Assembly: GCA_016214035.1 (NCBI GenBank)
Contig: JACRPF010000020.1
Span: forward strand, 194,800-258,799
Reading direction: 5' to 3'
Source of the DNA: Spirochaetota bacterium
GTDB taxonomy: Bacteria; Spirochaetota; Brachyspiria; Brachyspirales; JACRPF01
DNA length: 64,000 nucleotides
The position numbers and the translations under genes are program-made. How positions within the stretch are numbered: position 1 is the stretch's first letter; the number at the start of each line of letters is the position of its first letter. Shown here piece by piece: positions 1-64,000 of this stretch. Under the pieces are notes generated by a model. That model was not told the origin of the DNA, searched no databases, and worked only from the letters and a program-made list of their open reading frames with translations.

Positions 1-2
1 GC

Positions 3-497
3 ATGCGCGAATCACCCGTGGTGCATTTCCTTGAACGCGAATCATCCATCGCCGCCGACACAATCGATTACGCCACGGTCGATGAAAAGGACATCGTCGA
101 CTTTACGGGCAATGTCCTCATCGTGGAGAATCGCTCCGGGCTCATCGTCACCGCCGGTCAGCTGAAATCGTTTATCAATGACGGCTATTCAAAGATCACC
201 GTCGCGCCGGTCGCCTACCTTACCCGCGAGGATGTCATCGTGACCGCCGTCTATTTCGAACAGTTCGAGGCAAAACACAAGATGCGCGCGAACGGCAATG
301 TTGTTGTCCGCCGCGAAGCGGTAACCGCATATGCCGATATCGCCGTATACGACATACAGGCGAACACCATTAAGCTCTGGGGCGGCATCCCCAAGCTCGT
401 GCAGGAAGGACGCATCATCAACGCGCGCGAGATAACCATGGACGTAAAGACCGGCCGCGTGGAACTCACCCAGCCCCAGGGCGCGTTCGCGCCGTAA
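3..497 (+). CDS. OstA/LptA-like protein, 3' end only
   Basis: This frame is open to the left edge of the window, so the ATG at 3 is probably internal and the gene is partial. The 164 visible residues are a run of short beta-strand repeats (TGNVLIVENRSG, ANGNVVVRREAVTAYADIAVYD, INAREITMDVKTGRVEL), the pattern of the OstA/LptA/LptC fold that carries lipopolysaccharide or other lipids across the periplasm. The call rests on this pattern alone. Any signal peptide would lie outside the window. The gene ends 20 nt before a strong promoter for the next unit, so it closes a separate transcript. A non-LPS role is possible, because many spirochaetes lack classical LPS. Confidence 0.6.
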   Translation: MRESPVVHFLERESSIAADTIDYATVDEKDIVDFTGNVLIVENRSGLIVTAGQLKSFINDGYSKITVAPVAYLTREDVIVTAVYFEQFEAKHKMRANGNVVVRREAVTAYADIAVYDIQANTIKLWGGIPKLVQEGRIINAREITMDVKTGRVELTQPQGAFAP

Positions 498-516
498 AAA
501 AACAGTCTCCACCTGC

Positions 517-545
517 TTGACAAACGACCGCTGACGCAGTATATT
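517..545 (+). promoter_or_regulatory. Sigma-70-type promoter of the arabinose operon
   Basis: A consensus TTGACA (517-522), a 17-nt spacer and TATATT (540-545) lie just upstream of the LacI-type gene. Transcription should start near 552, inside the palindrome at 551-566. Seen by eye; no start site has been measured. Confidence 0.75.
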
Positions 546-550
546 ATGCG

Positions 551-566
551 TGTACGTTAACGCACA
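551..566 (+). promoter_or_regulatory. Palindromic operator for the LacI-family repressor
   Basis: TGTACGTTAACGCACA is a 16-bp inverted repeat with one mismatched pair. It begins 6 nt after the -10 box and overlaps the predicted start point, so a bound repressor would block initiation. LacI-family proteins bind such palindromes and often control their own operon. The match to this regulator is inferred from position. Confidence 0.6.
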
Positions 567-578
567 TTCGGAGCAGCA

Positions 579-1616
579 ATGACCGCACTTCCCACGGTAA
601 AAGACATAGCCGAACGGGCGCAGGTGTCAATCGGCACCGTGGACCGTGTGCTTCACGGACGCGGGCGCGTTGCCGAAGAAACGCTTGTCCGCGTCAACAA
701 TGCCGTCCGTGAACTGGGGTACAAACCGAACATGTTCGCGCGGCATCTTTCGCTCGCCCGTCCGCGGCGATTTGCGGTCGTCATGCCGAGACCGGGGCAG
801 GACAGCGGCTATTGGGGGCTTGCGGTCAACGGACTTCGCCGTGCACGGCAGGAATTATCGGCGTTCGGCGCGGAAGTGCACCGCTATCATTATGACCGAA
901 CAGCCGCCGGTTCGTTCGAACGAGCCATATCACTCGCCCGTACCGAGGGCGCGGATGCGTATCTGGCCGCCTGCGTACGCCCCGGCGAGGGCGGGCGCGT
1001 GCTCCGCGGCTTGAAACAGCCATACGTCCTTTTCGATTCGGAACTTCCCGGCACGAAACCGCTGGCATATATCGGTCAGGACGCGTATGCGAGCGGACGT
1101 CTTGCCGCGCGGCTCATGCAGCTGATAGCTTCCGGAAGCCCCGCAGCCGTCATCCGGACGATGTCGGATGATTTTCATATCAGCGCCCGTGTGCGCGGAT
1201 TTTCAGAATACTATGCGTCGCACGGGCACTCGTCGCGCATAAGGATTTTCGATATCCCCGCGGACGGCGACGAACGCAGTTTCGGACGCATCTGCGGCGA
1301 GATAACCGCGGCGTCTCCAAGTTTCCGGGCGATCTTCGTGAGCAATGCCGAGGCGCATCGCGTTGTCCATTATCTGCGGCTTAAAAAGCGCGCCCGCTGT
1401 TCGGTGATAGGCTACGATCTTATCGAGGCGAACGCCCGCTGTGTCTCATCAGGTACAGTCGACTTCATAATCGATCAGCGTCCCGACGTGCAGGTATATG
1501 AGGGCCTTATGCTCCTCTGCCGCACAACGATACGCAAAGAAAAGCTGAGACGCAGACGCATCATCATGCCGCTTGATATCATCACGAAAGAAAACGTTCA
1601 GTTCCACCATTCATAA
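579..1616 (+). CDS. LacI-family transcriptional regulator of the arabinose operon
   Basis: 345 residues. The N-terminus has the LacI helix-turn-helix (TVKDIAERAQVSIGTVDRVLHGRGRV, in pieces, residues 6-31) and hinge region, followed by a periplasmic-binding-protein-like sensor domain from about residue 62 to 330. The start at 579 follows a GGAG ribosome site. The gene is first in a run with ribulokinase, ribulose-phosphate epimerase, a secreted glycosidase-like protein and an isomerase, so the effector is probably L-arabinose or a breakdown product. This is an inference. The palindrome at 551-566 is its likely target. In many Gram-positives this job is done by a GntR/LacI hybrid AraR; here the DNA-binding domain is LacI type. 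Confidence 0.88.
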   Translation: MTALPTVKDIAERAQVSIGTVDRVLHGRGRVAEETLVRVNNAVRELGYKPNMFARHLSLARPRRFAVVMPRPGQDSGYWGLAVNGLRRARQELSAFGAEVHRYHYDRTAAGSFERAISLARTEGADAYLAACVRPGEGGRVLRGLKQPYVLFDSELPGTKPLAYIGQDAYASGRLAARLMQLIASGSPAAVIRTMSDDFHISARVRGFSEYYASHGHSSRIRIFDIPADGDERSFGRICGEITAASPSFRAIFVSNAEAHRVVHYLRLKKRARCSVIGYDLIEANARCVSSGTVDFIIDQRPDVQVYEGLMLLCRTTIRKEKLRRRRIIMPLDIITKENVQFHHS

Positions 1617-1626
1617 GGAGATCGTT

Positions 1627-3300
1627 ATGGGCGGAAAGTCCTATGTGCTCGGCATCGATTACGGCACCGATTCGGTTCGCGCGCTCATCGTCGATGCCGA
1701 CACCGGAAAGACCGCGGGCGTCGCGGTCAGTTATTATCGCCGGTGGCGGCAGGGAAAGTTTTGTGTTCCGGAAAAGAATCAGTTCCGGCAGCATCCGCTC
1801 GATTACATCGAAGGTCTTGTTGATGCCGTTCAGACCGCGGGAAAATCCGCAGGAATTGCCGTCATGAAAAAGATCGCCGGCATCGCCATCGACACGACCG
1901 GGTCTACACCCGTCGCCGTCGACAAATCCGGCACGCCGCTGGCGCTCAAAAAAGAATTCGCCGATAATCCCAATGCAATGTTCATACTCTGGAAGGATCA
2001 TACCGGTGTACGCGAGGCTGATGAGATTAATAATCTTGCGCGGACCTGGGGCGGCATCGATTACACAAAGTATTCGGGCGGCATTTACTCATCTGAATGG
2101 TTCTGGGCGAAGATTCTGCACACGGTACGAACGGACAGCGCCGTGCGTGCGGCGGCATATTCCTGGGTTGAACATTGTGACTGGCTGCCTGCGCTCCTGA
2201 CGGGAAACACAGATCCGATTGCAGTGAAACGAAGCCGGTGCGCCGCCGGCCACAAAGCGATGTGGCATAACGAATTCGGCGGCCTGCCGTCGCAGGATTT
2301 TTTATCAAAACTGGATCCGCTTCTCGACGGCATCAGAGCGCGTCTCTACACGGAGACCTACACATCCGACACCGCAGCGGGAAAACTATCCGCTGCGTGG
2401 GCGAAAAAACTCGGACTGCCGGAACAAATACCGGTTGCCGTTGGCGCCTTCGATGCGCATATGGGTGCCGTCGGCGGCGAGATAGAACCGTACGCGCTGT
2501 CCAAGGTCATGGGGACATCGACATGTGATATGCTCATCGCCCCGAATACCGAGGTCGGCGGGAAACTGATCAAAGGAATATGCGGGCAGGTGGACGGCTC
2601 CATCGTACCGGGCATGCTCGGCATGGAAGCCGGACAAAGCGCGTTCGGCGATGTATACGCGTGGTTTAAAAAACTTATATTATGGCCGACAGAAAGCATG
2701 CTCGGCAGATCAAAAGCATTGTCAAAAACGGCGAAAGCGAAACTTATCGACGAACTTTCCGACGCGCTGATCGCCGAGTTGTCGAAAGCGGCGGAAAAGA
2801 TTCCCGCGGGAGAAACGGGAATTGTCGCGTTGGACTGGCTCAACGGCCGCCGCACACCGGACGCGGATCAGCTCCTTACCGGCGCCATCGCAGGATTGAA
2901 TCTCGGGAGCACCGCACCGATGATATTCCGTGCGCTCGTCGAAGCCACCGCGTTCGGCGCGAAAAAAATCGTCGACCGTTTCGAAGCTGAAGGCGTACCC
3001 ATTAAAAGCGTCATCGCGCTCGGCGGCATCGCCAAAAAATCACCGTTCGTCATGCAGACGGTCTGCGACGTCATCGGAAGGCCCATCAAGGTTGCGAAGT
3101 CAGATCAGGCCTGCGCGCTCGGCGCGGCGATGTTTGCGGCGGTTGCATCCGGCGTACACCAAAATGTCGCTGCGGCACAGCATGCCATGGGTAGCGGTTT
3201 TGCGAAGGAATACAAGCCCGACAGCAGGCGCGGTGAGATATATCGTACGCTGTATGAAAAGTATTCGAAGCTCGGTTCGTTTGTCGAGCAGTCGAGGTAG
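1627..3300 (+). CDS. araB: L-ribulokinase
   Basis: 557 residues from the ATG at 1627, which has AAGGAG at 1615-1620. An in-frame upstream codon at 1573 lies inside the regulator gene and was rejected. It is an FGGY-family sugar kinase that phosphorylates L-ribulose with ATP in the cytoplasm. The N-terminal GIDYGTDSVRALIVD phosphate-binding loop, the PEKNQFRQHP and DTTGSTPVAVD blocks and the NPNAMFILWKDHT segment closely follow the E. coli AraB layout and separate it from xylulokinase or glycerol kinase. Length matches the family. It sits between the regulator and araD, 3 nt before the latter. Confidence 0.95.
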   Translation: MGGKSYVLGIDYGTDSVRALIVDADTGKTAGVAVSYYRRWRQGKFCVPEKNQFRQHPLDYIEGLVDAVQTAGKSAGIAVMKKIAGIAIDTTGSTPVAVDKSGTPLALKKEFADNPNAMFILWKDHTGVREADEINNLARTWGGIDYTKYSGGIYSSEWFWAKILHTVRTDSAVRAAAYSWVEHCDWLPALLTGNTDPIAVKRSRCAAGHKAMWHNEFGGLPSQDFLSKLDPLLDGIRARLYTETYTSDTAAGKLSAAWAKKLGLPEQIPVAVGAFDAHMGAVGGEIEPYALSKVMGTSTCDMLIAPNTEVGGKLIKGICGQVDGSIVPGMLGMEAGQSAFGDVYAWFKKLILWPTESMLGRSKALSKTAKAKLIDELSDALIAELSKAAEKIPAGETGIVALDWLNGRRTPDADQLLTGAIAGLNLGSTAPMIFRALVEATAFGAKKIVDRFEAEGVPIKSVIALGGIAKKSPFVMQTVCDVIGRPIKVAKSDQACALGAAMFAAVASGVHQNVAAAQHAMGSGFAKEYKPDSRRGEIYRTLYEKYSKLGSFVEQSR

Positions 3301-3303
3301 CGG

Positions 3304-4014
3304 ATGGCGTCATACAAAGAACTCAAGCGCGAGGCGTTCGAAGCGAATCTTGAACTGCCGAAACGGGGACTCGTTCTGTATACATTCGGCAATGCGAGCG
3401 CCGCTGACAGAAAAAGCGGCATGATAGCCATAAAACCGTCCGGTGTGGAATATGACGACCTCACCGCCGACATGATGGTTGTCGTTGATATGAATGGAGT
3501 TGTTGTTGACGGAAAACACCGCCCGTCATCGGATACAAAAACACACTGCGTACTGTATCGCGCTTTCGGGAACATACGCGGCGTGGTGCATACGCATTCA
3601 ACCTATGCCACCGCGTGGGCGCAGGCGATGCGCGCCATTCCCTGTTTCGGCACCACACATGCCGATCATCTTCCCGGCAATGTGCCCTGTACCGAAATGA
3701 TATCAGACGTGCAGATAAAAAAGGATTATGAGGAAGAGACCGGCAATCAGATAGTATCCGCGTTCAGAAAATTAAATCCCGACGAAACACCGATGGTGCT
3801 CGTCGCCGGACACGGACCGTTCACGTGGGGGGCATCAGCCGCAAAGGCCGCATACAACAGCGTGATACTTGAAGAACTCGCAAAGATGGCGTCGATAACG
3901 TGTTCCGTAACTCCTCATGTAAAAGCGGTAAAACGATCACTCATCGAAAAGCATTTTTACCGCAAACACGGAGCGGACGCATATTACGGCCAGAAGAATA
4001 GAGGTGATGCATGA
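3304..4014 (+). CDS. araD: L-ribulose-5-phosphate 4-epimerase
   Basis: 236 residues, a class II aldolase-fold zinc enzyme that converts L-ribulose 5-phosphate to D-xylulose 5-phosphate. Visible markers are the phosphate loops GNASAADR and KPSGVEYDDL, the SSDTKTH block, and the zinc ligands in VVHTHSTYAT (HxH) with the later VAGHGPFTWG His. The C-terminal EKHFYRKHGADAYYGQ tail is typical of AraD. The gene starts 3 nt after araB and its stop overlaps the next start (ATGA at 4011), so the three are very likely one transcript. Confidence 0.95.
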   Translation: MASYKELKREAFEANLELPKRGLVLYTFGNASAADRKSGMIAIKPSGVEYDDLTADMMVVVDMNGVVVDGKHRPSSDTKTHCVLYRAFGNIRGVVHTHSTYATAWAQAMRAIPCFGTTHADHLPGNVPCTEMISDVQIKKDYEEETGNQIVSAFRKLNPDETPMVLVAGHGPFTWGASAAKAAYNSVILEELAKMASITCSVTPHVKAVKRSLIEKHFYRKHGADAYYGQKNRGDA

Positions 4015-6371
4015 AACATGACAGCCGCCTTCTGCTGCTCAGATCATTGATCATTGTATTCATCGCGGTATCGATTGCCTGGAGCGCCACAAACATCATT
4101 GATTTTGACAACGGCAATAATGAATACACGACCGGATCAATTGCTTCGATCTCCGGCGGGAATGCCATCGAAGGATCATCGCTCGTAGCTGATACGCGTA
4201 ACGCTGCCGGTACATGGATACAGTTCTTCGCGTCAAAACCGGGGCTGTTCAAACCGAATACCGAGTACACGGTAATCTTTGATTATAAAAACATTGACCT
4301 GCCGCCGGATTCATATCTGCATTGCGTGATACGCGATCCATCAATCGGCGACAGCAGTACACTCAAGAGCATCAATCTCCCCGATGACACCGGGCTCAAA
4401 ACACGGAAATTCACCGTGCGCATTCCGGACAACACCAGCTATTCATTGATATTTTTTATGCACAAGAAGGGACTTGTGTCTATTGATAATATCCGCATCG
4501 TCGAAGGCGGGTTCGTGGTAAAACGTACGGCCAAACCGGATACACAAAAAGTACAGGAAGATGCCATGCCCCCGCAGGGACCGAAGATGTTTTCCATCGA
4601 CGCTCCGCTCAAAAAGAACGGCCCCGTACTATCCGCTGCCGATTTCGGTGCCGATCCGGCGAATCCGAATAATTTCGAAGCCTTCCAGCGCGCGGCGGCA
4701 GCCTGCCGTGAGCGGAATGCCGCATCGCTTGTCATCCCGAAAGGGAGATATTATCTGGAGAGCATGGAAGATACGCTGCAGTTCGCCAATCTATCCAATT
4801 TCACACTCGACGGTCAGGGGTCTGAACTGATATTTTTCCGGCCGAGACTGAAATGGGGGTGGCCGTTCTTCTATATCACCAATTGCCATCGTGCTCAATT
4901 TCTCAATATCGCCATCGACTGGAATTGGGAAAAAATGCCGCTTGCGAGTGTCGTTACCGTGACCGCGACAGGATCGAACGGCGACTACATAGACTGCAGG
5001 TTCACCGAGCATGAACGGTTTCCGGCGCCCGATGCCATGCCGCGTGATCTGCAGGCGCTTGATCCGAAAACAATGACCGTGGGGTTTGAGGGATCATCCG
5101 ACATCAGCGAATGTTTCCAGGAAAAAATGGAATGGCTCTCCCCGAACACGGCTCGTGTCCGCCTTGATCCGAAAAGCAAATCGTACGGATACGGCAGGTT
5201 TCTTCTGCAGAAAAAGGTCGTCCCGGGCATGTACTTCCGCATGCGTCATTTCAATTACGACATGGGCGGGCTTCGCATCTACGACAGCACGCAAATCACG
5301 CTGTCAAATGCCGCGGTCTATTCTTCGCCGGGCATGGGGATATTCATCAGCGGCGATACGCATCATATCGCGTTCAAAAATGTCCGCATTGCGCCGAAAC
5401 CCGGCGCGTCCAACAGATGCATTTCAACGACCGCTGATCACTTTCATGCGAATAATTCACAGGGGTATCTCCTGTTCGACGGTTGTGATTTCGGCTTCGG
5501 CGGCGATGACTGCATCAATATCCACGACAACAATTTCTACGGCACCAGAACGGGCGAGCGTTCATTTCTCGGAAAACACTTCCGCATGTGGGCCACGCCG
5601 ATACACGAAGGCGATACGATAGAGTTCAGGAACGAGGATCTTTCCCCGGCCGGAGTTCAGGCTGTCATACGATCGTTCTCGTATGACGCGAAAAAAGAAG
5701 AATGCAGCATCGAGTTCGACCGGCCTGTGCCTGACGGCAAGCTGCTCGTCTGCTTCAACCGGCGGTATGGATCGCACAACTATATCATACGAAACTCGTA
5801 TTTTCACGACAACCGCGCGGCGGGTTTCAGGCTGCAGGCGGACAACGGGCTTGCGGAGAACAACCGGTTTTATCATAACCAGATGCCGGCGATACGTATT
5901 GAAACCGGTTATTCGTTGACCTCCTGGTGTGAAGGATACGGACTCACCAATCTTGTCATCCGCGGCAATACGTTTGACAGCTGCAATACCGTCGGCAACG
6001 AAGAGCACGGGCCGGTGATACACATGAGCGTTTTCAGGAAAGACACATCGTCGCCGGACAATAAATCGCCATACCCCATTTTCTCCGATCTTCTTGTCGA
6101 GAGCAACAGGTTCATCAATGCCGCGGGAACGCTTATGACCGTCAGTTCCGCGGGAAATGTGACCATACGCAACAATAAAATATACGGAGAACAGGCGCGG
6201 ATGCAGACAAACGCAAAACGCTCCGCCGTGTATGCATCATATACAACGAATATATCGGTGATCAACAATGTGTGGCAGGCTTCCCCCTACGTACCGGCAC
6301 CCGGCCTCATCTATGAAAGCGATACGATATACGGCATACGGTTTGACGGAAATACCGTGAAACAGGATTAG
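4011..6371 (+). CDS. Secreted right-handed beta-helix protein, probable glycosidase
   Basis: 786 residues, with a signal peptide in the first ~25 residues. Residues ~25-165 resemble a carbohydrate-binding beta-sandwich. From about residue 205 (SAADFGADPANPNNFEAF) to the end there is a pectate-lyase-like parallel beta-helix with repeated N-x-I/F rungs. The central DHFHANNSQGYLLFDGCDF and GFGGDDCINIHDNN blocks recall GH110 alpha-galactosidases, where paired Asp residues are catalytic. The ATG overlaps the araD stop, an unusual coupling of an exported protein to sugar kinase genes. It probably releases an arabinose-containing product, but the substrate cannot be read from sequence. A polysaccharide lyase or epimerase of the same fold is an alternative. 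Confidence 0.75.
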   Translation: MKHDSRLLLLRSLIIVFIAVSIAWSATNIIDFDNGNNEYTTGSIASISGGNAIEGSSLVADTRNAAGTWIQFFASKPGLFKPNTEYTVIFDYKNIDLPPDSYLHCVIRDPSIGDSSTLKSINLPDDTGLKTRKFTVRIPDNTSYSLIFFMHKKGLVSIDNIRIVEGGFVVKRTAKPDTQKVQEDAMPPQGPKMFSIDAPLKKNGPVLSAADFGADPANPNNFEAFQRAAAACRERNAASLVIPKGRYYLESMEDTLQFANLSNFTLDGQGSELIFFRPRLKWGWPFFYITNCHRAQFLNIAIDWNWEKMPLASVVTVTATGSNGDYIDCRFTEHERFPAPDAMPRDLQALDPKTMTVGFEGSSDISECFQEKMEWLSPNTARVRLDPKSKSYGYGRFLLQKKVVPGMYFRMRHFNYDMGGLRIYDSTQITLSNAAVYSSPGMGIFISGDTHHIAFKNVRIAPKPGASNRCISTTADHFHANNSQGYLLFDGCDFGFGGDDCINIHDNNFYGTRTGERSFLGKHFRMWATPIHEGDTIEFRNEDLSPAGVQAVIRSFSYDAKKEECSIEFDRPVPDGKLLVCFNRRYGSHNYIIRNSYFHDNRAAGFRLQADNGLAENNRFYHNQMPAIRIETGYSLTSWCEGYGLTNLVIRGNTFDSCNTVGNEEHGPVIHMSVFRKDTSSPDNKSPYPIFSDLLVESNRFINAAGTLMTVSSAGNVTIRNNKIYGEQARMQTNAKRSAVYASYTTNISVINNVWQASPYVPAPGLIYESDTIYGIRFDGNTVKQD

Positions 6372-6417
6372 CGGGCATTGGCCCATAAAATATGAAAAAT
6401 AATTACGGAGGAATTTC

Positions 6418-7890
6418 ATGACAAACGTACCATCAGTAAAACTCGGCATCGTGGCCGTAAGCCGCGACTGTTTCCCCATCGAACTTTCACGGAAACGGCG
6501 TGATGCGGTCGTCGCCGAATGCGCGAAGAAAAAGATCGACATCGTCTGCATCAACACGGTGATCGAGAACGAGAAGGATACGATGAAAGCGCTTGCGGAA
6601 CTGCAGCAGCAGGGCGTGAACGCCGTCGTCATCTATCTGGGCAATTTCGGCCCCGAGGGTCCCCTTTCGCTGCTCGCCCAGAAATTCGACGGTCCGGTGA
6701 TGGCGTGCGCCGCCGCCGAAGAGACCGGCAAGGACCTCATCGGAGGCCGCGGGGATGCATACTGCGGCATGCTCAACGCATCGTATAACTTTTCGCTCAG
6801 ACATCTGCGTCCGTATATCCCCGAGTATCCGGTGGGCATTCCGTCAGAAATCGCGGACATGATCGCGGATTTTGTGCCGATCTCACGCATCATCCTCGGG
6901 CTCAAAAAACTCAAGGTGTTCGCGTTCGGCCCGCGTCCGCAGGATTTCCTCGCCTGCAACGCGCCCATCAAGGCGCTCTACGACCTCGGCATCGAGATCA
7001 TGGAGAACAGCGAACTCGACCTGTATGATATTTTCAAATCGGCGGCGGGACATAAGGACATCGATGCGGTCGCGTCAGACATGGCGAAAGAGCTCAACCG
7101 GGGCAACAAATATCCCGACATGCTCAAAAAACTCGCGCAGTTCGAAGTCGCGCTCCTGGATTTCTACGAAAAAAATCTCGGCGCATCTTCATACGGAATA
7201 TTCGCCAACAAATGCTGGCCGTCATTCGAAAAGTATTTCGGATTTGTGCCGTGCTACGTAAACTCGCGTCTTGCGGGCCGCGGCATACCGGTGTCATGCG
7301 AAGTTGACATCTACGGCACCGTGAGCGAATACATGGCTACGCTTGCGACAATGTTCCCCGCAACGCTCCTTGATATCAACAACACCGTTCCGTACGACCT
7401 CATCAAGGAGGCGGGCATCACGAACTACAAGCCCACGGACATGTTCATGGGTTTCCACTGCGGCAACACCGCCACGTCGTGCATGGCGAACTATTCGATG
7501 AAGTACCAACTCATCATGCACCGGCTCATGGAGCCCGGAAAGGATCCCGACATCACGCGCGGCACGCTCGAGGGCACCATCAAGCCGGGCGATGTCACCG
7601 TGTTCCGTCTGCAGTCGACGGCGGGAACGGAATTGCGTTCGTACATCGCCGAAGGAGAAGTGCTCAACGTCGATCCGAAATCGTTCGGGGCCATCGGCAT
7701 CTTCGCGATCAAGGAGATGGGACGTTTCTACCGCCATGTGCTCATCGAAAAAAATTATCCGCATCACAGCGCCATCGCGTTCGCGCATGTGGGCCGCGCG
7801 ATCTTTGCGGCGATGAAGATGCTCGGCATCGACGATGTGTCGTTCAACAGACCTGCGGGATTTTTATATCCGAATGAAAATCCTTTTTAG
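6418..7890 (+). CDS. L-fucose/L-arabinose isomerase-fold protein, likely the arabinose isomerase step
   Basis: 490 residues, starting after a strong GGAGG site. The sequence follows the fucose/arabinose isomerase family: an N-terminal Rossmann-like half (residues ~8-170), a middle domain, and a C-terminal half with conserved acidic and His residues (CEVDIYGTVSEYMA, FHCGNTATSCM, HSAIAFAHVG). Those enzymes interconvert aldose and ketose with a metal at the active site. No other araA is present in the operon, so this protein most likely turns L-arabinose into L-ribulose for AraB. Its closest resemblance is to fucose-isomerase-like proteins rather than classical AraA, so L-fucose or another sugar is possible. 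Confidence 0.8.
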   Translation: MTNVPSVKLGIVAVSRDCFPIELSRKRRDAVVAECAKKKIDIVCINTVIENEKDTMKALAELQQQGVNAVVIYLGNFGPEGPLSLLAQKFDGPVMACAAAEETGKDLIGGRGDAYCGMLNASYNFSLRHLRPYIPEYPVGIPSEIADMIADFVPISRIILGLKKLKVFAFGPRPQDFLACNAPIKALYDLGIEIMENSELDLYDIFKSAAGHKDIDAVASDMAKELNRGNKYPDMLKKLAQFEVALLDFYEKNLGASSYGIFANKCWPSFEKYFGFVPCYVNSRLAGRGIPVSCEVDIYGTVSEYMATLATMFPATLLDINNTVPYDLIKEAGITNYKPTDMFMGFHCGNTATSCMANYSMKYQLIMHRLMEPGKDPDITRGTLEGTIKPGDVTVFRLQSTAGTELRSYIAEGEVLNVDPKSFGAIGIFAIKEMGRFYRHVLIEKNYPHHSAIAFAHVGRAIFAAMKMLGIDDVSFNRPAGFLYPNENPF

Positions 7891-7918
7891 ACGGAGTTGA
7901 AAAAAATCGAAAAAGGTA

Positions 7919-7947
7919 TTTACAAATCAATAGAAATGTTGTATACT
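7919..7947 (+). promoter_or_regulatory. Strong sigma-70-type promoter of the micro-gene
   Basis: TTTACA (7919-7924), a 17-nt spacer and TATACT (7942-7947) lie 29 nt before the micro-gene's start codon. The unit is therefore transcribed independently of the arabinose operon. Confidence 0.7.
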
Positions 7948-7976
7948 GATGTTAACATAATTTGAGGAGGGAGCCT

Positions 7977-8036
7977 ATGGCTACCAAGAAGAAAGCAACG
8001 AAAAAAACCAAGAAGACCGCGAAAAAGAAAAGATAG
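7977..8036 (+). CDS. 19-residue Lys/Thr-rich micro-protein
   Basis: The peptide is MATKKKATKKTKKTAKKKR: 11 Lys, 1 Arg, 4 Thr, 2 Ala and the initiator Met, with no acidic residue. A near-perfect GAGGAGGGA ribosome site lies 4-12 nt upstream. It has its own promoter (7919-7947) and is followed by a hairpin (8055-8081). This complete expression unit argues strongly that it is a gene and not chance. The composition resembles the tails of histone H1-like or HU-type nucleoid proteins, so binding to DNA, RNA or polyphosphate is plausible. No function is established by the sequence. Confidence 0.7.
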   Translation: MATKKKATKKTKKTAKKKR

Positions 8037-8054
8037 TTTTTTTCGCATGAACAT

Positions 8055-8092
8055 GGGCGGCGTCGGCAACGACGGCCGCCCTTCTTCATTTA
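8055..8092 (+). terminator. Rho-independent terminator with a GCAA tetraloop
   Basis: GGGCGG-CGTCG pairs with CGACG-(G)-CCGCCC around a GCAA loop, 11 bp with a one-base bulge, followed by a modest T-rich tail (TTCTTCATTT). It lies 18 nt after the micro-gene and before hisH. Confidence 0.65.
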
Positions 8093-8108
8093 TTGGGTAC
8101 TATCCTGT

Positions 8109-8137
8109 TTGCATTTTTTTCCCGGACACGGTATAGT
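8109..8137 (+). promoter_or_regulatory. Promoter of hisH, placing the start codon at +1
   Basis: TTGCAT (8109-8114), a 17-nt spacer and TATAGT (8132-8137) end only 6 nt before the ATG at 8144. There is no Shine-Dalgarno sequence, so the mRNA is probably leaderless. Confidence 0.6.
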
Positions 8138-8143
8138 TTTTTC

Positions 8144-8761
8144 ATGATAGCATTGATTGATTACGGCATGGGCAATCTCGGCTCAGTGACAAAAGCATTC
8201 GCGACGGTGGGCGCAGCGGTAACGCGTGTCACCACGGCGGATGAGATGACGGACGCGCGCGCGCTGGTTCTTCCCGGCGTGGGCGCATTTCCCGCCGCGA
8301 TGAAAAACCTTTCGCAGCGCGGATTTGTGAACGCGATACGCCGCGAGGTATCGCGCGGAAAACCTATTCTCGGCATCTGCCTGGGCTATCAGCTCCTTTT
8401 CGACAGAAGCTCCGAGATGGAGCCGTGCGAAGGCCTCGGACTCATCGGCGGCGATGTGGTGAAATTCACTATCGACCTTAAAATACCTCATATGGGATGG
8501 AACAGCGTCACCGTATCGAAAAAGGACCCCGTTGCCGAGGGTATTGTCGACAGCGACTATTTCTATTTTGTGCATTCCTTTTATCCGGAACTGAAAAACC
8601 CGTCGGACGCACTTTTTGAAACCGAATACGGCATCAAATTCGTGTCCGCCATTGCCCGCGCAAACGTGTATGGCGTTCAATTTCACCCTGAAAAATCGCA
8701 GGAAAAGGGGCTAGTGCTCCTGAAAAACTTCGTGGAAAAGGTCTGCAGCCGGACCCCGTGA
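8144..8761 (+). CDS. hisH: Imidazole glycerol phosphate synthase, glutaminase subunit
   Basis: 205 residues from the ATG at 8144. An upstream in-frame TTG at 8093 would add an unrelated tail and lies before the promoter. It is a class I glutamine amidotransferase that releases ammonia for HisF in histidine biosynthesis. The triad is visible: nucleophile Cys79 (GICLGYQ), His181 and Glu183 (FHPEKSQ), with the PGVGAF oxyanion loop near residues 44-49. hisF and the other his genes are not in the window, so this copy stands alone. It appears to be translated from a leaderless message. Confidence 0.93.
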   Translation: MIALIDYGMGNLGSVTKAFATVGAAVTRVTTADEMTDARALVLPGVGAFPAAMKNLSQRGFVNAIRREVSRGKPILGICLGYQLLFDRSSEMEPCEGLGLIGGDVVKFTIDLKIPHMGWNSVTVSKKDPVAEGIVDSDYFYFVHSFYPELKNPSDALFETEYGIKFVSAIARANVYGVQFHPEKSQEKGLVLLKNFVEKVCSRTP

Positions 8762-8875
8762 TGTGTTTTCCGGCTGTTCGGCAGTAAATTTTATCATATT
8801 TCTAACCGATAATGATTATACGGTCACATCCGCTCAGTGGCACGGCCTACGGTGTGCCCGGGCAAGGAAGAAATT

Positions 8876-9943
8876 ATGATACCGACAAAACACACGCAGC
8901 AGATGCCGAAAATCGAGCTGCATCGACATCTTGAAGGCGCCATGCGAACGGAAACACTGCGCCGTTTCGCCGCGAAGAAGAAGCTCACGGCATATCATTA
9001 TCAGAACCCGGCGCAGTTCAGAAAGCATGTCGAGATCGGCAAAAATGACAAAAAGGACCTGCTGTTCTTCCTGTCAAAATTCATCAATGTATGGTATTCG
9101 TCGCTTGAAGATGTCGCACAGGTGGCCTATGAATCAGTCGAGGATGCGGCAAAGGACAATGTACTCTACTATGAAATGCGGTTCAATCCTGAGCATTATG
9201 CATTCGTAAACAATTTCAAACGCGATGTAGTGGCGCGAACGGTTATCGAGAGCGCGCGGAAAGCCCAGAAGAAATACAAGAACATCGATGTGAAATTCCT
9301 CTTCACGCTCAATCGCGGCAAACAGACGATACGCGACATGGAATATATGTTCGACATAGCGAAGTCCTTCAATATCGACGGTCTCATCGGCATCGATCTT
9401 GCGGGTGATGAGACGAACTTTCCGGCAAAGCAGTTCAAGCAGTTCTTCAAGAAAGTAAAGGATGCGGGGCTTTTCGGCATCACGATACACGCGGGCGAAT
9501 GCGTCGGCCCCTTCTCGGTGTGGGATGCCATACACTATCTGCACGCCGACCGTATCGGCCATGGCGTTGCGGTGTCAAAAGACAAGAAACTGTTCGATTA
9601 TGTCGTGGAACATGACATCACCCTGGAACAGTGCTTAACGAGCAATCTGCAGACGGGCGCCGTTGCCGACATCGAAACGCATCCGTTCCCGAAATTCTAC
9701 CACGGCGGCGTGAACGCCACACTCAATACCGACGACCCGAGCATCGAGCGGATAACGCTCAGCGATGATTATGCTATCGCGGCAAAAACGTTCAAGTTCA
9801 GCATCGAGGATTTCAAGCAGATCAATCTCAACGCCATCAAAGCGTCATTCCTCGGGTTCACTGATAAGGAGAAACTCAAGGAGCGCTATCTGAGCGCCTT
9901 TGCGCAGTTTGAGAAAAGCATAGCGAAAAAGCGGCGCGCGTAA
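8876..9943 (+). CDS. add: Adenosine deaminase
   Basis: 355 residues from the ATG at 8876, which follows AAGGAAG; a GTG at 8837 is less likely. It is a metal-dependent amidohydrolase that turns adenosine into inosine for purine salvage. Seen in order: zinc ligands His16 and His18 (ELHRHLEGAM), the proton-donor block ITIHAGE, the RIGHG loop and the NTDDPS block that supplies the aspartates. Length fits bacterial Add. The related adenine deaminases share these motifs, so adenine cannot be excluded as substrate. It stands alone between hisH and a convergent gene. Confidence 0.88.
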   Translation: MIPTKHTQQMPKIELHRHLEGAMRTETLRRFAAKKKLTAYHYQNPAQFRKHVEIGKNDKKDLLFFLSKFINVWYSSLEDVAQVAYESVEDAAKDNVLYYEMRFNPEHYAFVNNFKRDVVARTVIESARKAQKKYKNIDVKFLFTLNRGKQTIRDMEYMFDIAKSFNIDGLIGIDLAGDETNFPAKQFKQFFKKVKDAGLFGITIHAGECVGPFSVWDAIHYLHADRIGHGVAVSKDKKLFDYVVEHDITLEQCLTSNLQTGAVADIETHPFPKFYHGGVNATLNTDDPSIERITLSDDYAIAAKTFKFSIEDFKQINLNAIKASFLGFTDKEKLKERYLSAFAQFEKSIAKKRRA

Positions 9944-9960
9944 CGGGCGACAGACCGGCG

Positions 9961-10782
9961 CTACTTCTCCTGCGAAAGTTCCGAAGACAGATTTCCGAGA
10001 CGCTCTTTCCACACGGCCGGTGTCTTCTTGTCATCGATATATTTTTTCAGCAACGATAACGCGCCTTTTGTATTACCGGAAAGATTCATCGTCACCGCAC
10101 GGTAATAGATCGCCTGCCAGGCGGTTTCGTTTCCGGCGCCGTTCTTTTCGGCGTCCTGAAAGAACGCAAGCGCCTTGCGGTAATCCTTATGCTCTCCGTA
10201 ATACGCACCGAACGACAGTTCATACTGCGCACGTTTTTCTTTTGAAAACCCTTTGCCGCTGAGCTTATGAAATAGCGGAATCGCTTCGAGGATACGCTGG
10301 CGCATCACCAGAAGATCGAGATACTCTGCGCCGTTCGTGGTGATGCCCTTCCTGTATTCAGCCTGGTACTGTATGAATTTCTTCTGCATGGCGAGCACAT
10401 CAGTCATCTTCTGGGCGAATTCCTTCGGCCCCGCAAATCCGTTGATGAGATACACAATGGCGCCGTCCGCATCGGCAAAAACGATATTCGGATATCCCTG
10501 TACGTTGTAGCGTGCGCGAAGCTCATCGGCCTGTTTGCTTTTTTCAGGATTTACTTTCAATGCGACAAAATCTTTTGCCAGCGCAAGAACGTTCGCGTTG
10601 ACATAGGTCTCGGCGTCAAGCTTCTTGCACCAGCCGCACCAGTCGGTGTAAAAGTCGATCATCACTATCTTCTGCTGCGCTTTCGCATCGGCAAATGCAA
10701 CGGCGATGTCGGTTTTCCATGCGATTTCAGCTGAGAAGAGCGCGGCTGAGAAAAGAAGGACGGCTGCAAGCAGGTGTTTCAT
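9961..10782 (-). CDS. Exported thioredoxin-fold protein with C-terminal TPR-like helices
   Basis: 273 residues with a signal peptide of about 18 residues (KHLLAAVLLFSAALFSA). The thioredoxin domain spans residues ~20-130 and carries the redox pair Cys49 and Cys52 (DWCGWCKK), plus the cis-Pro region QGYPNIVF. Residues ~140-270 are helical with spacing like tetratricopeptide repeats (AYYGEHKDYRKALAFFQDAEK). It probably reduces or isomerises disulfides, or acts as a chaperone, outside the cytoplasm. It is monocistronic with a clear promoter upstream. The partner proteins are unknown. Confidence 0.8.
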   Translation of the reverse strand: MKHLLAAVLLFSAALFSAEIAWKTDIAVAFADAKAQQKIVMIDFYTDWCGWCKKLDAETYVNANVLALAKDFVALKVNPEKSKQADELRARYNVQGYPNIVFADADGAIVYLINGFAGPKEFAQKMTDVLAMQKKFIQYQAEYRKGITTNGAEYLDLLVMRQRILEAIPLFHKLSGKGFSKEKRAQYELSFGAYYGEHKDYRKALAFFQDAEKNGAGNETAWQAIYYRAVTMNLSGNTKGALSLLKKYIDDKKTPAVWKERLGNLSSELSQEK

Positions 10783-10830
10783 TCGTATGCTCCATAGTGA
10801 TATTTCAGTTCTGATTATTTGGATAAACGC

Positions 10831-10858
10831 AGTATATAGAAGAAGACGCCAAAGTCAA
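10831..10858 (-). promoter_or_regulatory. Promoter of the thioredoxin-fold gene
   Basis: Reading on the minus strand: TTGACT (10858-10853), a 16-nt spacer and TATACT (10836-10831), about 49 nt before the start codon. Confidence 0.6.
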
Positions 10859-10867
10859 TCGCCGTAC

Positions 10868-11803
10868 TCATTGCCGTGCCGTTATGACGTCATTCACGAG
10901 CGTGTATTCAACGATGCGGCCGACGCGCGCAAGCATCGCCGCGGATATTTTATCGCACGTATCACTCTGCCGATGATGATACGCATAATCAATATCGATG
11001 ATATCAATGAACGGAATCCCTTTCAGGATGAACGGAATGTGATCGTCGATAATGCCGCCGCGTTCACGGGGTATGAAATTCTCCCCGCCAAGAGATGCTG
11101 CCACGCGCCAGACGGCGGCGTAGAGTTTCGGAAACCGCTCGAACGCATAACTTTCATAGTAGAACCGCGCATCCGCACTTCCCGGCATATCGATAAGTAA
11201 GCCGAATGCGGTGTTCGATACCGTGAGTATGCCGCTTGCGGCGAACGCGCGCGAGCCCTGTATCCAGTCCGTCTGTGACGGTGAACGCGCATAGGAACCG
11301 TCATCTTCAAGATCAAAGAACACGAGCATGACGCTCTGCGGAAGCTGATGCCGCTTCAGAGCCGCGGCAAGCGCCAGCAGCATGCCGGCCGATGCCCCGC
11401 CGTCATTGGCGCCGATGATGGGCGTATCGCGTTTCTGCGGTGAAAGCTCCTTCTCCGCCACGCTGCGCGTATCATAATGTCCGGCGGCCACGGCATACAC
11501 CGGCGATGCGCCTTTTAAAACCGTATAGATATTGATGCCGCGCCGACCGGGTATGCTGTCCGCGGTGAAATGCTGCAGTACCGGCGCGCAGCCGAGTGCG
11601 GCAAGCTCGTTGGTAATGAAGGTAACGGCCGCGCGATGACCGGCGGAATTATAATTGCGCGGGCCCATGTCACACTGTTTTTTTGTATACGCCAGCGCCC
11701 GTGCGCCGTCGAAATAGAGCGGTGCAGCGGTGAGGCTTGCAGCAGCGAGCAGGAGTGCGAGACACTTCATCAGTGTTATACTATTGCTTCTCATATTTTG
11801 CAT
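10868..11803 (-). CDS. Exported M28-family metallopeptidase or glutaminyl-cyclase-like protein
   Basis: 311 residues from 11803; the ATG at 11770 would give 300 residues and a cleaner signal peptide (MKCLALLLAAASLTAA), so the start is uncertain. The zinc-binding blocks of the M28 fold are in order: AGHYDTR, GANDGGASAG, FFDLEDDG and, near the end, YHHRQSDT. The FFDLEDDGSYARSP and DWIQGSRAFA stretches resemble bacterial glutaminyl-peptide cyclotransferases more than aminopeptidases. Either activity would act outside the cytoplasm. It follows cheA by 26 nt on the same strand but has no obvious link to chemotaxis. Confidence 0.75.
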   Translation of the reverse strand: MQNMRSNSITLMKCLALLLAAASLTAAPLYFDGARALAYTKKQCDMGPRNYNSAGHRAAVTFITNELAALGCAPVLQHFTADSIPGRRGINIYTVLKGASPVYAVAAGHYDTRSVAEKELSPQKRDTPIIGANDGGASAGMLLALAAALKRHQLPQSVMLVFFDLEDDGSYARSPSQTDWIQGSRAFAASGILTVSNTAFGLLIDMPGSADARFYYESYAFERFPKLYAAVWRVAASLGGENFIPRERGGIIDDHIPFILKGIPFIDIIDIDYAYHHRQSDTCDKISAAMLARVGRIVEYTLVNDVITARQ

Positions 11804-11829
11804 AATGAGGTCGAGGGATATGCCCCGCG

Positions 11830-14064
11830 CTATGAAAGACTTTTCACCGAGCCGGCGGTGTTGGTTATCGTATGCGCCTTGTCGAGTGCGCGGGAGGCGA
11901 GCACTTTCTTGGCGCCGATATCGGCAAGCATCTGCACGTCGAGGATGAAGCTTATCGTTCCGTCACCGAGAATCGTGGCACCGGCGACACCGCGGGCGTT
12001 GGATATTCGGTCGCGCAGCGCCTTGATAACAATATCCTGTTCGCCGAGCAGATTGTCGACGACGAGCGCAACCTTTTTATCCGCGAAGGTGATGACGACG
12101 GCATACATGACGTCTACGTCTTTACTGCCTTTGCGGTTGAGGTTGAACAGATCCTTGAGCGAGAGCGCGGAGATGTATTCATCACGCAGGCATATGACAT
12201 CGATGCCTTCAAGCGTGGCGATGTCCGCCCTGGTGATGCGCATGGTCTCGACGATGCTGTTCACCGGAATCGCGTAGAACTCGCCGTTTGTCTCGACGAT
12301 GAGGGCCTCGATGATGGCAAGCGTGAGCGGAATGCGGAGTGTAAACGTGCTGCCGACGCCGCGCGCCGTTTCAACACTGATGCCGCCGTTGATATTCTCA
12401 ATGCTTTTCTTGACGACGTCCATGCCGACACCGCGGCCCGAAAGACTCGTAACCTTGTCCGCGGTGGACAACCCCGCTTCGAAGATAAGATCGATGGTTT
12501 CTTTTTCGGTGAGCCGCGCGTCTTCGGCCACAAAGCCCGCGTTCACGGCGCTTTTACGCACCCGTTCCAGGTCGATGCCCTTGCCGTCGTCGGTGACGGT
12601 AATGACGATGAAATTGCCCTCGTGCGATGCCGCGAGGCGTATGGTGCCGGCGCGCGATTTACCGCTGCGCTCGCGCTCGTCTGCCGTTTCTATGCCGTGA
12701 TCGATGGAATTGCGCACCAGGTGTATCAACGGATCGACGAGGAGTTCGATGACCGATTTGTCAAGCTCGGTCTGTTCGCCTACGATGACAAGTTCTATCT
12801 CTTTGCCCAGATCGCGCGAAAGATCGCGCACCAGGCGCGGGAACCGGTTGAATATCTGCGCGATGGGCACCATGCGTATCTTCATCACCGTTTCCTGAAG
12901 CTCATTGGTCACCCGCGTGAGCATCTGGTACGAGGTGCGGAAACGGTCGATGATCGTCTTCAATTTTGCGGTGGTGCCGCCCGTGTCCTTGAACATGCCG
13001 TTCATACGGAGGAGCAGCGCGTTCTTCATCTCTTTCAATGCGCGCTTGTCGATGACCGGCTCGAGCTTCTTCAGCAGCTCGGTGATAGTGTCCCGGAAAT
13101 AGACCTTCAGTTTAAGATGCTGCCCGTTGAGTTCCTCAAGGCTCGAGATGAAGCCGTCATCATACCGCTGATACGAGCTTTTGTTGATGACGAGTTCCCC
13201 CACCTGATTGAGCATCTCGTCGATGCGCTCGTTCTCAACGCGGAGAAAATTGCTCTGCCGTTTACTGTCTTTTCTGTCTTCCTTCCCTTCCTGAACGGTT
13301 GCGGGAACCTGATACGGCGTGACAGCAATATTCTTCGTTACTTCATCGATGCTGACATGTTCTTGTATCTCTTCCGGGGACATCGCGGAACAGAGCAGAT
13401 AGTTTACCACGGGATAAAATGCGTCGGTCTCAAGTTCCTTGAGCGGCGGATTGGACGCAACAAGCGTTCCGCTTTCCTTGAGTCCCACATATACCTGCAC
13501 GCCGCCGACGGTCTTCATCGGTGAATCGCTCAGGAATTCCACGCGGACATAATACGCGGTAAGTCCGCCGTTGGTCAATTCAGTCAGGTGTGTGTGTTCG
13601 GCCGCTGACAGGGTAAGGTCGACGTGCTGCGCCTTCTCCTGCGGGGCTTTCACCTCGCCGCTCATGCGCTGGTTTTTGAACGCTTCGAGCACCGCAACAT
13701 CCTTGTCGATGGCGCGGGTGATCTCCTTTTCTTCGAAGGAGACGGTCACCATCTCCTTCAGTATGTCGATGCCGTTGAGAAGCACATCGACGGTCTCTTT
13801 ATCAACGGTTATCTTGTTCTCACGGGCGAGATCGAGCAGGTCTTCGAACGCATGCGCATACGCCGCGATGGGTACGAGTTCAACCGCGCCGGCACTCCCT
13901 TTCAGGGTGTGCACCGCGCGGAATATCTCCTTTACCGCATCCTCATTGGCGATATCCTTTTCAAGGACGAGGATATGCTCCTCCATCCGTTCGATCATAT
14001 CGAATGCTTCTTCGAAAAAGTCCTTGCGAAGCGACTGAATGTACTCATCGTTTTTTTCTGACAT
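11830..14064 (-). CDS. cheA: Chemotaxis histidine kinase CheA
   Basis: 744 residues. The P1 domain carries the phosphorylated His52 in VHTLKGSAGAVEL. A linker/P2-like region (~130-260) is followed by P3 dimerisation helices (~280-400). The P4 ATPase has N, G1 and G2 boxes (LVRNSIDHGIE, VTDDGKGID, SGRGVGMDVV). The C-terminal P5 domain (~600-730) binds CheW. CheA takes signals from chemoreceptors and phosphorylates CheY and CheB. It is not beside cheY or cheW here; cheW, cheD and a receptor lie 48 kb away at the right edge, so the pathway is scattered. Confidence 0.95.
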   Translation of the reverse strand: MSEKNDEYIQSLRKDFFEEAFDMIERMEEHILVLEKDIANEDAVKEIFRAVHTLKGSAGAVELVPIAAYAHAFEDLLDLARENKITVDKETVDVLLNGIDILKEMVTVSFEEKEITRAIDKDVAVLEAFKNQRMSGEVKAPQEKAQHVDLTLSAAEHTHLTELTNGGLTAYYVRVEFLSDSPMKTVGGVQVYVGLKESGTLVASNPPLKELETDAFYPVVNYLLCSAMSPEEIQEHVSIDEVTKNIAVTPYQVPATVQEGKEDRKDSKRQSNFLRVENERIDEMLNQVGELVINKSSYQRYDDGFISSLEELNGQHLKLKVYFRDTITELLKKLEPVIDKRALKEMKNALLLRMNGMFKDTGGTTAKLKTIIDRFRTSYQMLTRVTNELQETVMKIRMVPIAQIFNRFPRLVRDLSRDLGKEIELVIVGEQTELDKSVIELLVDPLIHLVRNSIDHGIETADERERSGKSRAGTIRLAASHEGNFIVITVTDDGKGIDLERVRKSAVNAGFVAEDARLTEKETIDLIFEAGLSTADKVTSLSGRGVGMDVVKKSIENINGGISVETARGVGSTFTLRIPLTLAIIEALIVETNGEFYAIPVNSIVETMRITRADIATLEGIDVICLRDEYISALSLKDLFNLNRKGSKDVDVMYAVVITFADKKVALVVDNLLGEQDIVIKALRDRISNARGVAGATILGDGTISFILDVQMLADIGAKKVLASRALDKAHTITNTAGSVKSLS

Positions 14065-14147
14065 CGCACAGCTCCGGATCGGATGTTGCTTGCGTTTACC
14101 GGTATCATATTATCATGGCGGGGTAAAAAAAACAAACAGATGCGGAC

Positions 14148-14573
14148 TCAGTGCCGTTCCACCGTGAACCGTCGCGCGTCATCGGACACGATATCGATGG
14201 TAATCTCGATATACGATGAAACAAGCGGTTTGAGCCGTTCGCCCCATTCGATGAACGAAACGCCACGGTCGGCAAGCATGTCCATGAGGCCGATGGTATG
14301 CACCGCATCGACACCCTCGAGGCGGTAGAGATCGACATGACGCAGCGGCATCCGTTCCCCGCGGAGCGCAATATCGTATTCATTGACTATGGTGAACGTG
14401 GGGCTTGACACCATTGCGTCAGCGTCAAGTACGCGCGCTATCTCGCGCACGAATGTGGTTTTTCCGGCACCGAGCGGACCAATAAGCAGATGAATATCGC
14501 CGGGCTGTATGGTTTCCGCGAACCGCCGGGCGAACGCGCCGATATCGGAACGATGTACCGTTTCAGACGCCAT
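14148..14573 (-). CDS. tsaE: tRNA threonylcarbamoyladenosine biosynthesis ATPase TsaE
   Basis: 141 residues from the ATG at 14573, which overlaps the pyrD 3' end by 11 nt; an upstream in-frame codon at 14651 lies deeper in pyrD. TsaE is the small P-loop ATPase that works with TsaB and TsaD to make the t6A37 modification of tRNAs reading ANN codons. The P-loop GPLGAGKTT (residues 32-40), SSPTFTIVNEY switch and HVDLYRL Walker-B-like block match the family. Translation is probably coupled to pyrD. Confidence 0.92.
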   Translation of the reverse strand: MASETVHRSDIGAFARRFAETIQPGDIHLLIGPLGAGKTTFVREIARVLDADAMVSSPTFTIVNEYDIALRGERMPLRHVDLYRLEGVDAVHTIGLMDMLADRGVSFIEWGERLKPLVSSYIEITIDIVSDDARRFTVERH

Positions 14574-15480
14574 TGAACGAAAGCCTGCCGCGGAGTGCCG
14601 CAATGTCGTCAACGCCTTTGCGCTTGAGTATCGCGATGAGATCCTCGGCAAGACGATCGGTGAGGTCGGGGCGTATCATGCTTGAAGTGCCAACCGATAC
14701 CGCGGTAGCGCCGGCAAGTATGAACTTGATGACATCCGCCGCGTCGGCAACACCGCCGCCGCCGATTATCGGAATTTTGACCGCCTGTGAAGCGCGATGC
14801 ACCAGCCTGAGCGCTATCGGCCTTATTGCCGGTCCCGAAAGCCCGCCGACATTGTTGCCGAGTACGGGACGTTCCTTCATGATATCTATTTCCATGGCGG
14901 GCACCGTGTTCACGAGCGAGAGCATATCAGCCCCCGCTTTTTCAACACGCTCGGCCATTTCCTCGATACCGAACACCGCGGGCGGGAGTTTCACAATAAT
15001 CGGTTTGCTGCTCGCCTTTTTACAGGATGAGACCATAGCCGAAAGTACATCCGGGTCTTCACAGAACAGTTTTTTCTTGCCTTTGACATTCGGGCATGAA
15101 ACGTTGAGTTCGATGGCGCTGATGATTTTATGCCGGTTGAGCTTTCTGCAGATAAGCGCGTATTCCTCGACGGAATCACCGACGACATTGGCGATAAGCG
15201 TTGTCTTCAGCCTGCTCAGTTTCGGTACGATGTGTTTCTCAAAATAGTCGATCCCCTCATTTGCAAGACCGATGGCGTTCATGATGCCCGACGGTGTTTC
15301 CGCGATGCGCGGCGGGAGATTGCCGTCGCGTTTGCGAATCGACACCGCTTTGAGTGTAAGGGCGCCGAGGTTTTTTATATTGAAGAATGTGCTTATCTCG
15401 CCATAACCGGCTGTGCCTGATGCGAGCACAATGGGTGTGCGCAGTTTCAATGTACCGAGCTTTACTTCAAGCGGATTCAT
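14563..15480 (-). CDS. pyrD: Dihydroorotate dehydrogenase, class 1 catalytic subunit
   Basis: 305 residues from the ATG at 15480; a longer in-frame version from 15693 is a Cys/Arg-rich artefact. The FMN enzyme oxidises dihydroorotate to orotate in pyrimidine synthesis. The active-site base is the Cys in ELNVSCPNVKG, which marks class 1. FMN-phosphate loops are at IIGGGGVADA and VSVGTSSM. Class 1B enzymes pair with PyrK, which is not in the window. The -10 TATAAT ends 6 nt before the ATG and there is no ribosome site, so the message is probably leaderless. Confidence 0.92.
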   Translation of the reverse strand: MNPLEVKLGTLKLRTPIVLASGTAGYGEISTFFNIKNLGALTLKAVSIRKRDGNLPPRIAETPSGIMNAIGLANEGIDYFEKHIVPKLSRLKTTLIANVVGDSVEEYALICRKLNRHKIISAIELNVSCPNVKGKKKLFCEDPDVLSAMVSSCKKASSKPIIVKLPPAVFGIEEMAERVEKAGADMLSLVNTVPAMEIDIMKERPVLGNNVGGLSGPAIRPIALRLVHRASQAVKIPIIGGGGVADAADVIKFILAGATAVSVGTSSMIRPDLTDRLAEDLIAILKRKGVDDIAALRGRLSFNGV

Positions 15481-15486
15481 ACACTG

Positions 15487-15515
15487 ATTATACCATGCCT
15501 CCGGTGGAAATACAA
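15487..15515 (-). promoter_or_regulatory. Promoter of pyrD, placing the start codon at +1
   Basis: On the minus strand: TTGTAT (15515-15510), a 17-nt spacer and a perfect TATAAT (15492-15487), then six bases and the ATG at 15480. Confidence 0.65.
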
Positions 15516-15573
15516 ATAATCCAGTTCCCGTCAACAAGTTTCCATCGTCGGGCATATTCCGGACGCCGATTAC

Positions 15574-15602
15574 TTGACAACAGCACCGGCAAACGGTATA
15601 CT
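15574..15602 (+). promoter_or_regulatory. Promoter of the Cache-domain gene
   Basis: A consensus TTGACA (15574-15579), a 17-nt spacer and TATACT (15597-15602). An AGGAG site and the ATG at 15630 follow, so this message is leadered, in contrast to the divergent pyrD. Confidence 0.75.
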
Positions 15603-15629
15603 TCCTAATCATCGTCATAGGAGTTCCAT

Positions 15630-16094
15630 ATGGTACGTTTTGCCGCAATCCTGATCGCATTCTCATGCATGCTGACCGCCGCCGACACCGCATTCGGCAC
15701 CAGGGAAGAAGCCGTGGCTATGGTGAAAAAAGGCGTGGCGTATATCGAAAAAGTAGGCAGTGCGGAAGCATTCGCCGAGATGACAAAGACGAACGGCATG
15801 TTCATCGACCGCGACCTGTATCTGTTTGCACTCGATTTCAACGGCGTATCACTCGCCAACGGACAGAACGCGAAACTCGTGGGCAATAATCTGAGCGATA
15901 TGAAAGACATCAACGGTTTTCCCTTCGTAAAGGAGATGATAGCGCTGATGAAAAAGACGAATGCGGGCTGGGTTGTCTACCAGTGGAATAACAAAAAGAC
16001 CGGCAAAATAGACCCGAAAGCATCATACGTGGTCCGTGTCGGCACGAACGCCCTCATCGGCTGCGGAGTACTTGACGTAGCCAAGAAAAAATAG
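15630..16094 (+). CDS. Secreted single-Cache-domain protein
   Basis: 154 residues with a signal peptide of about 17 residues (VRFAAILIAFSCMLTAA). The rest matches a lone sCache_2-type fold: a long helix (EEAVAMVKKGVAYIEKVG), the FIDRDLYLFALDFNGVSLANGQN strand pair, the DMKDINGFPFVKEM helix and the GWVVYQWNNKKTGK and SYVVRVG strands. In receptors this fold binds small ligands outside the cell. Here it has no membrane anchor or signalling domain, so it may be a soluble ligand-binding partner for a receptor. It has its own strong promoter and is divergent from pyrD. Confidence 0.8.
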   Translation: MVRFAAILIAFSCMLTAADTAFGTREEAVAMVKKGVAYIEKVGSAEAFAEMTKTNGMFIDRDLYLFALDFNGVSLANGQNAKLVGNNLSDMKDINGFPFVKEMIALMKKTNAGWVVYQWNNKKTGKIDPKASYVVRVGTNALIGCGVLDVAKKK

Positions 16095-16112
16095 TCTGTC
16101 AGTATACTACTC

Positions 16113-18755
16113 CTATTTCCCCGCAAAGCGGATTATGCAGGTTTCAGCGGCCTTGAGCAGTATGGGTGAGCCGCTGACGATGCTATCGCCGTGTTGCGTA
16201 AATACCACCGTATCTTTTCGCACGGTCACGCTTTTGGCTTTTTTACCTTTCAGCTGCGCCGACCGGACGGTTGTTAATTTCAGTTCTCCGTACAATACGC
16301 TGATGATTATCCCGGTGGCGGAGACCGAGGCGGTCCCCCACGCGCTGTCGAGCGACCAGAACGCGGTGAATGTTCCGGTCTTGCGTACCGGCGAAAAGCC
16401 TATCATTCCTTTTGTCATATCATATTCAAAGCCGCTCATCGCGTTGAGAAGCGCATAGCTTGCCATTGAACGCGCGTAATTGCTGCCGCACTCGAATTCA
16501 TTCCACGGATTGCGCTTTGCGCCGTCGAACTTTTTCCGCACCTCGGTTGCAATCTCGACACCTTCATCCACAAGGCCTTCCTGTATCATGTGCGCCGCAA
16601 CGGCATATTCAAATCCGTACATCGTTTCCTCGGAGTACGGCACCGGCACAACGGGTTTATAGGCGCCCTCCGGCCAGTCGCAGATGACAACGCCTTTCTC
16701 GTCATAGAGCGAGTAGAGCCGGCAGGGATTCACGAAATCGCTGAACGAACGTTTGTAATTATTCGCATACACTGACGCGAGCGCCGTGCGCGTCTGTTGT
16801 TCATCAAATATCCTGCCGAGTCCTGCGAGGTTCGCATGCCATTGCGCGAGCACCTGGTCGATTGCCGAACCTTCGCCAATCTGGTATTTTATCTCTTTGT
16901 GTTCGTCATTCCAGTAGTTCATCGCCTTGAAGCGTTCCGTCACCGATTTGTCTTTGAGGTCTATTTTCTGAAAATAGTACTCCCCGTTGAAAAGATTTTT
17001 ATCCACCCATTTTTTTCCGCGTTCGAACAGCGCCGTGTATTCCTTCGCCGTATCCGGCTCGCCCATTACCTGCGCCATCTCGCTGCCCGCTTTGAGCGCC
17101 GCGAGATAAAAGCCGGTGAGCCACGAGTTCGGTCCGAAGAGTTCCATATCGAGCGTGTGATGCTGGCGCCCCTCAAGCACGCCGTCTTTGTCCGCGTCCC
17201 ACTTGTCTTCATTCGTCGGCGCCCACGCGAACTCGATCGTTTTTTTCACCGCGGGCCAGAGTTTCCTCAGCCAGTCACTGTCGCCGCATATTTTCCAGTC
17301 GCGATACACCTTGATCACATCGCCGAACTGACCGTCGGCGCATGGACGCATACCGCCGCGGTCGCGTCCGAGCGGCAGTTTTATCCTGAACACCAGGCCG
17401 CCGTCGTCACGCATATTATACCTGTAGTTCAGGTCGCGCATCGAGCGTTCGAGCTTCGGGAACAGAAAGGGAAGCGCATAGGCGTAATTCCACACATGCG
17501 TGCAGGACCCTTCGCAGCAGCCGGTGTCAGACGAGCATCCTTCCCAGCCGTAGAACTCGCCGTTCGCAAGGCGGAGCACCGTCGGCGATTTCAATATCGA
17601 GATGTTCGCCGAGACGGCGTCGATGAGCGCCGGAGGGATAGTGGATGAAAAGAGAGCGTTCTTGAAGAGCAGTGTCTCGTCGTAGAGCCGCCGCCAGTTA
17701 TTCAGTGCATAACCCGCGCATTCACGGGAGTCCGTAAAAAGCGAGGCGTAATAGTTCTTCCACGTTTTCGGTTTCTGCGTTTCTATACAGTCGCCGCTGC
17801 AGTCGCACTTTTCCGGACTCCAGTAATTCGTGCAGTTCGGAAAATTCCATGAGATGACAAAACGTACGCGTTCCGTTGCGCCCGGCTTGACGGTGACATG
17901 CGCGGCAAGCGTTGCATGATCCGTTTTTGCCGGCGTATCGTAACACCTGTTCTTTAGTTTACCCGCGCGGGCGAAGTCCTGCCAGTAAATGCCGAGATTG
18001 TCAAACCATGCGCCGCGGAACCAATACTCCTGATAGCTCACGTCATCCGCATCCGTTGCAACCGACACGTCGCCGAATGCAACATCGTCCGCCGCATATT
18101 TGGCGCTCGAAAGCGTGATGATATTATTGCCGCGGTCGCGCTCATGGCGATTTATATTCTCTTCCGCAAGCGGATTCTGAACTGTTGTTGCTATGGTGTA
18201 GTTGAGCGTTTTCTTCCCGGTGTTCTTCACCGTGATCTCGAAGAACGATGCGGGGATGCTCGAGTCCCTGTCGTTAAGCGGGATGAACGGACTCCACGCC
18301 GTCAATGTGACCGCAGCTGGGAATTTACTGTCGGTGAACGTTATCCCCGCGAACGGAAACTCGCCGTTGAACGAAGTGTGTTCGAAATTGGGAAGGCCCG
18401 CCATCTTGCAGCGGTTCGGACCGAAACCGAATCCGCGGGAATGATTTCCGGGAAGGCTGTCAATGTAGGGCGGATTGAGCCTGCCGGCGAGCACCCGGGT
18501 ATCGATGACCGTGTCACCGTCGTCAGCTCGCACGGCGAAGTGAGAAAAACCGTTCAGACTGTTTTTATTGGGCTTATTGAATATCTCCCAGTCCACAAGC
18601 CGGCCGTCACCGCCGATGCCGATGCAGCCAGCTCCGATACCGCCGAGCGGGAATGAAATGCAGTTGACCCTTTCATTCTCATAGATGAAACTCCGGCCTG
18701 TTTTGTTTTTCACCAATGCAGCGCCCGGTTTTTTCAACGCAGCTTTTTTTTTCAT
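16113..18755 (-). CDS. GH116-family glycosidase (beta-glucosidase/xylosidase type)
   Basis: 880 residues, the usual length for GH116. The N-terminal GBA2-type beta domain (FPLGGIGAGCIGIGGDGRLVDWEIFN) runs to about residue 340. The C-terminal (alpha/alpha)6 catalytic domain has the likely nucleophile Glu415 in DTGCCEGSCTHVWNYA and the likely acid/base Asp536 in HHTLDMELFGPNSW. There is no signal peptide, so it should work in the cytoplasm on an imported oligosaccharide or glycoside. It starts 20 nt after the LacI-type gene on the same strand and is presumably controlled by that repressor. Substrate (glucose, xylose or N-acetylglucosamine) cannot be read from sequence. Confidence 0.88.
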   Translation of the reverse strand: MKKKAALKKPGAALVKNKTGRSFIYENERVNCISFPLGGIGAGCIGIGGDGRLVDWEIFNKPNKNSLNGFSHFAVRADDGDTVIDTRVLAGRLNPPYIDSLPGNHSRGFGFGPNRCKMAGLPNFEHTSFNGEFPFAGITFTDSKFPAAVTLTAWSPFIPLNDRDSSIPASFFEITVKNTGKKTLNYTIATTVQNPLAEENINRHERDRGNNIITLSSAKYAADDVAFGDVSVATDADDVSYQEYWFRGAWFDNLGIYWQDFARAGKLKNRCYDTPAKTDHATLAAHVTVKPGATERVRFVISWNFPNCTNYWSPEKCDCSGDCIETQKPKTWKNYYASLFTDSRECAGYALNNWRRLYDETLLFKNALFSSTIPPALIDAVSANISILKSPTVLRLANGEFYGWEGCSSDTGCCEGSCTHVWNYAYALPFLFPKLERSMRDLNYRYNMRDDGGLVFRIKLPLGRDRGGMRPCADGQFGDVIKVYRDWKICGDSDWLRKLWPAVKKTIEFAWAPTNEDKWDADKDGVLEGRQHHTLDMELFGPNSWLTGFYLAALKAGSEMAQVMGEPDTAKEYTALFERGKKWVDKNLFNGEYYFQKIDLKDKSVTERFKAMNYWNDEHKEIKYQIGEGSAIDQVLAQWHANLAGLGRIFDEQQTRTALASVYANNYKRSFSDFVNPCRLYSLYDEKGVVICDWPEGAYKPVVPVPYSEETMYGFEYAVAAHMIQEGLVDEGVEIATEVRKKFDGAKRNPWNEFECGSNYARSMASYALLNAMSGFEYDMTKGMIGFSPVRKTGTFTAFWSLDSAWGTASVSATGIIISVLYGELKLTTVRSAQLKGKKAKSVTVRKDTVVFTQHGDSIVSGSPILLKAAETCIIRFAGK

Positions 18756-18775
18756 TGCTGTTGCTCCTGCTCTAT

Positions 18776-19759
18776 TTATAATGAATTCCCGTCGATGAGT
18801 CGAGTTGTGCAGAGGATGTCTTCTGCTTTTTTATTTGTAATCTTTTTTAAGACGGCATCAATCGCGGCTTCGCCTATGTCTCCTGTCGGGTACTCAATCG
18901 TAGTGATCCTCGGCGAAAAATAGCCGCTTGCTTCTATGTTGTCGAACCCGGTCACGCCGGCGTCGCGAGGCACCGAGATGCCGGCGTCCGTAAGCTGCCT
19001 GATGACGTCGATGGCGAAAATATCGTTCGAGCATATAACCGCGGTACGTTTCTTTTTCATCAATGACCGAACCTTGGTGACCATATCAGTGTTGTCGATG
19101 ACTGTCTCATGCGAAAGGGTGTTCACCGCGTCGGCAGCGTCGATAAAACCCTGATACCGCTCTTCCTGCGCGAAGAGATTCACGGCGCCCCGGTGACGGA
19201 GCGGCGGCGCGTAATAGATCAGATGGCAGTAACCTTTCCCTGCGACGTGACGTATCAGATCGTTCATCGCGGCCCGTTCATCGATACCGATATATGTCCA
19301 GCGTTTTGAAAGCCTGTTGCCTATCATCACCGACGGTATGCCGTGCGCAGTAAGATGCTTTTCATATGCGGTGCCGTTACCGAGCGGAAGCATGATGAGT
19401 CCGTCAACGGCATGTGACGCGAAAAAATCAATGCACTGGCGTTCTGTCACTAGGTCGTTATGCGAAAGCGCCAGCAGCGTCATATAACCGTGCTCACGGG
19501 CCTTCGTCTCAACCGAACTCACCAGATGAGCGAAAAAGCTGTTGTCGAGATTGAGAACGATGAGCCCGATGGTCATCGTTTTTCCGGTCACCAGCGCCCG
19601 TCCGAGCCTGTTGGGCTTATATCCGTGTTTCTCCGCCATACGGAGAATGCGGGCTTTCGTCGCAACGTTTACCTCTCCCCTGCCGTTCAATGCCCGGTCA
19701 ACGGTTCCGCGCGAAACGCCGCAGAGTTCCGCAAGCCGGCTGCTGTCGATACGCACCAT
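18776..19759 (-). CDS. LacI-family repressor of the GH116 unit
   Basis: 327 residues from the ATG at 19759. A longer version from 19807 would begin directly at the -10 box and so lies outside the predicted transcript. The HTH is at the very N-terminus (MVRIDSSRLAELCGVSRGT, residues 1-19), followed by a periplasmic-binding-like sensor domain (TMTIGLIVLNLDNSFFAHLV to GFDNIEASGYFSPRITTIE). The gene is upstream of the GH116 gene on the same strand. A perfect 18-bp palindrome sits between promoter and start codon, which indicates autorepression. The inducer is probably the sugar released by the GH116 enzyme. Confidence 0.9.
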   Translation of the reverse strand: MVRIDSSRLAELCGVSRGTVDRALNGRGEVNVATKARILRMAEKHGYKPNRLGRALVTGKTMTIGLIVLNLDNSFFAHLVSSVETKAREHGYMTLLALSHNDLVTERQCIDFFASHAVDGLIMLPLGNGTAYEKHLTAHGIPSVMIGNRLSKRWTYIGIDERAAMNDLIRHVAGKGYCHLIYYAPPLRHRGAVNLFAQEERYQGFIDAADAVNTLSHETVIDNTDMVTKVRSLMKKKRTAVICSNDIFAIDVIRQLTDAGISVPRDAGVTGFDNIEASGYFSPRITTIEYPTGDIGEAAIDAVLKKITNKKAEDILCTTRLIDGNSL

Positions 19760-19780
19760 ATCGTCTCGTTGTATCAATTT

Positions 19781-19798
19781 TCCGTGCACGTGCACGGA
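19781..19798 (-). promoter_or_regulatory. Perfect 18-bp operator palindrome
   Basis: TCCGTGCACGTGCACGGA is its own reverse complement. It lies just downstream of the predicted transcription start (about 19801) and upstream of the ATG at 19759, a roadblock or start-overlapping position typical of LacI-family control. Confidence 0.75.
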
Positions 19799-19807
19799 CT
19801 TGGGCAT

Positions 19808-19835
19808 AATATACTACCGTTTTACAGAAAGTCAA
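19808..19835 (-). promoter_or_regulatory. Promoter of the lacI-GH116 unit
   Basis: On the minus strand: TTGACT (19835-19830), a 16-nt spacer and TATATT (19813-19808). The predicted start near 19801 supports the start codon at 19759. Confidence 0.65.
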
Positions 19836-19889
19836 ATGACGGTGCTGCGTATATATTGCGGAGCGGTGACGGTGAATAAAAACAAGGCG

Positions 19890-20987
19890 TTATACGTTGA
19901 ATTTGAAGACGATGACGTCCCCGTCCTGAACGATATAATCCTTGCCTTCCAGCCGGATGGCGCCGATATCGCGCGCCTTGGCAAACGAACCCGCGGCTAC
20001 AAGTTTCGTATACTCGATGACATCGGCGGCGATGAATCCTCGCTCGAAATCCGTATGGATGACGCCCGCGGCTTTCGGTGCCGTATCGCCTGTGTGTATC
20101 GTCCAGGCGCGTGTCTCTTTTTCGCCCGCGGTAAGATAGGTGGCGAGTTTCAGCAGTTTATATCCGGCTATGGCGAGCCGTTCTATGCCGCTGCGCTCGA
20201 TGCCGAAGTCCTTGAGATATTCCTTGCGCTCGGCGTCGGCCAGGTCCTTGAGCTCGGCCTCGATCTTTGCCGAGAACGGCACGACGTCGGCGCCGAGTTT
20301 TTTTGCATAGTCGGCCAGTGCCGCATAGTGCGGATTGCCGTTGAGATTCTTGAAATCGTTCTCGCCCACATTCGCCGCGAAAAGGAAGGGTTTCAGCGTA
20401 ATGAAGAACATCGGCGCGACAGCTTTCTTTTCCTCATCGTCAAGCGCGAGCGTGGAGAGAAGCCCGCCGTTGTTGAGATGCGTCTCGCATTTCTCAAGCG
20501 CGGCCATTTCCTTCTGCGCGTCCTTGTCGCCGGACTTCGCCGCTTTGGCTGTCTTGTCCTTGCGGCCGGCGATGGATTCGAGATCGGCGAGAATGAGTTC
20601 GGTGTGTATGATATCCACGTCCCGCACCGGGTCAAGTGCGCCGATATGCGTCACGTTATCGTCGGCGAACACGCGCACCACATGCGCGATGGCGTCAACG
20701 CTCCGGATATGCGAGAGGAATTTATTGCCGAGGCCCTCGCCCTTGGATGCGCCCTTCACAAGCCCCGCGATGTCGGTGAAACTCACCGTGGCGTATATCT
20801 TTTTTTTCGATGCGCACATATCGGCGAGCACGTCCACGCGCTCGTCGACCACGGGTACTACGCCGGTGTTCGGTTCTATCGTACAGAACGGATAGTTCTG
20901 GGCGTCCACGTTGGCGTTGGTGAGCGCGTTGAACAGCGTTGATTTTCCGACATTCGGGAGTCCGACGATTCCGATGGAAAGCGACAT
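19890..20987 (-). CDS. ychF: Redox-regulated ATPase YchF (Obg-family P-loop protein)
   Basis: 365 residues, the family's usual length. The G1 box GLPNVGKSTLFNALT (residues 8-22), the G3 DIAGLVKGASKGEGLGNKF block and the C-terminal TGS-like domain ending in KDYIVQDGDVIVFKFNV are diagnostic. The altered G4 region (xxxE type) makes YchF prefer ATP to GTP. It associates with ribosomes and affects stress responses and leaderless-mRNA translation in E. coli. The start has an AAGGAT ribosome site and a promoter at 21017-21044. Confidence 0.95.
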   Translation of the reverse strand: MSLSIGIVGLPNVGKSTLFNALTNANVDAQNYPFCTIEPNTGVVPVVDERVDVLADMCASKKKIYATVSFTDIAGLVKGASKGEGLGNKFLSHIRSVDAIAHVVRVFADDNVTHIGALDPVRDVDIIHTELILADLESIAGRKDKTAKAAKSGDKDAQKEMAALEKCETHLNNGGLLSTLALDDEEKKAVAPMFFITLKPFLFAANVGENDFKNLNGNPHYAALADYAKKLGADVVPFSAKIEAELKDLADAERKEYLKDFGIERSGIERLAIAGYKLLKLATYLTAGEKETRAWTIHTGDTAPKAAGVIHTDFERGFIAADVIEYTKLVAAGSFAKARDIGAIRLEGKDYIVQDGDVIVFKFNV

Positions 20988-21016
20988 AGGTATCCTTGTT
21001 TCGTAAATGATGCGTT

Positions 21017-21044
21017 ATTATATCGGCGGGGAGATAATTTGCAA
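21017..21044 (-). promoter_or_regulatory. Promoter of ychF
   Basis: On the minus strand: TTGCAA (21044-21039), a 16-nt spacer and a perfect TATAAT (21022-21017). Confidence 0.65.
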
Positions 21045-21076
21045 TGACAGCGGCGCATCAACTGCCGCGCCGGATA

Positions 21077-21877
21077 CTATATCGATTTAATCTGCCGCCG
21101 TATCTCTTTCGGCGTCTTTCCCGCGACCATTTTCAGTACTTTTCTGAAATATGCCGGAGAACTGAAGTTGAGATATTCGCTTATCCATTCCACGGTATTC
21201 GTGCCGGTAACTAGAAAACCCATCGCGTGCTTTATTCTGACCTTGTTCTTATATTCGATGGGTGTACACCCCGTCGAATCCTTAAACAGTGTATAAAATC
21301 GCGACTCGCTCAGGTTGCATCGGGCCGCGAGCTGTGAATTTGAAAAATCTGTCAGATAATGGCTTTCGATATACTGGACAGCTTCCTGCACCTGCGTTAT
21401 GCCCGGCCGAATTCCGGAATATGCGAGTTTTCGGGACAGCGTGTGATACAGCTTATAAAAATCGCCGATGCCTGCATAAAAGTCATTCTTATTCAGGGTA
21501 TCATAGATGCGGTCGAGAGCGCGTTTGGCGGAATGGGCGCTGTCCTTGATGATCTGGAATTTGAACAGATCCCCCGGAAGTACGTTCGATCTGAACTCGA
21601 AATTCAAAGAGTAGAATTCGATCTCAGGCGTTCCGCGCCAGCGGGAGACATATTTCTGACCCTTGGGAATATAGATGATATCCCCCTGCCGTGCATGGAG
21701 CGTTTCAGTTTTCGCTATAAAATCCGCGCTTCCCTGAATAATGAATCCAATACAGGAATTGGGGAATCCCGTAGACGGATTAGGGCCGGCGGAATAAGAA
21801 TGTGAATACGTATACTTGTTCAGATAGAGCAATGTCAGAAACTGAGATGCAATATCTGTTGTCCCGGGGTTTGCCAT
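21077..21877 (-). CDS. AraC-family regulator divergent from the oxidoreductase cluster
   Basis: 266 residues. The N-terminal cupin-like sensor (residues ~25-100: GFIIQGSADFIAKTETLHARQGDIIYIPKGQKYVSRW, in pieces) should bind a small molecule. The C-terminal double HTH (~165-265) has the AraC signature with the FSSPAYFRKVLKMVAGKTPKEIRR tail. It is transcribed away from the seven-gene operon that starts at 22055, with 177 nt between them, so it is the likely activator of that operon. Its effector is probably the pathway substrate. Confidence 0.88.
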   Translation of the reverse strand: MANPGTTDIASQFLTLLYLNKYTYSHSYSAGPNPSTGFPNSCIGFIIQGSADFIAKTETLHARQGDIIYIPKGQKYVSRWRGTPEIEFYSLNFEFRSNVLPGDLFKFQIIKDSAHSAKRALDRIYDTLNKNDFYAGIGDFYKLYHTLSRKLAYSGIRPGITQVQEAVQYIESHYLTDFSNSQLAARCNLSESRFYTLFKDSTGCTPIEYKNKVRIKHAMGFLVTGTNTVEWISEYLNFSSPAYFRKVLKMVAGKTPKEIRRQIKSI

Positions 21878-21993
21878 TTAAAATGCCTTCATAAAGTATT
21901 TTTACCGTTATAATCTGCCATTTTTTCCTTCCTCGCTGGCTGACATCTGCGCCGCGATAGGAGAATAGTGTCCGTTTATAACAGTATATTGTC

Positions 21994-22022
21994 TTGCCAG
22001 TTACGTCAAGATTACATACAAT
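21994..22022 (+). promoter_or_regulatory. Promoter of the oxidoreductase/dehydroquinase-like operon
   Basis: TTGCCA (21994-21999), a 17-nt spacer and TACAAT (22017-22022), 32 nt before the first start codon at 22055. Confidence 0.6.
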
Positions 22023-22054
22023 ATCACTGTAGAACCAAAACGCTGGAGTTCATC

Positions 22055-23065
22055 ATGTCCGGATATTATGTCATTTTCGAATCCAAAGGCACAGCGGTGC
22101 TGAGAGAATGCGATATTCCCCAGCCCAAAGATGACGAGGTGCTGCTTGAAAGCGATTACAGCGTGATCAGCGCCGGCACCGAACGGGCAAATCTTCTGCA
22201 AATGCCGAATACGGGAACAACGGATGGATCCGCATTTATTCCCGGCTACAGCGCGGCGGGACGTGTGATTGCGGCGGGAAAAGACGTGACTGATCTGAAG
22301 GTCGGCGACCGGGCGCTGATAACCTGGGGCGGACACCGTTCGCATACGGTCAAAAAGGCGGACTCGGTCCTGAAGATCGAGGATGATACCATCGACCTCA
22401 TCGATGCCGCGTTTGCCAATATTGCGTCGTTCTCGTTCCTGGGCGTGCGCAAGCTGCAGATAGAAATCGGCGAGCCCGTGATGATAGCCGGCATGGGAAT
22501 TCTCGGCGCCTTCGCGGTACAGATCGCCGCGCTGTCCGGTGCCATCCCCCTGCTCGTATCTGATATGGACCCGGTACGCCGTGAGCTCGCGCTGAAGCTC
22601 GGCGCGACTGCGGCCTTTGCCCCCGATGAAGATGACTTTGTGAACAAGGTTAAAGCCGCCGCCGGCGGTGACGGACCCAAGGCGGTTGTCGAAGTGACCG
22701 GCTCAGCCATGGCGCTGCAACAGGCATTGGAATACATCGCCTGGGAAGGACGCATTTCACTGCTCGGCTGCACCCGCATTTCCGATGTCCCCATCGATTT
22801 TTATAAATATGTGCACCGCCGCGGGGTCACACTCATTGGAGCGCACACCTTCACACGGGCGAAACATGAGTCTTCCCCCGGACACTGGACCGAACATGAC
22901 GATTACCGTACATTCCTCAAACTCGTCGCGGCAAAGAAACTGCAGACGAGACCGTTGATATCCGAGATCGTTTCACCGGAGGCGGCAGCGGCGGTATATG
23001 CCCGTCTGGCGGAAGAAAAAAATCCGCCGCTGGGTATTGTTTTCGACTGGACAAAGTTGAAGTAA
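22055..23065 (+). CDS. Medium-chain dehydrogenase, zinc-ligand-poor subfamily
   Basis: 336 residues from the ATG at 22055, which follows GGAG; an in-frame codon at 21968 precedes the promoter. It has a GroES-like domain (to ~120) and a nucleotide-binding domain with AGMGILGAFAVQIAALSG near residue 145. The usual zinc Cys in the alcohol dehydrogenase family is replaced (SVISAGTERANL) and the four-Cys structural-zinc loop is missing. The family is common in sugar and cyclitol clusters where it oxidises or reduces a ring carbonyl. First gene of a seven-gene operon. The substrate is unknown. Confidence 0.82.
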   Translation: MSGYYVIFESKGTAVLRECDIPQPKDDEVLLESDYSVISAGTERANLLQMPNTGTTDGSAFIPGYSAAGRVIAAGKDVTDLKVGDRALITWGGHRSHTVKKADSVLKIEDDTIDLIDAAFANIASFSFLGVRKLQIEIGEPVMIAGMGILGAFAVQIAALSGAIPLLVSDMDPVRRELALKLGATAAFAPDEDDFVNKVKAAAGGDGPKAVVEVTGSAMALQQALEYIAWEGRISLLGCTRISDVPIDFYKYVHRRGVTLIGAHTFTRAKHESSPGHWTEHDDYRTFLKLVAAKKLQTRPLISEIVSPEAAAAVYARLAEEKNPPLGIVFDWTKLK

Positions 23066-23078
23066 AGGAAGGCTGAAC

Positions 23079-24119
23079 ATGTTACAAAAACAAGAAATCG
23101 CTGGCGCGGGAAAAAGTGCAACAGACCGCAAGGTACTGGTTCTTGGCGGTACCGGAGCGATGGGCGTCTATCTGGTGCCTGAACTCGCGGCCATGGGATA
23201 TGAAGTCAAGGTAGTTTCCGCCGATGATGTCGTCTCCAACGACCCCAGAGTATCCTACGTCAAGGCCGACGCTAAAAACAGCGAAAGCATGAGAGATCTC
23301 TTGAAAGGGAAATTCGACGCCATCGTCGACTTCATGATTTACGGGACGGAGGAGTTCAAGAAAAAGCACGAGCATCTGCTGCAAAGTACTACGCACTACA
23401 TATTCCTCTCGTCCTATCGCGTGTATAACAATATGGTTCCGCTGACTGAAGAGTCGCCCCGGCTGCTTGATACTTCGAAAGACAAGGAATTCCTGACAAC
23501 CGAGGATTACTCCCTGTACAAGGCGCGTGAGGAAGACATCCTTCAAAATACGACATTCGGCAACTGGACGATAGTACGGCCGGCCATAACCTATTCGAAA
23601 CGGCGTTTCCAGTTGACGACGCTCGAGGCTCATGTGTTCGTGTCCCGCGCGATGAAAGGCCTGCCGGTTGTGATTCCACGCGAGGCGCTTTCAGTGCAGG
23701 CAACCATGAGCTGGGCGGGCGATGTGGCGAAAATGATCGCCCGGCTGCTTTTAAACCCCGCGGCTTTCCGCGAATGCTTCACTCTTGCCACAGCAGAGCA
23801 TCGGAGCTGGGGAGAAATCGCTGAGTACTATAAGGATATCATCGGCCTGAAATATGTGCCTGCAGACACCGAAGACTATGTGAAGATCATGGGCGGTTCG
23901 CAAGCGGCTCGATACCAGCTTGCGTACGACAGGCTATTCCCGCGCGTGGTAGACAATTCAAAAATATTAAAGGTCACCGGACTCCGGCAGGAAGATTTTA
24001 TGCCGCTTCGCAAAGGACTTGAAAAAGAACTGTCCGCGCTGGCAAAAGACGCTGTCTGGCAGGACGCAAGCGGCATCGGGAATGAAATGGACAACTACGT
24101 GAGACGCCACGGATACTGA
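23079..24119 (+). CDS. NAD-dependent epimerase/dehydratase-like protein (extended SDR)
   Basis: 346 residues. The Rossmann motif is VLVLGGTGAMGVYLVPEL near residue 20. The strand after it (DAIVDFMIYG) and the SSYRVYNN segment replace the usual extended-SDR pattern; the Tyr-x3-Lys pair appears as YSLYKAREE. Related proteins act on nucleotide sugars or free sugar lactones, or bind NAD without catalysis. It starts 13 nt after the dehydrogenase gene and is clearly co-transcribed. The exact reaction cannot be given. Confidence 0.78.
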   Translation: MLQKQEIAGAGKSATDRKVLVLGGTGAMGVYLVPELAAMGYEVKVVSADDVVSNDPRVSYVKADAKNSESMRDLLKGKFDAIVDFMIYGTEEFKKKHEHLLQSTTHYIFLSSYRVYNNMVPLTEESPRLLDTSKDKEFLTTEDYSLYKAREEDILQNTTFGNWTIVRPAITYSKRRFQLTTLEAHVFVSRAMKGLPVVIPREALSVQATMSWAGDVAKMIARLLLNPAAFRECFTLATAEHRSWGEIAEYYKDIIGLKYVPADTEDYVKIMGGSQAARYQLAYDRLFPRVVDNSKILKVTGLRQEDFMPLRKGLEKELSALAKDAVWQDASGIGNEMDNYVRRHGY

Positions 24120-24148
24120 ATCCGCAATCCTGCGCGGTAAAAAAGATA

Positions 24149-25165
24149 ATGAAAAAAATAAAAATAGGACAAATCGGCGTATGTCATGAGCATGCGGTAA
24201 AGATCTCGACCATCCGCCGCATGACAGATATTTTCGAAGTGGTCGGCGTGGTTGACGACAGGGCGTCATCATCGGCAAAATTCGCCGGTTCGGATCTGAC
24301 GCCATATGAAGGTCTGCCGTGGATGACGGAAAAAGAACTGTTCAATTACCCCGGGCTTCAGGCAGTTACCGTCGAGACCCCGAACGGCGATCTGGTTCCA
24401 ACCTCCATCCGCTGCATGGAGCACGGCCTGCCGGTGCATATGGATAAACCCGGCGGTGAAGATATCACGCTGTTTGGCAAATTGCTGACCGGCTGCAGAA
24501 AAAAAAATCTGCCATTCCAGATGGGGTATATGTTTCGCAATAATCCGGCGATGCAGTTCTGCCTGAAAGCGGTCCGGGAGCATTGGCTTGGCGATATCTT
24601 TGAAGTTCAGGCCGGCATGAGCCATAATTACGGAGGCGACGCATACCAGACGTATCTGGGCAATTTCAAAGGCGGCATCATGTTCAATCTGGGATGCCAC
24701 CTCATCGATCTTGTTGTCGCTATGCTCGGGCGGCCTGAAAAAATTACACCGTTTCTGAAGACAGCGCCCGGTACCGCGGACGGCATACACAATAATTGTC
24801 TTTCGGTACTGGAATACCCGCATGCGACGGTGACGTTGCGGGCGTGCAGCGTCGAGGTTGACGGTCTGAATAGCCGTCGGCTGAAGATATGCGGAACCAA
24901 GGGGACGATCGATCTTTGTCCGCTGGAACGATTCGACGGCAAACCGCTGGAGCTGCGTATGACGCTCAGGGATGGCAATACGGAGTATGCCGCTGGAACG
25001 CATACGGTCGATTTCGGCATACAGCAGGACCGCTATATGGATCAGTTTCTGGAATTGGCAAAGATACTGAACGGCGAAATGAAAAACCCCTATACTTATG
25101 AACATGATTATCTAGTACAAGAGGTGGTCCTTGCGGCCGCCGGATACACCGGATGTAGGAAATAA
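24149..25165 (+). CDS. Gfo/Idh/MocA-family oxidoreductase
   Basis: 338 residues. The N-terminal Rossmann domain starts IKIGQIGVCHEHAVKIS, without the classical GxGxxG spacing. The family's EKP-like catalytic block is present as HMDKPGG. The C-terminal alpha/beta domain (GDIFEVQAGMSHNYGG, GIMFNLGCHLIDLVVAMLG) ends with the HDYLVQEVVLAA helix. Such enzymes use bound NAD(P) to oxidise or reduce sugars, often making 3-keto-glycosides or acting on inositols. There is no strong ribosome site; it lies 29 nt after its neighbour. Confidence 0.85.
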   Translation: MKKIKIGQIGVCHEHAVKISTIRRMTDIFEVVGVVDDRASSSAKFAGSDLTPYEGLPWMTEKELFNYPGLQAVTVETPNGDLVPTSIRCMEHGLPVHMDKPGGEDITLFGKLLTGCRKKNLPFQMGYMFRNNPAMQFCLKAVREHWLGDIFEVQAGMSHNYGGDAYQTYLGNFKGGIMFNLGCHLIDLVVAMLGRPEKITPFLKTAPGTADGIHNNCLSVLEYPHATVTLRACSVEVDGLNSRRLKICGTKGTIDLCPLERFDGKPLELRMTLRDGNTEYAAGTHTVDFGIQQDRYMDQFLELAKILNGEMKNPYTYEHDYLVQEVVLAAAGYTGCRK

Positions 25166-25166
25166 C

Positions 25167-26120
25167 ATGCATGCGATCATAGTAAAAGACAAAACTCTCG
25201 TCTGGAGTGAAGTCCCCGATCCTGTTCCCCGTGCCGATGAGATCATTGTAGAAGTTCATGCCACGGCGCTCAACCGCGCTGATCTTATGCAGCGCGACGG
25301 TGAATATCCGTCACCGCCCGGATGGCCGGAATGGATGGGACTTGAAGTCGCGGGCGTCGTGATCAAGGCGCCTTCGCAGTCACGCTGGAAAATCGGCGAC
25401 AAAGTCTGCGCGCTTCTCGGCGGCGGCGGCTACGCTGAAAAAGTCGCCGTCCCGGCATCAATGGCGCTGCCGGTGCCGGAAGGTCTCAGCATGGCGGAAG
25501 CCGCTGCAATACCTGAAGCGTTCGCCACATCGTATCTGAATCTCTGCATCGAGGGCGGCATGAAGGAGGGCGACACGATATTCATTCAGGCCGGCGCAAG
25601 CGGATTGGGCATGGCGGCGATACAGCTGGCAAAAGCGTTCGGCGGAACGGTGATGACAACGGTAAGCTCGGCGGAAAAGGCGGATTTTGTCCGGCGTCTC
25701 GGTGCCGATATCATCGTCAACCGGAAAACCGACGATCTCGGCGCGGCCATGGAAAAAAATCCGCCCGATATCGCCATGGACTGCGTTGCCGGACCGGGCC
25801 TCGGAAACTGCGTTGTAAAGATGGCACGTGGCGGCCGGTGGATAGTCATCGCAACACTCGGCGGGGCGAAAACCGAAATTGACATGAACACGTTATTCAA
25901 ACGCGGGATACGTATCATCGGCAGTACGCTCAGAAGCCGCAGTTCCGAGATGAAAGCGGAGATACTTGCCGGTCTGGAAAAAAGATTATGGACCAGTTTT
26001 TATTCCGGCAAAATAAAACCGGTGATCTATAAAAGTCTTCCGATAACGAAAGCCGAGGATGCGCACGCCATACTTCGGGCTCAGGAGAATCTCGGGAAAG
26101 TCATACTGACCGTAAAATAG
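25167..26120 (+). CDS. NADPH:quinone-reductase-type medium-chain oxidoreductase
   Basis: 317 residues from the ATG at 25167, one base after the preceding stop; a longer version from 25131 would overlap that gene. The sequence is typical of zinc-free quinone oxidoreductases: ALNRADLMQRDGEYPSPPG near residue 34, EVAGVV, EAFATSYLNL, and the NADPH-binding FIQAGASGLGMAAIQLA. These enzymes reduce quinones or enones. In this operon it might reduce an alpha,beta-unsaturated ketone made by the dehydratase-like enzyme, which is speculation. Confidence 0.85.
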   Translation: MHAIIVKDKTLVWSEVPDPVPRADEIIVEVHATALNRADLMQRDGEYPSPPGWPEWMGLEVAGVVIKAPSQSRWKIGDKVCALLGGGGYAEKVAVPASMALPVPEGLSMAEAAAIPEAFATSYLNLCIEGGMKEGDTIFIQAGASGLGMAAIQLAKAFGGTVMTTVSSAEKADFVRRLGADIIVNRKTDDLGAAMEKNPPDIAMDCVAGPGLGNCVVKMARGGRWIVIATLGGAKTEIDMNTLFKRGIRIIGSTLRSRSSEMKAEILAGLEKRLWTSFYSGKIKPVIYKSLPITKAEDAHAILRAQENLGKVILTVK

Positions 26121-26149
26121 ATGGAAGTTATAAATAATTAAGGATCAAT

Positions 26150-26896
26150 ATGCGATTTAAAGATAACGTGGCGATCGTTACCGGAGCGGCATCAGGCATG
26201 GGACTTCTCGCGGCGGAATGTTACGCCCGGGAAGGCGCAAAGGTTGTGCTGACCGATATCAAGCGGGAAGCGGTGGAAGCCGCGGCGGAAAGCATACGCA
26301 GAACCGGCGGCGAGGCTGTCGGAATCCAGGTGGATGTGCGCGTTTTCGATCAGGTACAGAATGCGGCCGAAACAGCGCTGAAATGCTACGGACGCATCGA
26401 CATCCTGGTGAACTTTGCCGGCGGCGCCGAGGGGCGTATGCTGAAATGTTCCGCTCCGTTTCATGAGATGCCCATTGACGTGATAGACTGGGGGCTTGAT
26501 GTGAACCTCAAAGGCGCGGTCTATTTCTGCCGGGCGGTACTCGGGACTATGATGAAGCAGAAGCGCGGCGTTATCATCAATCTCGGTTCGGTCACCGGCA
26601 TCGAGGGCGGCGGACCGGGATCCGTGAATTACAGCGCGGCCAAGAGCGGACTCATCGGCCTTACCAAATCGATGGCGCTCTGCGGCGCACCGTACGGTGT
26701 ACGGTCATGCTGCGTCTCCCCCGGACCGGTACTGACTCGTACCGCAATGGCGAATATGAAGACGAGACTCGGCCGTGCGGCGGAACCGAAAGAAATAATC
26801 GACCTGATACTCTATCTGAGTTCCGATCAGGCGGCGTTCATCACCGGCACGAATTACGTGATCGACGGCGGACGCAGCTGCGGCGGCATGGATTGA
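26150..26896 (+). CDS. Short-chain dehydrogenase/reductase (first of pair)
   Basis: 248 residues of classical SDR. The cofactor motif is TGAASGMG (residues ~12-19), the NAG-type motif is NFAGGAEG, and the active-site Tyr-x3-Lys is YSAAK. The Asp after the second strand (VVLTDIK) favours NAD(H). The ATG is preceded by AAGGATCA. It is one of two adjacent SDRs that share under about half of their residues by eye, so they probably act on successive intermediates and are not a recent duplication. Confidence 0.88.
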   Translation: MRFKDNVAIVTGAASGMGLLAAECYAREGAKVVLTDIKREAVEAAAESIRRTGGEAVGIQVDVRVFDQVQNAAETALKCYGRIDILVNFAGGAEGRMLKCSAPFHEMPIDVIDWGLDVNLKGAVYFCRAVLGTMMKQKRGVIINLGSVTGIEGGGPGSVNYSAAKSGLIGLTKSMALCGAPYGVRSCCVSPGPVLTRTAMANMKTRLGRAAEPKEIIDLILYLSSDQAAFITGTNYVIDGGRSCGGMD

Positions 26897-26916
26897 GACA
26901 GGAACAGGAGGAAACG

Positions 26917-27654
26917 ATGAGATTTGAAGGTAAGACCGCGGTCGTAACCGGAGCCGGACACGGCATCGGCAGGGCAATAGCGGAACGGTTTGCCGCAGAG
27001 GGCGCGCATGTCGTTGCACTCGACATAAACAGGGCTAACCTCGAAGAGACGGCTGAAACGATACGCAAGGCAGGCGGAACGGTTTTGGAACTCGTTTTAG
27101 ACATTACGAAAGCGGACGATGTCAAAGCGGCCGTTGCAAAGACTCTGGTCGACTTCAGAAAAATCGATATTCTCATCAACTGTGCCGGCGGCGGATTTCA
27201 AACAGGAATCGATTTCAAGGATATGGCTGCGGATTCCTGGCAATGGGTATTCGATCTGAACGTCAACGGCACGTTGAACGTCACCCACGCTGTGATACCG
27301 CATATGATAGAAAAAAAGTACGGAAAGATCGTGAACTTCACTTCCATCGCTTCGAGAGTAGGGCTTCCGAAACGGGCGATCTACTCGGCGACGAAAGGGG
27401 CAATCGATGCATTCACGAAGACGCTTGCTATGGAGCTCGGGCCGTATAGTATAAACGTGAACAGCGTCGCGCCGGGAGTGATCGACTATTCGTCATCGCC
27501 GTCCCCGACCAACGGCACCTGGCTTGGACGCTCCGGCACGCCTGATGAGGTCGCATCACTCGTCGCATTTCTATCGTCGGACGAGGCGGCATTCATAACC
27601 GGCGCAGACTATCTTGTCGACGGCGGCCGCGTTCTTGGTCCCAAAGGTTTTTAA
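26917..27654 (+). CDS. Short-chain dehydrogenase/reductase (second of pair)
   Basis: 245 residues from the ATG at 26917, which has the strong GGAGG site; a much longer in-frame version would run through the preceding gene. The motifs are TGAGHGIG, NCAGGGF and the catalytic YSATK; VALDIN suggests NAD(H). A C-terminal TGADYLVDGGRVLG block closes the fold. Its order in the operon, just before the dehydroquinase-like enzyme, suggests it makes the ketone that enzyme acts on. Confidence 0.88.
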   Translation: MRFEGKTAVVTGAGHGIGRAIAERFAAEGAHVVALDINRANLEETAETIRKAGGTVLELVLDITKADDVKAAVAKTLVDFRKIDILINCAGGGFQTGIDFKDMAADSWQWVFDLNVNGTLNVTHAVIPHMIEKKYGKIVNFTSIASRVGLPKRAIYSATKGAIDAFTKTLAMELGPYSINVNSVAPGVIDYSSSPSPTNGTWLGRSGTPDEVASLVAFLSSDEAAFITGADYLVDGGRVLGPKGF

Positions 27655-27667
27655 GGAGGATTTATTC

Positions 27668-28441
27668 ATGAGACCATCGTTTTTAAAACTATCACAGCCG
27701 TATCTAGCCGCTATCGTTGTGGAAGCAACGCCGAATGCCTGCATGGCGAATATCCGCAATGCGGAACACGAGGGCGCGCAGGGTTTCATGCTTGATATGG
27801 CAACGCTTCCGCCGGAGCATCGTACACCGGCTATCCTTGAGCAGATAATTAAAAGCACGGGCCGTCCCGTCATGCCGCTCGTGTACCGGGCGGGTCATAT
27901 GCCCGCGGGTATCTTTACCGAGGAACAGCGCGCCGGGGAGATGTTCAAAGCGCTTGATGCGGGTGCCGCGGGCTGCGATGTAATGGGCGATCTGTATGAC
28001 CCGTCGCCGCGGGAACTGACACGTAATCCTGACGCCGTGCAGAAGCAGAAAAAGCTTATTGAAAAAATACACGCCATGGGCGGAGAAGTGCTCATGTCAT
28101 CGCACATGCCGGTTTCACTGACGGCGGAGGAGACACTTGAGCATATGCAGCGAATGCAGGAGCGCGGTGTTGATATCGCCAAGATCGTCGTGACGGCGGA
28201 TACCGAAGAGGAGTTTATCGAATCGCAGCGGGCGACGGTACTCCTGAAAAGGAAATTAACCGTTCCGTTCGTACACCTGTGCAACGGAAAATTCGGCCGC
28301 CTGCAGCGTTTTGTGGCGCCTCTGCTCGGTGCGTCGCTGACCTTCGGCATACGTGAATACAACGAACTGTCACTCGGAATTCAGCCGACAGTCCGTTCGG
28401 CGCGTACGGTGCTCAATGAGCTGACGTGGCATATGGATTAA
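27668..28441 (+). CDS. Divergent class I 3-dehydroquinate-dehydratase-like enzyme
   Basis: 257 residues from the ATG at 27668, which follows AAGGAGG. The fold and order of blocks match type I dehydroquinase: Arg74 in LVYRAGH, His146 in LMSSHMPVS, the Schiff-base Lys172 in DIAKIVVT, and the final LLGASLTFGIRE. The residues equivalent to Glu46, Arg48 and Glu86 of the Salmonella enzyme are not visible. Key carboxylate-binding contacts have therefore changed, and the substrate is likely not 3-dehydroquinate. A dehydratase or aldolase on a keto-sugar or cyclitol is a reasonable guess. It is last in the operon and ends 8 nt before the convergent esterase gene. Confidence 0.7.
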   Translation: MRPSFLKLSQPYLAAIVVEATPNACMANIRNAEHEGAQGFMLDMATLPPEHRTPAILEQIIKSTGRPVMPLVYRAGHMPAGIFTEEQRAGEMFKALDAGAAGCDVMGDLYDPSPRELTRNPDAVQKQKKLIEKIHAMGGEVLMSSHMPVSLTAEETLEHMQRMQERGVDIAKIVVTADTEEEFIESQRATVLLKRKLTVPFVHLCNGKFGRLQRFVAPLLGASLTFGIREYNELSLGIQPTVRSARTVLNELTWHMD

Positions 28442-28449
28442 TAAATAAA

Positions 28450-29949
28450 TTACTTCAGGTTTTCCCGGAAGAACTGCACAATCTCCTCACGGAAATCACC
28501 GCTCGCGGAATTGATGTAGAACGTATGCGGTGCGCCGTCGACAACTTTGTACTGATACCGCGCTCCGCGCTCTTTGAGAACGGCGATAAGCGCTTCGGTC
28601 TGCGCTATCGGTACGGTGGTGTCTTTCGTTCCGTGCAGGATGAAGACCGGCGCGCCGTCTTTGGTGACATGCGATATGGGCGAGAGCAGTTCGAATAACG
28701 CGGGTTCATCCTTCGCCTTCTTACCTATCCAGCCTTCACCGCAGGCGCTCGTGCTTTTTGAAAGCGGTTTGCGGATATCAGGGACACCGTACAGATTCAC
28801 CACAGCAGATATTTTCGTCGACACGCCGGGATACAGAGACGAGTCCAGCAGCGCATCAAGCTTTGCATCGTCACCGGTCCACGCCATGAGCATGGAAAGA
28901 TGTCCGCCGGCCGAGCCGCCGATAGTCCCGATATGGTCGGGATTGATATGATATTTTTCCGCGTTGGCGCGAAGAAAGCGTATGGCGGTTTTCACATCGC
29001 TTATGTTTGTGGGCCATGACGGAGCGCCTTTGCCGGAGAGAAGATAATTCACGCTCGCGGCCACGAATCCCGCGCGGGCCATCGTGTCGCATATTTGCGT
29101 CTCGCGCTTGTCATTTTTGTCGCCGCCGCTCCAGCCGCCGCCGTGTATATCGAGTACGCATGGGTAGCGGTCCGCCGTATTGCCATCCGGCATGTAGATG
29201 TCGATTTTTTCAGCGCGTCCCGGCGCAAGATAGTCGATGTTTTTCTCGACGATGATCTTGCTGAACTTCTCGAATGACGGTGCGGCCTGCGTATTCGCAA
29301 CGCCGGCGCTGCCTTCGGGGATCAGTTTCATTACCGCACGGAAACGCGCCGATGAGCCTTCGCGTACGAACTGAAGGCGCGATTCGTACCAATCCTGCTT
29401 GGTCTTCCGCCGGTCCTGCAGAAAACCCGTGAACGATCCGGTGACAAGTATATCGCCGCCTGACGCGGGAATGGCGAACGCTTTCATCTGCACATCGTTG
29501 AAAATGCTGAACTCATCGGCTTCAAGCGGAAGCGCGACGATCTTTCCGTCAACCGTCACCGCTCTGCCTTTCGCGACAGCCACCGGCATTCTGAGTGTGA
29601 GCCGTACGTCGATGATGTCATCGGTAAGTTTGTCGATGACATATGACAGTTCGATGCTGTCGGCGGTTTTTGTAACCGTCTGCGTAAACGGAAATTGCTT
29701 TTTAGACTTGGATACGGTGATCATGCCGCTCAGCGACAGGACAGGGGCGTCTTTTTTAACAGTGCCTCCATCAATCTTCACCGAGGATGCGCTCTGCATG
29801 GTGGGCACGTTACCCGTCTCGCTCACCACCATGCCGATGGTCACTTCATTGCATTTCATGTCGCCGGTGTCTGCAATGGTCATTCCGTCGGGCAATGATG
29901 CGCTCATGAGCGGTATGACAGCACAAAAAAGTAAAACCAGTTTACACAT
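28450..29949 (-). CDS. Exported alpha/beta-hydrolase esterase with an extra N-terminal domain
   Basis: 499 residues from the ATG at 29949 (GGGAGAA upstream); a longer start lies inside the neighbour. A signal peptide of about 17 residues (CKLVLLFCAVIPLMSAS) is followed by a ~230-residue beta-rich domain I do not recognise. The C-terminal half is a BD-FAE-like hydrolase with oxyanion HGGGW, nucleophile Ser346 (GGSAGG) and a late His (GAPHTFYI). Such enzymes remove acetyl or feruloyl esters from plant glycans. The gene follows the 1447-residue glycosidase by 28 nt and probably shares its transcript. Confidence 0.83.
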   Translation of the reverse strand: MCKLVLLFCAVIPLMSASLPDGMTIADTGDMKCNEVTIGMVVSETGNVPTMQSASSVKIDGGTVKKDAPVLSLSGMITVSKSKKQFPFTQTVTKTADSIELSYVIDKLTDDIIDVRLTLRMPVAVAKGRAVTVDGKIVALPLEADEFSIFNDVQMKAFAIPASGGDILVTGSFTGFLQDRRKTKQDWYESRLQFVREGSSARFRAVMKLIPEGSAGVANTQAAPSFEKFSKIIVEKNIDYLAPGRAEKIDIYMPDGNTADRYPCVLDIHGGGWSGGDKNDKRETQICDTMARAGFVAASVNYLLSGKGAPSWPTNISDVKTAIRFLRANAEKYHINPDHIGTIGGSAGGHLSMLMAWTGDDAKLDALLDSSLYPGVSTKISAVVNLYGVPDIRKPLSKSTSACGEGWIGKKAKDEPALFELLSPISHVTKDGAPVFILHGTKDTTVPIAQTEALIAVLKERGARYQYKVVDGAPHTFYINSASGDFREEIVQFFRENLK

Positions 29950-29977
29950 ATCGTTTCTCCCGTGCCAGTATACATCA

Positions 29978-32900
29978 TTATCGCTGTTCAATCCAGGCCG
30001 ATGTTCCGCCTTCCCAGGCGATATGTCCATCGGCGAATGCGCGTATCGCCACACCGACAGCCTGCATGCCGCCGGATTTCAGTGCTTTTACATCAACATA
30101 CAATCCGTCTTTGGTATCGTCGCCGACGGTAAGCTTCGTGCGATACACACCAGGTTTCTCCTCGGAAAAAGCAGCGCCACTTTTCTTCCCGAAGGGAGCC
30201 GCATGCTCGACGGGCTGCGCCGTACCGTTCACCGATGCGCCCGCCACCGGTTTTCCGTCCATGGTGAACAGACGCACCGTGACTGCGGTGGTCTTTCCCG
30301 GCGTAACGATAGCGTCGTCGATTGATGCCACACCGCGAAGACGCGGCAGGAGACGCGGCGCGGGAATTCCCGCCAGGCAGAGATTGAGCGCAAGGCGTCC
30401 GCTCCGTTCAAGTCCGCTTGCCGTATCCCGGTCATAGAGCGGCGAGGTCGTGCCGGCCACCGCAACGCGCCGGTGCAGTGACGAAAGCGCGACGATGTCG
30501 AATCCGATTACCGCATAGTTCTCCGCGCCGCGGGATACCGTCACCGCAATCGCAGCGCCGTCCGCAAGATGGGCAACGGGTGTGCCCCCTGAAAGTTCGC
30601 GTATGACAAGTGCGGCGGTATTCGCGCCCGGCTGAAACCGGTCGATGACCGCGCGGTCAACCGACCCCGCGTCGATTACGGGAATGGGCGCCTGATATTC
30701 TTTCTTGACGGCAATCGATTCGCTGATAGACCGTTCTTTGCCGGGGCTTACGCCGAGGAGCGACCGCAATGCCTCATTGGACTGGAAGCATGAAAGCGAT
30801 ATTACTATCCGCACACCGCTTGCGGCAAGACGGCGCATACCGTCAATCTCGCGTCCGCTGAGCGTACGCGGCGTATCGAGGATTACCGCGTGAAGGTTCC
30901 ACCACGCCGCTTTCCGCGCGCCGGAAGCCGTAAGCAGCTCGTCAGCGTCCAGTGTTTCGCGGGTGTCGTCACCGCCGAGTATGTGACCGCGTCCGGCGAA
31001 TTCGAACAGCAGTTTTTCATACGCATCCGCCCGCACCGCATCCGCGACGGCGAGTACGCGCACCATGGCGCCCTCGCGATCCCATAATTCCTTCACCGCG
31101 TCCGCCGATGCGGTCAGTTTCTGCACCCCGCTGTCACGCGCCGCGGCGGTCGCACCGCTCACATACACGAGGCCGCGCGCCGGAAAATGCGGATTGAGCC
31201 TGCGCTCGATGACAGGCAGCCCGTTGGCGGGAAATCCGTCCGGCACGGTGTCGATGCATCCGTCGCGTTCAAGCGCATGCACCGCGGGAGGCTGTGCGCG
31301 CCCGGTCCCGCCGATGAGAATTACATGCGCATCCACCGCGTCGGCACGGTCTGCGGTGCGCAGCGATACCGTTCTACCGAACACCGAAAGCGCATCCGCC
31401 AATTTTTTTGCCTGTACCGCGGCATCACCTGCGTGTATGATGACGATGTCGCCCGGTGTCCGCAAGAGCGGATATATTGGGCTTTGTATGGCCATGAACG
31501 CGCGGAACGGTTCTCCGCGATAGACCTTATCCACCGGCACGCGCGGTACATGATCCGCGGTGTAGCCTCCGCCGAACTGATCGTACGGCGGGCGGTCTTT
31601 CCATTCCTCGGTCTTTGTTTTCGTCGTCAGGTCCTCGGTGCGCCAGAGCAGCCAGTTAAGCGTGAACTCGCTCGAGTAGACGATGCCCGGCGTGTCCACC
31701 ATCGATTCGAAATAGCGCTGCACATAATACGCGCTTCCCCGCTCTGTAACGCCGCCGATGCCATTGCCCGCCCAGCTGTACTGCGGACCGTTCCATTCGG
31801 TTATCGCAAGCGTGCGTCCGGTCACGAGGCACCATTTCGCGTAGAGATCCAGACGCGCGCCGATCTGTTCAATGCGTCCGCCGTAGCGTCCCGTGTACTG
31901 GTTGATACCGACGATATCCTCGCCGGGCAGCACCGGTATGGGTTTCAGCGCCCCGGCCCGGACATAACTCACCGTTGCCGGAGCAAGCGTTTCGCGGGCG
32001 ACATGCGCTGAACGCTCGAGCGGCAGCCATTGCGCCTCGGGAAACGCGGCGGATAGGCTTGCACCCCACATATCGAGTTCCACCTCGTTGCCCACCTGCC
32101 AGTTGAGCACGGACGGATGCGACGAGAGCGGTGCCGCCTTGGCGAGTTGTCCGCGATACGCCTCGTATGCCTGCAGCGCATCGCCCCAGTCGCTCATCGC
32201 CTTGAACGGTCCCGCAACGGCCGCGTAGTATCCGATTCCCTCGCGACTAGCCTGTGCGTATCGTTCGTCGCTGAAGGAATAACCGTACTCACGGAGCGCA
32301 TCCACCCACATCTCGCGTACAAGCGGCGCAAGCGACGTGACCGTTTCGCCCTTCGGGAATGAAAAATGCGTGCCGAGTGCGAAGTACGGGATGCCGTTGA
32401 GACGCATCGTCCCGTCGATTGACGCGGGCTGCCACGCGTGTCTGAGGAACGGTGTTACAAATGACAATCCTGAAGTTATCGTGCGGAAACCTATCTCCCG
32501 GGAATTACTCGCGATGATTCCTGATGCGCCTGAGATGAACGCCTCCGCGCGATACAGATAGGGGAATGCCGTCGACCATACGTTCACCGCGGGGATGACG
32601 AGTGATATATTGTTGGCGGCACGGGCGGGTGCTGTATTCGAAGCGACAACAGCACCCGCATGATCGCGGATGACAGCGGTGAATACAGAACCCGGCGGGG
32701 TCTCAATGCGCCAGAACACATCGGCCGTTCCCGAACCGTCTTTCACTGAAGCAAGCACACTGAACGCCAGTGCGCCCGGAACCGGGCTGCTGTTACCCGT
32801 CATCGTACGCGCTTCAGCGCACATAAGATATCGTGACACAACGTCGTCCGATTGCGCCCGTGATCTGATATCGTTCAACCGGCCGATGTCACGCCAGAAC

Positions 32901-34321
32901 TGCAGGCGCGCAGTGTCGAGTGTACGCTCCGATTGTGCGGTCATCTTGTTTATCGCCGCGGTGATGCTGTCCGGCGGCACCAGCCGTATCCCGGTTATCA
33001 CCACGGTCCCTTCCGACGGCTTGCCGGCATCGTTCTGCAGCCGTATCACGAACGACATGACGCGGGAAAGATCAACACCGCCGCCCTGTTTCACCTTGTT
33101 CATCGGAAACCGCAGTGTCGTCCATGCGCCTTTCATGACGCGCTCGGGAATGAGGTCCATGAATGCCGCCTGCGAAGCCCCCGGCGCCTTTTCCCCGTAC
33201 AGCCTGAGGAGTACCGGCGTGTCCGCGTCGAGGAGTACGCCCTGTATCCTCATATCGACATCGACATGCACGAACGGGCGCGCATCCACGGGCCCCACCG
33301 CCGGCCCTTCGATGAACACAACCTGTTTCTTCGCATCGCTGAATTTCACCGCGGCCGTTATTCCGCGTTTTCCATCCTCCGCAAAATCCCGCGGCGTCTC
33401 CTGCTTCGGCGCAAGATAGAGCACGCCCGCATTCCACCCGGAGGCATCACGCAGCGGAATGTCGGCGGGGGGGACGGATGATCCATCCGCATGCGCGGCA
33501 AGCATATCCTCGGTGACCGGACGCGCATCGTAGTTGTCAGCCCCGCCGGGAGACGTATGCAGCACCAGCGGTTTTCCCTTCAGCCGGGACTTCTGACGCG
33601 CCGTGAAATTATCGTACGATTCGCCGCTCCTGCGGTCTGCGAGAAGTGCGGTAATCTCATCCGCGGCATCCCCGGCCCAGCGCGAGAGTGCGGCGGTTCG
33701 TTTTATTTCGGCATCGTATGCGGCCAGCACGGCGCCGATGCGTTCAAGCCGGGCTGCATTCGACGATATCGTGCGGCGATGTTCGTCCGCCTCGAATGAG
33801 TACTTCGCGCCGAGCGGATCGAGACGCACGTCATCGAGCACAATGCCGCTTCCGGCGGCGGCTCCGGAGACTACGAATTGTATCTGCACGACCTGTTCCA
33901 TCCGGAGCGCGCTTCCCTTGCGCGTATCCTGACTTCGGTAGTAGGTAAAATCCTTTGCGGTAAATTTCATGGACGACCACGTCGGCGGTGTTTTTTGCGG
34001 CGCGCTCTGCCATTCAGAACCGTCCTCCTCCATAACGCGTATGGTGAATTCGGACGCCGGTTTTTCAGCGGCACGTACGGAAAACAGCAACGACGTATTC
34101 GCGCCAGCAGCGAAACGCGGCAGATTCCATCGCGACCAGTCTTTGCCCTTTACCGACAGAAGCAGTGCGCAGCCGGAGCCGTTCGCTCCCGGGGAAATAA
34201 CGGCAGGCTTTTCGGCGCTGTTGAAATATTCCACCATATACCGCAGCTGCGGCGCCTGTGCGGAAAGCGGCTGCACCAGCAGCGCTGCGGCGCACAGAAA
34301 TGCATAGTGAATGTGTCTCAT
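29978..34321 (-). CDS. Very large secreted multi-domain glycoside hydrolase (clan GH-A type)
   Basis: 1447 residues from the ATG at 34321 (AAGGAG upstream). Signal peptide ~1-22, then two galactose-binding-like beta-sandwiches (~25-165 and ~260-480) separated by helical linkers. A TIM-barrel domain (~620-960) has probable acid/base Glu746 (GNEVELDMWG) and nucleophile Glu842 (AITEWNGPQ). A Rossmann/glutaminase-like domain of the type seen in beta-galactosidase trimerisation modules (~990-1300) precedes a C-terminal Ig-like domain (~1340-1447). The substrate is unknown; beta-galactosidase or agarase-type activity is possible. It sits between an AraC regulator and an esterase, in line with one decorated polysaccharide. 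Confidence 0.75.
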   Translation of the reverse strand: MRHIHYAFLCAAALLVQPLSAQAPQLRYMVEYFNSAEKPAVISPGANGSGCALLLSVKGKDWSRWNLPRFAAGANTSLLFSVRAAEKPASEFTIRVMEEDGSEWQSAPQKTPPTWSSMKFTAKDFTYYRSQDTRKGSALRMEQVVQIQFVVSGAAAGSGIVLDDVRLDPLGAKYSFEADEHRRTISSNAARLERIGAVLAAYDAEIKRTAALSRWAGDAADEITALLADRRSGESYDNFTARQKSRLKGKPLVLHTSPGGADNYDARPVTEDMLAAHADGSSVPPADIPLRDASGWNAGVLYLAPKQETPRDFAEDGKRGITAAVKFSDAKKQVVFIEGPAVGPVDARPFVHVDVDMRIQGVLLDADTPVLLRLYGEKAPGASQAAFMDLIPERVMKGAWTTLRFPMNKVKQGGGVDLSRVMSFVIRLQNDAGKPSEGTVVITGIRLVPPDSITAAINKMTAQSERTLDTARLQFWRDIGRLNDIRSRAQSDDVVSRYLMCAEARTMTGNSSPVPGALAFSVLASVKDGSGTADVFWRIETPPGSVFTAVIRDHAGAVVASNTAPARAANNISLVIPAVNVWSTAFPYLYRAEAFISGASGIIASNSREIGFRTITSGLSFVTPFLRHAWQPASIDGTMRLNGIPYFALGTHFSFPKGETVTSLAPLVREMWVDALREYGYSFSDERYAQASREGIGYYAAVAGPFKAMSDWGDALQAYEAYRGQLAKAAPLSSHPSVLNWQVGNEVELDMWGASLSAAFPEAQWLPLERSAHVARETLAPATVSYVRAGALKPIPVLPGEDIVGINQYTGRYGGRIEQIGARLDLYAKWCLVTGRTLAITEWNGPQYSWAGNGIGGVTERGSAYYVQRYFESMVDTPGIVYSSEFTLNWLLWRTEDLTTKTKTEEWKDRPPYDQFGGGYTADHVPRVPVDKVYRGEPFRAFMAIQSPIYPLLRTPGDIVIIHAGDAAVQAKKLADALSVFGRTVSLRTADRADAVDAHVILIGGTGRAQPPAVHALERDGCIDTVPDGFPANGLPVIERRLNPHFPARGLVYVSGATAAARDSGVQKLTASADAVKELWDREGAMVRVLAVADAVRADAYEKLLFEFAGRGHILGGDDTRETLDADELLTASGARKAAWWNLHAVILDTPRTLSGREIDGMRRLAASGVRIVISLSCFQSNEALRSLLGVSPGKERSISESIAVKKEYQAPIPVIDAGSVDRAVIDRFQPGANTAALVIRELSGGTPVAHLADGAAIAVTVSRGAENYAVIGFDIVALSSLHRRVAVAGTTSPLYDRDTASGLERSGRLALNLCLAGIPAPRLLPRLRGVASIDDAIVTPGKTTAVTVRLFTMDGKPVAGASVNGTAQPVEHAAPFGKKSGAAFSEEKPGVYRTKLTVGDDTKDGLYVDVKALKSGGMQAVGVAIRAFADGHIAWEGGTSAWIEQR

Positions 34322-34402
34322 CGGATGCTCCTTGTCTTTTCTCGCACTCAGTATACACAAAAAGAAAACAGAGACCATTGCACCGGAAAGCGGAATATTC
34401 TC

Positions 34403-35305
34403 TTAATCCGGCGTATTCGCGCTTTTCTGATACGATGTCGGTGTCCTTCCGATGATATCCTTGAACACGCGGTTGAAGTAGGGAATGTTGCGAAAACCCG
34501 TTTTGAACGCGATGTCTGAGACGCTCGCACCGCTCTCTTTAAGCATGCGGCATGCTTCGCGCACACGCACTTCATTCACATACTCATAGATGAAATAACA
34601 GGTGTGTTTTTTAAAGAGCTTTGAAAAATACCCCGGAGAGAACGGCGTGAGTGATGCGAGAAGCGCAAGCGTGAGATCGTCACCGTAATGTTCCGTAACG
34701 TATGCGGTCACCTTCTCCACGGCTGCGTCGGCACCTGCAATGCTCTTGCGTACGGCCTGTGAGTGTTCCCGTTCAAGTGCGCGGCTCATCCGCACGATCA
34801 ATTCGAGAAATTGGGCGCGGACGATGGTCTCATAACCGCGCAGCTTTGTTTTCAATTCGCCGCGGATCCCGTCATAGATGCGTTTAATCTGTGCCGCATA
34901 CATCGCGGGAAGAATGAACACCCTGCATCCGCCGGTAACGCCGCTGATGAACGTTTTCAGCATGAAGCTTTCGTGCGCGTTATCAAGCAGAAACGGTTCC
35001 AATCCGTTGAGAAATCCGCGGGTAAACTGCAGAAAAGCGACATGCGAGGTGTCGTCCGCATACCAGCAGTGCGGCTCGTGAACGTTCATGACCACCAGCG
35101 TTCCCGTACGGTACCGCCGCTTTTCCTTCATCGTTTTATGAAATCCGGCGCCGTCCGCACAGAATGCAATCTCAAAATAATCGTGTTCGTTCCAGATCTG
35201 ACTGCGCTGACGCAGGACACTGTCCACGATACGCACCGGGAAACCGGCATACGCCGCATGGTGCAGCGACATGTGTTCAATCTTTTTTCGCATAAGGTTT
35301 TCCAT
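34403..35305 (-). CDS. AraC-family regulator of the glycosidase/esterase locus
   Basis: About 300 residues; the start is uncertain between 35305, 35293 and 35272, and the longest frame (35368) adds an unlikely hydrophobic tail. The cupin sensor (~30-110, with QRSQIWNEHDYFEIAFCADG and NVHEPHCWYADD) is followed by helices and a C-terminal double HTH (LALLASLTPFSPGYFSKLFKKH, in pieces, then FRNIPYFNRVFKDIIGRTPTSYQ). It lies 81 nt upstream of the 1447-residue glycosidase on the same strand. It probably activates that locus in response to a released sugar. Confidence 0.85.
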   Translation of the reverse strand: MENLMRKKIEHMSLHHAAYAGFPVRIVDSVLRQRSQIWNEHDYFEIAFCADGAGFHKTMKEKRRYRTGTLVVMNVHEPHCWYADDTSHVAFLQFTRGFLNGLEPFLLDNAHESFMLKTFISGVTGGCRVFILPAMYAAQIKRIYDGIRGELKTKLRGYETIVRAQFLELIVRMSRALEREHSQAVRKSIAGADAAVEKVTAYVTEHYGDDLTLALLASLTPFSPGYFSKLFKKHTCYFIYEYVNEVRVREACRMLKESGASVSDIAFKTGFRNIPYFNRVFKDIIGRTPTSYQKSANTPD

Positions 35306-35383
35306 TGCGGCGATATCGGCAAGTATAACCGAAAACAGAACACCCGTCCATAGCACGGTACGCCTCACGGACTTGTTTCACTA

Positions 35384-35412
35384 TTGACTATTGGTTTCAT
35401 ATGTGATATATT
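35384..35412 (+). promoter_or_regulatory. Promoter of the IclR-FAD oxidoreductase operon
   Basis: TTGACT (35384-35389), a 17-nt spacer and TATATT (35407-35412). A GAGGAG ribosome site and the ATG at 35436 follow. Confidence 0.7.
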
Positions 35413-35435
35413 ACTATCATCGAAATGAGGAGCAC

Positions 35436-36230
35436 ATGGGCAATAAAAAAAGCACCGAGTCCGCACACAAAGACAGCCGCTACCAGGTGCCCGCGCTCGC
35501 GCGGGGCTTGAAAATACTGGAATTCGTGGCGTCCAATCCCGACGGCTGTACGGTAACCGAGGTCGTAGCGAATCTGAAACTGCCCAAACCCAGCGCCTTC
35601 AGAATGATGGTCACGCTTGTTGAGCAGGGGTATCTTCAGCGGGATGATGACGGCTCCGTATACCGCCTGAGCCGCAAAATGCTCTCACTCGGATATGCGG
35701 CGGTGGACTCGCAGGGACTTGTCGAAAAATCAATGGATGTACTGCGAAAACTCCGGGATATCATCGGCGAGACAACCACGCTCTCCGTGCTTTCGGGAAA
35801 TGAGGGCATCATGCTCGAGCAGGCCCCGAGCAGACACGCGGTGAAAGTCATCGTGCAGATAGGACATCGCTTTCCGCTGCACACGGCCGCACCGGGCAAA
35901 GCGCTCCTGGCGTTCCTCCCGGACGATGAACGGGACAGTATTATTGACTCGCTGGAGTATAAGAAATTCACGGAGACGACGATTACATCCCGCACTGATT
36001 TTCTCGAGGAGCTGAAAAAGGTCAAAGCAGGCGGCGTTGCGTTCGACCGCGGCGAAGAACTTGACGACTTACGCTGTGTGGCCGCACCGATACTTGACGC
36101 ATACGGATATCCGCTGGCCGCGCTCTGCGTCAACGGTCCCTCGTCGCGCGTTAAGGAGAAAGACCTTGCTCGGTTTTCAGGCATTGTGGCGGCGCACGCA
36201 AAAATGATCACAGAACGTTTTTCACGATAA
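35436..36230 (+). CDS. IclR-family transcriptional regulator
   Basis: 264 residues from the ATG at 35436 (GAGGAG upstream); a start at 35391 would lie between the -35 and -10 boxes. The N-terminal winged HTH (ALARGLKILEFVASNPDGCT and VTEVVANLKLPKPSAFRM) is followed by the IclR effector domain with the typical HTAAPGKALLAFLPD, ITSRTDFLEELKKVKAGG and RCVAAPILDAYGYP blocks. It is first in a unit with an SDR and two FAD oxidoreductases, which it presumably represses until a carboxylic or sugar-derived acid effector appears. Confidence 0.92.
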   Translation: MGNKKSTESAHKDSRYQVPALARGLKILEFVASNPDGCTVTEVVANLKLPKPSAFRMMVTLVEQGYLQRDDDGSVYRLSRKMLSLGYAAVDSQGLVEKSMDVLRKLRDIIGETTTLSVLSGNEGIMLEQAPSRHAVKVIVQIGHRFPLHTAAPGKALLAFLPDDERDSIIDSLEYKKFTETTITSRTDFLEELKKVKAGGVAFDRGEELDDLRCVAAPILDAYGYPLAALCVNGPSSRVKEKDLARFSGIVAAHAKMITERFSR

Positions 36231-36248
36231 ACAAACAGGAGCATACAC

Positions 36249-36977
36249 ATGGAAATCAAAGGCATGGCGGCAATAGTCACCGGCGGTTCGAAGGGTTATG
36301 GATACGGCATAGCCTCCGCGCTCAAAAAAGCGGGGGCACAGGTCTGGATCACCGGCAGAGACGCGAAGGCATTGAAATCAGCGGCGGAAACACTTGGTGT
36401 CAACGCAGTTCAGGCCGATGTCGCAAGCGCGAAGGATTGGGATAATCTTTTTGCACAGGTGACTGCGAAAACCGGCGGTAGGCTCGACATACTCGTGAAT
36501 AACGCCGGCGCGGGCGTGGCTATCGCGCCTGTAGTAGAACAGACTGATGAAGCCATCATCTCTTCGATTAACATCAATCTCACCGGTACGATACTGGGCT
36601 GCCGGCGGGCCGGGCGTATCATGAGCGGGCAAAAATCCGGTATCATCATTAATATCTCGAGCGTCTGCGCGCTGTATGCATGGCCGGCATGGAGCGTCTA
36701 TTCCGCGGCAAAGGCGGGGCTCAATAAATTCGGACACGGCCTCTACACCGAGCTCCGCCCGTTCGGGGTCAGAGTGACAACGATTACGCCGTCATGGGGT
36801 GCCACGGAATTCGGAAGCGCCGCGAACCTGGGTACACGGGATGAAGCGGCGGCGAAAAAATGCATGCAGCCCGAGGAAATGGGGAAACTGGTCGTTGATA
36901 TCTGCACCATGCCGGATCATCTTGCTGTTCCGGATATCACCGTTCAGCCGCTCGTACAGGAAATTGTTCCCATGTAA
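36249..36977 (+). CDS. Short-chain dehydrogenase/reductase
   Basis: 242 residues. Cofactor motif TGGSKGYGYGIA (~12-23), NNAGAG, catalytic Ser in NISSVCA and YSAAK. The Arg in WITGRDAKAL after the second strand favours NADP(H), unlike the two SDRs of the 22-28 kb cluster. It is the second gene of the IclR operon (18 nt after the regulator) and probably works with the two FAD oxidoreductases that follow. The substrate is not evident. Confidence 0.88.
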   Translation: MEIKGMAAIVTGGSKGYGYGIASALKKAGAQVWITGRDAKALKSAAETLGVNAVQADVASAKDWDNLFAQVTAKTGGRLDILVNNAGAGVAIAPVVEQTDEAIISSININLTGTILGCRRAGRIMSGQKSGIIINISSVCALYAWPAWSVYSAAKAGLNKFGHGLYTELRPFGVRVTTITPSWGATEFGSAANLGTRDEAAAKKCMQPEEMGKLVVDICTMPDHLAVPDITVQPLVQEIVPM

Positions 36978-37013
36978 TACCGGGTATCACCAGGAGACAA
37001 GGACGGTAGAGCT

Positions 37014-38210
37014 ATGCGAACGCTTCATTGCGATGTATGTGTTGTGGGCGGCGGCAGCGGCGGTATCGGTGCCGCACTTGGGGCGGCAAAAGAAGGCGCC
37101 TCGGTAATTCTTGTCGAAAAGAACCAGATACTCGGCGGAACGGTCACCATGTCATGGGTGCATACCTGGGAGCCGGTGTGCGGAACATCAGCACTGTGCA
37201 GAAATATATGGGACAGGATGCGGAACCTGCCGCTCGGCGCATCTGACGCCGATTACGAACTGTCATCAAGACGATTGCAACCCGACGGGCAGAGGAATCC
37301 CCCGCTTCCGTTCGAGGCGTGGGCGTTTCAGAAAGCCGTTGATGAGCTGGTCACCGAAGCCGGCGTGACCGTTGTGACCGGAACAAGTTTCAGCGCATGT
37401 ACCGGCGAAGGGCGCAGGCTCACCGGCGTAATCGCCGCGAGCGCTTTTGAGACTATCGAGGTGAAGGCGAAGGCGTTCATCGATGCAACCGCCGATATCG
37501 TTGTGGCGCGTGCCGCGGGCTGCAGTTACACCATAGGGGCCGAAGCTAGATCCGCGTATGATGAACCGCACGCTCCCGGGAAAGCCGACCCCATTGCCCT
37601 CAATTATGTCAACTGGTGTTACCGCGTCAGGCCCGGAAGCAGACTGCCGCTGATACGTACACATACCCCGTTTCCCCAAGAAGCGATACGGCCATCCCGC
37701 TTTGAAGTTGCCATGCCGAACGGCGATATACTTGTAAATCCATGCGGCATGCTTGTTGCGGATCCTTCATCGCCGGAGGATTTTGCGGCAGCGGTACGCC
37801 GCGCATGGGAGCTTGCGTTCGAAGTACATCGATGGACCGTTGAGGAAGGAGGGTGCACGGATAGATCGCTCATCGGGCTTGCCCCGGAGATCGGCATACG
37901 GGAGACGTACCGGCTGCAGGGCGCGTATGTACTCACCGAGAACGATATTCTTGACGGAAGGATGTCGTATCCCGACCTTGTCTGTTCATGCGACCATCCC
38001 CTTGATTTGCATGGGTACATCCACCTGGAACTCGAGCGGCCGTATGGAATCCCCCTCGCGTGTCTAGAGACCAAAGAATATGACAATCTCTATGTGGCGA
38101 GCCGCGGCGCAAGTTTCTCGCATATCGCCGCAAGCTCCTGCAGGCTCTCAAGGACGATCATGACGCTTGGAGAAGCCGCCGGTGCCGCGGCCGCAACACT
38201 TCGTTCGTGA
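37014..38210 (+). CDS. FAD-dependent oxidoreductase (FAD_oxidored family)
   Basis: 398 residues. An N-terminal dinucleotide-binding motif CDVCVVGGGSGGIGAALGAA, the ILVEKNQILGGTVTMSWV block and a late FAD contact (LYVASRGASFSHIAASSCRLSRT, in pieces) place it in the FAD-binding family found in Planctomycetes, Lentisphaerae and spirochaete sugar loci. Activities are rarely known; oxidation of a sugar alcohol or keto-acid is a guess. There is no strong ribosome site (GACGGTAGAG). It precedes a longer member of the same family by 52 nt, so the pair may form a complex or act in sequence. Confidence 0.83.
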   Translation: MRTLHCDVCVVGGGSGGIGAALGAAKEGASVILVEKNQILGGTVTMSWVHTWEPVCGTSALCRNIWDRMRNLPLGASDADYELSSRRLQPDGQRNPPLPFEAWAFQKAVDELVTEAGVTVVTGTSFSACTGEGRRLTGVIAASAFETIEVKAKAFIDATADIVVARAAGCSYTIGAEARSAYDEPHAPGKADPIALNYVNWCYRVRPGSRLPLIRTHTPFPQEAIRPSRFEVAMPNGDILVNPCGMLVADPSSPEDFAAAVRRAWELAFEVHRWTVEEGGCTDRSLIGLAPEIGIRETYRLQGAYVLTENDILDGRMSYPDLVCSCDHPLDLHGYIHLELERPYGIPLACLETKEYDNLYVASRGASFSHIAASSCRLSRTIMTLGEAAGAAAATLRS

Positions 38211-38262
38211 ATGAACAAGCGCTGATGCACATGAATCAGCAGTCAACAAGAAGAGGTTCACA

Positions 38263-40188
38263 ATGGCGAAGATCTGGATAGAGGCGGAATCATTTTCGGA
38301 ACTCGGCGGCTGGGTGATCGATCAGCAGTCGATGGAGCAGATGGGTTCGGCGTATATCATGGCGCACGGCATGGGCGTTCCGGTGGCGGACGCTAAAACG
38401 ACATGCTGCATTACTGAATCCGGAGCGTGGACAGTCTGGGTACGCACGCGCGACTGGACGGCGGTATGGAAACGCGGAAAACCCGCAGGTATTTTTCAAG
38501 CACACATTAACGGGACTGCGCTCCCTGAAACGCTCGGCACCAATGGTGAAGCATGGGGCTGGCAGAAAGCCGGGACCGTCACGCTGCATAAGGGAGATGC
38601 AGCTATTGCACTGCACGTCCTGAGCGGCTTCAACGGCCGGTGTGATGCGATCTATCTGACGACTGACCCCGATGAGCTGCCGGAAAACGATACTGAAAGA
38701 CTCGCCGAATTCCGCAGAACGGTAACGAACACCGTCTGCACGGACGATCCTGTCGAATATGATCTTGTGGTCGCCGGCGGCGGAATGGCGGGCATCTGCA
38801 CGGCGCTCGCGGCTATCCGTACCGGTTCAAAAGTAGTGCTGATACAGGACAGGCCGGTATTGGGCGGCTGCAACAGTTCAGAGATACGCGTAGGTCTCGG
38901 CGGATTTGCGCACACGGAGTACTATCCGAACCTCGGGAATATCGTTACGGAGATAAGCCCCGTCATGGGCGGACCGGGAACGTATCCTGATGCGCGTTAC
39001 TATGAAGACGAACGGAAAGAGAACGTATTTTCACTGCATTCCGGCAGCGGTGCAAAACTCGCGCTCAATGAACGTGTCATCGCTGTTGAGAAGGATACAA
39101 ACGATCCCCGCCGCATACGCGCTTTAATTACGCGCAATATCCGCACAGGGGCGGAGACACGTTACCGGGCACGGAATTTCGCCGACTGCACGGGCGATGC
39201 CATTGTCGCGCGGATGATGGATGCGAAACTCATGTACGGGCGCGAGTCACAGGCGGATTTCAACGAATCGCTCGCGCCGGAAAAAGGCGATAACCAGGTC
39301 ATGGGCATGTCGGTGCTGTGGGGTTCCAGAAAAACCGCACAGCCGTCATCCTTTCCGGACATCGACTGGGGCATACCGTTTAATGAAGAGAACGCATACT
39401 ATATCCGGGGTGCGGATTGGGAATGGGAAACCGGACAATACCGCAATCAGGCCGATGAAACCGAATATATCCGCGATTACGGGATGATGGCGATCTATGC
39501 GAACTGGTCATATCTGAAAAATCATTCGCGGCGGAAAGCTGAATGGTCCCACGATACGCTTTCATGGGTATCGCCCGTCGGCGGCAAACGTGAAAGTTAC
39601 CGCGTTGTCGGCGACTATGTTCTTAATCAGAACGATATAGAAAACCGCGTCATCCATCCCGACGCCACAGCCGCAATGACCTGGAGCATCGATCTGCATT
39701 TCCCCGACCCGGAGAACGCGGCGAAATTCAAGGAGCCGTTCCGATCCTGCGCTTATCACCGAGGTATCGGAAAACCATACCCGGTGCCGTATCGCTGTCT
39801 GTACGCAAAAGATGTCACCAATCTTTTTCTCGGCGGCCGCATCATCAGCGCCTCGCATGTCGCGTTCTCCTGTGTGCGGGTGATGCGTACGCTCGGCATA
39901 CTCGGCGAAGTCATCGGTATGGCGGCAAGTATCTGCGCACAAGAGCATGCAGATCCGCGTGATATCTATGGAAAGCATTTCGATAAGCTCAAGGCAATGA
40001 TGGAAAAAGGCGTGCCGTCACCGGTCTATCATGCCTATGACTGCGATGATTCGGAATCGTATCACTTCAAGGAACTCGGATTCATCCATATCAACACGCC
40101 TGATGCTGCCGCCAAGAAGTTCGGCGACCCGGCACTGGCACAGCGGATAAAAGCGCTCAATGTCAGACACAAAAATGGAGCTTCATAA
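38263..40188 (+). CDS. FAD-dependent oxidoreductase with an N-terminal carbohydrate-binding-like domain
   Basis: 641 residues. Residues ~1-150 form a beta-rich domain (IWIEAESFSELGGWVID at the start, then GAWTVWVRTRDW and FNGRCDAIYLTTD) that resembles carbohydrate-binding modules of the CBM6/35 superfamily. The FAD domain begins near residue 167 (DLVVAGGGMAGICTALAAI) with the LGGCNSSEIRVG block, and ends with LFLGGRIISASHVAFSCVRVM. There is no signal peptide, so an apparent binding module sits on a cytoplasmic flavoenzyme. Fused modules of this kind may hold an oligosaccharide while one residue is oxidised. The reaction is unknown. Confidence 0.8.
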   Translation: MAKIWIEAESFSELGGWVIDQQSMEQMGSAYIMAHGMGVPVADAKTTCCITESGAWTVWVRTRDWTAVWKRGKPAGIFQAHINGTALPETLGTNGEAWGWQKAGTVTLHKGDAAIALHVLSGFNGRCDAIYLTTDPDELPENDTERLAEFRRTVTNTVCTDDPVEYDLVVAGGGMAGICTALAAIRTGSKVVLIQDRPVLGGCNSSEIRVGLGGFAHTEYYPNLGNIVTEISPVMGGPGTYPDARYYEDERKENVFSLHSGSGAKLALNERVIAVEKDTNDPRRIRALITRNIRTGAETRYRARNFADCTGDAIVARMMDAKLMYGRESQADFNESLAPEKGDNQVMGMSVLWGSRKTAQPSSFPDIDWGIPFNEENAYYIRGADWEWETGQYRNQADETEYIRDYGMMAIYANWSYLKNHSRRKAEWSHDTLSWVSPVGGKRESYRVVGDYVLNQNDIENRVIHPDATAAMTWSIDLHFPDPENAAKFKEPFRSCAYHRGIGKPYPVPYRCLYAKDVTNLFLGGRIISASHVAFSCVRVMRTLGILGEVIGMAASICAQEHADPRDIYGKHFDKLKAMMEKGVPSPVYHAYDCDDSESYHFKELGFIHINTPDAAAKKFGDPALAQRIKALNVRHKNGAS

Positions 40189-40210
40189 CCACCGTCATCT
40201 ATACCTGCTA

Positions 40211-40239
40211 TTGACTGGACACACGGGATTGTCTATACT
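40211..40239 (+). promoter_or_regulatory. Promoter of the sulfatase gene
   Basis: TTGACT (40211-40216), a 17-nt spacer and TATACT (40234-40239); GGAGG and the ATG at 40267 follow. The sulfatase is therefore not only a read-through gene of the FAD operon. Confidence 0.7.
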
Positions 40240-40266
40240 GTGAACATCGTCGGCAGGAGGCGCAGT

Positions 40267-41928
40267 ATGGATCGAAGACAATTCCTCAGATACACAGCTG
40301 CGGCTGCGGGTTCTCTTGCTGTGACACAGCTGTTCGGCGATACCGCCGCACGACAGAAACCGAACATCATCGTCATGCTCGCCGACGACATGGGATTCTC
40401 CGATCTCGGATGCTTCGGAAGCGAGATTGAAACACCGCATCTCGACGGCCTCGCCGCAAACGGCGTGCGCTTCACTCAGTTCTATAATTGCGCACGCTGC
40501 TGCCCCTCGCGCGCGGCTATACTCACGGGACTGTATCCGCACCTTGCCGGTGTCGGACACATGACGGAAAAGGGCGATACGCCCGGCTATCTCGGACATC
40601 TCAATGACCGCTGTGTCACCATTGCCGAGGTGCTCAAGCCCGCGGGATACGAAACGATAATGACGGGTAAATGGCATGTGGGGCAGAACCAGGGTGTTAC
40701 GCCGAAACTCCGCGGCTTCGACCGGAGCCTCAATTCCGCGGCGGGCGGTTTTTATTATCCGTCAGGTAAAAAGTCGACGCTGTACCGAAACGGCGAGGAG
40801 ATACCGGCGGGATCAAAAGACATTCCCGCGGACTGGTATTCCACCGATCTCTGGGTTGATCAGGGCCTTTCATTCGTCGACGAGGCGCGAACATCGGGCA
40901 AACCGTTCTTCTGGTATCTTGCACATAATGCGCCGCATTTTCCATTACAGGCGCCGGCAAAGGATATCGCGAAATACCGCGGCAAATATAAGACGCGCGG
41001 ATGGGACAAGCTCCGCGAGGATCGTTACAAAAAACAGAAAGCGCTCGGTATCATCAATGAACGCTGGCCGCTCTCGCCGCGTCCGGACGAAGTGAAAGCG
41101 TGGGAAACGCTCAGCGAAGAGGAAAAGGACCGCTTCGATCATATCATGGCAATATACGCCGCGGTGGTTGACCATCTCGACCAGTCGGTGGGGCGTCTCA
41201 TCGCCGGACTTAAGGCCCGCGGCATTTTTGAGAATACGCTTATCATGTTCGTATCGGACAACGGCGGCAACGCGGAATCCGGTCCGAACGGGAAACTTTT
41301 GGGAACGAATCCCGGCGCCGTGAACTCTACGGTGTTCTGCGGTCAGTCATGGGCAACGCTTGAGAACACGCCGTTCCGCCGCTACAAGCATTATGACCAC
41401 GAGGGCGGCATATCGTCACCGTTCATAGCACACTGGCCCAACGGCATCGCCGCACGCGGTGAACTGAGAAGCGATGCCGGACACTTCATCGACATTCTGC
41501 CCACCTGTGCCGCTGCGGCCGGAGCTGTGTATCCGACAGAACGCGCCGGTAACGCGGTGTATCCGCCGGAGGGAATATCGCTTCTGCCGGCATTCGCCGG
41601 GACGAAGCAGACGCCGCGGCGCATATTCTGGGAACATGAAGGCAATGCCGCGGTGCGTGACGGCGACTGGAAACTCGTACGGCTCGGCGAGAAAGGCCCT
41701 TGGGAGCTCTATAATCTGAAGGATGACCGGACGGAACTTGTCAATCTCGCGGAGAAGGAAGGTGCACGCGCGAAAGAGTTGTCCGCGGCATGGGATGCGT
41801 GGGCGCTGCGCGTCAATGTGACGCCGCGAACCGGGCATAGTGCTGATGACGATTCGGAGAATGAAGACAAAAAGACTGCAGACAAAAAAAGTACAAAGAA
41901 GAAGAAAAAAACAACCGGAACACCATGA
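40267..41928 (+). CDS. Exported arylsulfatase-family sulfatase with a Lys-rich tail
   Basis: 553 residues from the ATG at 40267 (GGAGG upstream). The N-terminus MDRRQFLRYTAAAAGSLAV is a twin-arginine-type signal. The sulfatase domain has metal ligands NIIVMLADDMGFSDLG and the formylglycine motif with Cys78 in CCPSRAAILTG; later ligands lie in MFVSDNGGNAE. It needs a formylglycine-generating enzyme or anSME, neither visible in the window. It should remove sulfate esters from glycans outside the cytoplasm. The last 30 residues are charged and Lys-rich (ending KKKKKTTGTP), which is unusual. Adjacent loci for fucose and galactan-like sugars suggest a sulfated polysaccharide. Confidence 0.9.
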   Translation: MDRRQFLRYTAAAAGSLAVTQLFGDTAARQKPNIIVMLADDMGFSDLGCFGSEIETPHLDGLAANGVRFTQFYNCARCCPSRAAILTGLYPHLAGVGHMTEKGDTPGYLGHLNDRCVTIAEVLKPAGYETIMTGKWHVGQNQGVTPKLRGFDRSLNSAAGGFYYPSGKKSTLYRNGEEIPAGSKDIPADWYSTDLWVDQGLSFVDEARTSGKPFFWYLAHNAPHFPLQAPAKDIAKYRGKYKTRGWDKLREDRYKKQKALGIINERWPLSPRPDEVKAWETLSEEEKDRFDHIMAIYAAVVDHLDQSVGRLIAGLKARGIFENTLIMFVSDNGGNAESGPNGKLLGTNPGAVNSTVFCGQSWATLENTPFRRYKHYDHEGGISSPFIAHWPNGIAARGELRSDAGHFIDILPTCAAAAGAVYPTERAGNAVYPPEGISLLPAFAGTKQTPRRIFWEHEGNAAVRDGDWKLVRLGEKGPWELYNLKDDRTELVNLAEKEGARAKELSAAWDAWALRVNVTPRTGHSADDDSENEDKKTADKKSTKKKKKTTGTP

Positions 41929-41936
41929 CGGGGTGT

Positions 41937-42386
41937 TTACACCATCCGTTCTATCGACGCTTTTTTTGTTTCGTACATTCTGCCGAGGTCGAGGGATATC
42001 GCTTCATCGCAGAGTGAGACTGCCTTTTCGAATTCACCGTTGTTCACCGCGATCGTGATCGCACGGTCAAGGAACCGTATCGATTGACGGTAATCGTTGA
42101 AACTTCTCTCCGCCTCTTCCCGGGCCGCGTCGAGATACACGTGCGCCTGAGCGATCGCCCCGGAGCAGGTTTCCATGTCTTTGTCTTTGAATGCGGCATC
42201 TGCGAGCAGATCATAGATGAAAAACTTCACCGCGTTGGGGATGGAATTGAACTTATCAAGAAATCGCGCGAGATATTTCTTCGCATCGGCGGGAGACTGC
42301 GCGTTTGCCTCCGCGTAGCCGGAAAATACATCAGCCAGTATCTCCTCCGGTGATTTCTGTACCGGTTCTCTTCTTTTGTTAGCCAT
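41937..42386 (-). CDS. Small TPR-like helical protein
   Basis: 149 residues, all helical, no signal peptide or membrane segment. Pairs of amphipathic helices (AKKYLARFLDKFNSIPNAVKF, split here as AKKYLARFLDKF and SIPNAVKF; SIRFLDRAITIAVNNGEFEKAVSLCDEAISL in pieces) have tetratricopeptide-like spacing, especially GEFEKAVSLCDEA. It probably serves as a scaffold; partners are unknown. The start at 42386 is preceded by a promoter whose -10 ends 7 nt away and there is no ribosome site, so the message is probably leaderless. It converges on the sulfatase and diverges from nuoH. Confidence 0.7.
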   Translation of the reverse strand: MANKRREPVQKSPEEILADVFSGYAEANAQSPADAKKYLARFLDKFNSIPNAVKFFIYDLLADAAFKDKDMETCSGAIAQAHVYLDAAREEAERSFNDYRQSIRFLDRAITIAVNNGEFEKAVSLCDEAISLDLGRMYETKKASIERMV

Positions 42387-42393
42387 ATCGGTC

Positions 42394-42421
42394 AGTATAG
42401 CGCTTCATGGTGTTACGTCAA
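42394..42421 (-). promoter_or_regulatory. Promoter of the TPR-like gene, start codon at about +1
   Basis: On the minus strand: TTGACG (42421-42416), a 16-nt spacer and TATACT (42399-42394), then seven bases and the ATG at 42386. Confidence 0.65.
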
Positions 42422-42447
42422 GTAAATTTTTAAGAACCTCGTTATAC

Positions 42448-42475
42448 TTGAATTTCTATACCTTTCATATATAGT
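42448..42475 (+). promoter_or_regulatory. Promoter of nuoH
   Basis: TTGAAT (42448-42453), a 16-nt spacer and TATAGT (42470-42475). It gives the isolated nuoH its own transcript. Confidence 0.55.
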
Positions 42476-42501
42476 ATTCTGAAACGAACGCAGGGATGCT
42501 T

Positions 42502-43626
42502 ATGAATATTGACCCGTTCATACTTGATATCATCACCAATCCGTGGTTCATCGCCATCGCGAAATACGTCGTGCTGTTCGCGTTCATCCTCGTCTGGGTC
42601 GCATATTTCACGCTTGCGGAACGGAAATTCGCCGGGTTCATTCAGGACCGCTTCGGCCCCAACCGCGCAGGCCCGTTCGGCATGTTCCAACCATTCCTCG
42701 ACGGCTTCAAGCTTTTCACCAAGGAATCGTTCGTTCCCGCTGAAGCGGTGAGCAAAATACTGTTCGTCGCGGCTCCGTTCGTCAGTTTCACCGTCGCGCT
42801 CATCGTCTGGGGCGCCATCCCGTTCGGCGATGCGTTCATTTTCGGCGATGTCACCGTCTCCATGCAGCTTTACGATCCGAACATCGGCGTCATCTTCTTT
42901 CTCGCGGTAGGCTCACTGGGGCTTTACGGCATCATGCTCTCCGGCATCGCCAGCAACAACAAATATTCGCTCATGGGCAGCGTGCGCGGCGCGGCGCAGA
43001 TGATAAGCTACGAATTGACGCTCTCGCTCGCGCTCATCGCGGTGATACTCATGAGCGGCGAGGCGACACTCGGCGGCATCGCGCGGCAGCAGTCGGAAAC
43101 GCTACTCGCATTCGGTTCGGTGAAACTGCCGGGCTATAACGTGATTAAATACTTTCCCTTCGGATTTTTTGCATTCGTCTTTTATATCATCGCCATCTAC
43201 GCCGAAAACGGCCGTACGCCGTTCGACCTTCCCGAATGCGAGAACGAACTCGTTTTCGGGTATCACACCGAGTATTCGGGCATCAAGTTCGGCCTCTTCT
43301 ACCTCGGCGAATACATGAACATGATAACCAACTCGTTCCTCATCTCGATACTCTTCTTCGGCGGTACGCATGTTCCGTTCTTTCAGGACGCGGTACAGTC
43401 GCTCCCGCATAATATCGCCGTTCTCATCGGTATTGCGGCACTCATCGCCAAGGCCGGATTTTTCAGTTTCCTCTTCATCTGGGTTCGCTGGACGATACCG
43501 CGTTTCCGCTACGACACGCTCATGAACCTCGGCTGGAAGCGGCTGTTCCCGTTCGCGCTGGCGAATGTATTTGTCATCGCAGTCCTTGAGGTCGCGCTGC
43601 CGCTCATATCCGCAGCTGCGAAATAG
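42502..43626 (+). CDS. nuoH: NADH-quinone oxidoreductase subunit H, isolated copy
   Basis: 374 residues from the ATG at 42502, which has CAGGG 6 nt upstream; the ATG at 42496 is less likely. Eight or so membrane segments and the family blocks are clear: LAERKFAGFIQDRFGPNRAG, FLDGFKLFTKE, the SGIASNNKYSLMGSVRGAAQ loop, ENGRTPFDLPECENELVFGY and FIWVRWTIPRFRYDTLM. NuoH forms the quinone channel joining the hydrophilic arm of complex I to the membrane arm. No other nuo gene is in the window, although nuoH normally lies in the middle of the nuo operon. Membrane-bound hydrogenase subunits are related but diverge in these motifs. Confidence 0.92.
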   Translation: MNIDPFILDIITNPWFIAIAKYVVLFAFILVWVAYFTLAERKFAGFIQDRFGPNRAGPFGMFQPFLDGFKLFTKESFVPAEAVSKILFVAAPFVSFTVALIVWGAIPFGDAFIFGDVTVSMQLYDPNIGVIFFLAVGSLGLYGIMLSGIASNNKYSLMGSVRGAAQMISYELTLSLALIAVILMSGEATLGGIARQQSETLLAFGSVKLPGYNVIKYFPFGFFAFVFYIIAIYAENGRTPFDLPECENELVFGYHTEYSGIKFGLFYLGEYMNMITNSFLISILFFGGTHVPFFQDAVQSLPHNIAVLIGIAALIAKAGFFSFLFIWVRWTIPRFRYDTLMNLGWKRLFPFALANVFVIAVLEVALPLISAAAK

Positions 43627-43657
43627 CGCGGAATATCCGGACGCGCATTGTCCGTTC

Positions 43658-44329
43658 ATGAAAAAATACGGCGTCTTCAAAGTCATCATACTCGTGCTCG
43701 GCGCGGTCCTCGCCGCCGGCATAACCTGGCGTCTTGTGAAAACCGGTTTCTACTTTCAGGACCTGCTGTCACAGCACGGTCTCTATTTCATTGCGGGTGC
43801 GCTCCTCTTCGCCGCCATAAGCCAGTTCCTGCCGCTCCCGTCGGCGGTATACGTGTTCGGGCATGAGCTTACGCATGCGTTCGCGATAGTCCTCTGCGGC
43901 GGACGGGTGACATCGTTCAATGTGCGGTCGAACGGCGGCATGGTCACCACGAACATGAGCAACAGTTTCATCGCGCTCGCGCCGTATTTTCTGCCCGTCT
44001 ATATGGTCATCGTCATCGCCGCATACAACATCATCGATATTTTCATACCGCTCGGGACATATATGCCGCTCTATTACGTGCTCCTCGGGTTCACGTACGG
44101 ATTTCACCTCGGATGCACCGCGGTATTTGCCCGATCGTATCAGCCGGACCTGAAGGATGAAGGCCTCGTTTTTTCCTTTGCGATGATATACCTTGCAAAC
44201 ATCATCGTGCTGACCGCGGTGATGAAGCTGCTGCTTCAGAATTTCGATATTATCGGATTTTATTTCACCGCGGGACGCGACATCATGGCTGCCGGAAAGG
44301 CTTTTTTCGCATGGTTTTCCGCGCGCTGA
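43658..44329 (+). CDS. Membrane-embedded M50-like metalloprotease family protein
   Basis: 223 residues from the ATG at 43658; a longer start overlaps nuoH. Five or six hydrophobic segments are visible. The HExxH zinc motif lies at residues 69-73 (VFGHELTHAF) at a membrane edge, as in site-2 proteases and related M50 proteins. The third zinc ligand (usually in NxxPxxxLDG) is not obvious; an Asp or Asn in the fourth or fifth segment would be needed. It follows nuoH by 31 nt and may share its transcript. It could be a protease or a catalytically silent relative. Confidence 0.7.
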   Translation: MKKYGVFKVIILVLGAVLAAGITWRLVKTGFYFQDLLSQHGLYFIAGALLFAAISQFLPLPSAVYVFGHELTHAFAIVLCGGRVTSFNVRSNGGMVTTNMSNSFIALAPYFLPVYMVIVIAAYNIIDIFIPLGTYMPLYYVLLGFTYGFHLGCTAVFARSYQPDLKDEGLVFSFAMIYLANIIVLTAVMKLLLQNFDIIGFYFTAGRDIMAAGKAFFAWFSAR

Positions 44330-44348
44330 AAGCAGTGCTTACTGCGCG

Positions 44349-44972
44349 TTATGCAATATATGGGGCAACGACTTCGGACATACGGCGATATGCCTCAAAT
44401 GTCACATGAGTGCCGTCGGGCTGAGCGCATTCCGCCGCCAGCTGCCCGGTTTCGTCCTTAACGCGACTGTGATAATCGAGAAATCCTGCGGCATTCGACT
44501 TCGCCCAGTGCGCCAATGTTCCATTGACAGATACTATCTTATCCTGATATTGAAAACGGTCCCAGCTGTCGGGTTTTCGCAGCGGCAGTATGCTTGAAAG
44601 ATATACCTTGATGCCCTGTGTGGTCATCATACCGGCAACAGCCTCGATGTGTTCCAGAATAACGGACTCCGGCTCCTGTATGCCGTTGATGCCTATCATC
44701 ATAAACACTCGTTCGGGCCGGTACGGCAGCACGTCATCATTCAGCCGGTCATAGAGGCCGTAGATATTGTCTCCGCCGATACCGCGGTTAAGCAGACTGT
44801 GATTAGGGAAAAATTCACTCAGCGGCCACGCATTGGTGATGGAATCTCCGTAGAAAATATTCTTGACCTGTCCTACAAGCGGACGAAGCGCGCGGTAGTT
44901 CTGCAGCTCACGCCATCGGTCCCGCGTTTCATAGAATGCGCGGATTGCGGCTAGTTTTTCAGGCTCAAACAT
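44349..44972 (-). CDS. SGNH/GDSL-family hydrolase
   Basis: 207 residues, no signal peptide. Block I has the nucleophile Ser44 in IFYGDSITNAWP, block II Gly in NRGIGGDNIYG, block III Asn in MIGINGI, and block V Asp-x-x-His in PDGTHVTFEAY near the end. The related enzymes are acetyl esterases of sugars or lysophospholipases. It starts 30 nt after the upstream AraC gene on the same strand and is probably regulated by it. A cytoplasmic deacetylase for imported acetylated sugar is the simplest reading. Confidence 0.88.
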   Translation of the reverse strand: MFEPEKLAAIRAFYETRDRWRELQNYRALRPLVGQVKNIFYGDSITNAWPLSEFFPNHSLLNRGIGGDNIYGLYDRLNDDVLPYRPERVFMMIGINGIQEPESVILEHIEAVAGMMTTQGIKVYLSSILPLRKPDSWDRFQYQDKIVSVNGTLAHWAKSNAAGFLDYHSRVKDETGQLAAECAQPDGTHVTFEAYRRMSEVVAPYIA

Positions 44973-45002
44973 ATGATCTCCCTGTATTGCGCATTCACAT
45001 CG

Positions 45003-45890
45003 CTAGTCATTCCTGCTTCTGACGCGATAATGCTTCGGCGTCATACCGACGGAACGTTTAAAGATACGGTTGAAAAACGATATGCTGTTGTAGCCCACAT
45101 CGAGCGCGATATCGAGGATGGGTTTATCGCTGTTGCGCAGATGTTCGCATGCCTTCTGTATACGAAGCTCGTTGACATATTCGAACACGGTATAGCCCGT
45201 CTCCTGTCTGAAAAAACGCGACAGATAGGACGGATTGAGCGACACCGTGGCGGCAATATCATTAAGCTCGGGCGACAGCGCGTAGTGTTCGGAAAGATAA
45301 TCCATTATTTTTTTGATATGCTCATCCCGGGAAACATCGCGCGGCGTGATGCGCGCATGCCGGGCGCCCTCCGCCGCACGTATCACGTGTATGAGAAAAC
45401 TGCCGAAGGCGCTGCGTGTCGCGGTTTCAAACCCGTGCGCTTTCCGCTTCATTTCCATGACGATATTCTCGACAATGCGCCGCACATAGAGCGCCTGCGC
45501 CGGCGGCATGGAAACCGTGGTCACATCACGATCCTCGCGCTCTATCAACCCTGCGAGAAACGTGTTTTGTACGCATTCCGTGTATTCCGCCGGAGCGAAT
45601 ATGCCGCGAATGAATTCCGCGTTCGTAATCATGTTGACAATCGAAATCTCGCGTTCAATCGAATAACTGTGCGGCGCACCCCGCTGGATAAAGTAGACGT
45701 CGCCGGTGCGGATGCGGCGTTTGCGGGTGAGTGTTTTATGCCAGCCGCGGCCGGACAGCACGAAAACGATCTCGAGAAAATCATGGTCGTGAAATGAGTG
45801 GTAATCGCCGCTGTGGGCATAGGTATGCGCAAAAAAGGGAAAGCGCTCGGAGTAGAAATTTTTCGCACTCAGATGACCGATTTTCGCCAC
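45003..45890 (-). CDS. AraC-family regulator of the SGNH hydrolase
   Basis: 295 residues with a GTG start at 45890, preceded by GAGG and a -10 TATAAT (45914-45909). The N-terminal cupin (HSGDYHSFHDHDFLEIVFVLSG in pieces, VYFIQRGAPHSYSIE) holds a His-rich pocket. The C-terminal double HTH (NDIAATVSLNPSYLSRFFRQ, LDVGYNSISFFNRIFKRSVG) is canonical. It closely resembles the other AraC at 34403-35305 in layout (FHKT/WHKT block and VVMN/DVYF strands), so the two are probably ancient paralogues. Confidence 0.88.
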   Translation of the reverse strand: MAKIGHLSAKNFYSERFPFFAHTYAHSGDYHSFHDHDFLEIVFVLSGRGWHKTLTRKRRIRTGDVYFIQRGAPHSYSIEREISIVNMITNAEFIRGIFAPAEYTECVQNTFLAGLIEREDRDVTTVSMPPAQALYVRRIVENIVMEMKRKAHGFETATRSAFGSFLIHVIRAAEGARHARITPRDVSRDEHIKKIMDYLSEHYALSPELNDIAATVSLNPSYLSRFFRQETGYTVFEYVNELRIQKACEHLRNSDKPILDIALDVGYNSISFFNRIFKRSVGMTPKHYRVRSRND

Positions 45891-45934
45891 GCGGTTACCT
45901 CGGCGGCGATTATACCATAGGCTTTAAAATAACA

Positions 45935-45964
45935 AAAGGACGCCCCCGCGCGGAGGCGTCCTTT
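45935..45964 (-). terminator. Terminator of flaB
   Basis: AAAGGACGCC (45935-45944) pairs perfectly with GGCGTCCTTT (45955-45964) across a 10-nt loop. On the minus strand it is followed by TTTTGTTATTTT, the expected U-rich tail for the flagellin transcript. It separates flaB from the AraC gene. Confidence 0.85.
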
Positions 45965-46001
45965 GTAACAACTACCCTCGAAAAAAGAAACTGCCCGGAT
46001 A

Positions 46002-46856
46002 TTAGCCGAGAAGCTTCATCACAACCTGACTTTTGGTGTTCGCCGAAGCGAGCATTGATGCGCCTGATTGGGTTAAGATCTGGTTCTTGACATATTCGAC
46101 CATCTGAGCGGCCATGTCGGTGTCGCGGATGCGGCTTTCAGCTGCAACGGTATTTTCCGCCGCTATCGAGAGACCGCGAACGATGTGTTCCATGCGGTTC
46201 TGATATGCGCCGAGTTCAGCGCGCTGAGCAACGACTTTGCCGATAGCCTGGTCAACGCGGCCGAGCGACTGGTTCGCCTTGTTCACGGTCGAGATGCTGA
46301 CCGCATCAGTCTGCGTGCCTGATGAGCTCTTGATGCCGAGAGCGGTGGCGGTCATGGTGCCGAGATACACCTGGATGCGCTGGTCGACGTTCGCGCCTAC
46401 ATGGAACGCCATGGTCTGTGCGTTCGCCTGTTTGCCGAAACGGCCGGTCATCATGTTCATCTTGTTGAATTCCGCATGTGATGCGATGCGGTCGACTTCG
46501 TCGATAAGCTGGTTCACTTCTTTCTGGATGAGTCCGCGGTCCTCATCGCTGTAGATGCCGTTGGACGCCTGGATCGAAAGTTCGCGCATGCGCTGCAGGA
46601 TATCCTGCGTTTCGCCGAGATAACCTTCGCTCGCCTGAATGAACGAAATTCCGTTCTGAGCGTTCTTGGTCGCGGCGTTCAAACCGCGAATCTGCGAACG
46701 CATCTTCTCGGATACCGCTAGGCCGCTGGCGTCGTCGCCCGCCTGGTTGATCCGCATGCCGCTGGCAAGTGCGCGGATCGATTTGTCTGTGTCAGTTGTC
46801 ACGAACTCGAGCTGCCGGTTCGCAAAAAGTGCAGACATGTTGTGGTTGATAATCAT
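46002..46856 (-). CDS. flaB: Flagellar filament core flagellin, spirochaete FlaB type
   Basis: 284 residues, the short flagellin length of spirochaete FlaB proteins (only D0 and D1 domains, no variable D2/D3). The N-terminus ([18 protein letters not shown], then [21 protein letters not shown]) and C-terminus ([38 protein letters not shown]) are near-diagnostic for the phylum. It assembles into the periplasmic flagellum. A GGAGGG site lies 7 nt before the ATG, inside a long 5' leader with a CsrA-type hairpin. This is the only flagellin in the window. Confidence 0.97.
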
Positions 46857-46883
46857 TCAACTACCCTCCGTGTGTCATTATGC

Positions 46884-46900
46884 CCGGGTATCCCACCCGG
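46884..46900 (-). promoter_or_regulatory. flaB leader hairpin, candidate CsrA site
   Basis: In the flaB mRNA, CCGGGU pairs with ACCCGG around a GGGAU loop containing GGA. About 15 nt further downstream, ACACGGAGGG carries a second GGA overlapping the ribosome site (46864-46869). The two-site layout resembles CsrA-controlled flagellin leaders in Bacillus and Borrelia. Confidence 0.5.
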
Positions 46901-47016
46901 TTATTTATGTGATTCATCGCTGAAACAACTAGCCGTACGCTCGAACTATCCCATGCCGTCCTATCCCGAACGGCGTCGCATACGAATCATTCTTCCATCA
47001 ATGAGCACACATGAAT

Positions 47017-47045
47017 ATAATACCACTAAAGAATAAAAAAGTAAA
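47017..47045 (-). promoter_or_regulatory. Candidate sigma-70-type promoter of flaB
   Basis: On the minus strand: TTTACT (47045-47040), a 17-nt spacer and TATTAT (47022-47017). It predicts a leader of about 150 nt. I found no well-spaced sigma-28 motif upstream of flaB. Confidence 0.5.
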
Positions 47046-47091
47046 GCCGATAGCGCATAAAAAGCACGTTTTACCGCGGTTCTATGTTATG

Positions 47092-48828
47092 TTAACTGTT
47101 TTGTTTTGCCGATCGAGCCGACAGCTTTCCGGTGAAAAACCCCCGTGCGAAACTGACACCGTAGACGACATGCGAGACCACGATACCCGCGAATTTCACC
47201 GCAAACCCCGGGACCGACATCGTAACAAGAGATGACAATGTCACACAGATAACGTATATGGCAAGCGGCGCGAGCGCGAACACCGCTGCAGCCGGCACAA
47301 AAACCGACAGAACCGGGGCGGCAATAAGATACAGCACAAACAGGGATGGAACGAAATAGGACGGCACCAGCGAATTGCCGGCGACGGTGCGCACCAGAAC
47401 ACCGCGCTGTCGTGCAAATGCCGCAAGCTGACGGCAATGCCCGGAAAAAAGCCTTTGCCGATGCTGCGACACAATGACTTCAGGCGTATAGAGAATAGCC
47501 CCTTTATTATCGATGATCTTCTGACAGAATATGGCATCCTCTCCGAAGGGCACGGCATCATAACCGCCTATCGCGATGAAGAAATCTTTCCTGATAAAAA
47601 AATTGCAGCTTGGAAAATCATTCACTCGCCGGGGACGATCCAGCATATACCGGTACCGGTAATTACCCGATACCAGTACGCTCGACAACACAGCCCCGCC
47701 CAGCATGCTCCAGAAGTCGTCATCGACTGCATTGATCGCAGGGCCGCATACCGCTTTCTCCTCCGACGTGTACAAAGCCCGCAACGCATTCGTCATCCAG
47801 TTGTGTTCGGGATATGATGCATCGTCGAGAAACGCAAGCACGGCACCTTTCGCGGACCGGGCACCGATGTTGCGCTTTTCCGCGAATGTCACCGCGCCGG
47901 TCGGGACGATGCGAACACGGCGGTTGTGAAAACTCACCGCGCTGTTCTTCTCAGCCTTATCGGGCAGGATGATTATCTCGAAACGATCATAGTCGCCGGC
48001 GATGATGGCGTCAACGGTCTGTGAAAGCCGTTTGTTCATGCGCCCACTAGGGATGATTATGGATACCAGCGGACGTTCACGTATCTCATCGAAAAGCTCG
48101 TCATAATAGCGGAGGATCATATGTCGAAAGAGAATGGCCATGGTGTCGTAGAAGGTGCGCCAGACGACGCCGATACGCGGAAAACGCATATTGCGGATAG
48201 CGAGCAGATTCACCGGAGCGTCGACAATGCGGTAGCCCTGCCGGTGCGACGCGGCGAGTATCTCAAGATCGAACGCGAACTGCTTGACAAGCACACGGGG
48301 GAAAATCCGCGTCAGCACGCCGCGTTTGAAAAGCTTGAGTCCCGTCTGGGTATCGCGTATAGGCAGGCGGAAAAAAATCTTGATAAAGTAATAATAAATC
48401 GTTGACGCGATGCGCCGGTTGAGCGAATAATTTATTTTCGATTCAGGATGACGTTTTGAGCCGATGACGACGTCGGCGTCAGTCTCCCGCATGATCTCGA
48501 AAAAGCGTTTCAGCTGTCCCGGCTCGAGCTCCATGTCGGCATCGCAGAGCGCGATGTAGCTCCCGCGCGCATGTTCGAACGCTCGTTTCAGCGCGTAGCC
48601 CTTGCCCCTGTTGATCGGATACGTCACCACACGAATGATGTCCGGAAAACGTTTTGCCGCAGCTCGCATCGAGGCAAGTGTCGCGTCGCTGCTTCCGTCG
48701 TTGCAGGCGACGATCTCGAAATCGGCCATGAAGCGGCGGAATATCGCCACACCCTTGATGAGATTGGCCTGTATCGTCGCTTCCATATTGTATACGGGAA
48801 TGAGTATGGATACTTTTTCCTTTATCAT
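47092..48828 (-). CDS. Tandem GT2-family glycosyltransferase with C-terminal membrane segments
   Basis: 578 residues with two GT-A domains. Domain 1 (~1-235) is DPM1/polyprenyl-phosphate type: VSILIPVYNMEATI, VACNDGSSDAT, the DADMELEPGQ metal motif and DTQTGLKLFKRGVL. Domain 2 (~255-490) begins PLVSIIIPSGRMN, has a DDASYPEHNW metal motif and ends with FGEDAIFCQKI and SQHRQRLFSGHCRQLA. Three or four membrane helices follow (~495-560). Such fusions probably transfer two sugars or make a lipid-linked sugar and polymerise it. It starts 1 nt after the receiver-GGDEF gene's stop, so the two are translationally linked. Confidence 0.83.
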   Translation of the reverse strand: MIKEKVSILIPVYNMEATIQANLIKGVAIFRRFMADFEIVACNDGSSDATLASMRAAAKRFPDIIRVVTYPINRGKGYALKRAFEHARGSYIALCDADMELEPGQLKRFFEIMRETDADVVIGSKRHPESKINYSLNRRIASTIYYYFIKIFFRLPIRDTQTGLKLFKRGVLTRIFPRVLVKQFAFDLEILAASHRQGYRIVDAPVNLLAIRNMRFPRIGVVWRTFYDTMAILFRHMILRYYDELFDEIRERPLVSIIIPSGRMNKRLSQTVDAIIAGDYDRFEIIILPDKAEKNSAVSFHNRRVRIVPTGAVTFAEKRNIGARSAKGAVLAFLDDASYPEHNWMTNALRALYTSEEKAVCGPAINAVDDDFWSMLGGAVLSSVLVSGNYRYRYMLDRPRRVNDFPSCNFFIRKDFFIAIGGYDAVPFGEDAIFCQKIIDNKGAILYTPEVIVSQHRQRLFSGHCRQLAAFARQRGVLVRTVAGNSLVPSYFVPSLFVLYLIAAPVLSVFVPAAAVFALAPLAIYVICVTLSSLVTMSVPGFAVKFAGIVVSHVVYGVSFARGFFTGKLSARSAKQNS

Positions 48829-48829
48829 A

Positions 48830-49843
48830 TCACGCCTTCTTCGTGAGCGGATGGATGTAGATCTTGCCGGTACCGCGCCGCTTGGCGTTCTTGAGCGCGA
48901 TGATCGCTTCGTGGACGGGTGAATCCTTCTGGTCCATCCTGAATGACCGCAGATATTTATTGCAGGAAATGCCGAGACAGGCGGTGAATTTCACGCGCAC
49001 TCCGTCGACATCGATCTCGCACTGTTCGATGGCGCTGCGAAGCCGTTCGGCGATGGGTTCGATGAAATCCTCACGCATGCGTTTATACGCGACAATGAAC
49101 GCGTCATCGGCGAAACGGGCAACGATATCCTCTTTGCGGGAATGGTCGCCGACGATGGCCGCCAGTTCAAGGAGCACTTTGTCACCGATGGCGCGCCCGA
49201 ACTCGCTGTTAATCGTGTCGAGGTGATCGATGTCATAGAGAAAAAGCACGACGGTCTCTTCAAACCGGACCGCCTCGTAAATGAGCGCTTCGAGCCGGTG
49301 GAGGAATTCGCGCTGGTGCAGGAGCCCGGTAAGCATGTCGGTGGATCGTTCCGCCTCGAGTTTCTCCTCGAGAACGGAAACGCGCTCATCCTTCTCCTTG
49401 AGTTTTGCCTCAATCTGTTCGAGGCTCACTTCAAGCGTCTCAATCCGCTCGCCGCGGATGTTGTTTTCATTGATGTGCGATCGTATCTTCAATCCGATAT
49501 ACACTTTGGTAAGGAAGTCTATCTCATCGAACGGAATGAAGATGAACCCGTCGACACTGATATTCATGCCCTGGTCGATAAACTCTTTTGTCTTGTACGG
49601 CGTTGTGAGAAGAATAACCGGAACATTCGGATGTTCGTTCTTGATGCGTTCGGCGATCTTCATGCCGAGACCCTGATTGATGTCCGCATCCAGAAGCACG
49701 AGATCGGGCTTTACCTCGGGTATCATATCATACCCTTCGCGTCCGTCGATAGACTTATGCGTAACATGCCGCCGGTCGGTGAGCAGCGCGGTCATGCGCT
49801 CCAGTGTCTCTTTTCGCTGTTCGATGATGAGAATTGTCGCCAT
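48830..49843 (-). CDS. Receiver-coiled-coil-GGDEF protein with degenerate active sites
   Basis: 337 residues. The receiver-like domain (1-120) has Asp52 (LVLLDADI) but Glu-Gln instead of the acidic pair at residues 8-9, and the conserved Lys is lost (FIFIPF). A coiled coil (~128-165) leads to a GGDEF domain (~168-330). The signature GG(D/E)EF reads ADDAF at 245-249, so diguanylate cyclase activity is unlikely. It may bind c-di-GMP or partners as a sensor. Its stop is one base from the start of the tandem glycosyltransferase, which suggests it controls that enzyme. Confidence 0.85.
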   Translation of the reverse strand: MATILIIEQRKETLERMTALLTDRRHVTHKSIDGREGYDMIPEVKPDLVLLDADINQGLGMKIAERIKNEHPNVPVILLTTPYKTKEFIDQGMNISVDGFIFIPFDEIDFLTKVYIGLKIRSHINENNIRGERIETLEVSLEQIEAKLKEKDERVSVLEEKLEAERSTDMLTGLLHQREFLHRLEALIYEAVRFEETVVLFLYDIDHLDTINSEFGRAIGDKVLLELAAIVGDHSRKEDIVARFADDAFIVAYKRMREDFIEPIAERLRSAIEQCEIDVDGVRVKFTACLGISCNKYLRSFRMDQKDSPVHEAIIALKNAKRRGTGKIYIHPLTKKA

Positions 49844-49873
49844 TGCTTCCTAATGATCCCCGATTATTTTCTT

Positions 49874-49902
49874 ATTCTACATAGTACAGTGATATTTGTA
49901 AA
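49874..49902 (-). promoter_or_regulatory. Promoter of the receiver-GGDEF/glycosyltransferase operon
   Basis: On the minus strand: TTTACA (49902-49897), a 17-nt spacer and TAGAAT (49879-49874), with AGGAAG and the ATG at 49843 downstream. Confidence 0.65.
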
Positions 49903-49947
49903 GACGGCCGTTACGCATATTTCATTATCGGCACGGCAGAAAAATGC

Positions 49948-49975
49948 TAAACAATACTTGGTTTTATAACGATAA
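49948..49975 (+). promoter_or_regulatory. Candidate sigma-28-type promoter of motAB
   Basis: TAAA (49948-49951), 16-18 nt and CGATAA (49970-49975) approximate the TAAA-N15-GCCGATAA pattern. A sigma-70-like TTGGTT-N16-TATAGC (49958-49985) overlaps it. The choice cannot be made by eye. Confidence 0.35.
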
Positions 49976-50035
49976 TATGTATAGCGGCATCGTCTGCGAA
50001 CGTATATGCCGATATTTTCTCCGGAGGATCACGAC

Positions 50036-50833
50036 ATGGATCTGGCAACAATTATCGGCATTGCGTTGGGCTTTGCGGGTCCGATCATCGGCTTCCTTAT
50101 GGAAGGCGGCCATTTCTCGGGACTGTTCGGCACCAGCGCCGCGCTCATCGTGTTCGGCGGTACCATCGGGGCGACGGTCGCATCGTATTCAATAAAAGAT
50201 ATCATGAAAGTGCCGCAGCTGCTCATCGAGGCGATAACGCTGCACGCCGATGTGCAGAAAGAGCTGCTTGAGATATTCGTCACCATGTCGGAAAAAGCCC
50301 GTCGCGACGGCCTTCTCAGCCTCGAGACCGACATCGAGGAAGGGCTGGCCGGTGCGAAATACGACCCCATGCTCGTCAAGGGACTGAAACTCGTCGTGGA
50401 CGGCACGGAGCCCGAACTGGTCCGCAACATGCTCAACGACGAGATCTATACGTTCGACGAAGAGAAAAAGAAGGAAGCGCTGATATTCCAGACGGCCGGC
50501 GGTTATTCACCGACGCTCGGCATCGTCGGCACGGTCATGGGACTCATCCACGTGCTCGGCAATCTCAGCAGCGCGGACTCCTCGAAACTCGGGGGCTCCA
50601 TCGCGCTCGCGTTCATCGCCACCCTGTACGGCATCTCGTTCGCCAACCTTGTATATCTGCCGATCAGCAGCAAACTGAAGATCAAGGCGCTGCAGCTGAA
50701 ACGCGAGAAAGAATTCATCATCGAAGGCGTGCTGTCGATACAGGCGGGACACAATCCTCGCATCGTACGTGAAAAACTCGAATCACTCATGGTGGATCAC
50801 AAGCCGTCGAAAGAAGCGAAGAAGGAAGACTGA
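50036..50833 (+). CDS. motA: Flagellar stator protein MotA
   Basis: 265 residues from the ATG at 50036 (CCGGAGG upstream). Four membrane segments with the large cytoplasmic loop between the second and third. The C-terminal pair carries the YSPTLGIVGTVMGLIHVLGNL and GGSIALAFIATLYGISFANLVYLP segments with the conserved Pro and Thr of the ion path. Five MotA pentamer subunits surround two MotB and turn the motor with H+ or Na+ flow. It is followed by motB after 18 nt. Most spirochaetes have motAB inside a large flagellar operon, whereas here the pair stands alone. Confidence 0.94.
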   Translation: MDLATIIGIALGFAGPIIGFLMEGGHFSGLFGTSAALIVFGGTIGATVASYSIKDIMKVPQLLIEAITLHADVQKELLEIFVTMSEKARRDGLLSLETDIEEGLAGAKYDPMLVKGLKLVVDGTEPELVRNMLNDEIYTFDEEKKKEALIFQTAGGYSPTLGIVGTVMGLIHVLGNLSSADSSKLGGSIALAFIATLYGISFANLVYLPISSKLKIKALQLKREKEFIIEGVLSIQAGHNPRIVREKLESLMVDHKPSKEAKKED

Positions 50834-50851
50834 GCGTAAAGGAACGGTCAA

Positions 50852-51595
50852 ATGGCGTCTAAAAAACACGGTGAACCTGAAAAAGAAGAAAATCTGGAGC
50901 GATGGCTCCTTACCTACGCTGACCTTATTACACTCCTCATGCTTTATTTCATCATCCTGTACTCGATGAGCAATGTCAATAAACACAAGTACGATGAACT
51001 GGCCCGCGCGCTGTCGATACAGTTCGGCGGCGGCAAATGGATATTCTCAAGCACATCACCCGTCGATGCCCGCGGGTCGTTCGACAAGACGTTCAATCCG
51101 AACAAGGCACTGCCCGCTTCGCGCGGACGCAGCCGCACCGAGATGTACTATTCCAAAGCGATCTCCATGTTCATTCCCGAAATACAGACAAAGAAAATGC
51201 AGGTTACGTTCACCGAGCGGGGCGTTGTGATCACACTCGGGGCGGATTTTTATTTCCAGCCGGGGGCGGCTGAACTCACCCGCGAGGGGCGGAATGTACT
51301 CGAACGGCTGTCCACATTGTTCGAGGGGGTATCGAATAATATCCGCATTGAAGGACACGCCGACAGCGACCAGATCGTCGAGGGCGGCGCAACGGCACGG
51401 CGATATCCATCGAACTGGGATCTTTCCTCGGCGCGGGCCATCTATGTGCTCAAGCGGCTTGAGGACGGCGGCGTTGACCGCATGCGTCTGGCCGCGACCG
51501 CATACGGCGACACCAAGCCCATTGACACAAGCGACAATCCATCAGCCCGCGCGGCAAACCGGCGTATTGAGATAATCATCCAACGCGACGAATAG
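50852..51595 (+). CDS. motB: Flagellar stator protein MotB
   Basis: 247 residues. A short cytoplasmic tail is followed by one membrane helix with the ion-binding Asp24 (LLTYADLITLLMLYFIILYSM in pieces). The C-terminal OmpA-like peptidoglycan-binding domain (~125-245) has NIRIEGHADSDQIVEGG and the NRRIEIII end. It anchors the stator to the cell wall. It lies 18 nt downstream of motA and converges with the fucosidase gene 12 nt away. Confidence 0.94.
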   Translation: MASKKHGEPEKEENLERWLLTYADLITLLMLYFIILYSMSNVNKHKYDELARALSIQFGGGKWIFSSTSPVDARGSFDKTFNPNKALPASRGRSRTEMYYSKAISMFIPEIQTKKMQVTFTERGVVITLGADFYFQPGAAELTREGRNVLERLSTLFEGVSNNIRIEGHADSDQIVEGGATARRYPSNWDLSSARAIYVLKRLEDGGVDRMRLAATAYGDTKPIDTSDNPSARAANRRIEIIIQRDE

Positions 51596-51607
51596 CGCGA
51601 GCCTTTT

Positions 51608-52912
51608 TCAAATCTTATTCATTCCGGCAATATCCCTGCCTCCATGAAGCTGCGGGTAATAACTGCATCGGTTGAATTCCGGCGGCTCGACAAACTCGAG
51701 CGCGAGTACCGCGACATTGGCAATCCTGTCGGGCGACATCTTCGGAAGGTCCTTCAGGATGATGCGCTGCCCGCGCTGTTCAAATGAGACCGGCGTATTG
51801 TCCTTGATGAGCGTAACGTTCTTGAGCTTGGTCGCAAATCCGCCGATGGCCATGGTGCCCGCGTCCGGCCATATCCAGTTCCAGAAATATACCGTAGCGC
51901 CGTCGACGCTTGTTCCGCACACACCGTTTGCGGCGCGGTATTTCGATTTTTCTTTTTTACCGTAAACCGCGGCGCTGTTCTCGGCAAGCCATGCGCCCAC
52001 CGTGGTGAGCGGGGCAACGGCGTCTTCGGGAACCGACCCGTCCGGCTTCGGCCCGATGTTAAGGAGGAGATTCCCCTTCCCCGCGGTGGCCGTGTTGAGC
52101 ATCTTGAGTATTCGCTGCGGCGAATAACTGTACGGCGCGGCCTGTTCGGCATCCACATATCCCCAGCTGATGTCGTTGAACGTCATGCAGGCTTCCCAGT
52201 CGCGTTCTTCCGGCGTCACATGACCTTCCGGCGTACCGAGATCCTCGGGTAGTTTGCTTCTATTATTAATGATGATATCGGGTTGAAGTTCACGAACCAT
52301 CTTGTTAAGCTCAAGCGAATCCCAGCCTTCCCACGACTCCATGGGCGCCGACACGTCATACCAGAGTATATCAATTTTCCCGTAATTCGTCATAAGCTCG
52401 CGGTTGATGTCCTTGATATAGTTCGTGAAACGTGCACGCGCGGCGGTATCGAATGCGCAGCGCCATCCGTCGGGATGATGCCAGTCCATGAGCGACGAAT
52501 AAAAACCGATGCCGAGCCCGAACTCGCGGCACGCATCCACGAACTCGCGGACGATGTCGCGTTTCGGGCCGAGGTTCATCGAGTTGTACGGGTTCGCCTT
52601 CGAGTCCCAGAGGCTGAAACCTTCATGATGGCGTGTGGTCATCACCATGTATTTCATGCCGGCTTTTTTCGCCAGCGCCGCCCATTCGCGCGGGGCACCG
52701 GGCTTCGGATTGAACGTCTGCGCGAGTTTTTCATATTCGGGGATGGGATAGTTCTCAATGGCCATCACCCATTCGTTCCTGCCCACCTGTGAATAGAGAC
52801 CATAATGGATGAACATGCCGAATCGCGCGTCGCGCCACCATTTCATCCGCGCATCACGCGTCTCTGCCGTGTGTTTCTCATATTCCGATCTGCTCATGTC
52901 CGCTAATTTCAT
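51608..52912 (-). CDS. GH29 alpha-L-fucosidase
   Basis: 434 residues from the ATG at 52912 (GGGAG upstream). The catalytic barrel has the GH29 blocks RFGMFIHYGLYS, MVMTTRHHEGFSLWDSK, FYSSLMDWHHPDGW and the nucleophile Asp186 in IDILWYDVSAP, followed by a small C-terminal beta domain. GH29 enzymes release L-fucose with retention. There is no signal peptide, so it acts on imported oligosaccharides. It lies downstream of leuS on the same strand with a 137-nt gap, and it has no regulator beside it. The GH29A/B specificity is not clear by eye. Confidence 0.9.
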   Translation of the reverse strand: MKLADMSRSEYEKHTAETRDARMKWWRDARFGMFIHYGLYSQVGRNEWVMAIENYPIPEYEKLAQTFNPKPGAPREWAALAKKAGMKYMVMTTRHHEGFSLWDSKANPYNSMNLGPKRDIVREFVDACREFGLGIGFYSSLMDWHHPDGWRCAFDTAARARFTNYIKDINRELMTNYGKIDILWYDVSAPMESWEGWDSLELNKMVRELQPDIIINNRSKLPEDLGTPEGHVTPEERDWEACMTFNDISWGYVDAEQAAPYSYSPQRILKMLNTATAGKGNLLLNIGPKPDGSVPEDAVAPLTTVGAWLAENSAAVYGKKEKSKYRAANGVCGTSVDGATVYFWNWIWPDAGTMAIGGFATKLKNVTLIKDNTPVSFEQRGQRIILKDLPKMSPDRIANVAVLALEFVEPPEFNRCSYYPQLHGGRDIAGMNKI

Positions 52913-53049
52913 AACTGCTCCCGGTGTTCCCTGACGTTTTTCCGGCACCTATCGCCGATGCAGAAAAGATATCTACACGCGGGACATCGGGAAACGGATA
53001 TGATTGACATTTTTGGGTAGTATGTTGACATCGGATATTGAAAAGCCCG

Positions 53050-55680
53050 CTATTTCACCACGATATTCACGAGCTTTCTCGGGACAAAGATCACTTTCAC
53101 GATAGTCCTGCCGGCGATATGATCTTTGACTTTCGGGTCGGCAAGCGCGATCTCCTTCACACGCGCCTCATCCGTATCGATGGCTATCCGTGCACTGCCG
53201 CGCAATTTTCCGTTCACCTGGAATACGACAGTGACCTCATCGTTCGCTGCAAGTTCTGTGTTGTATGCCGGCCACGGCTGCTCGGCGGTGAATCCGCTCT
53301 TGCCGAGGTGCTCCCAAAGTTCGTCGGCTGTATGCGGGGCTATCGGCGCAAGCAGGAGCGGAATAATTTCCAGCGCCTCAGATGCGAGCAGTGCTTCATG
53401 CTCCGTCGGCGTTCTTCCTTCAAGCGAATTACGGAACACTGAAAGTTCGTTGGTGTATTCCATGAGCGCGGCGATTGCCGTGTTGAAATGAAACGCCTCG
53501 ATGTCGTCGCCCGCTTTTCGTATTGTCTGATGCAGTTTCCGTTCAAGCGCACGTTCAGTGTCGGTAAGTTCCGTCAGCATGTCCACAAGCGATGTCTTCC
53601 AGCCGCTACGAAAGTGCGGAAGCAGATCATACCAGATACGCCAGACGCGGAGGATATACCGGTTTGCCGATTCAACCCCGCCCGCATCCTTCCATAAAAT
53701 GGTATCCTCGAAGGGTGCGGCAAAAAGTATATACAGACGAAGCGCATCGGCGCCATAACGTTCGGCCATCTCATCCGGCGTCACCACATTTTTGAGGCTT
53801 TTGCTCATCTTCACCCAGCGGTATTCCCATTGCGCTTCCGGTATGGATGTCTTTTCTTCAGGCTTCAGTACTTTCCAATTACCAAGCGGTTCATCCGCGG
53901 CAGCATCATCACCCTCCGATTCACCGGTACTGATCCTCCGACCCGCAGTCCACGCAAGCAGCATGCCCTGATTCCGTAAGCGCGTGAACGGTTCATCGAA
54001 AGAAACCAAACCGGCATCATGCAGTACCTTCGTCCAGAAACGCGCGTAGAGCAAATGCATCACCGCATGTTCAGCGCCGCCGGAATAGAGATCAACCGGA
54101 AGCCAGTAGCGCATCGCCTCCGGGCTGAACGGCGCGGTGCTGTTCTTCGGATCTGCGAACCGCAGAAAATACCATGACGAGCAGGCGAAACCGCCCATCG
54201 TATCCGTTTCACGCTGCGCACTGCCGCCGCATTTCGGACAGGTGACATGTACGAAATCGGAAATACCAGCAAGCGGCGAAGCGCCGGTGCCGGTGGGCTG
54301 ATATCGCTCGACATCGGGAAGGAGCACGGGCAGTTGATCTTCGGGCACGGATACCGCGCCGCATTTTTCACAGTGAATAATCGGGATCGGCGCACCCCAG
54401 TAACGCTGCCGTGAGATGAGCCAGTCACGCAGACGATAATTGACGACACCGTGTCCCATCCCTTTTTCTTCAAGCCAGCTGATGACCCTGCCTACCGTTT
54501 CCTTATTGTTGGGCGACCCCGTCATCGGACCGATACACATGACGCCTTCGTCGGCGACAGCGGCAGTCATCGTCTCCGCCGTTTGCGCCGCATCCTTCCT
54601 ATAGACCAGGACTATCGGCAGCTCGAACTGACGCGCAAATTCAAAATCGCGCTGATCATGAGCAGGTACCGCCATGATGGCGCCGGTGCCGTAACCCATG
54701 AGCACGTAATCCGCTATATAGACCGGTATCTTTTCCCCGTTCACGGGATTCGTTGCGTATGCACCGATGAATACACCCGTCTTTTTTCTGCCTTCCGCCT
54801 GACGGTCGATATCCTTTTCCGCTGATACCGCCGCGATATAGCGCTTCACATCGTCTTTCTTATCCGGCGCCGTGATCGTTTCAACGAGCGGATGCTCCGG
54901 CGCCAGCACTATGAAGGTCGCGCCCCAGAGCGTATCGGGCCGCGTTGTGAACACGCGTATAGACTCGGCACTTCCGTCAAGCGTGAAGTCGACTGCGGCG
55001 CCTTCGCTTCGCCCTATCCATTCGCGCTGCATCATCTTGATGCCTTCCGGCCATTGAATAGCATCCAGACCGGAGATAAGTCTGTCGGCATAGTCGGTGA
55101 TCCTGAAATACCACTGCGGCAGCGGACGCTTTTCAACGGCATGACCGCATCGCCAGCATTTTCCGCCCACGACCTCTTCGTTGGCAAGGCCTGTTGCGCA
55201 CGACGGGCACCAGTTTATGGGAGCATCGGCGCGATAGGCCAAACCTCGTTTATACAGAAGGAGGAACAGCCACTGTGTCCAGCGATAATATTCCGGATGG
55301 CTGGAGTTGATCTCACGGCTCCAGTCGTAGGAAATTCCCACGAGATCAAGCTGACGTTTATAGTTGGCCGCATATTCGGGCACCATCTCCTTGGGATTCC
55401 GCCCCTGCTTTATCGCTTCATTCTCGGCCGGCTGTCCGAACGCATCCCACCCCATCGGCTGAAGGACGTTGTATCCCTGCATACGTTTGAACCGGGCGGT
55501 GACATCAACGGGAATATAGTTCTTGCAGTGGCCGATGCTGATACCGGCTCCCGAAGGATACGGGAAGAACACGAGTGCGTAGAATTTCGGTTTTGCACTG
55601 TCATTATCCGCGCGGAATAGATCATTTTCCCTCCATCGTGATTGCCATTTTCTTTCTATGTGTGCGTGCTCGTATTCCAT
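53050..55680 (-). CDS. leuS: Leucyl-tRNA synthetase
   Basis: 876 residues, the full length. The adenylate-binding motif reads SIGH (AGISIGHCKNY), where the first His of the usual HIGH is Ser. The connecting zinc-type Cys pairs WCPSCATG and CWRCGHAV lie near residues 175-200, the CP1 editing domain has TTRPDTLWGATF, and the KMSKS loop is in WVKMSKSLKN near residue 620. The C-terminal tRNA-binding helices and small domain follow. The clade with this S-x-GH variant is known to me from a set of bacteria, but I could not check. The start has GAGGA upstream and is divergent from queE. Confidence 0.96.
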   Translation of the reverse strand: MEYEHAHIERKWQSRWRENDLFRADNDSAKPKFYALVFFPYPSGAGISIGHCKNYIPVDVTARFKRMQGYNVLQPMGWDAFGQPAENEAIKQGRNPKEMVPEYAANYKRQLDLVGISYDWSREINSSHPEYYRWTQWLFLLLYKRGLAYRADAPINWCPSCATGLANEEVVGGKCWRCGHAVEKRPLPQWYFRITDYADRLISGLDAIQWPEGIKMMQREWIGRSEGAAVDFTLDGSAESIRVFTTRPDTLWGATFIVLAPEHPLVETITAPDKKDDVKRYIAAVSAEKDIDRQAEGRKKTGVFIGAYATNPVNGEKIPVYIADYVLMGYGTGAIMAVPAHDQRDFEFARQFELPIVLVYRKDAAQTAETMTAAVADEGVMCIGPMTGSPNNKETVGRVISWLEEKGMGHGVVNYRLRDWLISRQRYWGAPIPIIHCEKCGAVSVPEDQLPVLLPDVERYQPTGTGASPLAGISDFVHVTCPKCGGSAQRETDTMGGFACSSWYFLRFADPKNSTAPFSPEAMRYWLPVDLYSGGAEHAVMHLLYARFWTKVLHDAGLVSFDEPFTRLRNQGMLLAWTAGRRISTGESEGDDAAADEPLGNWKVLKPEEKTSIPEAQWEYRWVKMSKSLKNVVTPDEMAERYGADALRLYILFAAPFEDTILWKDAGGVESANRYILRVWRIWYDLLPHFRSGWKTSLVDMLTELTDTERALERKLHQTIRKAGDDIEAFHFNTAIAALMEYTNELSVFRNSLEGRTPTEHEALLASEALEIIPLLLAPIAPHTADELWEHLGKSGFTAEQPWPAYNTELAANDEVTVVFQVNGKLRGSARIAIDTDEARVKEIALADPKVKDHIAGRTIVKVIFVPRKLVNIVVK

Positions 55681-55763
55681 GCGGGGTCCTCTATAAAAAT
55701 GTTATCCGATTATACGAAAGAAACTAAAAATATCCATTCACCGCACTGCACGGATGACCCGAT

Positions 55764-55791
55764 TTGCATTTTCATTTCATCATGGTACTAT
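55764..55791 (+). promoter_or_regulatory. Promoter of queE-queC, start codon at +1
   Basis: TTGCAT (55764-55769), a 16-nt spacer and TACTAT (55786-55791), then exactly six bases and the ATG at 55798; no ribosome site is visible. Confidence 0.5.
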
Positions 55792-55797
55792 CGCCGC

Positions 55798-56385
55798 ATG
55801 ATAAAAAACCGCATCAGTGAAATATTCTATTCAATCCAGGGCGAAGGCTCGCTCACCGGCATGCCCATGGTGTTCATCCGCTTCACCGGCTGCAATCTTT
55901 CCTGCGACTTCTGCGACGAACCGACGCACCACAAGATGAAATATTCGCTTTCCGACGATGAACTTCTCGCCGTCGTCTCGGAATACCCCGCCCGTTCGGT
56001 ATATCTCACCGGCGGTGAACCGTCGATGAGCGATAAAAATACGCTTATCAGAAAACTCAAATCCCGCGGATATTTCGTCGCCGCGGAGACGAACGGCTAC
56101 CGTTTTGCGAATATCGCGAAGGCGGACCATATCGTCTATTCGCCGAAAGACTGGAACAGAATAAAAACGCACCGTTCTGTAAAAGAGATGAAGTGCATCG
56201 TAGATCGCGCAAGCGATGTGCGCAAGCTGCTGTCGCTTACGACAAAGCTCCCGATATTCATTCAGCCGAAAGCCGGTAAAAAAGGCGTCAACAGGGACGC
56301 CATTGACTTCTGCGTGGATCTGGTCAAAGAACATCCGCAGTTCAGATTGAGCCTGCAGACGCATAAGCTCATCGGGGTGCGGTGA
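55798..56385 (+). CDS. queE: 7-carboxy-7-deazaguanine synthase
   Basis: 195 residues from the ATG at 55798; an earlier frame begins at 55642 inside the divergent leuS 5' end and was rejected. It is a radical-SAM enzyme that makes the deazaguanine ring of queuosine. The cluster-binding Cys32, Cys36 and Cys39 are in GCNLSCDFCDE; YLTGGEPSM binds SAM; the substrate loops ETNGYR and KMKC-type EMKCIVD are present. The next gene, queC, overlaps by one base. The transcript appears to be leaderless. Confidence 0.92.
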   Translation: MIKNRISEIFYSIQGEGSLTGMPMVFIRFTGCNLSCDFCDEPTHHKMKYSLSDDELLAVVSEYPARSVYLTGGEPSMSDKNTLIRKLKSRGYFVAAETNGYRFANIAKADHIVYSPKDWNRIKTHRSVKEMKCIVDRASDVRKLLSLTTKLPIFIQPKAGKKGVNRDAIDFCVDLVKEHPQFRLSLQTHKLIGVR

Positions 56386-57071
56386 TGAAAAGGAATAAAA
56401 AGGCACAAGCGCAACGCGCACTCGTCCTCTTCTCCGGCGGTCAGGATTCAACCACCTGCCTCGGCTGGACGAAAAACCGGTACCGTGATGTACATGCCAT
56501 CGCGTTCTCGTACGGCCAGCGGCACAGCATCGAGATACAACAGGCGCGCCGGATAGCGGCCACACTCGACGTTCCCATCAAAGTGGTCGACATCTCATTT
56601 CTCAAGGACATCGTCGTCTCGGCGCTCACGGGCACAGGCGATGTGAGCAAGCGACACCGCGACAATAAGAATCTGCCGGCGTCGTTCGTGCCGGACAGGA
56701 ACGCGCTGTTCATCACGCTCGCACACGCGTATGCGCAGACCATCAAAGCAGATGTGCTCGTGGGCGGCATGTGTCAGACCGACTACAGCGGCTATCCGGA
56801 CTGCCGCCGTCCGTTCATCACATCGCTCATAAAAACGCTCAACGCCGGAAGTGATGTGCATATCGCCATGCTCACACCGATAATGCATCTGACAAAAGCC
56901 GAGACCTTCGCGCTTGCGGCGGAAGAAGGCGTGCTTGATCTTGTGCTCAACGAGTCGCACACCTGTTATGAAGGCGACCGGAAAAAATATCCCTGGGGCA
57001 AAGGCTGCGGCACATGTCCTGCGTGTACATTACGTAAACGCGGCTATGAACAGTTTCTCAAAATAAAATAG
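56385..57071 (+). CDS. queC: 7-cyano-7-deazaguanine synthase
   Basis: 228 residues; the ATG at 56385 overlaps the queE stop (TGATG), though a GTG one codon earlier could be used. The ATP pyrophosphatase loop is LVLFSGGQDSTTCLGW (residues ~14-29). The SYGQRHSIEI and FVPDRNALFITLAHAYA blocks follow, and the zinc site is the C-terminal HTCYEG with GKGCGTCPAC. The enzyme turns 7-carboxy-7-deazaguanine into preQ0. queF, queD and tgt lie elsewhere. Confidence 0.94.
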   Translation: MKRNKKAQAQRALVLFSGGQDSTTCLGWTKNRYRDVHAIAFSYGQRHSIEIQQARRIAATLDVPIKVVDISFLKDIVVSALTGTGDVSKRHRDNKNLPASFVPDRNALFITLAHAYAQTIKADVLVGGMCQTDYSGYPDCRRPFITSLIKTLNAGSDVHIAMLTPIMHLTKAETFALAAEEGVLDLVLNESHTCYEGDRKKYPWGKGCGTCPACTLRKRGYEQFLKIK

Positions 57072-57094
57072 CTGAATATCATTGACAGGACCGA

Positions 57095-58384
57095 TCAGTA
57101 CTGGCGGTCCGCGAGCATCCCTCGCAGTATCTTCACCGCTTTACCGGGACGTCCCCTCTCACCGCATAGCGAATAGATATCGCGAAAGATTACTTCAAGC
57201 GTACAGCCGCGCGCCGAATCGAGCGTCTTCTTCATGTGTTCCCGGAAACGCGCTTCATCGAACGCGCCCACGCCGATGAGCGTCGGGTCGGGTTTGCGCG
57301 AATAGATGACCTTAGAACCGCTGAGGCGTTCACCCATGAACGCTTCATCGCACCATGCGGAGATGGATACTTTCCGCAGGTTCGGCAAATGTGAAAGATG
57401 ACTGTCCCAGATGGGATGCACCGGCTCGCAGCAGCCGTAATATACGAGTCCGAAATCCTTCGCAAGCTCATGGTACGCCGGGTAGATGATGTCGCCGTAC
57501 ATCTCCGGCGACACGGACACGGTCTCCTGCGAGTTCATGTTCACCCATATGTCCGGTGTCTTCACGCCGCTGTCGATGCTGCTGCCGCGCTTCGGCAGTT
57601 CATCGGTGAAGCCGTAACTGCCCGCCCCGGCATAGTGATTGCCGTTGTTAAGCGTCAGAAGCTTTTCATCCTCCATCCATCTGAAAAACCGCCGCGCATC
57701 GGCGACCATGAATGTATATAAATCCTTCACCTTTTCCGGCGTATCGATGAGCGCCATGAAATACCGTTCCATGCCCATAAGCTTGATGAATTTCGCCGAA
57801 AGCGACAGATACCATTCCACGGAACGGTTGACGATACGAACGTCGAGTATATCGCCAAGTATGTCTTCAGCAAATGCGACACGGGCGGCGGTGCGGTCAC
57901 GGTCAACCGAGAACACCGACGGCTTCACGATATGCATATCCCGCGCCAGGTCTTCAATGGGGTTCTCGTCGTGATAGCCGAGATTCTCTCCGCGCGCGTC
58001 TTTCGCCGTGGTGCGCGCGATAGTAAGATCGAACTCTTTATGCCGTATATCCCACTCAACACCTATCCACGGTTCTATCACCTTGTCGTCGTCGACGAGT
58101 TCGTGATTGAGTATGGGTTCAAGGAGCTTGCGTTCTATGCGTGCCGCTTCCGGATGCTCACAGCGGAGCGGCGGCAGAAAGTCCGCGGCAAAACTGTTCG
58201 TTTCCATTACTATCATCGGCGTTCGAGACTTGAGCGCGTTATGCGCATACCAGCGCTTTCTGCGTTCGGCCATTACCGGAAGCTCCGAATATTCACGGTA
58301 TTTTTTCGCCAGATTGCGCAGATATTCGCGTTCTTCTGCGGAAACCGGCGCCATAGTGCTCTTAACTGCTTCAGCGGTATGCAT
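57095..58384 (-). CDS. Uroporphyrinogen-decarboxylase-like (URO-D superfamily) protein
   Basis: 429 residues, starting after AAGGAG. The barrel resembles URO-D and the corrinoid-dependent methyltransferases MtaA/MtbA. Key visible parts are NNGNHYAGAGSYGFTDE, the GLVYYGCCEPVHPIWD block and SRKPDPTLIGVGAFDEARF. Longer than true UroD (about 350 residues) and lacking its N-terminal RQAGR, so haem synthesis is unlikely. A Cys-Cys-Glu near the barrel end could bind zinc as in methyltransferases. Divergent from an AraC regulator, which suggests inducible catabolism of a methylated or glycosylated substrate. Confidence 0.72.
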   Translation of the reverse strand: MHTAEAVKSTMAPVSAEEREYLRNLAKKYREYSELPVMAERRKRWYAHNALKSRTPMIVMETNSFAADFLPPLRCEHPEAARIERKLLEPILNHELVDDDKVIEPWIGVEWDIRHKEFDLTIARTTAKDARGENLGYHDENPIEDLARDMHIVKPSVFSVDRDRTAARVAFAEDILGDILDVRIVNRSVEWYLSLSAKFIKLMGMERYFMALIDTPEKVKDLYTFMVADARRFFRWMEDEKLLTLNNGNHYAGAGSYGFTDELPKRGSSIDSGVKTPDIWVNMNSQETVSVSPEMYGDIIYPAYHELAKDFGLVYYGCCEPVHPIWDSHLSHLPNLRKVSISAWCDEAFMGERLSGSKVIYSRKPDPTLIGVGAFDEARFREHMKKTLDSARGCTLEVIFRDIYSLCGERGRPGKAVKILRGMLADRQY

Positions 58385-58410
58385 ATGCAGCTCCTTGATA
58401 TTAATGATAT

Positions 58411-58482
58411 GTGATATATAGTATATCTATATTCACAATGGAATAGATAAATATCGTGATAATACCTATGGATTTGTGATAT
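58411..58482. promoter_or_regulatory. Divergent control region with repeated GTGATA elements
   Basis: GTGATAT at 58411, GTGATAA at 58456 and GTGATAT at 58476, plus TTCAC (inverse of GTGAA) at 58432. The last two are 20 bp apart on the same helical face, the layout used by AraC-family proteins. Located between the URO-D-like gene and the AraC gene. Confidence 0.4.
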
Positions 58483-59314
58483 GGTGCAGCATCTCTGGGG
58501 CGTAACGATAGAGACCCGGACAAACCTTCTGCTTCCCCGTATGAGGCACGTCTATGGAAGCTCGGTGATGCCGCCCTATCATTGGGCCGGCAGAGACCGG
58601 AAAGAACGGTTCACGCTGTTCCAATATACGCTTTCCGGATACGGCTGTTTTTCAGACGATTCCGGTGAAATGCGTCTTTATGAAGGCGACGGCTTTCTGG
58701 TGAATCATGCCGATCCGGCATATGAATATTACTATCCCGGAAAAGCCAACGCACCGTGGGAAGTGCTCTGGTGTGTATTCGAAGGCGATGGTGTCCACGA
58801 TGCCGTACAGGCAATCAACCGGCAGTACGGCTATGTGTTCTCGCTCCCGAAAACCTCACCGGCCATCCGAACGCTTCTCAGGTTCAATGACGGAACAATA
58901 CGTACGACTGCACTCACCGCATCCGACAGCGCGCGGCTGGTGTCCGGACTGCTCTATGACCTCATCGGAACCAGGGAACACCGTGAAAAGAGCACGCCGT
59001 CATCGGACATCATCGAGCGGGCGCGTACGCTGCTCGGCGATACCGGAAAGCTGTACACCGCGTCATCATTGGCGCAATCGCTATCAATTTCACGCGAACA
59101 TCTGAGCCGTGTATTCAGAACAGAGCTCGACATGTCGCCGTATGAATACATCATCAAACAGAAGATGGATCTGGCAAAGATCGATGTCCGTTACGGCAGC
59201 GACAGTTTCATCGTCATCGCGCGGCGTTATGGATTCTCGTCTCCGGCGCAGTTCGCGTCGCTGTTCAAACGCGCGACGGGGCTGTCGCCGCGGACATACC
59301 GCCGGGGCTCGTGA
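58481..59314 (+). CDS. AraC-family regulator divergent from the URO-D-like gene
   Basis: 277 residues. N-terminal cupin sensor (~35-105: KERFTLFQYTLSGYGCF, MRLYEGDGFLVNHADPAYEYYY in pieces), linker, and a C-terminal double HTH (SLAQSLSISREHLSRVFRTE, FIVIARRYGFSSPAQFASLF, LSPRTYRRGS). There is no convincing ribosome site before the ATG. It probably controls the divergent URO-D-like gene and itself through the GTGATA repeats in the shared 96-nt gap. Confidence 0.86.
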   Translation: MVQHLWGVTIETRTNLLLPRMRHVYGSSVMPPYHWAGRDRKERFTLFQYTLSGYGCFSDDSGEMRLYEGDGFLVNHADPAYEYYYPGKANAPWEVLWCVFEGDGVHDAVQAINRQYGYVFSLPKTSPAIRTLLRFNDGTIRTTALTASDSARLVSGLLYDLIGTREHREKSTPSSDIIERARTLLGDTGKLYTASSLAQSLSISREHLSRVFRTELDMSPYEYIIKQKMDLAKIDVRYGSDSFIVIARRYGFSSPAQFASLFKRATGLSPRTYRRGS

Positions 59315-59374
59315 GCACCGTATTGCGATATAGCCGTAATTGGATATGATACTTCTATTGCACGGGAGGTTTTC

Positions 59375-59596
59375 ATGAAATCAATGCTGCTTCGCATCGT
59401 GAATATACTGCTCATCATATCTGTGGTGCTTCAGGCTGCCACTATCATCGCCATCAAGGTGTTCGGCATATTCAATCTGCCGGGCGAGGCTCATGAATGG
59501 AACGGTTACGCCTTCGGTGTGCTGCTCATTGCGCACCTGGTGCTCAACTGGCCGTGGATACGAATGAATATACTCGGCCGGAGCAATGGCAAATAG
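59375..59596 (+). CDS. Small DUF4405-like membrane protein
   Basis: 73 residues with two membrane helices (LLRIVNILLIISVVLQAATII and YAFGVLLIAHLVLNWPWIRM, both cut short here) and a polar middle (GEAHEWNGY). His in WNG and HLVLNW resembles the haem-ligand pattern of cytochrome-b561-type small proteins and DUF4405. A good GGGAGG site precedes it. It lies upstream of the amt region but ends 157 nt before the sigma-54-type promoter. The function is unknown. Confidence 0.65.
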   Translation: MKSMLLRIVNILLIISVVLQAATIIAIKVFGIFNLPGEAHEWNGYAFGVLLIAHLVLNWPWIRMNILGRSNGK

Positions 59597-59752
59597 CATG
59601 CAGCGTACAGTTACCCGGAAATAACGCATTGAAAATGGCCGGGAAACTGCACTGAAAGTATTCAAAATATTTTTCATTGAACAGAAACGGTGCATAACAG
59701 TCACGGCATGCGGTTGACAGCATCGATATTTCACCGGAATTGAAGTACGCTT

Positions 59753-59767
59753 TGGCATAGTAATTGC
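59753..59767 (+). promoter_or_regulatory. Sigma-54-type promoter of amt-glnK
   Basis: TGGCAT (59753-59758), five bases and TTGC (59764-59767) give the exact -24/-12 spacing of the sigma-54 consensus. The predicted start is near 59779, 37 nt before the amt ATG. NtrC-like half-sites TGCACT (59648) and GGTGCA (59689) lie 60-105 nt upstream. Confidence 0.7.
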
Positions 59768-59815
59768 TTTTATACATGCACATCGAAGATTATTTCTATA
59801 AGGTGAATGTGCATT

Positions 59816-61099
59816 ATGAAAATCGATTTTGCAAATACCGCCTGGGTATTGTTCTCGGCGGCGCTCGTGTTACTCATGACATTGCCGGCTCTCGCATTTT
59901 TTTACGGCGGGCTGGTAAAACGTAAAAACATCCTCAGCATACTGATGCAGTGTTTCATGACGCTCGCGGTGGTGAGCATACTCTGGATAACCGTGGGCTA
60001 CAGTCTTTCGTTTGCGCCCGGTCTCGGCGGCCCCAACGGTGTGCTTGCCCCGTTCATCGGCGGCTTCGACTGGGTTATGCTCAAAGGCATTACCCCGCTC
60101 TCCGTGAGTCCATATACGATAATGCAGCCGCAGGCTCCGGTAGCGCACATCGCGTTTATCGTTTTCCAGATGATGTTCGCCGTCATAACGCCGGCGCTCA
60201 TTATCGGCGCGTTCGCCGAGCGTATGAAATTCACGACGTATGTGGCATTCGTCATACTCTGGTCGCTCCTCGTCTATTTCCCGATGACGCACTGGGTCTG
60301 GGGCGCCGACGGCTGGCTTTCCGCCGCGAATCCCAAGGCTATATTTCCCGTGCTCGATTTCGCCGGCGGCGTCGTTGTCCACATCAATGCGGGGCTTGCG
60401 TCGCTCGCAACCGCCATCATTATCGGCAAGCGCAAGAATCTGAAGCCCACCCCGCCGCACAATCTGCCGTTCACCGTGCTCGGCGCCGGACTCCTCTGGT
60501 TCGGCTGGTTCGGCTTCAACGCAGGAAGCTCACTCGCCGCCGACGGTCTCGCCGCCAACGCGTTTCTCGTCACGAACACCTCGGCGGCCGCTGCGGCAAT
60601 CGTCTGGGCGCTCCTCGATACGTTCTTCAGCAAAAAGCCAACGCTGCTCGGCATTTCCACCGGAGCCGTTGCAGGCCTCGCGTCAATAACACCCGCGTCG
60701 GGTTTTGTCACTATGCCGAGCGCGCTCGTCATCGGCATTGTCGCAAGCGTGATATGCTACATCTTCGTCGTCGTCATCAAAAACAAATTAGGCTACGACG
60801 ATGCGCTTGACGCGTTCGGCGTACACGGCGTGGGCGGCATCTGGGGGTCGTTCGCGGCGGGCATTTTCGCCTCACCGGTGATACAGCCCGCGTATTCGGG
60901 GCTCGTGCACGGCAACATGAAACAGTTCCTGTCGCAGTCGGCGGGCATCGGCATCTGCATCGTATACGCCTTCGTCGTCACCTGGATCATCTATATGGTG
61001 CTCAACCGTGTCGCCGGTGTCAGAGTGGACGACAAGCAGGAGGCCATCGGCCTCGATCTCACACAGCACAATGAACGCGGCTATACGATAGTCGAATAA
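59816..61099 (+). CDS. amt: Ammonium transporter Amt
   Basis: 427 residues from the ATG at 59816, with AAGGTGA upstream; an ATG at 59807 overlaps that site. Eleven membrane segments, no obvious signal peptide. The twin His of the pore are in FAGGVVVHINAGLASL and AFGVHGVGGIWGS. WFGWFGFNAGSSLAADG and the GVRVDDKQEAIGLDLTQHNERGY tail (in pieces) are family-typical. It imports ammonium at low concentration. glnK follows after 16 nt, and the sigma-54-type promoter implies nitrogen control. Confidence 0.95.
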   Translation: MKIDFANTAWVLFSAALVLLMTLPALAFFYGGLVKRKNILSILMQCFMTLAVVSILWITVGYSLSFAPGLGGPNGVLAPFIGGFDWVMLKGITPLSVSPYTIMQPQAPVAHIAFIVFQMMFAVITPALIIGAFAERMKFTTYVAFVILWSLLVYFPMTHWVWGADGWLSAANPKAIFPVLDFAGGVVVHINAGLASLATAIIIGKRKNLKPTPPHNLPFTVLGAGLLWFGWFGFNAGSSLAADGLAANAFLVTNTSAAAAAIVWALLDTFFSKKPTLLGISTGAVAGLASITPASGFVTMPSALVIGIVASVICYIFVVVIKNKLGYDDALDAFGVHGVGGIWGSFAAGIFASPVIQPAYSGLVHGNMKQFLSQSAGIGICIVYAFVVTWIIYMVLNRVAGVRVDDKQEAIGLDLTQHNERGYTIVE

Positions 61100-61115
61100 C
61101 AAACGGAGTCAACCA

Positions 61116-61457
61116 ATGTACATGGTCATCGCCATCATCCAGCCGCACCGTCTTGAGGAAGTGAAAGAAGCGCTCTATGCGGCCGACATACATCTTATCA
61201 CGGTGAGCGAAGTGCTCGGCCACGGACGCCAGAAAGGCATTACGGAAGTGTACCGCGGCAATAAAGAAACGGGTAATCTGCTCCGGAAGATCCGGCTTGA
61301 AATTGCAGTGAACGTTGATTACCTCAACCCGTGCATACGCGCGATAACCGATGGCGCACGTACCGGCGAGGTGGGCGACGGAAAAATATTCGTGTATGAG
61401 CTGAAGGAATGCGTACGCATACGTACCGGTGAACGCGGATCGGTGGCCATCGGCTGA
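61116..61457 (+). CDS. glnK: PII nitrogen regulatory protein lacking Tyr51
   Basis: 113 residues, co-transcribed with amt. The trimer fold and the family motifs GHGRQKGITEVYRG and GDGKIFVYELKECVRIRTGE are clear. In the T-loop, numbering from Met1 gives Tyr46-Arg47-Gly48-Asn49-Lys50-Glu51, so the site uridylylated in E. coli (Tyr51) is Glu, and the cyanobacterial phosphosite Ser49 is Asn. Control is then probably by 2-oxoglutarate and ATP/ADP only. PII docks on Amt and closes it when nitrogen is plentiful. Confidence 0.93.
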   Translation: MYMVIAIIQPHRLEEVKEALYAADIHLITVSEVLGHGRQKGITEVYRGNKETGNLLRKIRLEIAVNVDYLNPCIRAITDGARTGEVGDGKIFVYELKECVRIRTGERGSVAIG

Positions 61458-61490
61458 TAACTGCCGGCAGATCATGCGTGAAAATAAAAA

Positions 61491-61525
61491 GCGCGACGGC
61501 GAACGATCATCATTCGCCGTCGCGC
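61491..61525. terminator. Bidirectional terminator between glnK and bfr
   Basis: GCGCGACGGCGAA (61491-61503) pairs with TTCGCCGTCGCGC (61513-61525), 13 perfect base pairs with a 9-nt loop. The A-rich left flank gives a T-rich tail on the minus strand, best placed for the bfr transcript; the plus-strand tail is weaker. Confidence 0.8.
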
Positions 61526-61659
61526 AACATACTACTATTTCACGTCGCTCAGAGAAATCCCGAGCGTTTCAGCAGCAGCGCTAGTTTCTGCACGGGGCTC
61601 ATCAGATTGAAAAGCGTTTTCGGCTGCGAATAGCAGTCGGTATCCTCGCGTTCGTGTGG

Positions 61660-62130
61660 TTACGCCTTGACCTGTGTGGTCAGGAATGTCTGTATCGTCA
61701 TCTGGCCAATCTGGTCCTGCAGCTCTTCAATGCCGTCCATGTGAGCGTCTTCATCGTTTAATATTTTCTGCAGGAAATCGCGCGTTGCGGCATCACGAAC
61801 CTCGCCTGCGATAACAATGGCGTCGTTATACGCCTTGATCGCGCCTTCCTCGGCACTGTGGTCGTTCGCGAGCTGTTTCGCCACATCGCTGCCGATCGTA
61901 ATCTTGCCGAGCACTGACACCGTCGGCAGTCCCTCAAGGAACAGAATCCTCCCGATGAGCATTTCCGCGTGCTTCATCTCGTCGATGGCCCGCTTCTCGA
62001 AATGCTTATGGAGTTTTTCATAACCCCAGTTGTCGCACATCTCCGAATGCACCATGTACTGATTGATCGCCGTCAGTTCGTCGGCGAGCAGTCCGTTGAG
62101 CGCCGCAATGAGTTTGTCGTTGCCTTTCAT
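61660..62130 (-). CDS. bfr: Bacterioferritin
   Basis: 156 residues from the ATG at 62130, with GAGGAG upstream; a longer start at 62193 would add an atypical tail. Four-helix-bundle iron store. The ferroxidase ligands Glu18, Glu51, His54, Glu94, Glu127 and His130 are all present, and Met52 is the haem ligand that defines bacterioferritin (DEMKHAE). It forms 24-mer shells that oxidise and store iron. The reading frame stays open for 36 codons after the stop (61659-61549). Confidence 0.95.
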   Translation of the reverse strand: MKGNDKLIAALNGLLADELTAINQYMVHSEMCDNWGYEKLHKHFEKRAIDEMKHAEMLIGRILFLEGLPTVSVLGKITIGSDVAKQLANDHSAEEGAIKAYNDAIVIAGEVRDAATRDFLQKILNDEDAHMDGIEELQDQIGQMTIQTFLTTQVKA

Positions 62131-62226
62131 TTCTTTCTCCTCGTTCGTTTTTATATCTGCTTCCGATACAGATTTCAGTACATTGACGCGCATGCCTCTC
62201 GAGAACCACGCTACTATATATGCACC

Positions 62227-62775
62227 CTACTCTATGACCACGCCTTTTGTTACAAGTTCAGGATCGTTTTTCGCCAGCATACGCACATAGACATCCCCGT
62301 TAGCCGTATCAATGAGCACTTTCCGTCCCTCACTGCCGCCGAGATCACGGGCGGCGATGTTCAACTTCTCACGGGCGACAATACTGTCAAAAACATCGAT
62401 ATTACGAGCTCCGACGCTCGGCATACCGGTATGAAACGAACTCGCGCAACCGAACGCCTTCATCTCGATACTGCTTACCGGAACACCGGCGTCTTTGAAT
62501 TTTTCCAGCATCATGTAGAACAGGAACGTGACGCAGTTCGCCTGATGCACTCCGCCGTACCGTGAGCTCGTGTGATGATTGCAGTGCGGAAGCACCGCAT
62601 GCAGCATGCCCGCCATATGAATCGACGGCGCATACATCGTGAGCGCAAGACATGAACCGACAACGGTGATGATACGTTCCGGCTCCGTTGTCAGATAGTA
62701 TTCCCCGATACCGAGATAATGTTTTTTGGTAAGCGATGCGGCAGGTACCGTGCCTGGCGGCTGTCCGATGTTCAT
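62227..62775 (-). CDS. cheD: Chemoreceptor glutamine deamidase CheD
   Basis: 182 residues. Nucleophile Cys42 in VVGSCLALTMY and general-base His59 in MLHAVLPHC match the CheD family; FMMLEKF-type helices and the GARNIDVF block follow. CheD deamidates glutamines in chemoreceptors and interacts with CheC in adaptation. It begins 5 nt after the cheW stop and so is part of the receptor-cheW-cheD set. cheC is not in the window. Confidence 0.9.
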   Translation of the reverse strand: MNIGQPPGTVPAASLTKKHYLGIGEYYLTTEPERIITVVGSCLALTMYAPSIHMAGMLHAVLPHCNHHTSSRYGGVHQANCVTFLFYMMLEKFKDAGVPVSSIEMKAFGCASSFHTGMPSVGARNIDVFDSIVAREKLNIAARDLGGSEGRKVLIDTANGDVYVRMLAKNDPELVTKGVVIE

Positions 62776-62780
62776 AGTGT

Positions 62781-63284
62781 TTATACCACAGCCTCCGCAG
62801 CCACCGCGTTCTGGGCGAATGCAAGTTCATGCTCAGAGAACACCTTATCCGCATTCAGGATGATGACGAATGCGTCGTTATGCTTGCCGATGGCGTCGAT
62901 ATACTCGCCGCTCACGTTCATCCCCACTTTCGGCGGCGGTTCCGTCTGCGATGCATCGAGGCGTATTACCTCGCGGACGCTGTCGACGAGCGCACCGATG
63001 ACGATCGCTTCCCCGTCATATGCCGTCTCCACGATGATGATCGCAGAATCGACGTTAAGCTCTTTTGCCGCAAGTTCGAATTTGAGCCTCAGATCGACCA
63101 CCGGCACCACGCTCCCGCGCAGATTGATGACGCCGGGCATGAACGCCGGGGTCTTCGGCACCTTGGTTATCCGCGCCACCTCGAGCACTTCCTTCACCTT
63201 GAGCACCTCGAACGCGAATGCCTCATCGTTCAACCCGAAGGTAAGATACTGCTTTGATGCCGCGTCAGTTGTCTTTGTTTCCAT
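62781..63284 (-). CDS. cheW: Chemotaxis adaptor CheW
   Basis: 167 residues with a single CheW domain. KQYLTFGLNDEAFAFEVLKVKEVLE, VINLRGSVVPVVDLRLKF (in pieces) and the DSVREVIRLD block are typical of the SH3-like beta-barrel that links receptors to CheA P5. It lies 45 nt after the receptor gene and 5 nt before cheD. The kinase gene is at 11830-14064, so chemotaxis genes are split. Confidence 0.93.
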   Translation of the reverse strand: METKTTDAASKQYLTFGLNDEAFAFEVLKVKEVLEVARITKVPKTPAFMPGVINLRGSVVPVVDLRLKFELAAKELNVDSAIIIVETAYDGEAIVIGALVDSVREVIRLDASQTEPPPKVGMNVSGEYIDAIGKHNDAFVIILNADKVFSEHELAFAQNAVAAEAVV

Positions 63285-63329
63285 GCGTACACTCCTTTAT
63301 ACCGCGTTCATAATTTCATTGAACTGCGT

Positions 63330-64000
63330 TCAGAACTTTTTATACACGCCGCCGGTTCCGGACGTACCGGAAACATCGTGATCTGTCTTCGATATTGTCT
63401 GCGATACTGCCGACTGGTCAGACTTTCCGTTCGTCTCTCCCTCCGGCAGTTGCGGCACTTCCTTCCGTTCCAGTCTCGCGCCGGCGTCCGTCTTGAAAAA
63501 CGCTATGGTGTCCTCAAGCTGCATCGACTGTGATGAAAGCTCCTCAGCCGTGGACGCGACCTCCTCGGAACCCGCAGCAGCATCCTGGGCCGCGGCATTC
63601 ACGTTCTGCACGGCGGCGGAAACCTGCTGCACTGAATTATTTATCTGCTGAACCGAATTATTAATCTGCTGCGCGCTGCTGCTCTGTTCAGAACTTGCGG
63701 CGCTGATCTCGGCGACAAGCTCGGACGTTTTCTGTATATCGGGCACCAGTTTCGTGAGCATCTCGCCCGCCTTCTCGGCAACCTGGACGCTTTTCTTGGA
63801 AAGTACGCCAATCTCACCCGCCGCGCGCTGGCTTCTGTCCGCAAGTTTCTGCACCTCGCTCGCGACAACCGCAAACCCCTTGCCGTGCTCGCCGGCACGC
63901 GCAGCCTCGATGGATGCGTTGAGCGACAGAAGATTCGTCTGCCGCGCTATTTCCTGTATAATCATGACCTTGTCCGCGATCTCTTTCATCGCCGCAACCG
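63330..64000 (-). CDS. Methyl-accepting chemotaxis protein, C-terminal part
   Basis: About 223 residues; the frame is open to the right window edge, so the N-terminal sensor and membrane segments are missing. The hairpin tip is complete ([36 protein letters not shown] in pieces), where CheA and CheW bind. The descending helix has a duplicated heptad (QQINNSV twice, near 63640-63675). The C-terminus ends GGVYKKF, without an NWETF-type CheR tether. Located just upstream of cheW and cheD on the same strand, so co-transcribed. Confidence 0.92.

Follow-up and report, generated by a model that had tools for sequence, protein, structure and literature searches.

Lys-rich proteins resembling histone H1 are already known, and so are ribosomal proteins that are tiny and basic. 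H1-like proteins with Lys/Ala-rich tails include chlamydial Hc1/Hc2 and Bordetella BpH1, and the ribosomal proteins bS22 and eL41 are of mixed Arg/Lys composition. The phiX174-type J protein, a very short and basic viral peptide, neutralises the packaged DNA; it is Arg/Lys/Pro-rich and has a capsid-binding C-terminus. The K/A/P-rich repeat tail of AlgP binds DNA, as do KPAA-repeat peptides, and AlgP localises to polyphosphate (polyP) granules and alters granule spacing (PMC9239181). The bS22 of Borrelia (BB0822), about 30 aa in length and 61% Lys/Arg, came to light through cryo-EM density, having had no genetic annotation, and only one of its residues varies across Borrelia (PMC10618245). For free-standing genes encoding K/A/T peptides of 11-30 aa, no description was found in the searchable literature.

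A gene of this type occupies 7919-8096 on the plus strand of the window, the term used here for the whole 64,000-nt stretch of spirochaete DNA that was analysed (from genome G000). It begins with a sigma-70-type promoter (7919-7947), in which TTTACA (7919-7924) and TATACT (7942-7947) are separated by a 17-nt spacer and make 10/12 consensus matches; about 1.4% of 110-bp stretches drawn at random from the 64-kb window contain a promoter as good. The leader GAGGAGGGAG (7948-7976), read from the sequence, contains the ribosome-binding site, with a GGAGG Shine-Dalgarno (SD) motif at 7966-7970 (in extended form GAGGAGG, 7964-7970), 6 nt 5' of the ATG at 7977. The ORF (7977-8036, stop TAG at 8034-8036) has 19 codons and translates as MATKKKATKKTKKTAKKKR (K10 T4 A3 R1 M1; 58% K+R). 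It is followed by an intrinsic terminator (8055-8096), a GC-rich hairpin (8055-8081; -22.8 kcal/mol by folding) with the stem GGGCGGC/GCCGCCC plus GUCG/CGAC and the loop GCAA, after which comes TTCTTCATTTATTGG, with TTCTTCATTTATT directly 3' of the hairpin. The hairpin is absent from the output of a simple terminator scan of the window. An earlier note on this DNA had described a full expression unit at 7919-8092, comprising a consensus promoter, a strong ribosome site, a short ORF and a GCAA-loop terminator, and each of these elements was found in its place. Its figures of 19 codons, 4 Thr and 1 Arg for the peptide stand, and its 11 Lys and 2 Ala are corrected to 10 Lys and 3 Ala.

The ORF is not expected by chance. 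The window has 29 ORFs of 12-40 aa led by an SD, and MATKKKATKKTKKTAKKKR exceeds all others in K+R content, at 58% against 29% for the runner-up. When the intergenic region was dinucleotide-shuffled 20,000 times, SD-led ORFs of 15-40 aa with K+R of 50% or more never arose, and 100 shuffles of the whole window gave a mean of 0.01 such ORFs.

Comparison with a relative from a different genus of the same family (G001) shows the unit to be real, conserved, protein-coding and independent of its neighbours, with its amino-acid composition kept and its residue order drifting. G001, the sole other genome of the family in the set, gave a match to the unit in a search of 61 genomes. This match spans the -35 box to the 3' portion of the ORF, and the alignment carries on through the terminator tail; the unit in G001 thus retains promoter, leader, SD, ORF and terminator, and the flanks beyond this block are not alignable between the two genomes. 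The two units do not differ in the promoter hexamers, in the 17-nt spacing between these or in the leader stretch GTTAACATAATTTGAGGAGGGA, and the leader as a whole is near-identical. The G001 ORF, MATKKKKKAKKTTKRKKR, has 18 codons (18 aa) compared with 19 in G000, and in this one pair of genomes, which makes up the codon-level comparison within the family, the changes consist of synonymous substitutions (GCT/GCG, AAG/AAA), K/A/T exchanges and in-frame indels, with the frame kept and the order of residues scrambled. Stops or frameshifts beside a conserved hairpin had been named beforehand as the pattern that would point to a small RNA, and the opposite was found, all ORF indels being multiples of three. 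The ORF MATKKKATKKTKKTAKKKR is very probably translated. In the G001 terminator, the GNRA loop is kept (GCAA to GUAA), the stem has paired changes (GUCG/CGAC to GCCG/CGGU), and the tail reads TTTATTGG, while the RNA between ORF and terminator is unconserved in the alignment of the two genomes.

The RNA of the unit folds far more stably than shuffled versions (z = -4.9), as does that of G001 (z = -5.4). In the predicted fold of the full transcript of both genomes (L002 1533-1685 in G001), the SD GAGGAGG (7964-7970) pairs with the C/U-rich tail after the terminator (8081-8087), and the finished RNA might mask its own ribosome site. The start codon is located inside a 4-bp hairpin (7972-7982) in both genomes, AGCC-UAU-GGCU here and CGCC-AAU-GGCG in G001, with one paired change.

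In G000, the unit is flanked on one side by a gene encoding the C-terminal domain of an L-fucose isomerase and on the other by hisH, which has its own promoter-like site at 8108-8137. The expectation that relatives would carry the unit at this araA-like/hisH site did not hold, as in G001 it lies between csrA and gltX (both named by sequence), with csrA and a 54-aa ORF upstream and the convergent gltX-like gene after it on the opposite strand. The unit is absent upstream of G001 hisH, and in G000 other genes follow csrA. Because the neighbours differ between genera, the unit, with its own promoter and terminator, is an independent gene with a product acting alone, and the neighbouring genes hold no consistent functional hint. 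The 54-aa ORF (MQELVSNGIITRDHLERAKLIQRQRGG...) right after csrA is apparently conserved in both genomes of the family (L002 1254-1418; L201 about 1250-1413, minus strand).

Two pattern searches, with the ORFs read out, identified free-standing ORFs of this type in 4 of 393 spirochaete genomes (G000, G001, G040 and G032), and under the patterns used the gene is patchy in the phylum. The G040 ORF is MAKKAKKKAKKKAKK (15 aa) and the G032 ORF is MAAKKKAKKAKKKK (14 aa; contig DYKD01000024.1, labelled Brevinema andersonii), the latter also having a strong terminator. All four ORFs have a promoter with 10-11/12 matches and 17-nt spacing no more than 110 bp upstream, and sites that good occur in 1-5% of random 110-bp stretches. 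A fifth spirochaete genome (G189) contains a 50-aa, K/A-rich version, for which no Pfam match was found. A BLAST match in G043 and other pattern matches were discarded as chance or as N-terminal tails of larger proteins. Near the G040 micro-gene, a short ORF contains a Ser-His repeat run (SHSHSHSH...; L003 about 1822-1880). No curated family was found for the peptide, which at 19 aa is under the 20-residue minimum of profile libraries, and phmmer, run with a doubled copy of the peptide, gave no match in the PDB. An HMM from the four-member peptide alignment, which holds too little information, finds G001 only (E 0.07). Rfam has no family at the unit in the window or in 14 related loci.

Similar micro-ORFs were found in other prokaryotes. 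An exact-pattern scan of 84,980 prokaryote species gave at least 118 loci and at least 82 complete ORFs of fewer than 30 aa, although the pattern demands an early stop and these counts are not a measure of prevalence. The class is defined by complete, SD-led ORFs of fewer than 30 aa with more than 45% Lys+Arg, and includes MATKKKATKKTKKTAKKKR at 19 aa and 58% K+R. Among the matches listed are Bradyrhizobium, DPANN archaea, Acidobacteria, Deltaproteobacteria, Nitrospirae, Omnitrophota and others. A hairpin with a T-run was present no more than 120 nt downstream of 40 of the 83 micro-ORFs among the matches listed, compared with 28 of 478 long ORFs from the same loci, and when Bradyrhizobium-type groups were left out, the corresponding counts among these matches were 15/42 and 9/231 (Fisher P about 3e-8); terminator enrichment at the micro-ORFs listed is about 14-fold. 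The RNA flanks of the similar ORFs elsewhere are unrelated.

The K-rich micro-genes of Bradyrhizobium are of two types, of 28 aa (L085, L076, L082 and others) and 22 aa (L075, L098 and others), the latter usually ending in the terminator GGCGGGC..GCCCGCTTTTT. Variable sites in the 28-aa ortholog group fall at third (7), first (2) and second (0) codon positions, and at least one Bradyrhizobium genome carries the 22-aa type together with the start of the 28-aa type. The same scan also yields K/A repeat proteins of 55-130 aa with histone-H1-like composition. No recurrent neighbour family was found among 70 genes beside K-rich micro-ORFs; two decarboxylase genes there, a PvlArgDC and an Orn/Arg decarboxylase (L150), hint at polyamines but are too few. 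In L150 (2667-4146), a 19-aa K/A/T micro-ORF lies directly 5' of an ornithine/arginine decarboxylase gene, a single case from which a polyamine link is possible. Since low-complexity K/A/T sequence cannot prove homology, the likeness among distant members may be convergent, including that of the G032 and G040 ORFs to the unit of the family.

The same pattern applied to IMG/VR gave 103 viral loci with 52 ORFs of fewer than 35 aa, mostly of MAKKKK...K types. In two T7-like contigs (L236 1261-1332 and L240 3143-3220), poly-Lys micro-ORFs of 19-21 aa lie between the genes for head scaffolding and major head proteins, and related isolated Pelagibacter phages have other small ORFs at that spot (43 aa and basic in HTVC019P, 73 aa in HTVC105P). 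An assignment of the small viral contigs to Microviridae was dropped, as those contigs that were tested code for head and tail proteins of the T7-like type. The poly-Lys micro-ORFs of T7-like (Pelagibacter-phage-like) contigs resemble the window gene in being short (17-31 aa), Lys-rich and led by a strong SD and in their MAKKKK start, but they use Asn/Asp spacers and are placed inside a head-gene cluster, whereas the window gene is an independent unit with Ala/Thr. BLASTN of the unit itself against phages gave no match. The J protein is likewise very short and basic, but differs from the window peptide in being viral, Arg/Lys/Pro-rich and equipped with a capsid-binding C-terminus.

By composition (K10 T4 A3 R1 M1), the window peptide falls with the Lys/Ala-rich, low-complexity H1-like proteins. 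Like bacterial members of that group (the AlgP and PhaF tails), it consists of Lys spaced by Ala/Thr, is highly positively charged and probably disordered, and tolerates changes in residue order. By contrast, those proteins are much longer, and AlgP has an N-terminal helical domain, while the spirochaete peptides are free-standing, of 14-19 aa, and lack Pro or any other domain. We consider it moderately probable that the unit is a monocistronic gene in its own right, encoding a tiny polycation that would bind DNA or RNA by charge in the manner of an H1 tail, and by analogy peptides of this type most likely act as miniature H1-tail-like counter-ions for DNA or RNA. In the proposed mechanism, the unit would be strongly transcribed and translated, its RNA ending at its own terminator, and the product would probably be an abundant polycation with a net charge of about +11 over 19 residues and no fold of its own. 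The peptide would bind DNA, RNA or both by charge and sequence-nonspecifically, acting like one segment of the histone H1 C-terminal tail or like a genetically encoded polyamine, screening phosphates and promoting compaction or condensation. Nucleic-acid binding, compaction, disorder, abundance and any phenotype are here what we infer. Conservation of the whole unit, the G032 and G040 versions, recurrence across phyla with terminators, the third-position bias and the phage head-cluster ORFs all count for the polycation, and a composition kept while order is scrambled fits a disordered, nonspecific polycation better than a protein fitting a single pocket. Electrostatic DNA or RNA binding is judged likeliest by analogy with the K/A/P tail of AlgP and KPAA peptides (PMC9239181).

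Other products of the unit can be envisaged. Borrelia bS22 (PMC10618245) is a precedent from the same phylum for a product like bS22, eL41 or bTHX, a small protein, ribosomal or associated with the ribosome, that would plug an rRNA pocket and be missed by gene callers, and it shares with the window peptide a tiny size and about 60% basic residues; the strong promoter, SD and terminator would also suit so abundant a product. This role is nevertheless unlikely, as the COX24/bS22 profile (PF08213) gave nothing above cut-off in G000, G001, G032 or G040 (a weak place of 14.4 bits in G000 lies elsewhere in the genome), presence in 4 of 393 spirochaete genomes is too patchy for a core ribosomal protein, and the Lys/Ala/Thr-based peptide is scrambled in order between two genera, against one variable residue in Borrelia bS22. 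Binding to polyP or storage granules, like the H1-like tail of AlgP, which is found at polyP granules (PMC9239181), would be a natural consequence of charge for a Lys-rich peptide, but neither an adjoining polyP-related gene nor a conserved partner accompanies the unit and sequence cannot separate polyP from general polyanion binding, making this specific role improbable.

The shortness of the unit, its strong hairpins, their stability relative to shuffles in both genomes and the paired changes in the terminator are also what a regulatory small RNA would display, or a dual-function RNA with an incidental or secondary ORF. Against this, the ORF is kept through in-frame indels and synonymous changes, the RNA from ORF to terminator is unconserved, Rfam has no match and similar ORFs elsewhere have unrelated RNA flanks. 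We therefore give the RNA reading little probability; frame conservation contradicts a purely RNA function, and a dual role is possible. In its classic layout, an attenuator likewise has a short ORF dominated by a single amino acid with a terminator after it, and a Thr/Lys-rich sORF in Sinorhizobium has been proposed as an attenuation leader (PMC10117765). A Lys/Thr leader peptide attenuating a downstream gene is nonetheless highly unlikely here, and is largely refuted by G001: hisH has its own promoter-like site in G000, and the neighbours in G001 are csrA and gltX, with a convergent gene after the unit in place of a co-directional target, which excludes a hisH attenuator or leader.

Beyond the nucleic-acid-binding polycation favoured for the window, we tentatively suggest, as a possibility short of an even chance, that free-standing K/A/T genes of 11-30 aa may form a widespread layer of genetically encoded polycations ('micro-protamines'), nearly all of them unannotated, across bacteria, DPANN archaea and phages. 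These would tune the charge and compaction of nucleic acids as polyamines do, with the difference that transcription controls them, and some phages would carry a head-cluster version. Tiny low-complexity proteins evade gene callers, BLAST (through its complexity filter) and HMMs (with too few bits), and the whole class has therefore perhaps been overlooked. The window unit is a clean case, kept by two genera from promoter to terminator at genomic sites that differ. Should peptides of this kind bind nucleic acids in vivo, both bacteria and archaea would possess minimal equivalents of the H1 tail, and it would become testable whether a lone polycation of 15-20 residues can shape the nucleoid, ribosomes or condensates.
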